Assembly: GCA_022113835.1 (NCBI GenBank) | Contig: JAILWY010000012.1 | Coordinates: 5,332,001-5,396,000 of the forward strand | Direction: 5' to 3' | Origin: Atopsyche davidsoni | Taxonomy: Eukaryota; Arthropoda; Insecta; Trichoptera; Hydrobiosidae | Length of the DNA stretch: 64,000 nt | Shown: positions 1 through 64,000 of the stretch, in pieces | How positions within the stretch are numbered: position 1 is the stretch's first letter | Layout: every line of letters begins with the position of its first letter | The notes under the pieces: generated by a model | The model's input: the letters and a program-made list of their open reading frames with translations, nothing else | The model's database searches: none | Told to the model about the DNA's origin: nothing | Translations under genes and position numbers: made by a program

Positions 1-3000
1 CTTTTTTTCAAGATGAGAAAATCCACCCAAAAGTAATACGGCAAAAAACCGCACGCAAACAAAAGCAACAGTTGAGAAATAAAAGCCAATAACGCAAAAC
101 AAACAGCCAGTCGCAAAAATCACATCCCTCCCCGGCCATAATCTGATTGAAACTGCGAAATAGATCAAAGGGTACAGGATCAAACGACAAATGGGGGGTG
201 GTGAAAAAATGGTTTTATCGGCCTCGGGAGTCGCCCCGGGACCGTAACCATTATTGCCGGAGATCTCTATCCGCGCTGCTAACCGCCGCGGCCGAGGCGA
301 TGGCTCAGCGGTCTCCGCAGAGCCCCGAGTTATTGGAGCCAGCAGTGAAACATATCACGGTGCGAGTTATGAAAGGCGAATAAAGTCGAATTGTGCTTTC
401 CGGGTATTGGATTATTATGTTCGGTTATGGAGACCCGGCGTGGCGCCCCCTGGATACTAAAATACAATAACGAAAATTCTGCAAGATCTGAAATTTACAA
501 CGCTTGTTAAAAATAATCTGGACTCGATACTATTAGAGTCAAAATCAAACGTAGGTATATAAAAGATTTTCTTTGAATGGTATTTAACAAATAAATTTAT
601 ACATAAACATTTATTGTGCATGCTGATTCTATTGACGAAAATATTAGCAGTAAAATTGAGGGTCAACATTGCATTACGAATTGTAGAGTAATAAATTGTG
701 ATCAATTCAAAATAATAACACCATTTCACTATTAATCTTAAAAAAGGATGATGGGTTTTCAGATTTAAAAGGTGAAATTCAGGATGGTGGCAACTGGTAA
801 CGTGGTAACGTCCCGCCACTCCAAAAGTGGCTCTCACCGACTCTCCACGGGCGGGTCGAGCCCCACTCCACCCCACTCCGCCCCACTCCGCCCCACTCCG
901 CTCCCCACTCCGCCCCCCACTCCCCGCCGTGTTTACCCTCAAACTGTAAAACTCTTCGGAAATTGAGTTTCTACTTCAAGCTTTAAAAAAACCTTAAACT
1001 AATACTTCCGTACGATTTTCTATAAATAGCAGTTTAGAAGAGTTTACTCAATATTTAAGAAAGTTCAATTCCATAAATTTATAACACTACCGCTTGCCGG
1101 TAGTACTGCGAGCAATTTCGATTGATTTCAAACCGCCATAAAAGAAGGTACAGGTTTTATTTGTCGGTTGTTACATAAGGTACGCCCACATAAAGAAATT
1201 CATGGAAGGGGTGGCGCGGGGCGAAAAGAAGTTTCTTTTGAGGATTTTAAGAAATCGTAAGTAATCTCCGGTACAACAGTAAATAGAAACGAAGAAAACA
1301 TATTGCTCATTAATTATTATATTATTGAAGAGTAGCTATCTTTAAGGTATCATATTTAATTTTTAACAGAAGAAAATCACAAATATATATTATTAGAATA
1401 TATGAGAGCAGTTACGACTGATAGGGATATATATACTCAAAGAATGAAACACGTTAATCGCTAATTATTACAGAATGCATAAACAAAAATTTTCACAACT
1501 ATTATTCAGCACAGTATACTGATTTATTTACTTTGTTCTTTATGTATCTTGTTGCAAGCGTTTCCTAGAACGATAAGCTCGCTCAGACAACTAGCAAAGC
1601 ATCCACTGCACCCAACAATAAAAGACTAGGGCTGTGGATATTGTAAACAAATTTTGTTATTTACTTAATGTTCACGGCAAGCAGAACACCTCCCCTTTCT
1701 GGCCGATAAATAAGTTACTTGATAACTTGCCTCATTAACAACCTGAAACTTTGCCAGCTGTATTAACCCGTTATAAAAGGAACCGTTTTTTTATTATCAT
1801 AACGACCCAACCAAAGAAAGTCTAAATACCATGAATTAATTATAAAATGGAATTTGTAAAAAATATGGTATGTAAAAAACATACCAAGTTACTGGTTAAA
1901 CGTGGAGATATTCAATAATATTCAACAATGCTCATATATGCTTATTAATACCTTAAAACTATCATAGATAAATCCAATCACTTATTTAGCTTTTGAAATA
2001 AACCAAGCTTACGCTGTTTACTAGATGTCTAGTTTTGTTAAAAATAAATTATTAGACTCTGCTAAACTAAATTAAAGGTTAAGTCATTTTAAATAATCTT
2101 TGGAAACACAATCTGAATACTTGGGATACAAGATATATACATATTACTACTATTAATTTACATGAAGAAGATAGATTTCATACCCAAATATTACAAGGCA
2201 CTAATTCTTTCGAGGTGATAATTTCAAAATAATATATTAATATTGATATGTTTTATTTTAAGAAAATTCATATTTTTGTTTTGTGCAAATATTTTGTACC
2301 AACTTTTGGCATTCTCAAACAGAGCGATGTATTGTGAATTGCAAACGAGCAAAAATGCAAGCAAGCAATGGTGGAACTCGACCAAGTACTTTCTGATATT
2401 TACATTGCTCAACTATTTCGCAGGTTTGATTCTGAACTTGCAGCCACACTAGTGAGAAGCTCTCGCTCCCAGATCTGTCCTGATGTTCCGCAGAAAAGCC
2501 GAGGCGGCCGGAAGGGAGTTCGGGCCAGAGGGCCGAGCTGTCACCAAAGACAAACTAATGCTGTGTACCCGGTTCGGGTTATGTTTGTCGTAAAGCAAGG
2601 AATCTTCATATGTGCACAGTGTTTGTCTATAAAGTATCAATTTGATGCGTTGTTAATTTTCGTAGAGCAGCTTTAATTATCTCCGATGTAAACACGGCTT
2701 CTCGACTTTGTTAATTTGTTTGTTGTTGTTATAATATTATCCGGATTGTAGCGTAGTGCTTCTGTTGTGTTATTAAAAGCCAGATGGTATGATATATGGA
2801 ACGATCAAACTTACAGCTTGAGTAGGGTTTTAATTTAAAAGACGAGATGAAAGAAATCTTGATATACAGAATACCCTGAATGCATTTAAACTTGATAAAT
2901 TTTATACGCAAGATGATACTCACAAAATTAATCCATTGGAAGCAAGATAACAGACGACAAAGAAAAATTAATATACGAACAACGAAAGCTTGAAGTACTT

Positions 3001-6000
3001 TGAACGCAAGATAACTTATTTTTATATGGTATCTGAATATTTAAAATTAAATTTTGCAGCCAGTTGAAAAAGGTAATTGCAGAATATTCACATCGTGGAA
3101 TAAATAAATTATTAACCTTATGTTGACTTATTATCTAGATTTGCTTAAATTAACAACTTCAAATAAGACGATGTTTTCAACCTCCAGGAACATATTTTAC
3201 TCTCATAGACATGAGTCACTACATGAACAATAACGCGTGATAAAATGTTCATGCTATCGCGGATCAAATTAAGATAATACAAAGCAATATTGTCTTTTCG
3301 TGGCGAAGAAAGCGTTATTGAACACGAGAGACAGCGGCCGAGCAGGGACGCCATTATTTATATGGCAACTCAGCGACGACAAAGACACATTGTTCAAATT
3401 TGCCCGATTTGATGCAACAGTTCTTAAGTACACCCGAGGAGACCCGCTCAGCTGTTTGCACAAGGCACCCTCACGGGGCAAAGTTCCCCGGCGGCCCGAT
3501 AGCGGTGCGGCGCAAACAGGGGGAATTTATTAACAGATAGGGTAAACGTATAGACGGGGCTTCACGGCGATAAGAGCGCCTGCGATGGATATTGAAAAGC
3601 GAGAGCTGATTCGGGGCTGCCCTGCGATAGTCTGAGGCTAAGCAAACGCAGTCAGCGGCGGGACGAAACACTGCCGCAAGGCAAACTCATTAAGAAAACA
3701 AAACTTGCTATTTTTAGCTAGACGTATCTCTTGGAAACTATTAATTTCATGCATAATTCATGTCGCTAGTTCAAACTAGACACTCGATGTAATAGTGGCG
3801 TGAAGTCAATATCATCAATAACGCACTCCATACCCTAAATGTATATACTTTCATAATATCAACACAAAGCAAAAAAAATATTAATCAACTCGTGATCACA
3901 AATTTCATGGCGATTCATCAGTTCCGAGCAATAAATCATGTTAACACTGCACAACCTAAAATACACGATCACGCTATTATTATTTTTAAAGGCAAAACTA
4001 ATATCCCATTATAATAAATGTACAGTGTTATGTCAACAGAATGTTGAGCTAATGAGTTATTTGTTAAATCCTTCGTTATTTGTGCGAATAAAACATATGA
4101 TTGTGTATTCGTATTAAAAAGATAGCTTCCTTGGAATAACAATCCTTTGTCTCAAATACGAGAACAATACAACGACTGCTAAAGATTCGCCGCAGTAATA
4201 AAGAAAGCCTTGTCTTAATGTGACGAAACCTCAAACAAAACGATGATCAGGATTATTAATGTGATGGTAAAGTCTGAAACAATGGCCGGCAGGCGCGGGC
4301 GCCGAATTATATGCGGGAAAAGGACAAAGTAAAAGTAGTCGCGGACAGAATTAATGCTTTCATTATACAGGGGGCTTAATATTTCGACTAAAGGGCTGCA
4401 ATAACTAAAAAATAGAGGGATCAAACACATTACTGCTTACTTCGTTAATTTTTCCACGTATCACATGTAAAATTATGCGAATCCTAAAATAAATTTTTAT
4501 TATTGTTTCGTTAATTTAACTTTTTAGAGAATTAATTTGCTGAGTGTATTCTAATTAAATTTTGTTTTGATCGTTCAGTATAATGAGATTTTTCCTTATA
4601 TATATTAATCAATGTTGTAGCCATTCAGGTGTGACGATTATGGTGACTTTCTGTTTATTTCGAATAACCCCAACACACACTTATTCAAAGCGTGCAGATA
4701 TATTTTTTTTTAAATGACTTGATAAATATAAGTCTATCATTGTCACATAAAAAGTAAATTTAAATACAAAAATCTTAACTGATTTATTTATTTTGAGCAT
4801 ACAATTAAATCCTGTAAAAAGCAAACGTACTTTAATTTGAAAAGAAAAAATACTAAAGTTCATTTTCAACGTTAATTTTTTGGCGATAAATATTAAAATT
4901 TACAAAAGCCCGTATTTCAGCAAGCATTTGTGATAATTAAATAAGTGTTTGTACTCAATTAAAAAATTTCCCCGCGGGAAGGCTGCGGCTCTCGCGAGCG
5001 ATCCACAGGACGGCGGTAAAATCTCGCCACACAATAATTGCGGCTGTAATGGCTGAGCAGCAAAAATAGACACAGGCAATCGGAAAACTCGGGAAGTGCT
5101 CAAGGTTCACAGTGAAATTCCCCGCCGGAAGGGCGAATTGATACGTCCGCATTATATTGTCAGACAACTGTCAAATATGAAGAAAAGATAATTTTGAATT
5201 AATTGAATGTAGGGAGTTTCGTACTGAAGTTGGATTGTAATTAAATTGTTTTCCTCGGCACGAGGCCTCGGCCGGCGTGGCGTGTGTACTCCGAGCTGGA
5301 AGTAAGGAGCATTGTTTCTCTGCTAATTATTGGAAATCGGGAATTGAAACCGCAATAGTTGGCTTCAAAAGATTATTTTTGTAAAACGATTATGCTTTTG
5401 TTATGAATGTGTCAAATATCAAATTTGTCTTGTTTAAATTAAAGAAATCGGAGATGCAAAACTGCACCAAAAATTGTTTCGATACTCATTTTTATTAACA
5501 AAGAAAATCCTGAAAGTAAAGGCTACTGTCATTTTAAACGAACTGCAAACTTAATCATTACATGCACAACCTTAAACAATGCAAAAATATTGTCATACTG
5601 ATATCTATTTTTAAAAGTAAAGGCTTAGTCTACATTAAAAATAAATGACACATATTAGAGAAGGATACCCGAGACCACATAGAAATACTCAATAGACCAC
5701 ATAGAATAGCGCAAACTGGTCAAGAGCAGGAAAGATGCATAAATAACCCTGAATTCAGTAATGATAATTTTGAAGGCACTAGCGAGTTAGATATTGGGAT
5801 AAACTAGATTAAGCGTCTAAAAACGGAAAAATTGTGCAAAAGTAGGAACCCTCATGCAGGTAGTAGGCAGGCATGAAAGCAGGGTGATTGGCTTGTGACG
5901 GTTAATTTTAAACGTAATTATTACAGTAAACTTATAACAGTTTCCGTCATCTTTGAAAATGGAGACAATAAATAATTTGTACTTATTGTCATAACCAGGT

Positions 6001-8619
6001 TTGAATTCGGAGAACAATCGCCATTTGAAAACTTTAACTTTACTAGTACGCGAGGCAGTGAATAATGATGAATAATATCTATACACAAAGGTATAAAAGC
6101 TATCAATGCTACAAGTAGGATACAATTTAAAATAATAAACGGTTAATATTCCCGGAACAATACCCAATCTAAACAATCAAACTGCCGTAAACAATCCGAG
6201 TAATGAATTCAAAATCACAATTCGCTCTACTCTTGTAAGATAAAGAGCTCCGGGCAACCGATCCAATAAAAAGCGTTCATTTCTCAAATCCCCAAAGCAC
6301 TGCAAACAACTCAAATATACTGCCATCTTTTAATTAAAACTTGTTACTCCCATATAAAAAGAGCAAAACTCGCCGAGCGTGAAATGGGAGCGGTTATTTT
6401 CAAATTCATTATTATCTCCGCGAGGCTCCGGAGACTCAGAAGCGGAGCTGCGGGAAGCCAACTACAAAGTGCGGGTTTAACTGGCGGCCCTGACAGTCCA
6501 GGTAGCATATTCGCTGTAATTTATTGCCACCCCTGAAGCAGCTGGGGGTGGGTGTATCGACGATATTTGTTATAAGGACGCGAATAAGTCTTTTACTTTT
6601 ACCGTGGCGTATACGTATACATGCCATGTCTATTTAATTTGAGTTGAGTTGCATCAAGTTTTGGTTTTCATTAAAGCGTTTCAGCTTCATTTCAGGAACT
6701 ATTTTCAATGGAACTCAATACTTATATAACTTTATTATAGTCATTTTTGTAAGTCACTAGTGCAATAACGACTTGCAGAATGCATGAGTATATTTCAGTA
6801 CACTAAACGCAAAAACGAGTATTGGTTTGGAAAATTTTAAAAAAAAAAAAACGAACAAATGACCAAACTATCCACGAAGCTTGCGCAGTAATTGTTTAAG
6901 TTCCGGTAGGAGCGTTCACGTGTAGGCTTCTCTGTATTTAATTAAAATACTTATCTGTCGTAACCCACATAAAGCGCGGCGCCCCGCCCCCGCCCCCGCG
7001 ATCCGCCGTCACCCTGTATCCAAAATTAAATGTAAATGGCCCGGCGTATTTATTGCAGTTGCGGTTTCCGCCCCGAAATTTACGATTGCAATATGAAGAT
7101 GAAAAACGCTCGCTGAATCTCGCGGTCGGAAACAAAAGGATGAATTTTAACTTGGCCGTCCTGAGGGCTCGGCCGTTACGGCGGAGGTGTTACAAATTGC
7201 GTTGCATAATTAATGTATCGGTTTTGTGGTTGATCCGCGAGGTTATTCTGTAGACCTTCTCGTGGCCCAGAGAAAAGCAGTCAATTACCGACTCTAAGGT
7301 CTTATAAACATGCTTTTAAGCAATCGAAGCACAGTTGGGATTTGAACACACCCTACGGCTACCGTGGGTAGCCCTGCGCTCCTTAATTTAGCAGAGCAAT
7401 GGAGATGTGGATTTGAATTTCACCTGTGTTGAAATATAAAAATCAGAGATTTTTTTCGTATATCTTCATTAAATAATCATTTGCAGACTGTATTATAGGT
7501 CTCTAGTTTGAATCCGGTAGATTATTTCAATGTTTTCAAAATAACGATTATAATGAAAACCTTTCGATGATGCTCTGTGTTTTCCAACAATGTATATTTT
7601 TTTTATTTAACTTTATTTTGATTAAGCGATGTCTTGCGTACAAGGCAAGGCAGCAACTATCTTCAAACACATTAAACTATTGCTCATTAGCCTCTGGTCA
7701 CGTTTACTTGATTGTAGCAACATATTCTTATTGATATCTGTGATTTATTAACCTAGCCACCATAACGAACAATTCTTAATAGTAGTAAGACTTTTTGTTC
7801 AAATTAATTTTCTCGTTAGAGAAGCGAACAAAACTGTTTCGACAACAGGTGCTCACGTGGTTGTGATTTTCCCCGTTACGACTATAAAACACAGTGTATT
7901 GCTTCTTTAAGAATTTTATTTAAAGGTTAACAAAAAACTTAAGGTTTAATAATTAGAACAAAAGATAAAAATATAGGTAATATGTTATATAAATGTAAAA
8001 AATATATAAGCACACATTCGGCGTATATTATTAATTTTATCGAACCAAAATACACACAGCGTATTTTATTCGTGTTTTCGTACGCAACGGCATTGTAATT
8101 AGTGGAAATATGTGCAATTAGCGAACACGGTTACTAAATTTTGCGGCGAATAAAATAGAATTAATTTACCTACCCTCGCACACTGCGGGCGTTACGGCGC
8201 AGCCTACAGTACACGCGAAAAATTACCATCGAGCCTTTACGGGGGAACCGAAACATAGACCACTAGCTGTGAAATTTATGGTCGGCGGGACTAATAAAAC
8301 CCCCCACTTATATCTAGACGCTGTTTTCATATTGAAGAGCGTACTCTTAACCTTTTTGGCAGCAGCTAATTTTATAGTGAAAACACACCATCATCCATTT
8401 TAGAAAATATTTTACGTGTTTTAACAACTCCGAGTAGTACGTATCAGCTGACTTTATAACGGCACGAGGAACTACTGTGGTACTGTACCTCAACCTGCGG
8501 GGAAAGGAAATAACTATTTTATTGATTTTTTGTAAAGACCGTCTCACAGGAAATACGATTTGGCCTATACAGGTACATTTTTTCAATTATTGAAAATTGA
8601 TCAAAGAAAAAAAGTACTA
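1..8619. other. Non-coding, AT-rich stretch with scattered GC-rich islands
   Basis: I see no supportable gene here. Open frames are short and lack recognisable domains or paired splice sites. The sequence is AT-rich with GC-rich islands near 200-340, 3440-3670, 4970-5150, 6420-6550 and 6960-7200, plus a short minisatellite at 861-926. A C-rich run near 6981-6999 could form a partial G-quadruplex on the minus strand. The islands may be regulatory elements or remnants of old repeats; the sequence alone does not decide. Confidence 0.5.
861..926. repeat. C-rich minisatellite, 10-bp unit CCCCACTCCG
   Basis: Four consecutive 10-bp units, with one C-to-A change, fill 861-900. Two looser copies with extra Cs follow to about 926. 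The long open frame across it on the minus strand (457-942) comes from the stop-free repeat and is not a gene. Confidence 0.85.
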
Positions 8620-8707
8620 GTGATTCGTTGGTATAATTGGTAATGCACCGGCCACGTAAGCTTGGGGATGTGGGTTCAAATCCCACACAAATCACGATGA
8701 TATTTTC
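8620..8707 (+). mobile_element. tRNA-Thr-like SINE head
   Basis: The segment folds as a degenerate tRNA. GTGATT at 8620 pairs with AATCAC at 8690-8695. A box-A-like TGGTATAATTGG lies at 8629-8640 and a box B GGTTCAAATCC at 8673-8683. The inferred anticodon loop CACGTAA gives CGT (Thr), but the usual T33 is A and the stem has mismatches, so a working tRNA is unlikely. The bases after the tRNA part (ATCACGATGATATTTT) match the start of the tail of the fold-back SINEs at 27.2 and 56.2 kb, which places it in the same family with the tail truncated or diverged. Confidence 0.65.
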
Positions 8708-11700
8708 AAGGATTTTCATTATCAAGGAATAACTATTGTTTCTCTCACCGTGGTACAATGAAGTGATAAAATCCAACGTATTTTTTAGTCTTAGAAATGA
8801 ACACAGTCTAAAGTATTTGATACTAAATTTATACGTACATTGAAACTATTGGTATTTTAAAGTCATCACTATCTGGAAACACCGGAAAATAACTGCGCCA
8901 AGCCGCCGGAAGTTAAGAACAGCAGCCCTCTTCGCCGCGGCCATCTTCGTTTACATTTCGGACTTTTATATCTACGAATTCATCCTGCATTCTAACAGAG
9001 GACCACAAAATGTAAAATTAGTTTGAAAATAAAATCTCCTGAACAATTTTACATTGATTAAAGTATGAGCACAAGTTTTGAAATATAAATATTTTAATTT
9101 CAAGTAGAAATTTTTTAATGTTTGACCCAGATTGAGTAATTTTACATGTAACCTATTTGTTTAGTGGCGTAGGTAAGCTAAAGAGCAATGTATTATATTA
9201 TTGTATGTATACAGCATGTGTCTTGTAAACAAAGCATATGTTTTAATAGGTGAAGAAAAATTAGGATTCTATCGTCGATAAACCATTGTGGCGATCAGTA
9301 TACCGGAAATGGAAAAAATATTAAAGAAAAAAGGATTTAAAATTAAAACTGATTCATTAAAATAAGTTTTATCCGAATTCCTGCTAGCCATCCCTAGATA
9401 GAATTTCATCATTTGCAATTTTTTAATAATTTAAGCCAATTGTATGAGAGAATGGTTATTATTTAATAAAACTCATTAAATAATATTGAAGTAATTCAAT
9501 ATTCGATAAAGCTTTTTTCCAGAATTTCCTTAAGGAACACCAATTCGCTTCAATATTAATTACAACTCAGATTAATAAATATTTGTGAACTCATCATAGG
9601 ATTTTTTTATAGAATCGAGTTCCCGAAATATTAGACGTTTAAATGTAATCACAAACTAACATAAAATAACAAAAATGCTGACTCTTTTTACTTAAACGGT
9701 GCATCTAATAAATAAACACTCACCAAGTAAATAGTTATTCTTACTATAATTTTTCCAGACTATCCATATTAATTATCATTATATAAGTTTTATCTTTTTT
9801 CGAAAATCCAGAGGCCAAAGGCAGAAAAAAGAGCAAATAATATTGAGATTTGAGCGCATCTATTGGAGTCTTAGAGGTGCATTTCTTATCTATTCTTCGA
9901 AGTCGAGACTCATCATAGACTGGATCGCTAACAATGTGACTCTCTTTGCCAACTATTTTATCTCTCGTCATGGACCGTTAGGAAATTACTCGTTCTCATT
10001 TGGCAAAGCTGGCGTGTAGTCACCTTTTTGCTCCTGCTACCAATTCACAGCACGCTCGAACAGTGCGTACATCTTGTATTTATTTATATTATTAGCAGCT
10101 TGAAATACAATCCTTTTTTACAGCGCCGGTCTTGTAATTGATACCGATTCTATTCGTGTCATGAGTTTCATAAGTTTAACAATTCTTAGATCATTTCTAA
10201 GCTTTGCTAAAATTTATTGAATCACCTGTAATTCTACACAAAAAATATTACCAAAAATCCTGAAAAAAAATCGTGATTTTCAAGTGGACTTGAACCCGAC
10301 TTCCTGTTCTTTTGATCGATTTAAAATCAAAAGTGATTTTTCTTGTAATTGAAGCAAAAAGCCAGAGCTAACTTCGTTTATTTTTTTTTTTTGTTCATCA
10401 GAAGGATGATACTGAAACTTAGTTCCTTTGCAAGCTTCATTGAAATGCTACGTTTAGCACGACTCTAGAAGATGCATAATGGTACCGGATCTACCATAAA
10501 GATATATTTGTCCCAAAAGAGGTCCAAGAAGAGGAGGATACACTCTGGGGCAATGCGCAACAAAGCTAAGGGTAAGTAAATATATATGTATATTACAAAT
10601 TGAAAAATTACTGCGCATTACAATTACTCGTCTCTCAGGTTTTACAGAAGTTCTAGGGGAGGAACGGTGACGGGTAGGGAGTCTCCCCCGCCGCTATGTA
10701 GGCCAAAGTGAATATAAAACCCAATTAAATTTGGGCACAAGATATTCCCTGAGATATTTCCGGGCTGGAGGCGCATTTTTTTATCACGTTCTGTGTTTTT
10801 TTTTAAACATTTTATTGTTGTAGAATACGAATCGTGGCAAAGGCGATCCCCTGCGACTACCAGAACGCTTTACTAGAATTTCATTTTAGATCGGAAATCA
10901 GATTCGGGAAAGAATAATTGTATTTTGATGTGATATGTTTCGTTATTGCTGCCACTTATATCGCGTTTTCCATTACCTTAAATCTTATATTATTCACAGG
11001 GTATATTTTCATACGTATAATTTGTAAAATAAATATATATGACTCAAATAATATATCAAAGGCTTCGAATGCCTGCGGTACGGAACAAGGATCAAACAGC
11101 TGGTTAGAATTCTGCCATGGTTACAATAATTCGTATATATATTATAGTATGTCGTACTAAACCTCACCTTTTGTTGATAATACTAAATTCTTACGTTAAA
11201 TAGAAAATTGTATTTTATTTATTTGGTGTATTAGTATTGTGGAACAACACGTTTTACGGTAAAAGATTCACGCATGATACGACGGACCAAATTATAATTT
11301 TTTTGGGGACGAATTTTATGAAAAAAAATTAATCTATCTAAAATGCGAGGTGAATTTTTACTAGCCTCCGCTTTACTGATTTCATCCAACGGTAAATCAA
11401 AAACGCCTGATTTCATTTCATTATTGAATACATTTGTCTGTTCTAATCCTGGAACAAAGATACGAAAAATCTTGGAATTTTCATGAGACATATTAAAACT
11501 TTATTAAACGCCGCTATCCTTAAAAATAATAAAAGAATGTGTTAAGAAATTACGTTTTGAAACGGGCTATGTCGATAAAGAGATAAAGGAATTTTGGGAA
11601 TATTGAACAATAAAGTTGGTTGAATGAATGGATGAGAGTAGTTAAAAAAAGAAGCAGAGAAGATGTTAAAATAGTTTAAAAAATTAAGTGCAATAACTCT

Positions 11701-12329
11701 TAAAACGTTTTAAACGACGATGCTATAAAACCCTTACAAGTTAATTTTTAAAAACTATATTTTTATGAAATACAAAAAAAATGGTAATTTTTTTTTATTG
11801 TCTGAAGTCGTTGATAAAATTAAAAAACGGGTTACCAAATAATATAAACAATAATGGCGGAATTAAAACTAAAAACTGGTGAATGAAAGGTAAAAAATTT
11901 GACATAAGAAATATCTGACAAATTAGACAATACTTTTCAAAATTATTACCGTGATAAAATATTTTTTACCAATTACTAAGCAATAAATCAAGCAACTATA
12001 TCAATATGGGTAAATATTATATCAATATGTTCACGGTGATGTAAATCCCTTTGACACATTGACCTATATTTCCATCGTGTACATAGTTTGGGATTATTGG
12101 ATAACAGGCTGGGCGAAAGGAACGGCAGGTACGAGGGCGCACACATTAGAGCTTTAACGCCCTTAACCCGCACAATTTGTGACACTATCAAATAAAAAAT
12201 ATCACACCCACTTCGTTAAAATGTTTGATTAATATACTTTTACAAGAAATGTTACCCTTCACAGAATGACGTATTCGATGAACGATGCAATAGTGCTTGA
12301 ACATATGTTTGGCTGATGAATATTTGCTT
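8708..12329. other. Non-coding AT-rich stretch
   Basis: No gene is supported. A GC-rich patch at about 8885-8960 contains a short minus-strand frame (8846-8944) with a basic, alanine-rich start; it is treated as a finding only. A purine-rich patch lies near 10500-10570 and a GC-rich one near 10640-10700. The 86-codon minus-strand frame at 11231-11491 is within the length expected by chance. Confidence 0.45.
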
Positions 12330-12644
12330 TCATTTTGTACCATCAGATGGATGAAGGTGCGAAGTTCTGTGATATATTTGGCTTTGAACTTTGAAGCAGA
12401 ATGGCCCTGATCCTGCCACTGGACCTGCTATGTTAGCTCCCATTGATGCAAAAGATATACTGTTATTGTATGATCTTATTTTTCTTTTGAAATTTCCATT
12501 GTAAATATTTTCTGGATTTGACATAATATTATTTAAATATACTGGGAAAATAGGTCTTGCTGGTAGGCTCACTTTACCTTTGTGACAGCAATCGTTAAAC
12601 TTTCCATCTGCTTGAAAATATAAAGCATTGCAGAATAGAGGCAT
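12330..12644 (-). pseudogene. Helitron replication-helicase protein fragment (N-terminal region)
   Basis: A 104-residue open frame matches the conserved region just before and into the Helitron_like_N (Rep) domain. It has a Cys-Cys-His-Lys-Gly motif (NDCCHKGKVSLP, residues 18-29), an IRSYNNSISFASMGA block and a GPFCFKVQ...QIYHRTSHLHP block. These are hallmark motifs of autonomous Helitron proteins, which drive rolling-circle transposition through a HUH nuclease and a Pif1-type helicase. Only this piece is present: the frame stops after the HLHP motif, and neither the HUH motif nor the helicase is visible nearby. It is a truncated relic. The boundaries are those of the open frame; I could not find the Helitron termini. 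Confidence 0.85.
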
Positions 12645-15600
12645 TTTGAGTTATTAATGATGTGATTATGCAATTTCGATAAATAAATAAAATTGGCACT
12701 TGTGTCAAGCTGACATAAACTGGAAATTTCTAAGAAGCATCAAAATTTGTTTTTTTATAAAAATCTTATAATTCGTACATACTCGCTAAAGCATATTTTA
12801 TACTTTTATTAAATTAGTTTATGAATGAAAATATTATCCTGTTGTCTTGAAATTCGGCACATAACTGCGGAAATACTTACTGAACTTACATGCAAAAAAT
12901 CAGCGTTGTATATAGAGAACCAAAAAATGAAACATACATACACACAATGGATATTATTTTTATAGATTGTATTAATATCTGATGCACTTAAAAGCCATAG
13001 TCGCTAGTCCGCAAATGCATGCACATCCACCTCAGGCAAATCTCTCCAGAGCCGCAGTGGGTGGGACATGTACATCGCCGCCACCGCCATACGGCGATAT
13101 TACAGCCGGCCCTGACCAAGCCGGCCGCAGCAGTTCCCGGAATGCATTTGTGGGACTGGCCACTATGGCGAGCATCCTGGCTACGCCCTCGGGGCTTTCC
13201 ATGTGTTCGTCTCCGGGTTAAATGGCGTCCGTTACGACTGAGATAAATGACGCCATAATATCTCTGCACATCTGATATTCCAAGAAAATACGACGTCTTT
13301 TGACGCGGCTGTATCATCTAAGAATTATTGTAATAGCTTTGAGTAAATTGACTTTTTTGTATACTACAATCGGACACAAAATACATACTAAAGATTATCC
13401 CGGGCCAACGAGAGATTCATAAAAATATACTAGTGACATGAAGTTTGCAGTTGCTGTATAAATATTTTTATACGAAGACACACGGTGTTGACATCGTTGG
13501 TTCAATATTACTTATTACTTACTGCTGAGAATTCATAAAAAAAAAAAAAACAAAACAACTTACTACAGTCTACTTCATTTATACCAAAAATTTGTAAGTG
13601 TCTAGTTTGATTATGCTCGTAAAAATATGTACAAGATATATTAAATAAAAAGTGGCATTGGCGTTTCCATCCCGCCGCGTTTAACAATCGCGGTTCGTTA
13701 CAACTGCGAGACGTACAAATGGCATGTCAATCATGACTGCATGCTTCCGGAGCCCGGCGGAAATATTGAGTTCTGGTTGCATGGCGATATCTCCATTAAT
13801 AGATGACGCCGTCTTTGATCATTCTGCCAAAGCATGTTACATACTCACCCTTGCTTACATATGCGTAATTTGAACAGTTATTATATTTTTCTCAACATGT
13901 GCGTAGAGGTGACTTCACTTCGTGTATTACAACACAAAAACAGTACTCACTTATTGAGTTAACACAATATTATAATATTTTACATTCAGTACATGTTTAC
14001 TTTTTGTTTAGCGCGATTTTTATTCATAAAATGTGATTATTTGTAAAATTATATTTCATTTAATATTAACATATCATTCATGAAAATATTAAATTCACAC
14101 ATTGCTGTAAACAAAATGTGGGCGCAAACAATGTAACATACGTGAAACTAGTGTTGATATATTAATAGAAATTTCACAAACAAAAACCCTGGTATTTTTT
14201 TAAAGATTAAGTAATACATAATCTTTGATAAAATAGAGTAAAAAGCCTCTTCTTGGCGTCCTGTCACAACGTGCGTTTAGAATTTTTTAGAATGATACGA
14301 ATGTGCGGTATTAGCAAATTTAACTGAAAAGTGCACCATTCACCGTAATAGCGCAATTAAAAAAATGGTCGAATGTAAAGAAGCCGTTATTTGTGGAGTA
14401 TCAACTTCTGCGTCATTACCGTCTCCCAAAGAGGGACGGTGCCAACGAGCTGGAAAACAGAATAGACACAGAAGTGAACTGTTCGTATTCACAATAACAT
14501 CGTTTAATGTAGCACTTAACACAGCTCAAGTACGAGCAACACGAAAATGTCTCATTTGTGAACGAGGACTGAAATAAGATTACTGCTTGTAACACAAGTA
14601 ATATTTTAATTCTGAATGATAACTGCATTAGCAGCATTGCAACCTGGCCTTTAATGCAGCTTGTTAACTCAACTTACACGCTTGATGTGCTAATAAACAA
14701 TTCTAAGACCATGGTTAATACATATTGTTCGTGTATTGTTTTACGATAATACCGATTTTAAATAAACACGAACAGGCAGTCGTGGCCTATTTAAAAATAT
14801 AATGCGGAATTTAAAAAACCCGTCAAATTCAAAGTATTTCCTGATTTATCACCTACAAATATTTTTAAAATGTATGCGGAAAATAATTTAAATTCGCATT
14901 GCCATATCGGGGACAAAGGATCGGATTTATTGAATTTTTTTAAATATGTTTTACTAAGCTCCGTTATTTTACAGTATTATTCATCCCCTAAATTAAATAA
15001 ATATAAATTACTCGGAACACTCTTTCGTAGCAGTAGCTACGTTGTGTTGTGACCAAAATAACGGAATATATTTGGCAATTACATGATAAATCCCACCCCA
15101 CTTTATATGCGAAATTATATACTTAGCTGGGCTTTCCTTGTGCGGAGACTTGTTGATTTTTTTCTTTTATCTGCCAATTAGGGCACTCTTTGCATCTCAT
15201 TATGAGGGTTTGTATAAATTATAATGTGATTTTAATTTAAAATTATATCCAAGCTTTGTAAGAGAAACCCACGAGGACCTCAAACGCTCGACTTAAATGT
15301 AAGGACACGATACAATATAATAAGGATAATGGCGGAGAGAATATACACATTCTTTCCACAAAGTAAAAATGTTGGAAACGTACCTGAAAATAAAATATTG
15401 AATCCAGGAAACAACTGAATATAAAATATATATTTTTTTAATTTTAAACAAATTTACGTACCTCAATAACCGTATATAAAACAATAAAAGAGAATCAGCA
15501 ATTAAATTACCCACCTGCCTTCGAGAGATTTAAAACAGCGTAGTTCCAAAAAAAGCTTATAATCTATTAGTAGTATATTTCAATTTGGATATTTTTCAGC

Positions 15601-18600
15601 TTTTTGGTAAAAATTGAGGTTTACTAAGGACCTATGCAAACACTAAATTGCAAATAAAATTTCAAATTATAGCATGGATAAATCATGCTTTAAAAGCTCA
15701 GAGAGTTTTAAATAGTTTACGCTTGAAATACACTGAGTAAAAAAACAAAAAAAAATCTTCAGAATCTATAGCCTTGGCAGCAGTATGCTGCGCCGCGCGT
15801 GCAGGCTCCTACTGGGGATTCCCAATACTCATAAATTCAGAACGATGATTTATCCAGCAAAATAGACCACGGAGTGGGTGCATCGCAAACATCAGCGTAT
15901 GAAACGACATTCAAAATTCCTGAAAATCCAAAACATGTAATACATCTTGTGTGGGGAGTTAGTTTTCTTGGATAAATACATTTTTGATACAACATTAGTA
16001 AGTTTATATCCTCTTCAGATGCCTCTACACTGATAAGTTTTGTGACTATCTCACTGAACATATTTTTGTCTGTTCAAGATAGTTCAAGGTGATTCAATCT
16101 ATATTTATACTTTTAAAAAAATGATATGGTGGTATTGAAGAAATAACAGTGCTTTTAGATACAAGTGAATAATGCATTTGACGTATAAAACCATACTTCT
16201 TCATAGTAAACATAACGTAATTATAAATGCTTGGTCCAAAAAGCAGTAAATATAAACCAATTATATTGAGTCGTAGGCACGTACAAGTTTTCAAAGCGTA
16301 TAAAATTAGCACAAGAGTGTATTTTCTTAATTTTTTTGATCGTAATACAATTCATTTTATTTTTTTAATATTTTCTTGTGCATATCTGTTTAAAATAAAT
16401 AAATGTAATAATATAGCCTTGCAACGAAACACCAAGACTGCTAGAAGCACTGATGTAGCGGGTCCGATTCAAGCTCTCTTTTTAATATTTTTATTAGGTG
16501 CTGCAATATGTTTGATGTTGTTTGGCGTGCAATTAGAGTAATGAAACGACGCCTCGGATTTCGGACACCGATTTTCCTCGCTGGCATTTTGAAATTGCAG
16601 GGCGGAGCGCCCGGACTAATTCACAAATCTGAATTAGCCCGGGCTCGTTGAGATACTTTGATGAATGTCCCGATAATGATCGGCTCACTGAGTTTTGCAG
16701 TTCCGCGTGCAAAGTTAATACCTGCTAATGATGGAGTGGTCGGATTACGTTACAAATTATTTAGGGTTAATACAGATTGATGAAGAATTAATCTTTTAAA
16801 AACATTCCCATCTTACAAGTAGAGAATATTATATCATCCATATTCACGCATACTTTACTACATTTATGTGTTTTAATCTAAGTAAAAGGCAACCCTTGTT
16901 TTAAGTTCAATCTCGAACTACCTTGATTGGTAATTAACTACCTTAAAATACGAGTGTTGAACAACGCTTAATACAGCAAAAATAAATTTGAGATTTCAAT
17001 TTCTGTATGCATATACATTTTTTTTATTTTTATTAGGTCACTGTTATTATGTCAACGATGTTAAAGATCGTAAAAGATATAATATTAAAACATCACAATA
17101 TAAAATATTAAAGGAACAGTTTATTTTTTTTAGGGTAATCGTGATGATTTATTACGTGAAGAAACGCTAATATTTCTTAAAAATGTATTTATAGGTATAC
17201 TGAAAATCATTTGAATTGGAGCAACTCCTCATTTCCGCGGGAGTGTGTGATTTTTTAATGTTTTCAGTAGTTAATGCCATAAATAACTTACTTTATGTTT
17301 ATTTTACAAAGATTTTTCAGAAAAAAATATGTCAAGGTAATTGAGTAAATAATATTAAATTTTAATTATATTAATCTCATCCTAGTACAAATTTATCAAT
17401 TAAATAAGCATTAATATAACTTTTACGGAATATAAGAGTTAGAGCTTTTTGAGTCTTTCATTAAATTAAATTAATTTTATAAAATACACGCATTAAAATT
17501 GGTTATTTTAAACTTACAACTAATGTTATATAAATACAGGAATTTTATAGGGAACGATTAAACAAACTGCCTGTTGGAATTGCAAATCGCTGTCAGTACA
17601 GATCAAAGAGAAAATACTCTCTAGGATGAAGGTCCGCCGCGGGGCGCGTCACAGTCTGCAGCATCCGCCTCGGTGATCCGTACCAGAGTAAATGGCTTCT
17701 TAGCAGACAATATCAAATGATGTTCGCAACTAAAAGTTCATTTCAATTCAATTAGAACCGGCTTCGATATTAATTCCGAAGTTTCCAAATTAATTCAATT
17801 CCAACGGAGTGCTTCGCGGATAAACTTTATGACTGATCGGTTTTTTAATACTCGCACATCGACAGCGTCTATTTTATCGAATGCACGGTTAACAGTCTGC
17901 GATCTAAATTAATCAGTATAAGCGGGCGATAAATTTTATTACGTAGTATAGAACTGGCAGTCGTTCAATTTCATATACAATACTTTTCACGAAGGTTTTC
18001 ATGGCTGTACATGTTCAAGGAATTAACTTTAAATTGTTTCAAATCCTTAATTTTAAAATCTTCAGTAAAAGTCAAAATCGACGTGGTTTTCGGATTCGAC
18101 AAATACCACTAAATTTACGTTATCACTTTTAATGCAGGGGTCCATGTTTTTTTCAATTAACGCTAAGAAAAATTTAAGATTCAATAATCATTTTTTATAT
18201 TATGTATAAATATTATTGGCAATCCTTGATATTTAGAGAGAATAAGATTCGATAGCAGCTGGTGCTGGTTTGGTCAATAATAGTGTCAAAATCCCTTTTT
18301 CTTTCTACACCTTATCTGTGTTCAACAAACATTCAAGAACAGTCGTGCAAAACAATCAGATCATAATTTCTTTTCATCTGAACAAGAAACGACAGCCAAG
18401 AAAATTTATAAAAGAAAATATAAATTATTTTACTGAAGAATCCATTCTCTGAAAATATTTTAGATTTGTATTAATCTATGGCAGACGCCCGGCTGTTTCA
18501 ATACAGTGTCATTTTCGTGAAATATATGGGTAGTTATATTAGATTTATAATGCTAGAAATTAGGAAAAAATAGATTGCTTAGAATCGTTCTGAGCTGTTC

Positions 18601-20387
18601 TTATCTTCCGCGACCATTTCCTTCCCACATATTTTCTTCTTCCAACACTTAAGCAGTTTAAAAAAAAACTCAAAAATACACCGGAATCAGCCAATTCATT
18701 GCAACGAACAAACTCGTTTCCAATAAACTAGACAACAACTAATCGTATTATCGACTTGGTACAACCTTATATTAGGGTACGCCAAAAGATAGTTTACTTT
18801 TTTTTTTAATATGTAACAAAAAAATGCCGCCATGGAGAATACACGTTTAAAAGAATTTACTATCAAAAAAATATGTAGAATATGTATATCCATTCAATAT
18901 TTGGACTGTTAGTACAAAATGATGATCAGACCTGGTCACAAGTCGCACTCAACAGATGCATTCATTCGTCTTGCATAGTTCAAGTATCGGTGATCTATCA
19001 ATGGTAATTAAGTCCCCGCATCTATGCACTCGCACATTATCGAGATGCATCTTGAGGAGGAACTGCTCTTGCTGAGCGATCGCTCTTATGGCCGATATAT
19101 TTTTGGCATCAGCTCAACTCATTCCCTGTCGATTAGCGGAACGAGATATCGACGACGCAAGCTTTCATAATTATTGCAAATAAGGCATTTGATTATTCAG
19201 GGACATTACCTAAATGCTTACGTGACAAGACGAAGAGGTTCAGAGAAAAGGGATTTACTCTAAATGTAAAATTTCTGACAAGCTGATAAAGGTTTTAATT
19301 ATTCATTGTATACGTATAGTAAAAAAAAAAAAAAGAACTATAAATTCATGTATTTTTCATATTGGAGAACATGAGAATTGGGTTTATGTGTGGCATTTCT
19401 TTTGTGAGGGTGTTATCAAGAAAAATGTATAAGTCTTTATGAAATCAAACTGAAATTTTTATTAATGATTTTTTAGTAAAACGATAAATTGAATTGCTTA
19501 TCAGTTTTACAAAAAGTAATGAAAAATATATATTAAAGTATTTATATCAATTTTATTTAATACATAATGAAATGTATTTTACTGTAGTATTATTTAATAC
19601 TGATTATTTCAAGGCGTGTTCAAATTAAATGACGTAAGTAAATCGATGGGATTCAGTTTCATTGGAAGACTAAATATATTGGGAGCCATTCTTGGCAGGC
19701 TCGGGGTTCTATATTAATTTATTTGTCATTCTCTCTGTAAAGGTTAGCTCGGACGATTCGCGATAATCATAAATTAACGGCTTTCCGCTTGTTGAGTCAT
19801 TCGTTTTAATTAAAATCAAAATTGAAATAACTCATACAAATACATCTTAATCAATCCAAACTAAATTTCCATAGCAGATTCTAATAAGCTATTTAACTTT
19901 ATCTGAGAGCATAATTTTTAGAAGATTATAGTTATTAAATATTAATGGTGAATATTTTTCACAGAAGACGATACAACGCTGACTGACAATATCAAAAGTA
20001 TTATTGAATAGGTAAGATTAATTTCAAATAAAAAGTTCTCTATATATTTTTATTAAAAATGTGTTTTTGGGTGACTTTGTTTTCCTTGTAGTGATTAAAA
20101 TAAAATATTTCATTTACGTACTTGAACAAAGGGATTGTAAAATTGTATCTTTAAAATACAGTATCATTTATAGATGTTAAGGCATCGACTCTTTGTGTGT
20201 ATGTCATAATTTATTTTAGATACGAATAGCGAGCGGTTTATTGAGATTAAATAAAATTTTTAAAAAAATATATTTCTCATATAAAAATAGTTCAAATGAA
20301 TATTCAATATTGTGCCATAAAAGATAATACTCATTCCCCCTTTCCGGTAGATATCATGACATGAAGAGGGCTGCTCCTACTGAGGAC
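12645..20387. other. Non-coding AT-rich stretch with several GC islands
   Basis: No supportable gene. GC-rich islands lie near 13010-13240, 13660-13760, 16550-16720 and 17620-17700. Open frames at 15837-16061 (minus) and 16227-16541 (plus) are of chance length. The end of the latter is a hydrophobic segment loosely like the last membrane helix of insect ionotropic receptors, which is not enough to call a gene. Poly-A/T runs occur at 13535, 18784 and 19321. Confidence 0.45.
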
Positions 20388-20395
20388 CTTTAGGG
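20388..20395. repeat. Left 8-bp target duplication of the hAT-type MITE (CTTTAGGG)
   Basis: It matches 20685-20692 exactly. Eight-base duplications are typical of hAT transposases. Confidence 0.9.
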
Positions 20396-20684
20396 CAGGG
20401 GTCCCCAACATTTTTGCACCCTAGGGCACATTTTTGAATGCCGGTCGGGCGACGGGCACCATTTATTTTTTCAAAAGCAATAATATCAATTTCTGGAAAG
20501 AATTATTATTTTGAAAATTATAACGATATAATTATTTTCTCTGTTTAATTACTAAATATTAATTTTTTTCATAACATTTTATTGTAAACTTAAATATTTT
20601 TTATCGTGGTCGCACAGCGGCGGGCACAAGTAAAACGGTCGGCGGGCGCCATGGTGCCCGCGGGCATAGGGTTGGGGACCTCTG
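20396..20684. mobile_element. Non-autonomous hAT-type element (MITE), 289 bp
   Basis: The ends are inverted repeats: CAGGGGTCCCCAAC on the left and the complement of CAGAGGTCCCCAAC on the right, differing at one base. The flanks are an exact 8-bp duplication, CTTTAGGG. A CAGGGGTCCCCAAC-type end plus an 8-bp duplication is characteristic of hAT transposons. The interior has no transposase frame, so it would depend on an enzyme supplied elsewhere. It sits inside a GC-richer segment and interrupts a minus-strand open frame that is continuous across the inferred empty site. Confidence 0.92.
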
Positions 20685-20692
20685 CTTTAGGG
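20685..20692. repeat. Right 8-bp target duplication of the hAT-type MITE (CTTTAGGG)
   Basis: Exact copy of 20388-20395, immediately outside the right inverted repeat. Confidence 0.9.
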
Positions 20693-23600
20693 GGTTGCGA
20701 GCGTAAAAGTCGGGGTCGAGATACGCCCCGTGCAGGCAGATTGCACCAATTTCAGTCCTTCCATTTATCAGGACACCCTCAAAGGAGAGGCTTACGAGGG
20801 GCAACGATGCAGGACTGACGAGCGCAATACACAACACAAGTAACACATAAAACACACGACACACGAGGCGGGGCCAGCTCCTTAGATCTTCTCGTAAAAA
20901 AGGAAAGCTCATCAAAATGGCGCTCCTTATTAAATCAGCACAAAATGGCCGCCTACGCGATGACTGCTAAAAAAAAGCAACAATTACGGAAATAAAAATT
21001 TGACTCAAATATGTTATGAAAAAAACATTTTTATTTTACTACCACAAGTATTTCAAAGTTTTTGTATTATTTGTAAAGAAAAGGCTGGAATTCTTTTGTA
21101 CTTTTTTTGTTTTCATTTTAAATGGTTAATAATAATTTACGTGAACTTTTCCCACAGCAAAAAATTGCTTGCTTATATTTGTCTTATTTTTTTTATTTGT
21201 AATATCCTTTTATATATAGATAGAACTGTGTTTGGAAAATTTCCATACAATAATTTTTTTTTTTTTTTGTCCTTTTTAATGTTTTAATGTAAACTATGAA
21301 TGATGTATCCAAAAAAAATCATATAATATAAGAAAGAAAAAAAAATTTAAGTATCAAAAAATATTTCAACTAAAAGTAAAATACTATTTTTCTTTTATTT
21401 ACCCAGTCTTCGCTCTATAAAATATAATTTGATTCAAAATACAGTAAAATGAAGGAAATAATAATTTTTAATGATTTTCTTATACAAATGTGTGCACAGG
21501 CAACATGTGTGTTCATAAAAATATTCAATTCGGTGAAATAATATGTATTTTTAATACAAAACCAACTGAATTACTGTAATAGAGCACGGATTCTCGAAAT
21601 TTCTTAAAGAAGTATAAATTACGTATTTCTCACAATTCATTTGTAGCGAAAAAATGAAAAAATACACCACAAAAGAGAATTTAGATAACATCTAACATTT
21701 AATATTGTGTATGAAAAAGAATCACATGTAAATCTTGAACAAACGAAAAATGTACAATATAATATTTTATTATAATTTGTTTAAACGTGGGTCTACAAAA
21801 GAAATAACAACGTTCTATACTAAATCTCGAACGTTTATAAAAAAAAAATCATGAGGTTTTAATGGGAAGGTGTTTTGGGTAATCCGAGGCCGTGCCGCAT
21901 GAAAGAAAAAGCTGCTGTCAGTTGAACGAAGAAGCCTTAATGCTTATTTTTTGGATATGATTAATTTATTAAAATCGATGGTTTTGACAGTTGTAAACAA
22001 GGATGAAAATAATTATTATGGCTTGGGAGGTGTTCAATGAATTTATTAAAGAAATATCTTCTCTCTCTGATTTTTTAGGATGATTACATTAGCCTTATAC
22101 ATTCATAATTAAAAATACTTAGCATTTTCCTTTCTTACATTAATTTTTTTATATGGGTCGGGGTTGATTGGTAGAGGGCTGTCGAGTTTTTACTGAAAAT
22201 TCATCAGTTCGATCCTCGTCATGATGGATGAGCATCCATCCTATTAAAGGAGTTGGACTAACGACTATGTCAGTTTTGATATGTCATATGATTAATAGGT
22301 AATTTAATTTGTCAGTCAAATCGAATTTTTTGACATTGTAAATATGCATTCTTTGTCAATTAATATATTGAAAATATATCTCAACTTATGCTAACAATTC
22401 ATAATGGTTATTTAATGTTTTTCTTAGAAAGACATCGTCTTAGTAAAAAGTAAATAGAAGATATAAATAAAACATTCCATTAAGAAACCGTAAAAAAAAA
22501 GGTCGAAAAAAGTCATCGTAAAATAAAATGTACAAACCACCACTTAAAGTACACACTTAAAGGAATTCTTAAAATCAGTTATTTTGTTAATACTTTCGAG
22601 AGACTCGTAACCAATTTTTGAAGAAAAAAACCACCCTACGATACAGGGTGACTCTGACAAATTAAAACGCAGGGGTGTTTATCTCCCTCGTCTGACTCCA
22701 AATTGTTTTGGGTACAGTAAGAAAGCCTTCAGTGATATCTGATTTATTCTCTGAGATAATAATTCCCCCCGCCTGTGCTGGCTTCTTGCGCCGAGCTTCC
22801 CCTCTAATTGAACACCTGAGCCCGCTTTATTTTCGTCTACCCAATATATCACAATATATAATTGAAGATTTATGGCACAAACGGGACGCAAGTTTTTCAA
22901 TAAAAGTTGAAACAATTGCGCTATTACGTGCAACGTCATGTAATAAATAATTTAATACCCCGAGGACAGTGTCAAAATTGTTTCCTAGTAAAAACGTAAG
23001 ACGGTGGTAATAGATTTTTGTATATTTTTATCCCAATCGAGCTCATCCGATCCGTGCCTGTATTCTTCGCGAGCCTCTAGAAGCACGATGAGGAGTTTTC
23101 ATACTTCGATACTTTTTTTCAGTAAAGTTATCAACCATGCCGGGTTACATACGCAATACACAAGCCATATATATTTTTTTAAAGCAAATGGCAGTATATA
23201 TTCTGTATTTAACAAATAAATATCTCAATGCTTCCTGAGCTAGAATACACATTTTGGCAATGAAAACAAAGTCTTTCTATTTTGAAACTCAATAGTGTAA
23301 TAATGCAATATCCTGCTAACATAATAACGTACTCGCTCATGAAATTTTTTAAAAATCTATTCGAGCATTTGGAAACTTTAATTAAATTTGAGCATATGTA
23401 TCTTTACTTACTGTATATTTTATATGTACATAGTCACATATTTTAATTTATAATCAACTGTGCTACTTTAACAACTCTATATATATTATACTGACATCTT
23501 TTGTCATAAATAAAAAGCTTTTTGTATAGCGCAGCAACATTATATATGCGCTGAATGGTTCGCGAATTGACTAACGTTAAAAATATTAGTCGCTAGATGG

Positions 23601-23877
23601 AGTGCGCGCACACATTTTCAATAAACGGTAAAAGATAAATATAAATTATTCCTTTAATTTAGATGCACTATAGGGTTTTTAATATATTTTTACTACTCCC
23701 CCGTCTGATCTTGTACATCTAATTTAAGATAAACATTATTAAAGGTAACCTTCTGCATGCCAAATATAAGACCATTCATTGAAAAATTGTGATGCCCAAA
23801 TATTGCAGCAAAATTTAAAGTCAATATTAAAAAAAAATTGTGTCGATCGACCATTTTTAGTATCTGAGTATAATATA
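20693..23877. other. Non-coding stretch with one possible SINE head
   Basis: The first 250 bases are GC-richer than the surroundings and carry a minus-strand open frame starting at 20915 that the hAT MITE interrupts. Beyond that the DNA is AT-rich with no gene I can support. One tRNA-like segment lies at 22155-22245. Confidence 0.4.
22155..22245 (+). mobile_element. Possible degenerate tRNA-derived SINE head
   Basis: A box-A-like TTGATTGGTAGAGGGC (22164-22179) and a box-B-like AGTTCGATCCTCG (22206-22218) are spaced as in a tRNA, but the acceptor stem does not pair well. It could be a SINE head or a tRNA pseudogene. It is not the same family as the tRNA-Thr-like SINE at 8.6 kb. Confidence 0.35.
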
Positions 23878-23883
23878 TTTATT
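23878..23883 (-). terminator. Poly(A) signal AATAAA downstream of the three-exon gene
   Basis: AATAAA on the minus strand lies about 135 bases after the predicted stop codon at 24017-24019. It would end the transcript soon after the last exon. AATAAA is common in AT-rich DNA, so its support comes from its position. Confidence 0.4.
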
Positions 23884-24016
23884 AATAAAATCTTATCTTG
23901 GCAGCTTTGGCGAACAGTTCCTTTATCTCTTTCAGCTTCGTAAGAGCCCACGTGGGAATTGGCAACCTCAGAATACATACAGATTGTGCCTATTTTCTTC
24001 ACTATGGTGATTCATG

Positions 24017-25580
24017 TTATTTTTTACTTATCAAAGTGCAATAGTTAACCTGAAATATAATAAAAGACAACACCCAATAACCAAAAGATTGATAAAAAAA
24101 TTAAATGATAAAAAACTCATTGAAACATAATGAAAACTACATTTACGTTATTAACAGAAATGGTCCTCTAAGAAAATAATAATAACTTCTTACAGTTTTG
24201 TTACAAAAGATCCTTGACAAACTATTAACATAATAGTTTATTATTAAAAATATATATATTAAAGTTCTAAACACGAATGACTTAGAATAATAGAAACTGT
24301 ATATTGCACTACAAATCTATTATTTTAAAAACATAACAAAAGTAACCCCTTATAGTTCAAGGATATAACATGAAGAAGTGAAGTGACCACAATCATCCCT
24401 TTGGATACATATCATATAAAACTAAAGAAATAATACATACCTCATCATCTAGTAAAAGAACCTTGCTTGAAGCCGGAGACTGCACCCACACATCCAGTAT
24501 ATTCTCCACTTTGTTCTTATCATGAGTCGGCTCAGGACTAGGTTGACAGGCTCTCGAAGCTAGAACCACAATATCGCCACCGTCTTCTTCTTCACCTCTC
24601 CATGCACCGCACTGAGTTTGAACTGTCCGAAAAGATTCCTCACTAAAAGTTCTTTTCATGGTCACACGTATGGAACCATTATTAACCTCTATTTTATCAT
24701 CAACAACTAAAGGAACAGCATCTACATTTGATACCTCAACTTCTACTGACTTATCAATGTTGGTCACAGATAAATCGCAATTACTTTTAATTTTATCAGT
24801 AGACTCCATTTTGAAACTTCTGAATTTAATATCAAGACAAGACAAATAATCTTTACGTAGAAAAAACTTGAAAACAGGATGAACTTCTGTAAAATTTAAT
24901 CTGCAAACTAATTTAGATGTATGAGGGAGAATCTGAAATTTGGAAACACAATTTGTTATAAAAAACTTTTTTTTTAATATTAGACAATCATTACAATGTT
25001 TTATAATATTATTTATTTAATAAGATCAGTACATGAGCATGGGATGTAAGCAACTAAAATAAATTTGATTTATGTGCTAGAAAGTTTTGAATATTGAAAA
25101 TGTGTGTAGCAACAATATTTCAAGATTCAAATCCACCCACATATTTTTTTATAAATTTACAAATGCATAATCTTATATAGTCTGATGACTAAGTACGTTT
25201 GTGTATATTTGGATATTAAATCATGTATCCGATTTAAGTAAGTAAGTAACACGATTTCTAAATAATTATTTAGCACCTACATAATAACTAGTTAGCTATT
25301 AGATTTAAACATTGAAAAGAACTGTATCTATATGATTTTTGTAATGTCAACCATAAAATAATATAAATTCTATTGAGTGACATTAATCCAGACGTATACA
25401 TGAAAATAAAATGTGCAATTACTTTTATAAAGTAATTTTTATGTCGATTTCAAGTGAGCGGAATACGACATTATTTTTAGTTAACATGAATAATCACGTG
25501 AAATTAATTGCAGCGCTTAAAATAAATCAACAATTGCAATCAAATATACTCACAATATATCGAGTAAAACCCGACAGCAT
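24017..25580 (-). CDS. Small three-exon host gene of unknown function
   Basis: Proposed coding exons, in minus-strand order, are 25580-25554 (ATG plus 8 codons, donor GTGAGT), 24932-24441 (164 codons, acceptor after TTTCCAAATTTCAG, donor GTATGT) and 24049-24017 (10 codons and TAA, acceptor after a long T-rich tract ending TTATATTTCAG). All introns are phase 0 and the frame stays open across both joins, giving 183 residues. The first 50 residues are hydrophobic and basic with few acidic ones, which could suit a mitochondrial presequence. The middle is acidic with a cluster of Glu and Asp, and no domain is recognised. An in-frame ATG with good context (CAAAATGG) at 24809 inside exon 2 could be an alternative start. 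The last exon is the least certain part; exon 2 is the best supported. Confidence 0.4.
24441..24932 (-). other. Central coding exon (492 bp, phase 0-0) of the unrecognised gene
   Basis: The exon is open for 164 codons between a consensus acceptor and a consensus donor (GAG followed by GTATGT), and is GC-richer than its flanks. This frame length is improbable by chance in such AT-rich DNA. The protein has an acidic patch (GEEEDGGD) and Ser/Pro-rich stretches in its second half, with no catalytic motif or membrane helix. It could belong to a gene whose other exons differ from my model. Confidence 0.6.
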
Positions 25581-27205
25581 TACAAAAACAAATTAGCACG
25601 ATACCGGCGGCAAAAGCGAGAAAACGTCAAAGATTGAGGTTACAATCGAAACGTACAATATTTTGACAAACAAAACGCACATGCAGCTTTATAATTCTTT
25701 TAGTGGCTGCCGCGTCAAATTATTTCTAGTCATGTCAATATAATTTTAACAAAATATTTTATAAAAATATAATTATTATTTAATATTTTGAAAAATAATA
25801 CGTATCAAATATTATTTATATAATAATTCTAATATTTAGAACGATGCAAATATATTGGCAACATTTTTTTACGGTAGTAACATTAGCTTGCTGTTGTCTA
25901 AAAGATAAGAATTTCTCTCTGGCAAAAACATGACTTGATATTATTTTCATCATAAATACATTAAAATAAATATTGAATTTTGTTGTAGCGTTAACTTTTA
26001 TTTATTATCCCTATAGTTGCTTTATATCTTACTGTTCGATGTACAAAACATGTGAAAATTAATATATACCACATCAAACATAACATGACTATCATTTATA
26101 TTTATAGAATAACAAATTGTGTTAATCAATCACATAGTATATATATTTATTAATTTTTTTTTTTATTGAGCGCTTGCAACGCGGAAATAAGTTTTTCTTA
26201 TATTTTTAGTTTTTCGTTTCATTGGTAGATGGCACTGGCGTTTATAAAAATATATACAGGGATGTATTATTATTTTTCTATAATATGATATTTACATGAT
26301 ATCAATCAATCAGCCGTTACACATTACTTCTGAAACTTATTAGTTTTCATATTTCAGTTTTATTTAATCAGAATTTTATTTTTTACTTGTTTAGACAGAT
26401 AAAAATACTATTTATGCATGTATAGTTGTATAATTGTATTTTTGTAAACTTATAGCGCTCACAATATACACGACTGCTTAAATTCAACAGTTATATCAAA
26501 CCTATCAAATACGTCACACGGTTGTAATAAAGTCTTATTTTTTCGATCTTTGATCTAATATTTATATCAAATACATTTTTACAATTAAATAAATTAAGCA
26601 CGACTAATAAGCTAAATAATACATGAAAAAATATATATTTATGTGGGAACATTTATATTAAAATTAACTGTGCCACTATTTTAATTGGCATTTTATAAAA
26701 AAAAGTTGAAAATATAAAAGGCAATTTAAAAAATCTTACGCAAGCATAAAATAGCGCCCCTCGTGCAATTATACAGAAATATAAACTCAGCGATGAAATT
26801 TTCATTTGTAAAGTCATTATACATTTCCGTAATGCCTAGGCAGGTAAAATAACAGCACAAAGTATTCTCTGTAGAATTTTCCAGTCGGGTTTACGACGGA
26901 CAAAATGATAACTTCTCGGCCATTTCCCTGCCCGCCTGGTTAATTAGAGTTCCGTCAGAATGGACTCGCCTTTGTGTGTCAAAAGGCTCAGCTACATGAT
27001 TTAAATTCTACACAAAGTGAAAATGAAAAATTCTCCCTGCATCCGTGATTAATATTCTGGATTGATTTTTTTGTGGATGCACACTGGAGTAATTCAATTT
27101 CTTACTATTATTGGCAAACACAAACGAGGTGTGAACATTTTGGTAACATATAATATTTAAATTAAATTAAGCAATAATAAAATCTGAAACACACTGTATT
27201 TTTGC
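25581..27205. other. 5' flank of the small gene and AT-rich DNA
   Basis: The first 150 bases upstream of the ATG at 25580 (minus strand) are somewhat GC-richer and would hold the promoter and 5' UTR. I see no TATA box in a convincing position. The rest, to 27205, is very AT-rich with no gene. Confidence 0.4.
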
Positions 27206-27215
27206 TACATATAAA
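27206..27215. repeat. Left 10-bp target duplication of the fold-back SINE (TACATATAAA)
   Basis: Exact match to 27577-27586. Confidence 0.75.
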
Positions 27216-27576
27216 CCTATTACTAATATGATTAGGCACATTAGTTCATATATAGAAGATGACTTAAAGAAACTCTCAGAAAAATATCATCGTGATTTGT
27301 GTGGGATCCACAACTCCAAGTTTACATGACCGGTGTACGAACCCTTGTACTAACGAATCACTTCCGTTTATCGAGAATTTTTAACAGTCATACTCTACAT
27401 ATGAATCAATGTGCCCAGGCCAATCAATATTTCAAAATCACGATGATATTTTTCTGAGAGTTTCTTTAAGTCATCTTCTATATATGAACTAATGTGCCTG
27501 ATCATATTAGTAATAATATAATAAACCCGTAATGGGTAATAAATACGCATCTGATTGACCAATCCGTAAATAGACA
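27216..27576. mobile_element. Fold-back (inverted-dimer) tRNA-Thr-derived SINE, 361 bp
   Basis: The left part (27219-27361) is a SINE in minus orientation: a tail, then a tRNA-like head whose loop reads CATGTAA (anticodon TGT, Thr). The right part (27435-27571) is the tail of the same family in plus orientation. The two tails form inverted repeats of about 80 bp (27219-27298 and 27435-27515) around a 136-base loop that holds the reversed head. The whole unit is bracketed by an exact 10-bp duplication, so it seems to have inserted as one piece. The right tail also carries about 55 bases (AATAAACCCGTAATGGG...) missing from the left arm. Confidence 0.8.
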
Positions 27577-27586
27577 TACATATAAA
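27577..27586. repeat. Right 10-bp target duplication of the fold-back SINE (TACATATAAA)
   Basis: Exact match to 27206-27215. Confidence 0.75.
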
Positions 27587-28788
27587 GCTGTAAATTTTTA
27601 ACATGACTATTAAATAAAATGCGTTACATATAATACGAAAGACCCAAAGGCATACGAGATATTTGTTGATTTTAAGTTCATTGTACGTTGAGTTAATTTT
27701 ACAATAAAATAGTATGAAAACACCAAATATTTTAGTTTGAAATATCCGACTGAAGTTTTGTTATATTTCAAATATGAAAATAGTTAGTAAAAAAAATATT
27801 TTATATTAACGTACCTTGTACTTGAGAGCCTCTTTTCAAACTATGGCACTCCCTGAGCGAGGCAGGTGCAGGGAGCCTAGGTGTACAATCGTCCCACGCA
27901 ATCATGCAGCATTTCGAGCTGTTTGTTTTGAGCTTTAATAATTCCACTGCGAGATGAGAAGGTTTTATGTATTCACCGTTTTGCTTTTATTCGCGCTAAA
28001 GCCTTCTTTTAAAGGCTGGGGTATTTTGTTTTCATGGCGATTCCGTCCTCGGGGGCGCTGCAACCTGCAAGCTGGGAAGGCTGGGGAAATTGCTTTTTTA
28101 ATTATTTCGTGTTCAAGATATGAATGGAGTCGGTTTATGAAATACACCTTTATTAGCCTTTAGTGCTGGAAACTCAGGCGGCTCCAGCACTTAAAAAATA
28201 TCACTCTATTTAAATTAAATAATCATTTAAATTTGAATTTTAAAGCAGTAAATATATATTTGAATTGAATAAAGTATTTTACAGTACAAGCGCCTTGCTC
28301 TCGCTAATGCAATCTATTTTTTTATAATTACATTTTTAAAATAAGATTTTATATTTGCATTATATTTATTTACACATTTATCAACACTCAACGCTCAATT
28401 GTCAACTATATTTTTATCCGCACTCAATAATCACTGAGTCCAAGTTATTTCATTAAACCAAAGGGTTAGACTATTTGTATATCCCCACTCTAGCCTTTCT
28501 TGAATCCCATAATACAACGTAAATGCTATGGGAAAATATAATCAAATAATTTATTTTAAATTTTTTAAACTTTGTTCCTAAAATTTGAAGGGGCAATGAA
28601 TCTAAATTATTAGAAAATAAAATCGCAAATTACAACTTTGCGTTGTGTCATAACAAGATACATTGAACATTTGAGCAACAGAATATTTTTGATTTTTTTC
28701 GCGTATTTTGATACTTCTATTAAAAAATACTCGAAGGGCTCAAAACAAAACATTTTATTTGTTCGTTGTAGGGGTAGAGACTGAGGCA

Positions 28789-28810
28789 GGGGCGGGGATG
28801 GGGGTGGGGG
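28789..28810 (+). other. G-quadruplex motif
   Basis: Four G runs of 4, 4, 5 and 5 bases are separated by C, AT and T. This fits a stable intramolecular quadruplex on the plus strand. It lies in a broader G-rich patch (28770-28826) within AT-rich DNA. Confidence 0.7.
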
Positions 28811-31800
28811 CGCGGTGCAGGGGCGTCCCACTACGAGCCAGAGTGGGTTTATACAAATGACAAACCAACGGGGGACGATTCTTATGGTAATTCCGTAAAC
28901 TGAAGGAATATTTTCTTTCGCTATATCGTTCCAACCTCGTTCAAACGAAAGTGAATGACGATTAAAAGCAAATGTTTACTCAGCCTGGCTGAATACCCCG
29001 CAGAGAAAATATTATTGCTAAACTTATTCTGTTCTGTAGTCGGTTTTCATCGCAATAAAGGGAGTTTTATACGGCGCCGGAGCGTCTTCCTAATGAAGTT
29101 GTAGAAGGACCTAAGCGCTCCTTATCCGCTTTTCTTTATGGCCGCCCGTTAGAATGCTAATCAGAACTTACTTAACACGGTAAATGAGAATGATTTCTTT
29201 TTTATTTCGAGAGATGCCTTTTTAAAAACGATCCCTGCATTCTGTGAGAGGGTGCAAACAACATTAATATATCTACACTGCTCAGTACACAAAACGCATA
29301 TAAAATGTTCAAACCGTGTACGATATAAATCAAAAATCAATACTGGCATTGCGTGTGCCTTTTTATCGTCAAATTTCACTCAGTTAATACTAAATTTTTC
29401 AAAATATATATCTTGAATATGAATTTTTCAATCAGAGCCAAAACGTCATAAACCAAAGACACGCAGTGGAATTCAATAACACACATTTGATCGCAATATA
29501 CGACACATACGTCGATATGTATTTCAGTTTAAAACCGACAGCTGCTCTGTTTAAGGTGTTTATGCAAAGCAGGTACTAATCGTTGGTTTGTTGAAATGGG
29601 TATTTTTTCTTTATTATATTTAGTGTCGACTGTAAAGCCGGGCTTTCGATTTAAAGCCTCCCCCATTGGCCGCGGGCTGGCCGACGGAGCGCGAGCTTTG
29701 CCGAATGGGTTTCCCGCAAAGCTTTAAAACTCAGTCTCATGTGACTGATCCGGCAAAACGGCAGAAAGAGGCGCTTTGTTACGCAAAATTACGACTACTC
29801 AGTGAAAATAAACAAATGAACGGAGTGCTTTATAAAACGAAAGGGGTTATGGATGCTCACGAGACCGAATTACAGGCCCAAAAATAAACAACGGTTTGTT
29901 GTTTTATATTTGAGAAATAAATTTAAATATAACGACAGGATATTCTGTTTGCGAAGTCGTTTTTGCCAAGGGGGTGTTTTATTTTTTATTTGATAGATCT
30001 GAATAAACGGTGAACGTCTTTACTGCCTATTGCCTACTCATATCGCTTTAGTCTAAATAAATTTTATTTTTCAGAATATATATGTAGATACACGTGTTGC
30101 TTGGATGGATATTCAAATCAAGGTTTTTCATCGTTCAAGAAAGCCTTAAATACCTTCATAAAAAAACAATTTTTATTTGATTTGATATTTATTTATTAAA
30201 AAATTTACCCGCTAAAAACAATAATTTAAATTCGATGTATTCAAATAAATATTAAATTAAATTAAATTTACTAATGTGGTTTTTTTTATTATCTTAAATA
30301 TTATTCAAATGAAACACTTAAAAATTGAATACCTGAATCTACTTATTAGTGTAGATTATCAGAGTAGTAAATATTGAGCTTATAGATTTTTAATTGATAA
30401 GTATTAATCAATTCATCTTTTTTTTCAGGATATGCTCACTCCCTTAGAAATTCATCTAGCTCCCTTACAGCGTGCGCCCGACAGAAATAAAGAACGGAAG
30501 TAGCAGAAAGCAATCAGAACCCATCAGAGGTAAGTAGGGAGATCGTGAAAGATGAGGTTTTTGCAGTCTCGGACTTTATTTGGCACAGGAAGACGGAAGA
30601 CCACGATTCTTACTGCAGTGGAATGAGTCCGGAACAATCTCTGGCCAGGGTCAGCTGCAAACAAATATTATATCATCTTATCAGTAATATTGAACTATTT
30701 TTACGTGTGTAAGAAAAAAAAGAGCATTATGATGGTTTTTCTGAAGTTTTGCTACATACCATATATCATAGAAAAAAAATGTTTGTTTCTTGTCTGGAAA
30801 GATATGTTATGCCATCATCAACAATTCTTATGAAAAATTGTTCCTGTTGCATCATTAAGTTTTGGTCTGTTTCTTTGTATAATAGAAGCAAAACTATACC
30901 GGTTCTTTGTAAGAGCAGAAGTGGATTTTGAATTGATAGTAATTTGAACAAGCAGTGAATTAGAGATACCGTTACTTCGGGAGACGTCAACCCTGCAACC
31001 TCGGGGCGGCGAGTAACCTGGTTTTGATATTGGCGGACGGGGGTGGGTCGGGAGCGCCGGGAGGGGTAATCCGCTGTCAGGCCTGGAGATGGATGACGCC
31101 GCACCTGAAGAAGCGTCGATTCTCCCACGCGGCCGCCGCACACTTGTCGCTTGGAGATTTGCAGGGATATTGGTTTCGGATGATTTGTGATTTACTACGG
31201 CATTAGGATTATGGATGAAGATGAGTTGTAGTATTTTATAATGATATCCATAATTTTTTTTTATAGAAAGCTGAAAAAGTTACTTTCTGTAACAAGCATA
31301 ATTTTTTTTTGTGCATGATTCCATGTACTATATATGATGCGGACCCTCTACGGTATGAAATCCGGAGATTTGTTTCACCATAACCAGATTATTTCATAGA
31401 TCGACTCTTGCGATTTTGATGTTCTCGACATTTCACCCAAAAAAATATACACGCAGATTATTTGTCTGTCTAAAAATAAAATTAATAATAACATACATTT
31501 CAGCGTAAAGTGATACTATCAAAGCTTTTATTTTTTTAAGAGCCTACATACAGTCATAATTTATTACACGCTTTTGTGTTCAATATACATAGCTTGTTTT
31601 AATATATATAATGTTTATATATCTTATTGCTTTGTGATGTAAATTCACGTGTATTGTAAGTAAATACATAAATTCATCAAATAAACAGAATCAAGTCTTA
31701 TAATCCACAATTTCTATTAACACCCAATTACATAATCCGACGCCATAAACAATAGAGAGGAGATTAATTACAATTCGTGCTTTTTCATTAAATAATGTTG

Positions 31801-32538
31801 GTATACGTGGTTGTGAAATATGGCGGCCATCGGCAAGGAGATTTATGAGAGAGATTGTATGAAGCCTCGCTGTCTGTAGGCATTAGTGAGACACGAGGGT
31901 GACAATAATTCATTATTCGGCTTTCCCATGAAATAAGTGAACAATCATCAACTCTTGATTACAGAGAGTGTGAGAGAGACAAAACGACAGCAGGGTAGGA
32001 TTGGAATTCAACTACTCTTTGTTACAAGATTAAATTTATGATTTTCATTTAATTTGACAACTTGAATTTCCACACTGCATTAAAGCAATACTTAAGTGAA
32101 CGTTAGCTTAAAGTTATTTTAGTATTATGATAAAAATGAACAAATCAATTTTTTTACCATCAATAAGATAATGAAAAACTGTATAATAATAATAAAAATA
32201 TATGCGATCATAAAATCTAATTAACGTACACTGTTGCATGTACCTATTTTTCACCGAAAGGGCTTAAAATCGTTTCAAGCCGATTTTCATTTCCAAAATT
32301 TTACAAATCTACCGCTTTTATATTCATTACCCGGTGACGACCGAAGTCTTATTCAAAATAAGTTTGAAAATTTATAAAATATATAACGTTAAAGTTGCCA
32401 GTCCGCGCCTGGTGCCCCCATCCTGCGGGCGCGACAGATGCCTGGATTCTCAAAAGCAAACAGTTGAAATGCGTTCACGGCTGTCTTGGTCTCCTATCGC
32501 GCCTGATTTATGGCCGCCACACTGTGGAGCCCCCGCCC

Positions 32539-32593
32539 CTCCCATCCCCCTCCCATCCCCCTCCCATCCCCCTCCCATCCCCCTCCCAACCCC
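32539..32593. repeat. C-rich minisatellite, 11-bp unit CTCCCATCCCC, five copies
   Basis: Four exact 11-bp units are followed by a fifth with one T-to-A change. It explains the three overlapping proline-rich frames here, which are not genes. The minus strand has enough G runs to form a quadruplex. Confidence 0.9.
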
Positions 32594-33215
32594 CTCACAC
32601 CGCCCACCCCTCATTACAGCCCTATCTGTGCTGATTGTGAAATGTCAATGAAACCGTCGATTTGCATGTCAGATTTTAAATCATTTGCAATGCTGATTTG
32701 AGCGCTGTTTAAATTGCACGCGTATTAAGCTATTTCCTAAAATGAAATATTTACTATAAATTATTTGATTTTATTTGAATATTCAAATTAAATTTAACGC
32801 TGTAAGTAGAATAAATGCCATTTTTCTTAGTAGTTGTAATACATTAGCGTGTGGTTGTATTTGATCATTTTAACGTACCACCATATTGAAACGTACCACC
32901 GTTTGAATCTAAATATTTCACAATATTTTACTCTCACCACTGCTGAATTTACGTTGTTGGTCTTAGAGTATGGCCACGTGTAAGATGATGATTAAAAGTA
33001 TATCTTTTTCAGGAAATGTAATAAGATAAAACCAACAAGCAGCACCAGATCGCCGAATCTATGTTTAGTCAAACATGCTTCATAGTCAGTATTATTCTTA
33101 TTTTACTCTATGATATTTGAGTTCGCAAAATTACTTCTCGCAGGTAACATTTTACCGGTTTTGTAGCAATGTTGTTATTAGTATTGGACGATTTTTTAAT
33201 GACCGTGAAGGTATT

Positions 33216-33398
33216 TTAGTTATTACAAGAACCTGCCTGAACAGGAGGCATTGAATCAGCTATGCCATATCGCAAATTATGCAATAGCGGGAACAATAAA
33301 GAATCGGCCTTATGCAGTAGCACCCCTGTTAGCGCCCATCTAAGGGTAGTAATTGCACAATTCACACAGGCTTCACAGAACTTCTGCCCCATTAATGT
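33216..33398 (-). other. Possible terminal exon, unrecognised
   Basis: On the minus strand a good acceptor (TCTTATTTTCAG) precedes a 60-codon open frame ending in TAA at 33216. It is GC-richer than its surroundings and lies 310 bases from the retrotransposon. The peptide has a Cys pair (FCEACVNC) and a Leu-rich half and resembles no family I recognise. No partner exon is visible, so a conserved non-coding element or chance is as likely. Confidence 0.15.
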
Positions 33399-33704
33399 CT
33401 GAAAATAAGACATATCAATAAAATCAACCCCACTATGCGAACCCAAATCGCATGAAAATCATTCATTTTCGCAAACTGTTTTCCACACAATAAAAACCGT
33501 GAGTCACGATATATATTAAATAGAACTATAAAAACTGTAAACTTATTGTGAAATATATATTTAAGAATCTAAATCAATAGCCCTTAAGACTAAATAAATG
33601 AATAATTCTTTAATTGTAAACATAAGAAGCAAGCTATTAAACATAATATATATAATTCACATGATTATAATGACATGCTGCTTTGTGATCAATTAATTTC
33701 GTTA

Positions 33705-33708
33705 GTAT
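33705..33708. repeat. Left 4-bp target duplication of the LTR element (GTAT)
   Basis: Matches 39907-39910. Four-base duplications are usual for one group of Ty3/gypsy elements; four bases alone are weak, but the position exactly outside TG...CA ends supports it. Confidence 0.7.
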
Positions 33709-34034
33709 TGTAACGTACCGGGGTTCACACTTAAACACTTATTTATGTCAACACAAGTTATATTTATTTATCTACGTACAGAGTATTTATTTACATTAAA
33801 CATTTATATTAACATTGTCTTTTAGTACTGTCAGAGCGAGACCCGCCTTTGACACTAATCTCAAAATGGCTTCCCCTCGCATCTCCAACATTCGAGGGCT
33901 CGCGCGAGGCGCATTCCTCGATTCTCCAAAACCTCGTATTGGCGCTCTAGTCGACGCTCGCTCGATCATTCCAGTCCTTTGCTTTATAGCGTTCTGGATG
34001 GTTCGATTTTCAAACTTACTGCTAGACCGTAACA
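33709..34034 (-). repeat. 3' LTR, 326 bp
   Basis: It differs from the other LTR only at 33799 (A here, T at 39671). It encodes the last 79 or so residues of Pol and its TAA stop (33796-33798). The base difference falls in the codon just before the stop and is silent (both Val). AATAAA poly(A) signals on the minus strand lie at 33786-33791 and 33763-33768, just after the stop. Confidence 0.97.
33763..33791 (-). terminator. Poly(A) signals in the 3' LTR
   Basis: Minus-strand AATAAA hexamers at 33786-33791 and 33763-33768 lie 5-30 bases past the Pol stop codon. They are placed to end the genomic RNA inside the 3' LTR. Confidence 0.5.
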
Positions 34035-37000
34035 CTACCCCCTCCTCAGTCGTTGTTCCGTCCCGGAACACTCGCTGTTTATTCACGTGTACGTAGCGGC
34101 AGTCTGGTCCACGTTGACATCCAGTGGTTGCATCAAAATAGCATCGCACTGTCCTTCGCTCTATTCCACTGACCCAGGGATGATAGCAGCATACTTGGAT
34201 CTCAATCCCCGTATGCTGGAATAGTTCCTCGAGCATGCTTCGCACTATACGCCAGTCCGGATAGCTCAACTTGGGCAGGCTGAACTTTTGGATCTCCTGC
34301 TCCAATAGCATCCTTCGCAGGCTTACCAGGCTATCCCATATTACTTGATAATCAGCCCCCTGATGGGCTGTTTCTCTTGTAATTAGGAAGAACAACTCCC
34401 GGCCTTCGCGTTGTACCTGCAGAGTGTCCCCCAAAGACGACTCTTGAGCTTCTCTCTTCATGTCTCCGTACTTATGTCTTGTGACTCTTAAGACTCCCTT
34501 TGACATGTCCGAGTCTTTACTTATTTCTTGAACCAGAGCATAATCTTTCGGTGTCAAAAATAAATCTTGTCTCACTTCGGTGGTTACACCATATCTGGCC
34601 TTTCTTCCGGCACCGTGTCGGATCATGAATTCGCCAAATGTTAATTCTTCTGCCGGCACTCGACATACTCGCACTGTCTGATCAGTTGCCTCATCGTTAC
34701 TGCCCAAAAAAGGGCTCAGGCGGTTAAAATGAACAACCCTAGGTTTTCCAATCGGTCTCTTCCGGATGCGATATATTACATCATTTATCTTTTTCATTAC
34801 TTCGTACGGACCGTCCCACGCCCGTTGGAGTTTTGGAGAGAGCCCCCTCCGTCTCTGAGGATTGAATAGCCAAACCAGATCCCCGGCTTGGTGTCCACCT
34901 CCTTCAGCTCCCAGGTCGTATCGATCCTTCATCCGATCACTAGCATCTTGGATGTTGACCCGTACTCTGTCATGAGTTTCGTTTAGCTGACGGCGTAAGT
35001 CTGAGACGTAGCCTTCTCCCACCAAGCTTTCTCCAGGTTTCCCTCCGAACTTCAAATCGCACGGGAGGCGCAGTTCTCGCCCAAAAATTACACTAGCTGG
35101 TGTTTGTCTAGTCGCCTCGTGGATGGAAGAACGATACGCCAATAAGAACAGGTGCAGGTGTCTGTCCCAGTCTCTTTGATGATCAGCGACAACTTTGGAT
35201 AAATATTTACCCATAGTCCGGTTCATTCTCTCGACCATTCCGTCAGATTGCGGATGTAGTGCTGTTGTCCTCGTCTTTCGAATGCCCAGAGTTTCACACA
35301 CTCCCTGAAAGACAGACGATTCAAAATTTCTCCCTTGGTCAGAATGCAACTCCATCGGAATGCCAAATCGGCAGATCCATTCCTTCACAATAACGTCAGC
35401 GACAGTAACGGCTTCTTGGTTCGGGATGGCGTATGCTTCCACCCATTTACTGAAGTAGTCCATCGTCACCAAGATGTATTTGTTTCCGGCTTCTGATGTA
35501 GGAAACGGGCCCGCTACATCGATCGCTATTCTCTCAAATGGGCTCCCAACGTTGTATTGACGCATAGGTGCTCTTCGTTTGCGTTGTGGTCCATTGGCCG
35601 TTGCACAACACACGCACCTTCGGCACCAATCGCGGACGTCTTCCTTGCAATTGACCCAGTAGAACCGTTCGCGTATCTTTTCTAGGGTTTTTCTGGTCCC
35701 AAGATGGCCTCCGGATGCTCCATCGTGGATTAGTTTCAGCACTTCGGTGACCCTCTTCCTTGGAATGACCAGCTGCAGCCTCTTTTGCGTCCCATCGTCA
35801 TTTTCTAGGATGCGCTTCAACAATTTACCTTCTAATGTCAAGGAGTTCCACTGTGCCCAATATGCTTTCACGCTTGGAGATAAAGAAGCTATTTCTTCCC
35901 AGATTGGCCGATGTCCAGCTCTCTTCCATTTGAGCACGTATTTTAACTCTGGATCATTTTCTTGGTCTATCAGCACATCAGTCTCGGACCACTCGTCATC
36001 ACGTACAGTCACTCTTTCGACTGTAGCTGATTTTTCCTCTGCCCAACAGCAATGAGTACAGTTCTCAGCGCAGGGCCTTCTTGATAGAGCATCGGCATTA
36101 CGATGAATGGTTCCTGCTCGATGTTCAATGTCAAAATCGAACTCTTGAAGTCTTTCGATCCATCTTGCTACTTGATTTTCGGGGTTTTTGAATCGTAGCA
36201 ACCACGTCAGTGCAGCGTGGTCAGTTCGGAGAAGGAATTTCCTTCCGTAGAGATATTTGTGAAAATGTTCGACGGACTTCACGACTGCGAGCAGTTCTCT
36301 TCGCGTCACACAATAATTGCGCTCTGGTTTTGATAACACCTTGCTAAAGTACGCAATCACTTTTTCATGGCCGTCTTGCATTTGCGATAAGACCCCTCCG
36401 ATACCCACGTTGCTCGCATCAGTATCCAAGATAAATTTGTCGTCCGGTTTCGGATAACTCAGGATGGGGGCGCTGCTTAGTCTCTGTCGTAGCTCGTCAA
36501 ATGCTGTTTGGCAGTCTTGGCTCCACACAAATTCATTGCGTTCCTCGGTTAATCTGATTAGAGGTTTAGCGATGTCTGCAAACCCGGGAACAAATCGTCG
36601 ATAGTACGTGCATAATCCTAAGAAACTTCTTATTTCATTTTTGTCCTTAGGTTCTGGCCATTCTTTGACGGTTATTATTTTCTCGGGATCGACAGTAACT
36701 CCGTGAGCAGATATCACATGACCGAGATATTTCACTGTCCTCTGAAATAAGTTGCACTTAGATGGATTAAGTTTCAGGCTAGCTTCTTGGAGCCGTCGAA
36801 ACACTTGTTCTAAGTTTTTTAAATGATCGTCAAAAGTTCTTCCAAGCACTATAATATCGTCAAGATAAACGAGACAAGTTTCCCAAGACAATCCTCGAAG
36901 TACATTCTCCATTAGGCGCTCAAATGTAGCAGGCGCGTTGCATAGACCAAAGGGCATTACGGTGAACTGCCAAAGGCCATTTCCAGTCGAGAAAGCTGTC

Positions 37001-38346
37001 TTTTCTTTATCTTTAGGATCAAGTTCGACCTGCCAGTAGCCACTCTTAAGGTCTAGGGTTGAGAACATTTTGCATCCAACTAATGAGTCCAGAGTGTCGT
37101 CTATTCGCGGCAGAGGGTAACTGTCCTTCTTCGTTACGTTGTTAAGCTGCCGATAGTCCACGCAAAAACGGGTTGTTCCGTCTTTCTTCTTAACTAGTAC
37201 GACAGGTGAGTTCCACGGACTATTTGATCGTTCAATAATTTTTCCTTGGTTCATTTCTTGAATGATCCGCTCAGCCTCTTCTCTTTTTGCCAGCGGTAAC
37301 CTTCTCGGTGCTTGTCGAATCGGTCTTGCTTCGCCCGTATCTATTCGATGTCGCACAATGTTAGTCCGGCCGCGTAATTCTTTCGAGCCTTCGAAAACAT
37401 CTTGATACCGACGGATTAACTCTACAATATATTGTTTCTGTTTTGCTGTCAGTTCTTGACAGGAATCGTCCAATAGTCGCTGGAGATGTTTGGGCAGTTT
37501 CGTGTTTACTCCCGACGGGGTGTCTTTCAACTGTCGGACTATTGTGGACACTGCAGAATAATTTGCGAGTGGGCTACCTTTCTTCAGATCCACAGGAAAG
37601 TCATTGATATTAATCAAACGTACGGGTATCTCCTGTGTCGTACGTATCAGCGATTTAGCGACCAGGACTCCAGGGGCTTGCATCGTATTTCCAGGCTCGA
37701 GCATTAGTATTAGTCCTTCCGGAAGCTTGGCATTTAAGCAGGCTTGCACAATCATTTCGCTACGTTTTGGCACCACCGTGTTCACTGCTAGTATAACTTG
37801 TCCGGTTCCGTTCTCATTCGCCTCAAGAACAAGTTCTTCGCCATCAATTTTGACAACTCCTTCTTTCAAGTCAAGCTTAAATCCTAACTTTGTCATAAGA
37901 TCCATGCCAAGAATGACTTCCTCTTCTATTTCAGCCACTAACGCAATTTGTTCGGCAGTGACTGCGCCAAATTGAAAAGTGACGACCATCTCCCCGTGAA
38001 CGCGAGCCGCTTCGCCTGTCGCAGTACGAAGTCTCCATCTGGAGGGGAACAAACGCTCTTTAGACATGACAATATCTGGCCGTAGGATTGTCATTGTTGC
38101 TCCGGTGTCCAATAGTAGTTTCCGGTTTCTTCCATTGACCAATCCATTTACAAATATGCTATCCGTGCGTCCCTTTAGTGTTGCGACTCTTGCAGAACGG
38201 CGCGGGAGGCTAGTAGTGCGGGTCGAAGGTTGCCCCTTTCCATCAACCCATTCTAGTTTTCCGAAGATTCTTGATACCTTCTTCCATCTTGAGGTTTTCT
38301 GGGACAGCGAATCCGCAAATGACCAATCTGGCCGCAATTCCAACAT
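33796..38346 (-). CDS. Pol polyprotein: protease, RT, RNase H, integrase, macrodomain-like region, CCCH finger
   Basis: 1516 residues from the first ATG; in vivo it is probably made as a Gag-Pol fusion by a -1 shift from gag. Protease: active-site DTGA at 80-83. RT: LDLKSGYW around D432 and YLDD at 494-497. RNase H: D643, E684, D709, D752. Integrase: zinc motif H874/H881/C908/C911; D943, D1003, E1039 (35 residues between the last two, as in D,D35E). GPY/F module about 1170-1213. Residues about 1255-1386 closely resemble the OARD1/TARG1 macrodomain class, and C1402, C1410, C1416, H1420 form a CX7CX5CX3H finger. The last 79 residues are encoded in the 3' LTR. All core catalytic residues are present and there is no internal stop. 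The protein should cut Gag-Pol, copy the RNA to DNA and insert it. The tail's role is unknown. Confidence 0.96.
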   Translation of the reverse strand: MLELRPDWSFADSLSQKTSRWKKVSRIFGKLEWVDGKGQPSTRTTSLPRRSARVATLKGRTDSIFVNGLVNGRNRKLLLDTGATMTILRPDIVMSKERLFPSRWRLRTATGEAARVHGEMVVTFQFGAVTAEQIALVAEIEEEVILGMDLMTKLGFKLDLKEGVVKIDGEELVLEANENGTGQVILAVNTVVPKRSEMIVQACLNAKLPEGLILMLEPGNTMQAPGVLVAKSLIRTTQEIPVRLININDFPVDLKKGSPLANYSAVSTIVRQLKDTPSGVNTKLPKHLQRLLDDSCQELTAKQKQYIVELIRRYQDVFEGSKELRGRTNIVRHRIDTGEARPIRQAPRRLPLAKREEAERIIQEMNQGKIIERSNSPWNSPVVLVKKKDGTTRFCVDYRQLNNVTKKDSYPLPRIDDTLDSLVGCKMFSTLDLKSGYWQVELDPKDKEKTAFSTGNGLWQFTVMPFGLCNAPATFERLMENVLRGLSWETCLVYLDDIIVLGRTFDDHLKNLEQVFRRLQEASLKLNPSKCNLFQRTVKYLGHVISAHGVTVDPEKIITVKEWPEPKDKNEIRSFLGLCTYYRRFVPGFADIAKPLIRLTEERNEFVWSQDCQTAFDELRQRLSSAPILSYPKPDDKFILDTDASNVGIGGVLSQMQDGHEKVIAYFSKVLSKPERNYCVTRRELLAVVKSVEHFHKYLYGRKFLLRTDHAALTWLLRFKNPENQVARWIERLQEFDFDIEHRAGTIHRNADALSRRPCAENCTHCCWAEEKSATVERVTVRDDEWSETDVLIDQENDPELKYVLKWKRAGHRPIWEEIASLSPSVKAYWAQWNSLTLEGKLLKRILENDDGTQKRLQLVIPRKRVTEVLKLIHDGASGGHLGTRKTLEKIRERFYWVNCKEDVRDWCRRCVCCATANGPQRKRRAPMRQYNVGSPFERIAIDVAGPFPTSEAGNKYILVTMDYFSKWVEAYAIPNQEAVTVADVIVKEWICRFGIPMELHSDQGRNFESSVFQGVCETLGIRKTRTTALHPQSDGMVERMNRTMGKYLSKVVADHQRDWDRHLHLFLLAYRSSIHEATRQTPASVIFGRELRLPCDLKFGGKPGESLVGEGYVSDLRRQLNETHDRVRVNIQDASDRMKDRYDLGAEGGGHQAGDLVWLFNPQRRRGLSPKLQRAWDGPYEVMKKINDVIYRIRKRPIGKPRVVHFNRLSPFLGSNDEATDQTVRVCRVPAEELTFGEFMIRHGAGRKARYGVTTEVRQDLFLTPKDYALVQEISKDSDMSKGVLRVTRHKYGDMKREAQESSLGDTLQVQREGRELFFLITRETAHQGADYQVIWDSLVSLRRMLLEQEIQKFSLPKLSYPDWRIVRSMLEELFQHTGIEIQVCCYHPWVSGIERRTVRCYFDATTGCQRGPDCRYVHVNKQRVFRDGTTTEEGVVLRSSSKFENRTIQNAIKQRTGMIERASTRAPIRGFGESRNAPRASPRMLEMRGEAILRLVSKAGLALTVLKDNVNINV
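34035..34047 (-). other. Polypurine tract
   Basis: On the minus strand GAGGAGGGGGTAG ends directly at the 3' LTR. This is the expected position of the purine primer for plus-strand DNA synthesis. It also lies inside the Pol frame. Confidence 0.85.
34087..34143 (-). other. CCCH zinc-finger segment of Pol
   Basis: Pol residues 1402-1420 have the spacing CX7CX5CX3H, the standard CCCH form found in many RNA-binding proteins (established for the family). Arg and Lys around it fit nucleic-acid binding (inferred). It lies 15-20 residues after the macrodomain-like region and just before the LTR-encoded tail. Retroviral-type Gag knuckles are CCHC and differ in spacing. Confidence 0.75.
34189..34584 (-). 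other. OARD1/TARG1-like macrodomain segment of Pol
   Basis: Pol residues about 1255-1386 follow the order of the OARD1 (TARG1) macrodomain. A strand ends in DLF (1261-1263), with Gln where cellular proteins have Gly. Then come an ISKDSDMSKGV block (1275-1285) in place of the ISEDxxMGxGI motif, a FFLITRE strand (1319-1325), a DYQVIWDSL helix start (1332-1340), a SLPKL strand (1356-1360) and a W...MLEELF helix (1365-1376), then an IEIQVCCY strand. Macrodomains of this class bind ADP-ribose and remove it from acidic residues. The phosphate loop that holds the catalytic Asp of TARG1 appears about four residues shorter here, and Arg1324 sits at the catalytic Lys position. Binding is therefore more likely than normal hydrolysis. 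The call comes from pattern recall, not an alignment run. Confidence 0.7.
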
Positions 38347-39515
38347 CGAGGTCTTTCAGGCTTCTTAAATTTGAGCGCTTCCAATACGCGCTGGATTATT
38401 TCTTCCATCGATAGGTTCGACGGGGCTTCTTCCACGCCCTCCATGGCCCGGACGCGAGGATGGCTTCTTAATGATTGTTTGACTGCCTCGAACTCAAGGG
38501 CTTGAGTCAAGGCGTCACTCAATGTCTTCGGGCGGGCTAATTTCACGGCCTGCTGTGTCTCTACTTCTCTCAGACCGTCTAAAAATTTTTCTACCGCCAG
38601 GCTCTCATAGACGTCATCGGGAACAGTTGGGTAGGCGCTTTGCACCAATCGCACGATGTCCGCCTCAAACTCTTGGAGTGATTCTGTTGGTTTCTGGTAG
38701 CGGTTCTTTAACTGGGACCGATAAATCTGTTCCATATACCGATGACCAAAGCGCATATCAAGTCGTTTGGTCAGCTCAGTGTAGTTGACCCTGTCCTCCA
38801 GCGGAATCGTTTGCAATACCCTGAGGGCATCCCCACGCAGTAAAAGACTCAATATGGATGCTTTTTTTATAGCTGACCATCCGTTGATCATGGCCGCCGT
38901 CTCGAATAGCGTCAAATACTCCTCCCATACGGTTTTTCCATCAAAAGTCGGCAGATCAGTTTTGATGCTACAAGTTGACGCTTCGTGCTTGTGGTCATGT
39001 TGGGGAGTATTTTCCAATAGTTTCACTTCAGTACTACTTTTTGTATTCATATTTCCAGAGTGACTCGCCGTTTCTTTCGCTTGCCCGGCTAACCGCTTTT
39101 CCATGTCTTGAATGACGTCCTTAATCCTTCGGTCAACCGATTCGTTTAGTTCTTCTATCTTCGCGTCAAACTTAGTGGTTTGTTTTTCAATCCTCGCGTC
39201 GATTGATTCTATTAGCTGGTACTCAATTGAATCCAATTTTGTCCTCTGATCCGTCAGCTCAGTCCCCAGTTCGTCCAGCTTTTTGGATTGTTCGTCCGTC
39301 TTTCCGGATTGTTCGTCCAGCTTTTTGGATAAATCATCAATGCTGCACGGCACTTCAAAAAGGAACTCCTCTGGGTTGTGGCCCTCTTGCACCAGGGATT
39401 CCTTCAATCTTAGCACAAGGGCTGACTTCATCCCTGTGGTTAACAAATCACGTTCTTCAAGTTCTCTCTTCAGATCTACTACTTTGAGGTCACTCATATT
39501 TACGTGCTTCGCCAT
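38253..39515 (-). CDS. Gag polyprotein with SAP motif, coiled coil, capsid and CCHC knuckle
   Basis: 420 residues. Residues 9-41 read as a SAP motif (LKVVDLKRELEERDLLTTGMK), a helix-turn-helix fold that usually binds DNA. Residues 57-142 form a heptad-rich coiled coil with several Asp-Glu-Gln-Ser-Lys-Lys-type repeats. Residues about 187-350 are the Retrotrans_gag capsid region (WEEYLTLFE near 197, then RLDMRFG and ESLQEFEADI). A CCHC knuckle CX2CX4HX4C lies at C391, C394, H399, C404 and binds RNA. The ATG is 65 bases after the 5' LTR. A second ATG at codon 7 is possible. Gag builds the virus-like particle and packages the RNA. Its 3' end overlaps pol by 94 bases. Confidence 0.95.
   Translation of the reverse strand: MAKHVNMSDLKVVDLKRELEERDLLTTGMKSALVLRLKESLVQEGHNPEEFLFEVPCSIDDLSKKLDEQSGKTDEQSKKLDELGTELTDQRTKLDSIEYQLIESIDARIEKQTTKFDAKIEELNESVDRRIKDVIQDMEKRLAGQAKETASHSGNMNTKSSTEVKLLENTPQHDHKHEASTCSIKTDLPTFDGKTVWEEYLTLFETAAMINGWSAIKKASILSLLLRGDALRVLQTIPLEDRVNYTELTKRLDMRFGHRYMEQIYRSQLKNRYQKPTESLQEFEADIVRLVQSAYPTVPDDVYESLAVEKFLDGLREVETQQAVKLARPKTLSDALTQALEFEAVKQSLRSHPRVRAMEGVEEAPSNLSMEEIIQRVLEALKFKKPERPRCWNCGQIGHLRIRCPRKPQDGRRYQESSEN
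38256..38262 (-). promoter_or_regulatory. Candidate -1 frameshift site (GGAAAAC)
   Basis: pol is in the -1 frame relative to gag. The only slippery-like heptamer I see in gag phase in the overlap is G GAA AAC directly before the gag TAG stop. AAC can slip to AAA, but GAA to GGA is a poor match, so it is not canonical. Re-initiation at the pol ATG (38346), just after the start of the overlap, is an alternative. Confidence 0.3.
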
Positions 39516-39561
39516 TTTGTTTTATACTTTTATTTATTTTAATTATTATTTATTTATCACC

Positions 39562-39579
39562 CTACACATCTGACACCAA
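39562..39579 (-). other. Primer-binding site, tRNA-Leu type
   Basis: One base after the 5' LTR the minus strand reads TGGTGTCAGATGTGTAGG. Its first ten bases fit the 3' end (CCA included) of animal tRNA-Leu(CAA), and 13 of the first 14 match if the standard tRNA sequence is assumed. tRNA-Leu priming is known in the mdg3/micropia group. Confidence 0.7.
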
Positions 39580-39580
39580 T

Positions 39581-39906
39581 TGTAACGTACCGGGGTTCAC
39601 ACTTAAACACTTATTTATGTCAACACAAGTTATATTTATTTATCTACGTACAGAGTATTTATTTACATTATACATTTATATTAACATTGTCTTTTAGTAC
39701 TGTCAGAGCGAGACCCGCCTTTGACACTAATCTCAAAATGGCTTCCCCTCGCATCTCCAACATTCGAGGGCTCGCGCGAGGCGCATTCCTCGATTCTCCA
39801 AAACCTCGTATTGGCGCTCTAGTCGACGCTCGCTCGATCATTCCAGTCCTTTGCTTTATAGCGTTCTGGATGGTTCGATTTTCAAACTTACTGCTAGACC
39901 GTAACA
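39581..39906 (-). repeat. 5' LTR, 326 bp
   Basis: Starts TGTTACG and ends CGTTACA on the minus strand. It differs from the 3' LTR by one base (39671). It holds the promoter, and its first 240 bases are the same sequence that encodes the Pol C-terminus in the 3' copy. Confidence 0.97.
39855..39860 (-). promoter_or_regulatory. Candidate TATA box of the LTR promoter
   Basis: Minus-strand TATAAA within GCTATAAAGC, about 50 bases into the LTR. This would put the RNA start about 30 bases downstream, near 39825. In the 3' LTR the same bases are Pol codons (Ala-Ile-Lys). Confidence 0.45.
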
Positions 39907-39910
39907 GTAT
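39907..39910. repeat. Right 4-bp target duplication of the LTR element (GTAT)
   Basis: Matches 33705-33708. Confidence 0.7.
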
Positions 39911-42900
39911 AAATATCTTTAATAATCCATAAATGAATGTGGGTGTTTTTATGTAGTAAATTGTTTTATATTTAATGGACTTGATTGATATTTCCTTAAA
40001 ATTGAACATACCTCTTGAAAAAAATGCTTACTATAAAATACTAAAACAAAAACGTGTTTTTAATCTCATTTCTGTAAGCAGATAATAATTTAGTTAAAAG
40101 ATAAATCATTGAACAAGCTATATTTGTCACATTTAAAAAAAAAAAACAAATTGAATGCCTTAATAGCTATCGCTTCGCATGATTATAAAAAATTAAACGA
40201 AAAAACTTGAGTTAAAGTAAAATAGTTGCTAAAATTGAAACTTTTATACCCCGAGCGCTAAAACGGTTAATAAATTTGTGTTAAAGCTCGTATGAGATAC
40301 TTTGTTACAGAAAACAGATAATTTTTCTTGATTTTGCCTTCCAACAATCGTTAGGCGGGCCGAGCTGCCGCAACTCTCTCCCAACATTCTTAAGTGAGAA
40401 AATTTCCCGAGCAAAGATAAAGAACCGGGGAGGAGGGCAGGGGAAAATCTTAACCGCCGAGGTTTCTTATTTTTATCACGGACAAAACACCTCAGGCCGT
40501 GAGAAGCAAAAGCTTTGGGCCATATGGCGGCTCCTGCGAGATCTCCAGCGGTTTCCAGAATATAAAGGAGCTGCTCATAGACAGGATTTTTTGAAAATTC
40601 CACCGCTCTGTTTCGTTCATTCTTGAATATTTTGCAAGATATTGCGTTCATATTTTTAATGCATTATGCAAAAGGTTGGATATCCCGGAGTATGCGCAAC
40701 CGTTTTTTGATATGGTAAAATATCGATAGTTTATTCACAAAACTGTTAAAATCATCAATGCTTGTCGATGTCTTAAGAAAAATTGTTCTTGACAAATAGA
40801 TAGGCAATAATATTTTTTCCGTTATAGAAAAATATTTTTTTTACAAATAACCAACAATTTTATTTATTTATCATTAACACATCAATTATCAAATATATTA
40901 AATGTAACAATAAACATTTAAAGACACTACCGAAAAACTAAGCTGTGAAAATATTGTTTAATTTTATGTGGAAAAATAACTTACTCGATACAGTTACATG
41001 ATATATATGTCTATTTTGTGGATTGAACGTCAATCCACATCCAGTTACGTGACATTAAAATGCTGCTTTTCTTTTCATATTTATTAAATTCAATGAGTAT
41101 TGCAGAAGCGACATGACCTCACAATATTCTAGTTGATACAATATCTATTTTGCTACGTCCACTTACATTCTATCATCTGTGTTAATCATTCACCATTGAA
41201 TCTACAAGTTATTATTAAACCAAAAACTCATTTTTCAAAAACGGATATTTTTAAGTACTAGCAAATATAACCTGCTCTTAAAAAATATAACATATTACTT
41301 TTATAATTGTTTTGATAAACTTGATATTCCCTAAATCGTAATATTATTTAATTAAATATAAGATTTTTTCTTTCAATAATCATGAACGAGTCATACTTTA
41401 GGTAGATTCTAAAAATGAGTATCTGAAAAATTATAATGACGACCGAATATCAATGCGCTGTGCGCTGTGAGGGTACCTGTGATGATACACACCTTCGTGA
41501 CGGATGACAGATTATACCAGAAAACTACCCTCTCTGGGTTTTTTTTCTAAACCGGACAATCAAATGAGTAAACTTGGGAATCGCGGCCGCGGCCCGCCCA
41601 CCCCGCCGCCCGAGCCGAGCCCGTAAAACGCCTGCAAATCCGTGAGAATAGCTGGGCTTTGATAACACTTCTCTTCTTTTTTACTGCTTCAAGTAAATGA
41701 CCCGGCAACTCGGGAACCTTTTTGCCAGGAAATGAAATACCCCAGGCAGAGGCCCGCCGTATAAAAATACATTATTTTTAAAAGATTTATGTTCGCATAA
41801 AAATATTCACGGGAAGACCAGCTACTGATTTTAATATTTAATAAAATATTTTAATATCTGGAGTTTTCTGATTGAACTGATCTTAAAATTTTGTTATTTT
41901 TTTTGATCCAATCTTTTTTACGTTAACTAGTCTTTCTAGAATTCAAGTGAATTTTTTTGACGGGAAATATGCTTTCACGACATATTTATTTCTACAATAT
42001 TAATAGCCAACTCTTCTCTATTCCATAGTAAAGTTCCACGAAAACTATTCCTTTTGATATATCTTTTAACAAAATACATATAAAATATTTTTTGTTTTAT
42101 TTATGGTTTTTGTTTGTTTCACAATAATCTTTAACATTCTAAGCCCTTATTTGATAAATTAATAATAAATACCGTATAAAACTGTTCAAGGATAATTACA
42201 TTAAGTGACACACCGTATTGATTATATTTCTTCAGCAAATTCAAGTGTAAAATTTCACATATGTGCCATAAAAATTTACGTCAATGACAATCAATAGCTG
42301 CATGACACTACTTCAACCCCTAAGCGACATTAAAAACCCCATTTCCATTAAATTTATCAGTTTTATGATTATTGGAAACTCGGCGTTCCATTAGTTCAGT
42401 GTGAAGTACCCAGTCTTCTATGAAGTGAACAATCAACATGAACCATAAATCGACTGATTGAAGAAGACGCCCCGCTGCCTGCAGCTCATCTTTATGATTT
42501 CATTAGACCTCTGTGTTTGTCGACAAATGATTCAGATGAGATAGCTCGCACCCTCAGGGCGTTACAGTCATGAGTCTGAAATAATCAAAATGAAGTAATA
42601 ATACATAATCTCGTGCGCGCACGATAAACCCATGTTCTCGATCTTAGGAATCGGTTCCGTGGCGATATTTTTTTAGTAAGCTAAAACTTTTTAGTATTTA
42701 TGATCACTTGATTATGACAAACTCTAGACTCACGCAGGCATATTATACTATATGTCGATTTCGCTTATGCGACGGTCTACCAGAGTCACACACGTGCTCT
42801 CACTCAAAACCAGTAGAATTTATTAACAAAGAACCACACAAGGACGTTATCTAATGGAAATTCCCAATTAACAAATTAAGAACTAAAATGATATTTATTT

Positions 42901-44798
42901 CATAATATTGATGGGTAAAAGGATAATTCGTGCAATACCAATGTTTGAATCAAATTGATATGAAAGGCAAGTGAAGCATTTCTACTTAGAGTTTGGAATT
43001 GGTACTGAAAGGTAACGAGAAAGTGGAGTCCAGAGAAAAGCATCACTTGGTCAATTGCAGGCGGCAAGGGGGGTTAATCTGTGGCCCCCGCGCCCCCCGC
43101 CGTGGCAGCAAAACAAATCCATAAAGCAGCCAGCGAGGGGCGAATTGAGGACCCGGGGCCAAGGGGCTCGGAGACAAACAATCTCACGGACTGCGTCATT
43201 ACTTTGAAGAACTAATGACGTAAATATCCAAACGGTGGGCTCTGGTAAGAAGCATATACCTGCTTGGTTCTGTAGCTATTCGATAACGTTTATTTATGAT
43301 TCCGACAGTAAAAATGCCGTTATGATAAATCATCGTTATTTCATTTCTAGTTATTTCATAATAATCGCTTATGCTGAAAAATAAATGATTAAATCCTTTT
43401 TCTAAAAATATTTTAATAAATATATAGTGAAATATGTAATTTAAAAAATAGAACACATATAATATGTATAAAAACTACAAATATAATAAATAATATAGTA
43501 AAAGCATGAGCTCAGCCTGCCTTACGAAAATTTTACTATGCTGAAAGCATCCAGTTTGTCTTTGTATAGCTGTTACTGTATTAAATGTTTTCCGAATTTT
43601 AATTATAGAAATTGGTTGTTTTTAAATACTGTTACTGCTATTTTAATATCTATGCTTATTTGGGTAATATTGAACTGCACAAACTTCATTTTTACATAAA
43701 ATGGATTAAATTATTTTCATTTTTGTTATTATCATAGAATAATTTAGCACTCAAAATTATAATTATCCTCTTACATTAAATATGAAGGGATCAAAACCAC
43801 ACGGTAAGTATATTTATCGTGGTATTATTCAAGGTCTTCATTGCATATTATTATCTACTGAAATCGAAAAAATTTATAATTTAGGTTAAACAATATAATT
43901 ATATTGTCGAGTGTACTCAGTCACAATACCCGCAGACCGCCACAGTAGGAATTCTGCTTGTTATAGTAATAAATCTATTAAATTTATAATCCATTTTATT
44001 GCAGTCTGTGAACTTTTTTTATTATTAATCAATAGATTATTAAAATGTCAGAAAATATAGATTTAACGACAGTCGTAAAAAAATATATAAAAACGATTGC
44101 TGGGTAACTGCATATATAGAACTTAAAAAATATTGAACACGCGTAAAATTGGAAGAAATAAAATTTTAAATGCACATATAATTAATACACGCGTCAATCA
44201 AATAGTACAAGAATTTTTATTGCTTGATTTTATGAAGTAACGATCACTATTATTTTTTTACTGATTCCAAACTAAAATTAAACCAACCTCAATGGACTCA
44301 ACAAAAACAAATCAAATCCCAAAGTCATTTGAATTTGTTGGTGCTGAAGATAAAACTTTTTTTTTTTACATTATACTTGTCATATAATTGCCAAAAGAGC
44401 ACTCGCAAATATTCAGCGGCTACTGATGCACTCTAATAACGAACGCGAAAAAAAAAAAAAAAGCATAAGAACGCGCCACAATTAAAAATGCACTCAAAAT
44501 TTTAAAAAGCAACGTGGCGGTATGACTCCTGGCCCCCTACTTAATGTTTATTTAAAATGAACCATTAGAGTAATAGCTTCACAAGGATTTCGTGCCCCGC
44601 CTGACATGACAGCGGCAAGGAATGGAAATAAAATAAAAAACAACAGCAATTAAAAAAATCGTACCCGCACCTCGTAAACCCCTTGATGAGACACATAAAT
44701 GAGAGGGGGCTGGGGTAATTACCGCGCCCGGCTACAGCGTTCTGCTGCCAACTGCTACGAGAAAAAACTACTACTGTACTGAAAAAAATATATTTATA

Positions 44799-44827
44799 AT
44801 ATATATATTTTATATATATATATATAA
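44799..44827. repeat. TA-rich microsatellite
   Basis: A TA dinucleotide run, interrupted by a few extra Ts, within a longer AT-only block. Confidence 0.75.
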
Positions 44828-47800
44828 ATATTGATATTTTATCCCGTCGCAGTATAAAGAGTTTGTCGTTATCTCAATTGTACAATATAATACATTATTA
44901 CTTTTAACCACTCAGCAAAACACGAATCCATGGAAAAAGAGAAGCAAAACTGTTTAGTGTATACTTGGTACCAGTTCCAGGAAAATCGGTTTACTTAACA
45001 AGCTTAATTAAAGCCACCGGGGGCCGACCCCTCGTGACTCGCGTGCGAGGATTTTTTGTGTTTTCTCATATTTTTAAGGTTAAATAATTGAGATTTTATT
45101 GTTTAGTTTATGGTTTGGTTTTTTATCTTTGAGCTGGGAGCGCTCGCGGGGACATACGGGCCGGAGATCGTATCTAGGGTCGCGGGGCTACAGAATCAAG
45201 CTCTAAATATTTGATCACGTTGACAAAAAAGCTCCCCTAATATAATATAGATTAAAACAATTGAAAAAATAGCCTCGAAAAAAATGTCAGTGTCATGATC
45301 GTGGGGTGGTTTTTTTTAGGAATTCTATTGTTACACTTATTCATAATTGTTTGTGACCAATATAAATTAATTAGAAAAACCGATCTAATATAAGCAATTG
45401 TTGGATAAAAGCGTAAATCTATATTAACTTTTACTAATGAAAAACGTACTCCACTTTTTTTTTAATTTATGTTTATTACTTGTTTATGAATCAACATGGC
45501 CGGCTCATTTTTTAAAAAATATGTTTACTTTCATTATCCGCATATTTTTAGTACTTTTCATCTTATTTTGCTTTTATTTAAATAAACAATTTTAATATAT
45601 TTTGAATTTAAAACACATTGCAATACGCAGTACCCATGAAAACCTCCCTCTGAAGTTTTTCCTTATTGAAACACGCGTCGCGTTATCTGAGCTCCTACCG
45701 TAACCCGATCCACCGTCAACAATCACCATCTCACCACTGCCCCAAATCATCAAGTCTTCCATCCCGCCACAAATTCATCAGCGGCACCGACGAAGTAAAG
45801 TCATTATCCATCCATCATGATTGTTGGAAGCAGTTTTAATCGCGGCCCCTTAACGAGAGCTTCCCGGGCCGATGGCTGCTGCGCCGAGCCGCTCCGCGGA
45901 ACGGAGCTTTGTTAAATTGCGTTAAATTAATCACATCCTATCTCATCACGTCTGTTTATAAACTGGAATTGCGCCGCAGTTTGAGTAGTTTCAGGATATT
46001 TTCGTGAGATTGTTGGCTGCGTTTTAATTGGACCGGAGTCCTCAATTATTACAAGCCAGAGCCAATTTCCTAAAATTTCAAATTGGGTTAGTGAGGATTT
46101 TCGGAGTGCTAATGATTCGTGTGTTCAAAATATATTTATTTGCAATAATTTATGAATTCTATTAATCTAACTAACTGAACCTTAAGAAGCTCATAGTATA
46201 AAAAAATATACATTTATTTTCTAAGTATAAGTAGAATGACAAATATAACGTTTACGTACAGAACTAATTCATGTAATATCGTATTTATATTTAAATTTAC
46301 TGTATTTTCAATAAAAAACCAAAACTGCAAATAATGATGTGGCGAACTCACAATAAAGATTTTCAAACAATAATAACTAAATATTCATACTTAAGTTATG
46401 CAAAAGTAAACGAGATTAATAAATAAAATAATCTTTGAAGAATTAATGTAAAAATTGCATTCATTTTATTTATTACAGATTTCAAAACCATGATAACCTT
46501 AAATGTACAAAAATACTTGATAAGTATAAGTGATAGAAATTTCGTGGTTGAATTTGGTTCCATGTTGTTGAGAATCACATTAAACCATTAATACTTTGCA
46601 CCACTCTCAAGCCGACTCACATGTTGCTGCAAACGACACTCAAATGATTCAGTATGAGCTTGCAACTTTACTAATATTCAGAATGCCAAGTTCGCAAAAA
46701 ATACAATTTACCGAAGCATTTTCGCACAATAATTCATTGAATTTGTAGCTTCTGAATGAACTCGGCAGGAAATAAAAACACAAATTAATTTACGACATGA
46801 CAGCGCCAGCGCCGCATGCAAATAATTGTGAATGTGCAGTTTTTTTGCGAAACTCTTACATCAACCGCCGTGAGCTCAGTCAGCCACATGTTCGCGAGAT
46901 TTCTCACTCTGATACTGTATATGGCTTTGGTTGTATATTTAGATAATGTCTCCCTCAGGATTAGCAACTAGCACACCGAAAAGTTCATTAAATTCCATGT
47001 GTTAATAATTTTTTTTGTTTATAAAAAAAAAACGTCCTCTGCCCTGATTATGAGCTTTGCTTACATTATGTAAACGTTTAACAACAACGTGAAAATATAA
47101 CCATTTTAATATATTGTAATATTCTATTATGAATATGAATACAACATAATGATGCTTGTGATCTTATTATATTTCGCAAACTGAGCATTTATTTGTGTTA
47201 TACTTGTGCTGTGGAGATAAGACATCATCGCCTAGTTAAAGATTGAGAGCATTTAAAGCGTCTTATGAAGGCTTTCAACCGATAAAGGAATAGTTAAATG
47301 TTTTTCAAGTATCATTTAAACTGATATTTTTTTCTGATTAAATAATCCATGAAATTCATTATTTTGATGAGAGCAGTTAAATATGCAGTCTTATAAATTC
47401 GTTTATTTTTTTTTTGACTTGTATGCAAGTGATAAAGTCGTAACTTCGCAGTAGGTCGAGATCCAATGTAATATCATGTCTGCACAAAATGATTAACACC
47501 TCCAAATGTTTAAGTAAACAACGTAATGAACCGTTTTGTTTATGTTTCTTAGAGTTTATTTGATTTTAACATATTTAAACCATAAAAACACAATTTTAGC
47601 ATTTATATTCAAATACAAATTCCACTTAGAAGCGTATGGCTCTGTTTACATACAAGCCTTATGATACTACAATCTAATTAATATAAGTTCAATGAACTAA
47701 ACGCATCTGAAAAAAAGCACCCGAAGAAGAATAGTGTAGAAGGGAGAATAGTTTAGTGGGAAAAGTCTGCGTATAGCATTATTATATAATGCTTTCCTTA

Positions 47801-48792
47801 CAAAGCTCTAGCGTTAGCAGAACTAATAGGAGGAACCCCCCACCACGACAAGATACTTCCAGACCACATCCCTCCACTACTCCATTACTGATCCTTTACA
47901 CACGCTCAGGGTACAGAATGGCAGCCATGCACAAGCAACAGAACGGGGAGAGCGGGGAAATAAAATTTGAATATGCAAACTATTTCCAAAGGCAGTCCTT
48001 TCTTTTACCCTAAAAGTGTCAATTGCCATCCAGCGCACCGACAGCGGTTCCCATGGAGTCAGGGCGGATATGCTCGTTTACCAAATCAGTCGCCTTGTTT
48101 ACTCCAGCCGCATGCGCGGCCGCGGCTAATCGCATGGGCCAGGAACGATGGCGGAGATGATTTCAGAAAACCGTCGCTAAACTGACTAATTAGTATGATT
48201 GCGCTCGACAGTGTTTGAAGATCCCGGAGTGCCCGGGCCACGAATTAATGAAGTCCAAAACAGTTTTGTGTGGAAGAGTACCTCGTTTTTTACACGTGGT
48301 AGGAAGATATTCGTGTGTTGAATAGGAAAAAATATATAGTCATAACATTGAATTAAAAAAGTTATCAAGATAATTTATTTGTAAAAAAGTTGATTGTTTC
48401 ATATAATCCAAACAATATAAGTATAAAGCAAAACTACAAACAAATTAAAGAACTACCTACATATTTTTCATAATAATATGATTCTATCGATTTTGGTCAT
48501 ATAAAGACATCGTCAAAGCTTCTGTTGAATCACACGTTATATTAAATCTCTAAGACTATTGTTAATTTAATATTTCAATTTATTTGATCGTTGGCATCAA
48601 AATAATATTTAAATGTTAGAACCTGTCGTCAGTTTCGAAAAAATACAATCTCAACCCAAAATTAAGTCATTATAACTGATACGGAGCAAAGGTTGTTTTA
48701 GGTTTAATAATTAATCTGGTTGTCTTTTATTTAACCTGTCACAAGACGTCAAAGATGCTGTGCTCATGTGGATGCATTAAGTAGCTGCAGTT

Positions 48793-48824
48793 CGCGCATC
48801 TGCCAGCTATGTGGCAGATGCGCG
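48793..48824. other. Perfect hairpin, 13-bp stem with 6-base loop
   Basis: CGCGCATCTGCCA and its exact complement flank the loop GCTATG. It is GC-rich in an AT-rich region. A second short inverted repeat (CTGACGTT / AACGTCAG) follows near 48866-48886. The stem is too short for a typical animal pre-miRNA unless flanking bases pair imperfectly. It may be a protein-binding palindrome or an RNA hairpin. Confidence 0.6.
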
Positions 48825-50509
48825 TGCAAGTGCTCCAGGACTGTTGTTTCATTTCGCGCCAATTCTGACGTTCAGTTAACGTCAGCAATGCATGCGTTTG
48901 CGTGGGCCGGAGCTGCTTGATGATGGAAACGTGGAAGAGGGCGTGAGAACTGGAGCGATAGAAGTTTCTCTCCATTTTATCAACAACTCACCTAGGACAA
49001 CTCTTTTCACCTCTCATTAAAGCGCCGATTTGATTATACATGATTTTTTATTTTTTTTGATATATTAAAATGTCTCCCAGGGTTGTTAGTTATTCACAAT
49101 ATGTAATTGTTATGATACAACATATCGTTACTAAGCAAAAAATGGATCCACATGCGGACTTAAAACATCTGGATTTCAAAAATCACATTGTCATCTAAAT
49201 CTGGAATCAAAGCCAAATGTTTATTTCAAGAGAATCTTATAATGATCCAGGCGACTCGCGTTGTGAACAAAATGAAGACATGAAGACGTGCGACGTGACA
49301 AGTCCTGGTAAATTAGATAATAATGAATACGTCACAAGAGGGATAGAATAATTTTTAACCCTTCTTTATTTTTTGTGACATGAAATATACTCGTAGTACT
49401 TAAATCATTAAATGTACAAAAATATTAAAAGGAAACAAATGCTCAGACCTTAAATCTGAATTTTATAAAATTTGGCAAATCAGAAAAATTATAATAAAAA
49501 TAAAAAGACACTAAATATCAATAAAATAATTATTTTAAACATTATATTTCTGAAAATATGCGACATAATTAACAAAATTATTTTTTAATAAAGTTGATTC
49601 CATATTTGTTATTCATTGGATAAGATGCTAGATTAAAATAAATCTTAAAAAATCACTAGTGCATCAAAAAAATATGGATAATGTGGAAAGACAGTCATTT
49701 AAAAGAAGTCATTTTAATAAATAAAAAGAATGATCATAGTGAACTAAAAGCTAAATATAATACGCATGCATGATTCACAGCTCGTGTCCATCTTTATTAT
49801 AACCTAAAGGGGTATTCATTAAACTCGACTTTATGATTTCGCACTGCATATTTACCAGTGACGTTCAAGACTCACATATTTACTTGATATCACACATTTT
49901 TTTGAAATACATCATTATTTTTTCGTATTCAAGAATAATAAGTAAAGTTAAGAAGTTATTTAGTAAAACATAGATACAATCTAAAAAGCATAAAATACTA
50001 AAAAGCACATGAATCGGAAATTCATCGTTATTTATTTTTTAACAATAACTTGAAAAACTTAGATTTAAAATTCAAATTTAGGTTAGGGCAAATCACCAGG
50101 TTGAATAACACATGATCTCGCTTCATGTTTATATTTTCTCATAGATATTCTGCATTTGTAGAAAATTAACGTCTGAAAACCTCCGCACGTCACTGCGCAT
50201 GCAAATACTGAAGCTCACCTCTCGCACATTGAATGTATAAATAAGCAATTCATCGCATGATTCACCGTATAAATTAACCGACTTGTTCCCACCGAGGAGA
50301 CTCCTGCACGAGTTATCACAATATTAGTACCTACGATACATTATCACACAGCCCCTGGGACGTCGGCCGGGCGCGCATTTAACTCTTTATATGGTTGATA
50401 AACAACAATTAAGCCGAGGCCCGGTCAATTAGAACAATCACACTTAAGTCGGTGAGGACTAAATCTTGGCGCTGCAGAGATCGTCCGATTCGCACGCTCT
50501 TTGGCTGCG

Positions 50510-50531
50510 TGACGTCACGGGGGTGACGTCA
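50510..50531. promoter_or_regulatory. Paired CRE palindromes (TGACGTCA x2)
   Basis: Two full TGACGTCA sites at 50510-50517 and 50524-50531 are 14 bases apart start to start, inside a GC-rich island. The full palindrome is the known binding site of CREB/ATF bZIP dimers. The close pair suggests an enhancer or promoter; no transcript is visible beside it. Confidence 0.5.
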
Positions 50532-53500
50532 GAGAGACGCCTGAGGTAATTGAGGTGAGAAAATGTAGACAAAACGGGCGACCGGGGAAACTTCTGGCTG
50601 CTGGTCTGACACACGAGTGAGTGGGAGAGGCTGCCGCTCGGCGCGGAGGTGACAGGAGACTTGACGGTAAAATGCAATTTAATGGGCTGGACGAAATTAG
50701 GCGCGGCTGCTTCACACCTCGTAAATTAATTTAATAAATTGATCAAGGCAACAATATCATAAAACTGTCTTTTGATTAAAATTTTTCATACCTTTTAAAA
50801 TTATGATACCCAAAGACGACACAAGTATCCAGCTACTATTTATCCTTATTTAGATGAATAATGGGCGCGGCCAAATTAGTGAAATAAGTTGTTTATTTAT
50901 TTTAATACTATTAAACCTTGTTTTGACCATTGAAAACATTGATTCAATTACTACGTATATTACACTTAAAAAATACGAATAATTTATTTATTTTATTAAA
51001 ATATTTTGAACATAGGTTCTCGTACATTTATTATATTACCAACAATATAGAAATAAAATCACATAATTTAGGGATGAATTTTAATCAGGTATGATCAATA
51101 ATTCATTGTTTGTAAAAGTCTGAAGTTGTTTAGCGTTAAAAGCATTTTTATCATTAACTTCAATGCTTATTTATTAGAGCTACACTCATTATTTGCATCA
51201 CTAAATAGTTTGATAAAGTCTGTACGGGAGGGTGGCATCTCCAGGTGTGCATATTTTGTGAACCACCCCCCTGTCCGCAGCCCCCAGCCCCGGCGCCCCC
51301 TGACCGCAGCCGCAGCCGCTAACTCGCAGTATCCGTTACAGTAATTAAAGCAGTTAAGCGGATGCTTATCAAACGTCACAGAGTCGTTAATTAGTGGCAA
51401 TATACGAGGTGCGAGTGTGTGGGTGGGGCGGCCTCGGTGTGCGTGTGCGTTATGCAATGCCGCGGCTGTGGAGTGGAGGTGCGCGAGTGTGAGTTGCGGG
51501 AGAGCCGGGCGGCAGTCACCTAGGCTGGACCGCGCCCAGGGAGCCGAGCGATCAACCAAACTGTTGAGAACATGACAAACTTGGAACTATCTCAGCGTTT
51601 GCCCGTCAATGTGTACTGGGCTTTGATTGTTACATGGGTTCACATAAAAAACCTTAAAGTCAACCCTTTGAATTTTTTATATCAGCGAAACTTTACATAA
51701 AAAGTCTTTTCAATTATCATGATCTGCAGTATTCTGAAATTCAACATAACATTACTTTTTATTTCGTATTATGGTTTTTTACTATATATTGTAATTTTCT
51801 TCTCTTCCTTTTGAAAAAAATGCTATTTATAATTTTATGCAACTTTAACAAGTGTCTTGAAAAAATGTCAATATTAGTGCCAAATGTGTGAATGATTTAT
51901 ATCAAAAAAATTATCATTATTATGGATAATACCCAAAATATTTTGCAAATGCAGACTATATAGTAGAATGATTATATACCAATTTTGTGCATAAACTGTT
52001 CGTCAGTTTACTTTTCAAAACATCCATCACACCAATTATGGTTTTGAAGTGTGAAAAACGTTATACCTTAATAAAGTATAACAGTGTTTTAAAAAGCTGT
52101 TCAAGGTTCGCTGCATTGAAATTATTTAAAAAATATAGCTCGTATGGCAAAATATTATCAAAATAGCACCCAAAAGTGACAAAGGCATCCTTGTTGCCCT
52201 TTATTAAGGGCATCAATGGAAAATAAGTGTAAAATCTATGCGCTGTGCTGCCTTACCTCAACATCTCAAGCTTTTGGATTATGATGCGTCAGAGAACTTT
52301 AATTCAAAAAATGCTATGAATAATAAAAATCCTAATTATTTTCAGAAGCTATGTATCTTTTAAGAGTTCCAGGACTAGAAGCTGTGCAGCTGGAGCCCTG
52401 CGCAGTCGTGATGAGGCGGCAGACTTGACCCTCGGCCGGGCGTGTGAAGCGGGGACCTGTCACCAAAACAACCGCGTCGTGCCAGCCAGTCCGCCAGCCA
52501 AATTACCCATGATTAATAGCTTTATAATTCTTTTTCGCATACGCTCCATGTACTTCCACGCAGTATCAACCTTCTCCATTGCCGTGGATCCCTAATTTTA
52601 GGAAAGCGCGACATGTGAATGGTTGCATTTGAGTAATACGTTGAATGAATACTCAAATTACTCACGAGGCTTAATTGCATTGTTTTCTATGAAACAATTC
52701 CCAGCTACTGGGATATTTTTAAATGCATTATAAATGAAAATATATGAATGAATGCTCATATAAAAACTAAACAACTTTTTGATAAACCTTGAAAATAGTA
52801 AAATTAATTTATAAATCTTCATTGCTCATTATAAATATAGAATAAAACTTTTTACATTTATCTCTAAGTTGTGAATTTTTATAAACAAATATGTATAGTA
52901 TTTATTTTTTGGCATTTAGCTTTCATTTCATTGAAACACAACATCGCCGGGATTGATAGAGATGAATGACCTCATGCCTGATTGGTTCTAGAAATGGTCA
53001 ACATTAAAATAGTCATTAAAAACACGACATCAATCACACGAAAACACGAAACAACATGATCATTAATTTATTTCTTTCTTTGACGCAATAAAGTTACATT
53101 GTAATTGTCACTTTTAGTACTTAGTAACAATAATGTTTTTTTATTCCCTTGAACGTATCAGTATTGTGTGTTGTTGATTTTATATGATTTTTCTTTGGTG
53201 TAAAATATAATTCTAAAATTATTTATTGTTTTTGCTTTTTAAGTTAAACTAAAATATCATATGGCGATAGTCAAGTATTCGCAGTTTTTACTCCTTACCC
53301 AAAACTACGTTTCCTATCTCTCGTTAAAATATACGAAAAACTGGCGAACGTCTCAACTTCGGGAAGTAGAGAGTGTCACTCATATAAAAAAGCAATCCCA
53401 AACCGCTGCCGTAAACTATCCAACATTGACACATCTGGAAACCTTTTCCAATATCCGGCATCCCGGCACTCCGACCGCCGCGCGACTATCCGAAGATTTC

Positions 53501-54673
53501 AACTCGGATTCGCCTCAGCCAGATGGGTTATCATTTCGATTTGTCAAGAGCCGGAGCTTGGTGCGAGGTATAAATCATAAGTGATGTAACCCGAATTTCT
53601 AACAACTCTTCTTACATTTAAATTATGTCTCTATATTTATTCATAACAACCATAACATGAGGGGAAATGTCTGAATATTTTGTCATGAAAATAAAATTAG
53701 AATAAACGGTTTACGAACCATACTATCCAAAAATAAAGTGGTGACGCTAATAATCTCATTTTCTATTAAAAAACAATGATTCATAAAAGTAATAAAACAT
53801 TGTGCAATACGTTTATGTTACTCTGTTATTAAGACTGACACATCTACTTTATAGTGTTATAGATAATAACAGATTCGAGGTATTTTAATAAAAACACTCA
53901 TTTTCTCAAAAGTTTTGCACTGGGAGATAGGTGTTAGGAACACAATATTTACTTCAGGAATTTTCAGTTTATTACATGATAAAACGAATACATCAGCTCT
54001 CACGATTGTATGGAATTATATTTGCAATAAATAGGTTTAAAATTTTAAGTAGTATTCGGATAGATCCAATAAAACTCACCATCAGCAGATACTCTTAGTA
54101 AGCATGTAACAGTGACAATACAACAAGGAAATATTCAGCACTTTATTATTTTGTTATTATTGTCAGTACCAGGGCTGTCGGTAGCAAAATGAACCAATAA
54201 TTAGCGAATAGACACCGTTGTCTCTCCTACATATATTTCTGATTTGATGTACGCAGGGGATTTTCTTGTGATTTTGTGATGTTCACGTGTTAATTTTGGT
54301 AGCCGTTTTTATTCACGGGTGTTGAGCTGCCTGATGTTTTCTGTCCTCCGACAACATCGAATCAAAATAAACCTAAGAAAGTATCATTTTAAGCTTTTAA
54401 TCGGCCATCGTGAAATATAACAGTTTTATTAAATATTAAGAATGCAGGAGCACTTAAAATGACCCATAACTTCACGAAATCTCGCAATAAACAAATACCC
54501 CATTTCCCAAGTTCGCTTGCTCGCGTCTAGCGGGCGAAGGCGACGTAATCGCGAGAGCTTCGCGAGTTATCGATAGTCCTCCGCCGGCCGCCACCTGCGC
54601 CGCTAAAAGCAATGCTGAATCAGAGCCCAGGCACATGCGCCCGCCAAATCTGATTATCCGGCTAATGCCGGGG

Positions 54674-54704
54674 CCGGAGTATCCGGAGTATCCGGAGTAT
54701 CCGG
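54674..54704. repeat. 9-bp tandem repeat CCGGAGTAT, three copies plus part
   Basis: Three exact units are followed by CCGG. It lies in a GC-rich island (54490-54900). Confidence 0.85.
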
Positions 54705-56088
54705 CACTCTGGTCGCCAGGCACCGACGACGAGCCGCCCCTGCTCGTAAACACATAATGCCCGTAAAGTCGCCGAATCAGGCCCGCGAGTGCGCTGTTAA
54801 TCTCCGGGAGCCCGCCGGATGAATATGGGACGAGCGGGCCTGCCGCTGAATAATAGAACGTCTCTCCGAATTTTTGGGCCCCCGTATTAAGTTTGCCCTG
54901 TCACAGATTCAATAATGTGCCTTTGTTTTTTTTTTTATTTTACGCTCATACTGCTTTCTTTTTACTTAATATTCTCTTTTTTTTTTTGAACTTTCGTACG
55001 TGACTACTAAAATATTTATGATAAAAACTAGCATCAAAGCGACTTACGTATTTCAACGATGGTCATACAATAAATGCTTTTAATTTTATGAATTCGAAAA
55101 TAAAAAAAATTTAAAAATTTACTTAGTTTATTTCATATTACAAAGTAAAGATCTTTGAAAATATACGATATTTTGTTCCCGAGGTCTTTGAAATTTAATA
55201 TAGTATCACCTTTATTAAATAAACCAAACAGTTAACAAACGGATTGCAAACTTTACTGAGAATATAAGAGTTCGTTTTCTCTTCAAAGACTACATTGAAA
55301 ACTAGTTGTTTTTACTGGTTAAAAAATATAACTCTAAACGTTGTTTAATCTAACTTAAAATCAAAGTAACTGAGTATACTCGTATATCATATATGACATA
55401 TAAAATACAAAATGTTGATTTAAATAATAATTTTTTTAAATATCTATACTTGCATTATTAAAAGTTTTAACATAAACAAATTTCAGCAAAATTTAGTTGT
55501 TAATCGTAAAATGTTAATACTTAATTTTTCTGAATTAGTGAAATGTTTTACAGTGGAATGTAATAATTCAGCGCATTAAAATAATATAAAAAAGAATTAT
55601 TTATTAGCATTTTAAGTAAAATAATCTGAAGCCTATCTATCATCATACGCACCACGAAATATTTCCATCAAAATTATCAATAATAATTTATTACAACTCG
55701 GTTTTCCGCATACTTCCGAGCGGCAATAAATCAATATAATCAAACAGTCTTACACCCCAAAAACACCGGAAGCGCCAGCGATAATTTATTCAATTAATAA
55801 TAAACCTGAGATATCACAAGTTAGTTGCAGGGGGTGCCGATAAATCTACTTAACGGGTCCCGGAACATCGGCTCATCAGGTATCAATGCCGCCTCACACT
55901 CGAACAGAGCAATTTCGAAGTCAGATCCGGGCAGGAAGTACACAACTGGGAAATTTGAATGGCTGTCAATGTTGCGGTGCGGCACGTGGGGCGCTAACTG
56001 CCCGCCCCGCACCTGCCTTTTCATCTGAAACCTGCTATTTTATTATCTGCTGGGGAAATGTTCCGCCGCTTCAGCTGTCCCATTTTCT

Positions 56089-56160
56089 CTCTTTTGTGAT
56101 GACTTGAAAAAACGAAGCGTATCGAAGGCTTTGGCTGCGGGTACGGTGCGAAATGATTTT
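56089..56160 (+). repeat. Dispersed repeat, copy A
   Basis: It starts TCTCTTTTGTGATGACTTGA and shares TGAAGGCTTTG-like and GAAATGATTTT-like blocks in the same order with copy B, 834 bases downstream. The two are diverged. It could be an old duplication or a short unknown repeat. Confidence 0.5.
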
Positions 56161-56202
56161 CTTAGCTGTGTGCTTTTATGCCAATGATATAATATTTTTG
56201 AG

Positions 56203-56214
56203 TAAAATACTTGA
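56203..56214. repeat. Left 12-bp target duplication of the nested SINE (TAAAATACTTGA)
   Basis: Exact match to 56438-56449. Confidence 0.85.
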
Positions 56215-56437
56215 TTATTACTAATATTATTAGGCACATTAGTTCATATATAGAAGATGACTCAAAGAAACTCTCAGAAAAATATCATCCCACACAAATC
56301 ACGATGATATTTTTCTGAGAGTTTCTTTAAGTCATCTTCTGTATATGAACTAATGTGCCTAATCATATTAGTAATAATATAATAAACCCGTAATGGGTAA
56401 TAAATACGCATCTGATTGACCAATCAGTAAATTGATA
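56215..56437. mobile_element. Second fold-back SINE (223 bp), nested in the hairpin element
   Basis: A reversed SINE tail (56217-56289) meets a short head remnant, CCCACACAAATCAC (56289-56302), and then a forward tail (about 56303-56433). The tails form inverted repeats of about 70 bp with only about 15 bases between them. The same family and layout as 27216-27576, with most of the reversed head missing. A 12-bp exact duplication flanks it. The forward tails of the two copies are nearly identical through GTAATGGGTAATAAATACGC. Confidence 0.8.
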
Positions 56438-56449
56438 TAAAATACTTGA
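56438..56449. repeat. Right 12-bp target duplication of the nested SINE (TAAAATACTTGA)
   Basis: Exact match to 56203-56214. Confidence 0.85.
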
Positions 56450-56922
56450 GTGATTTTCCACATGTTCGCTTTTATTTGTGACCGGTTTCGCCAACCTTTC
56501 ACGTTGGCATCAAACAGAACGCCAACGTGAAAGGTTGGCGAAACCGGTCACAAATAAAAACGAACGTGTGGAAAATCACTCAAGTATTTTACTCAAAAAT
56601 ATTAAAATGGAATTCCACGAAGTACTCTCTGTCAAAAATATTGAATTTCTTAGCAATGATATATGAATGCATATATTTTTTTTAAATATTTGAATTATTA
56701 TAATAATTATTAAAGTCGTTTTATATGTAACTCGATTACCCAAAATATTGTTTACTGGGTTTTTAGTATAGAACCTATATTTTTTAAAATAATAAGAAAA
56801 CGCAAATATTAGTACAATAGGTAGCTATGGGAATTTTATTGCTGTTGATGATTTTTTAGCTATGTAAATTTAATATTTCATTAGATTTTAATATAAAAAG
56901 TTACCAGGTAGTACCGACGTTT

Positions 56923-56995
56923 CTCTTTTGTGATGATTTGAATAAAAATTCAAAGCATACTGAAGGCTTTGACTGGAGCTCAGGTATACTGGGAA
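56923..56995 (+). repeat. Dispersed repeat, copy B
   Basis: Diverged copy of 56089-56160, sharing CTCTTTTGTGATGA at the start and GAAGGCTTTG in the middle in the same order and spacing. Confidence 0.5.
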
Positions 56996-58959
56996 ATAAT
57001 TTTCCCACGGATTTTGTTTTTGTTGATTTTTAAGGGAATACTCAACAATATATTGTATATTATTAAATATAAATACCGCTGCCCCATCCTATTCGATAAA
57101 TATATGAATTTTTTTTTGGTGTTTTCAAGAGCAATTTTTTAATATATTTGTTTATTTATAGTAAGTATGTTTTGATTTTCTACGTGGGTTTTTTTTTAAT
57201 TATTGTTTCAATAGATTTTTGGTGTCATGGTATTAAATTAACATAGATTTTATATTTACACAATGCAAACTATAGATCATACAATTAAATCAAAATACGA
57301 TTCAATTATTGACCAATATTAAATATTGATAGCACAATCCTAAATCAATTTTTAATTAAAGACTGATAATTTTTAAACAATAATAATAATACATTGAGAT
57401 GAGACTTATACTAATTAATACATCAATTAGAAAAATATCCAGATAATCTTTTAATCTAGAAAATTTTGATCTTTTGAGTTGTTTTTGGCATGAGAGTTAA
57501 AAACATAAAATAATAATATGTTAGTAATTTGCATTACAGCAATCAAGTTTTAACAGGACTGATGACAACAATATACGATTCCCAACACCGCCACGGAACT
57601 TTTTTTTTATATTGAAAAATATAACATTGCTTGTTGCTTCACAAACAGGATAACAATAAAATACCTGTATATCACTTTGTAGGATTCTAATATCGAAATA
57701 CTTACGTATTTCTGTAAAAAAAAAACAAAGAAAATCAACTCATAAATACAAATTAAGCCTCGCATCCCCGGGAACGCGAGTCGTTCTTACAAAGCAATTT
57801 AAAAAGTTAGATTTAGAGTGTCAGTACTGGATTGCTTTATTTTACCATGAATAATGTATACTTTTAAATTTATACCCGGCATATCCCCCAAAGATCAAAA
57901 ACAATCTTCTTGCCTCCGTAATGGCGGTGGGGTGTGAGCGGGTGGGGGCGCCGTATGGAGATGTGGCCGCGGAGTCTCCGGCCCGAGGAATCCTCCTCTC
58001 GGCACACGCATGCTCCATAAAACTGGATTGAAGTAATCACATTTGGTTGGTTGATTCTAGACCGCACGGTCGAGGGCCACCGGGGGGCATGGGGGCGCGC
58101 CCCCTCGCCGCCGCGGGGATCGTCAGCTCTCCTTTGTATGTGCTTTGATAGTTTTAGAAAGAGGACAAATGGTTTGGTTCAATATTGAAAAGGCGCCCCG
58201 GCACTGGCGGTGCTTGTGGGAGGATTCTACGGGGCGAGGATTAGGGCGCGCGGAAAGTACATTACTATCAACTGCTAGTGAATTTATTTAAAACTGAACA
58301 TCAACTATTTTTTTTGGCGAACAAACGTTCATCTGTTGAGAAATTCATCAGACTGTATCAAACAAACAGTACGGTAAGATAAAAATATTAATTTTTGATA
58401 TGTATTAGTAGCTTTTGAAATAACTCTTAAAAACGACTTGTATAGTAATTAAAAATACAATCGCAAAACATTTGAAATATCAAAAATATGCATAACTGGT
58501 ATTTAATTTTAATAGTTTTTATTAAAAGTCATTGGTTTTTGAATAAACAGAGTTTTTCTCAAAATGTAAAGCTACGTTGTCTGTACAAAAAATAAGTATT
58601 TGTTATAAAATCAAGGTGATTTTTAACTGATGGTAAGATTTTCAGAGATTACGATTGGGAAAAAGTGATAATAAAATTTTGAAATTTTACACACAAAAAA
58701 ACACACCATATATATATATTTAAAATATCCTCTATTCGTGGTTGATATTAAAAATTATTATATAACTTTTTGTTTTAGATTTAGATGGATTCATAATAAT
58801 ATGTATTTTAAATAAGTATACGCGTACATCCAAACAAGGCGATATAATTTTTCTTCCCCAAATGCACCCCTCGCCGTGGGGTACGTATGAGTACAAATTA
58901 CTTCCTTTACGTACGCAGGCACTTGACTATTTCCGCGCGCCCCCATAAAAGGCGGCCGC

Positions 58960-59022
58960 CCGCGCCCCCCCGCCCCCGCCCCCGCGCCCCTCCGCCCCCG
59001 CCCCCGCCCCCGCGCCCCCGCA
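58960..59022. repeat. C-rich low-complexity tract (CCCCCG units)
   Basis: Repeated CCCCCG with a few variants. The minus strand has many G runs and could form quadruplexes. It creates long stop-free Gly/Arg/Ala frames on the minus strand (58791-59136) that are not genes. Confidence 0.85.
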
Positions 59023-62000
59023 CCACGCCCCGGTAATGCATTCAAACGCGAGCAATCCAAACTGAAATAACCGATTCGGGCCTGTCCCAGGGGCGGCGTT
59101 CTGGCCGACCCACCAAAATCTAAAACCTGAACTCAAAAGCGCCAGAACCTCTAGCGACGGAAACTAAAAACTCACGAGAAATATGAAAATCAAAATTCAT
59201 TAATCCAAATTATTAAGAAGAGCACATGCATTAGGCCTTCATATATTTAACGCGCTCTCTGGTAATGATAACTAATATATATTTTTTATATGTTCAGATT
59301 ATAGAAAATCTCCATCAATGTTTTGGTTTCTCAAAGAATGTCTTTCCCTTCAAGTTAGACACGATTCATATTTGCTTCACCTAGATTAGGTCGATAAGCT
59401 AGCGTACTAACTGGCCTACGTGGCAGGTAATAATCGAGGCGGTATGCTGTATATTTAAAAAAAAATAATAATTAATACTATATGCTCGATAGCCATCTTG
59501 TTCCATCGCTTGGGGTCGGCGGATTAGTTCAGTGGCGGCTGTGGCCAGGGGGTTTTTCAGGCCAGCGAGCGCCGCAAGAATCGCAGTCCGCCCTTTGAAT
59601 TGCAAATCGTCCGGTCGGAGCCAACTGTAAAACCGGCCAAATCTAATCGGGGTATCGGTGCCGGGTTATTATCTTTGGACGGGAAAATCTCTTTGATGGA
59701 GCCCTGCGCGGGTGTGGTGGTGCGGCTCACGTATGTCGATCGCTCCCGCACACACTGCGCCTTCGGGAAAATGGCTGACTACAGGATCGTAGCTTAAATA
59801 CGCTTTGTTCGCCATACGAGCAGGTTGAAGGCTTATCAAATTCTCACAATAGTTTTCAAGAAATGTAACATGTGCACATTTATTTAAAATTTTCATATAT
59901 TTTTTATCTTAAAAATAACACATAATCTATTATTTTTTTCTATTAAAGAATAATTATTTACTTTAACTTAGTTTGTAAATAATAACGAAACTTTTGATAA
60001 ATTTGATTATGTAATAACAAAAATCTACGTCAGAATCTTTTTAAATAGCACATTTGGTGAACAAATTTAAAAATTACTTCACTGAATTAATATTGAATGT
60101 GACAAATTTTCATAGACAACGAATACAAATATTTTTAGCCACAACAAAAAGCTTATTTTGCCGTCTAAATATTTATAAATTCGGCTATGCAACCTTTAAA
60201 AACTGAAAAATATTTCAGTATCTTATAAACATCGTTTACTGAGAATATTTTCAAAAAATTTCGGATAGCATATTTAATTTTTGATGGCATTTATATTAAT
60301 TATTTTGTAACTGTTACTATTTTTAATAAAAACCAAAAACTTAAAAAAAAACAGAAAATGGGCCTAGCCTTGCATGATATTGACGGCCATAGATTAAACA
60401 AGCTAGATAAGGTCTTATTGAAACGTCGATTCTCCCTCAAACGTCAACAAACACATGACATGATTTACTAACACAACCTTTTTTTGTTTACAAGATATCA
60501 AGGTGTCATAATTCTTAGAAAAAACATGTCCAACATTATTGACACGGATTTTTGGTTTATCTTTGATAAAAGTGTTTACATTGATTGAAATGGATACATA
60601 CATTAAAAATGCCACATTTAATAAGCTTATTTCTGAAGTTTAAATTTATTTTACATTTCAATTAAGTTTATTTTTAAAATGCAACATTCGCGCTTAAAAA
60701 AATTAAAAGAAATTTTAAATCGGAATTATTTTCTTTTTTGATAAACAATTGACAATTTCAATCTAACATATCTAGTTTCGCAAGGAAATGCAAAATTTTA
60801 GAGTAGGTATGGGCATTGATCTTGTTTGATTAGCAATAAGATTGTTTTTCTAGAAAAGATGCGAAAAATAATGTCGCATCTAAATAGCAAGAAAAAATTA
60901 CATATTTTTGGTGAATTTTATTGTTATTTTTCATGGTCACCTGTCAATGGAAAAAAACAATAAATCCATATTATTTGAGATGTGCGTGCTATTTATTCCC
61001 TTACACTTTGCAGCTCGAAGGCAGATGCTCCGGGGCGACAAAGTAAATGATGGTCGTTAGGAGGAAGAGCGCTGGACGGATGACCAGGGCGAGCTGCGGT
61101 CTGGACTTTGTCAGTTTTACGACACAATCCACTCGCAGTCTTAACCTAATTGTTCTGCTAGTTAACTCCTTTGCCTAGCTCGGTGAGAAATCTTCAGAGA
61201 ACAATGTTCGCAGACACCCTGAACTAACACATTCAGGATTTACACAATCAAAATAAAATGTAACAAAATATTTACTTTTACTTTTAAGAAACGCTGTATA
61301 GTGACTTCAATCGCTGGAAAGCTTCAACAACTTATATAATATATATTTATAATTTATCTGTAAAATTTGAAACAATTTAAATTCAAATTATTTATAAATG
61401 AATTTAGGCTTTCGAAAGTATTAAAGTATTAATCTTGGGTGTCTTTACTACCAACTCGCTGGTCCTACCCTATAAAACTGAGCATGGACGCACTTCTCTC
61501 ACCCCATAAAGTTACCTTTATAATTTATGAAGGTTAACCGGGCAATAAAGCAGCCTGTCCAAATGAAAGCATTAGCCTGTAAATTTCCACACAACTTTTG
61601 CGGACACTGTCCCCATCACAGAAAAAAGATAAGTTGGGCATAAAAATACTATGTTTCTAATAATCATCGATTATTATTGTTAAATATTCTTAATAAGTCT
61701 TTTTCAATACTCAAAGTTACGTTCATCTAATGATTTCCAATTCGCGGATCGTATCTATTAAAATTTTCTGTTAAAAATAAAACATTTGCAAATTAGGTAC
61801 ACGCTCAAGAAACAAGATCTTAATTTATCTCTGCATTTCTATTAATAGACATACAGATAAAAATTTGTTAATTAGCTACCACCTAATTAAACGCAAAACT
61901 TTCTATCTCGTAAAACAATAATATTGATAATATTATACATTTTAAAATATATTGGAGTTTTTTTTCAATATTTTAATGTATATAGTGTAAAAATGGATAT

Positions 62001-64000
62001 TAAAATACAAACTCATAAAAGATGTGTGTATTTTTATACACATGATTGCGTATAAAAATACTGTGCAGGTACCTATACTTACACCCACAAACGCATCGGT
62101 ATGACTAATCCTTGCTATATTCCTAGCATTTAAATAATTATTAGTGTAATTAATAAACATACATAAATAATTATTTTTTTTGTTAGTCACGTTTCTATGT
62201 ACACCCTTGGTTACTTGGGACCAAATGCAAGAGAAAGTCAAAGACTGACCAGCGACTCCGTCACTACACATTACAGGGGCGTGCTCAGACAATTGGGGAG
62301 TTGACATCGGGCTTTGCATTTGTGCACCGCCGGAAGATAATCACAAGACTGATAATTACAAGTGAATAAATTACATATAAGTAAAATGTATAAATTATTC
62401 GCTTCATATTCAACGAATATGCTAAATATATTTGTTTTATAATCTTTTTGTTATTTATTTATTCAAAACTTACAAATCAATATGACCTCAGAAGAAAACA
62501 TCGCTTTATTAAAAATAAAACAAATAAAAAATATTTAATATTATATCAAAAATACGATATTAATTTTTTTTTCATAATTATTGATTTACTCATATCCAAA
62601 CAGTGTTTCTACGATTTATTAATTAACACTTTGGAACAAAAGATTTTCATAAAAAAATATTTTACATGTACTTTTTTTGACTAACAAGGAGAATTAATAT
62701 TTATTTATGTAAAAATAATTTGTATGTATACGTCGTCAAGAAAAGTTTTTAAAATGTAAATAGTCTGTTGATAATAGAAGACTTGATGATATCTGGTTAT
62801 AATTGTGGTAGAAAAATCTTGGATTGCTCATTTGTACAATAGAAATGAGTTATTTTTTGTTTGTTACTTTAATTTACCTCTCAGGGTTAATTAGCAAGTA
62901 CAGGGATGAGTATTATATATGAAGTGAACCCTTTAGTAAGTTGAGCAGCCTTTTCACGCAGCGAAGTAGTATTTATCCCATGTCCAATTTTCTTTATGGT
63001 TTTAATTAAACGCTTTCCACTTGACTGCCCTTCTCTCCCCCACGGGCATTCTACCTTTTTTCTTTGTTACGTCCACAAGAAGGATTTTTCATTAAACCCT
63101 TAGGAAACTTGCCTTTTCGGATGAGTTGATTTTATTGTTTGGCGATTATAACATTCGCTTACCAACAACATTAATTTTAAACAATTGAATTACATCTTTT
63201 TTTATTATTATTTTATTTTCGAAAAAAAAACTTGGAAAACGCAGACAATCTGTAGTGAAACTCTGTGGTTTATTTTGCTGATCGCTAAACCTACTAAATG
63301 CATTTCATATGCACAGAAGAAGTTTAGGAGGCTTTTATATTACTTTAGTTACTCAAAAATGAACGGAGCTTACAACGAAACTTTATCAGCACCTTTATAT
63401 TCTTTGTTTCTACAACGATTTGGGGACTAGATACAATAAGGTACCATAGTATATCTCACTAAATCAATAATTCACTATAAGGACTCTACTGCGTGTATTT
63501 ATTTTATTTGTGATCGGCCTTTAATATATATGACATGATTGACTATTCCCTTTAAGGGTGTAATTTTTTCTACACAAGTAGTAAATTTGCCTGTCGTATC
63601 GTTCTAATTCTGTGGAGATCAAATCGAGAAAAAAGGCAAACAAATATGGCGTTCAAACCAACGGAGTATATCACTTGAGTTTTTGTTCATTAGCAAGATT
63701 GAATGTTTTTCCCCGTTATCAGATTGCCCCGAACTGCCCACATCGGCTGGACTGTATCAAGGGACAGGGACTAATGAATATTTTTTTGGGAACATTAGCC
63801 GTGAGCCAAACCATCCCGGCCCACCCCACCGGGGAGTCGCCCTCTCCCTCCCGCACAGCGGATGATTAATACGCGCGCTGAGATGGAACATAAAGCCATG
63901 TCACTTATTGTTGCTGTGCGCTTATGATCTCTTCATATCAAATGATGATAGTTCTCAAAAAATACTTGTATCCTTTTTGTAGTATAAAGAATTTTATAAT

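Follow-up and report, generated by a model that had tools for sequence, protein, structure and literature searches.

The window analysed here, 64,000 nucleotides of Atopsyche davidsoni DNA, contains a young LTR retrotransposon on its minus strand with the features listed below. A tRNA-Thr gene is also found in the window, at 8622-8695.

33705-33708, no strand: target-site duplication GTAT, copy 1
33709-39906, minus strand: LTR retrotransposon, whole element
33709-34034, minus strand: 3' LTR, which codes for the last 79 Pol residues
33796-38346, minus strand: Pol open frame, 1516 amino acids from its ATG
34087-34143, minus strand: CCCH zinc finger, C-x7-C-x5-C-x3-H, C-terminal to the macrodomain (motif)
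34192-34584, minus strand: TARG1/OARD1-class macrodomain, Pol residues 1255-1385
34264-34272, minus strand: place of a four-residue deletion in the Gly-rich loop leading to TARG1 Asp125 (alignments)
34375-34377, minus strand: Arg codon at the place of the TARG1 catalytic Lys84 (alignments)
34711-34884, minus strand: integrase SH3-like / p58 C-terminal (GPY/F) module (PF22938, E 1.1e-11)
35257-35541, minus strand: integrase core, rve (PF00665, E 1.2e-14)
35593-35766, minus strand: integrase H2C2 zinc-binding domain (PF17921, E 1.9e-19)
36139-36525, minus strand: RNase H (PF17919/PF17917)
36712-37194, minus strand: reverse transcriptase (PF00078, two adjoining pieces)
37894-38151, minus strand: aspartic protease (PF13975, E 1.1e-8)
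38253-39515, minus strand: gag, with SAP domain, Retrotrans_gag and CCHC knuckle (Pfam)
38301-38348, minus strand: gag CCHC knuckle
39581-39906, minus strand: 5' LTR, 326 bases
39907-39910, no strand: target-site duplication GTAT, copy 2

Ty3/gypsy LTR retrotransposons are defined by the order protease, reverse transcriptase, RNase H, integrase, together with a p58/GPY/F module, LTRs and a short target-site duplication, all of which are present here; the two 326-base LTRs carry a single mismatch between them. Gag opens with a SAP domain (39393-39497, Pfam E 1.9e-7), which is listed in several of the Aromia proteins described below as well. The gag frame overlaps the single Pol frame (33796-38355, stop to stop) in a -1 relation, from which Pol is probably reached through a -1 frameshift. 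The GPY/F match covers residues 127-160 of the 464-residue Pol tail (P0001), and the same region scores 27.3 bits against PF24626, under that model's cut-off of 30. The preliminary description of this DNA had Pol continuing for about 300 residues past GPY/F; we count 304, made up of a linker, the macrodomain, a CCCH finger and the 79 LTR-encoded residues (33799-34034). These last residues are modelled by AlphaFold mostly with low confidence and give no sign of conservation in the three comparable pairs of relatives (13% mean identity). In chromoviruses a chromodomain sits C-terminal to the GPY/F module. The window element lacks this arrangement: no chromodomain appears among the Pfam matches of the Pol tail at E up to 10, and the macrodomain fills that place.

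The assignment of this domain to the TARG1/OARD1 type of macrodomain, within a Ty3/gypsy Pol, was already made in the preliminary description and is borne out by three lines of evidence: sequence matches, a pair of AlphaFold models, and the existence of related proteins with the same domain. The DLF, ISKDSDMSKGV, LITRE, SLPKL and MLEELF segments are all found in the order claimed, and the coordinates given were right, with the minus strand left unstated. In phmmer the window domain matches human OARD1 with 55.5 bits (E 1.6e-13), and the two are 30% identical over 135 columns. Chance resemblance is ruled out by a comparison of shuffled versions of the domain with this OARD1 sequence: of 200 shuffles, 172 gave a score, and the highest was 5.9 bits. 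A profile built on 21 Pol tails finds OARD1 in the PDB at E 1.7e-44. The AlphaFold model has a macrodomain fold with TARG1 as its first structural match, and TARG1 is again first for a second model made from an alignment of retroelement sequences alone. A lack of profile or structural matches, or a different fold, had been named beforehand as grounds for rejecting the assignment, and neither was found. With its fold nearest to TARG1 and homology across the whole domain, the macrodomain belongs to the TARG1 / ALC1-like class. Taken alone, it matches no Pfam or NCBIfam model, and its sole match in PHROGs is a weak one to a 'phosphatase' family (E 0.0025). The best viral match in Foldseek (BFVD A0A8E0KJF2) is the Kadipiro virus VP8 protein, at 28% identity.

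Searching 5.8 billion proteins with the 464-residue tail gave 178 matches, 120 of which were studied. Together with the window these form 121 rows, and the domain is present in 76 of them, a share that is no survey because the rows were retrieved with this very tail. Among the matches listed, domain-bearing rows come from Aromia moschata, Molorchus minor, Exocentrus adspersus, Callosobruchus maculatus and Diabrotica virgifera; three of these five source species were checked and all are chrysomeloid beetles. Many of the beetle sequences come from gene models, and unrelated domains are joined to some of them. The remaining 45 rows stop 1 to 88 residues after the integrase profile, those from spiders (Araneus, Trichonephila, Argiope) 1 to 7 residues after it. 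Two other protein database searches returned no relatives, nor did scans of viral contigs with single Pol pieces; a viral-contig scan with an alignment found relatives in 7 of 32 stretches, and a genome-contig scan in 21 of 112. L020 was set aside for its broken frame. A plasmid search returned one macro domain protein. Pfam Macro is matched at E under 0.01 by 12 of the 21 alignment rows (best 4.7e-4), the window not being one of them.

When 46 non-redundant rows are placed in a tree by their integrase, all 19 macrodomain rows fall within one group of 25 with a support of 85/93, below the starred level. The six other rows of this group end 3 to 43 residues past GPY/F and may therefore be truncated before the domain. 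The macrodomains of the 19 rows themselves form one clade with support 100/100. As judged from these sequences, a Ty3/gypsy lineage has acquired and kept a TARG1-class macrodomain, accompanied by a CCCH finger, which extends Pol at its C-terminus past the integrase. The names listed for many beetle Pol proteins mostly read 'C3H1-type', with a macrodomain-type name in only two of the rows listed (P0064 and P0068); a macrodomain would give the tails of these proteins a meaning.

The CCCH finger was absent from the preliminary description. In the window it has the C-x7/8-C-x5-C-x3-H spacing of such fingers and scores 16.4 bits against Pfam zf-CCCH, under the cut-off of 20.5. The zf-CCCH_3 model is matched in 14 of the 21 family members picked for alignment, and a strict CCCH motif lies C-terminal to the domain in 45 of the 55 rows with at least 40 residues remaining. 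Comparison of the window finger with the solved RNA-binding fingers of U2AF 23 kDa and Yth1 gave no significant likeness (E 0.65-0.93).

The window copy differs from TARG1 in its active site. It does keep two residues that we take to be contact positions in TARG1, Gly43 and the Asp20 within DLF. Gly41, present in human TARG1 and in the 7 bacterial or phage rows compared, is replaced in 19/19 non-redundant rows (by Ser in the window copy), and the pocket may therefore be altered throughout the family. The catalytic pair of TARG1 is given in the relevant passage of PMC7050489 as Lys84 and an acid at position 125, printed as Glu125, which is Asp in the PDB chain. In the window copy residue 84 is Arg and the four-residue Gly-rich loop with Asp125 is deleted, leaving it without the pair. 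The pair is kept in 14 of the 19 non-redundant rows (redundancy removed at 85%) and in 53 of the 58 rows that have a residue at each of the two positions, near-copies from Aromia accounting for many of these. Arg stands at 84 in four non-redundant rows (P0001, P0029, P0044, P0056), and these four, together with P0024, have a residue other than Asp at 125 (Glu in P0029) or none. The reading that the window copy removes ADP-ribose is weakened, on this alignment, by the Arg and the loop deletion. Since SCO6735 is described in part of the same source (PMC7050489) as a hydrolase without the pair, these two residues do not decide activity either way.

The host genome (370.7 Mb, 80 contigs) contains 32 matches to the window domain: 22 copies at 97-100% identity, 17 of them in a 1519-residue frame, an older subfamily member (L057), six partial or decayed copies and three distant ones. 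L057 is 89% identical to the window domain, lies in a 1471-residue frame and has the same Arg and the same loop deletion. Between its macrodomain and that of the window there are 13 synonymous and 14 nonsynonymous differences, giving dN/dS 0.27 (Fisher p 0.0013 with back-calculated site numbers); for this one pair, on which the selection estimate for the window subfamily is based, the corresponding values are 0.10 in the integrase part and 0.42 in the CCCH stretch. The macrodomain is thus less constrained than the integrase, but the shared changes and the dN/dS of 0.27 indicate that the derived form is old in the subfamily and still constrained. Among the 19 tail macrodomains, that of the window element also sits on the longest terminal branch (1.11), compared with 0.19 for its integrase.

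The three distant matches (L064, L065, L066) represent another Ty3/gypsy group with the macrodomain in a second Pol slot. In L064, an open frame of 1311 residues, reverse transcriptase and RNase H are followed by the macrodomain (1441-1902) and then by H2C2 and the integrase core; L065 and L066 show this order by eye, with a stop within the domain of L066. The L064 macrodomain passes the Pfam cut-off (E 7.3e-7), matches OARD1 at E 8.1e-18 and retains the catalytic pair, with Lys84 and a GCGLD motif. Its dN/dS relative to L065 is 0.10 at dS 0.96, the integrase value for the pair being saturated and unused. Searching the genome with the L064 domain gave 55 matches, many partial and the window family included; the 11 that cover the full query are L064-L066 and eight at 42-43% identity. 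Most of these eight have frames of 1270-1312 residues, and six fetched copies are identical in the domain. One of the eight, L071, from a young subfamily, has the domain order of L064 by Pfam, a Macro score below cut-off (E 0.0035) and, by eye, a changed first loop. Copies L071-L076, on several contigs, belong to this second group. In a further second-group copy, L077 (G000:C5:1694014-1695750), the macrodomain is interrupted and followed by a stretch like the end of an integrase, by eye as if internally deleted, and partial matches resembling it, with open frames of about 700, are found on other contigs. No CCCH model matches beside the macrodomain of L064 or L071.

Turning to origin, the top score among 22 cellular and phage sequences belongs to human OARD1, at 68.9 bits against at most 56.6. 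Two TARG1-like exon stretches in the host genome (L078 and L079, G000 C18) are 44% and 49% identical to human OARD1 and are perhaps a duplicated host gene. When the better host locus is included in the tree, the 19 Pol-tail domains remain one clade on a stem of 0.79, apart from the human, host and bacterial rows; because this clade groups with neither human nor host, a recent capture from this host is unsupported. A single origin of both Pol slots is possible: L064 and L065 join the tail rows at 98/99, yet their branch is 3.28 long and their letter composition unusual, and in BLAST a Paenibacillus protein ranks just above the tail rows. We tentatively propose, at somewhat less than even odds, that insect Ty3/gypsy elements carry a TARG1-class ADP-ribosyl hydrolase in two Pol slots, through two captures or one capture and a move, as a built-in answer to ADP-ribosylation-based transposon control, and that an ongoing contest would be reflected in the pocket residues lost, in either slot, by young subfamilies with many copies.

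Macrodomains of viruses are under study as weapons against the PARPs of their hosts, and it is plausible that the element may counter or read ADP-ribosylation. Our best explanation, with a probability of about 0.55, is that the domain is a Pol-borne eraser wherever the pair is retained, whereas in the window subfamily it is a module without hydrolytic activity. In members with the pair, an ADP-ribosyl eraser would travel with Pol and so be present in particles and at integration; the CCCH finger may bring it to nucleic acid, and the two being adjacent suggests a nucleic-acid target. It could then strip ADP-ribose from the ends of element RNA or cDNA, from integrase or from insertion-site chromatin, leaving host PARP-type enzymes unable to block replication or integration. 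As purifying selection persists despite the loss of the pair and of the loop glycines, the window copy is most likely a non-hydrolysing, binding or structural module. TARG1 removes ADP-ribose from acidic residues of proteins and from nucleic-acid ends, according to passages in PMC7050489 and PMC6582358. In Drosophila without PARP-1, the portion of PMC7712786 drawn on here reports that most misregulated mobile elements rose, an effect that its authors say may be indirect; three of eight significant elements fell, and another ten elements, nine of them of gypsy type, rose without passing the false-discovery limit.

It is possible, if rather doubtful, that in the window subfamily the macrodomain has lost ADP-ribose binding altogether and is only a structural or protein-binding part of Pol. 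The Arg at 84, the deleted loop, the Ser at Gly41 and the long macrodomain branch (1.11 against 0.19 for the integrase) all point this way, as do the changed loop and sub-cut-off Macro score of L071, but Asp20 and Gly43 are retained, dN/dS is 0.27 and the first structural match is still TARG1. We consider it unlikely that macrodomain and finger instead form a module for ADP-ribose on genomic RNA ends, with no link to defence. The adjoining finger, and the reversal of RNA-end ADP-ribosylation by TARG1 (PMC6582358, in the part consulted), would fit such a role; the likeness of the finger to those of U2AF 23 kDa and Yth1 is, however, not significant, and L064 and L071 have no CCCH match beside their macrodomains. 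Less likely still is a chromatin tether, in which the domain would read ADP-ribosylated chromatin or proteins and steer integration from the slot of the chromoviral chromodomain. Its position after the p58/GPY/F module, the constraint on a subfamily lacking the pair and the existence of readers in the ALC1-like class (PMC7050489, in the passage concerned) argue for this, but most family rows retain a pair that a pure reader would not need, and in the second group the macrodomain precedes the integrase. That the window domain is a chance resemblance, or a host gene falsely fused to Pol, has in its favour the lack of a Pfam match for the domain by itself and is extremely improbable.

If LTR retrotransposons carry a macrodomain in Pol, transposon control gains a candidate layer in ADP-ribosylation, and one that is directly testable because related elements include both forms that have the catalytic pair and forms that lack it. 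Among 5.39 million open papers (subscription papers lie mostly, and preprints wholly, outside this set), a search for macrodomain with LTR retrotransposon returned PMC4977317 and otherwise LINE-1, macroH2A and histones, and O-acetyl-ADP-ribose deacetylase with retrotransposon returned fungal work alone; within that scope the novelty of a macrodomain in Ty3/gypsy Pol is provisional.

Among known systems, human TARG1 (OARD1, C6orf130) shares the fold, homology across the whole domain, DLF, Gly43 and Trp129, and most family rows have its Lys84 and Asp125; here, however, the domain is part of a retrotransposon Pol, with Gly41 replaced throughout and, in the window, without Lys84 and the Asp125 loop. 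Phages (among them LP65, LpeD, Fnu1 and phage G) and bacteria have TARG1-like proteins that are homologous over most of the domain, at 24-30% identity in 11 phage records and 26-31% in 21 bacterial loci; these are separate proteins where annotated, and 22 of 22 rows keep the Lys and a GLD or GID motif. Alphavirus macrodomains have the macrodomain fold and lie within a viral polyprotein, but share 9-14% identity in the structural-match rows and are of the MacroD type (PMC7050489, passage cited). The epsilon-like endogenous retroviruses of fish are LTR-type retroelements with a macro domain; these are vertebrate retroviruses in which, as excerpted in PMC4977317, the macro domain proteins are additional open reading frames (Basta et al., 2009), whereas here the domain lies within a Ty3/gypsy Pol. 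In the portion of PMC5408684 used here, where the word 'macro' is absent, the placement of dUTPase is described as variable, including between reverse transcriptase and integrase or after integrase. By analogy, the closest parallel to a macrodomain in Pol is this capture of dUTPase in variable Pol slots by retroviruses and bdelloid LTR elements, a captured enzyme domain as well, although of a different enzyme.
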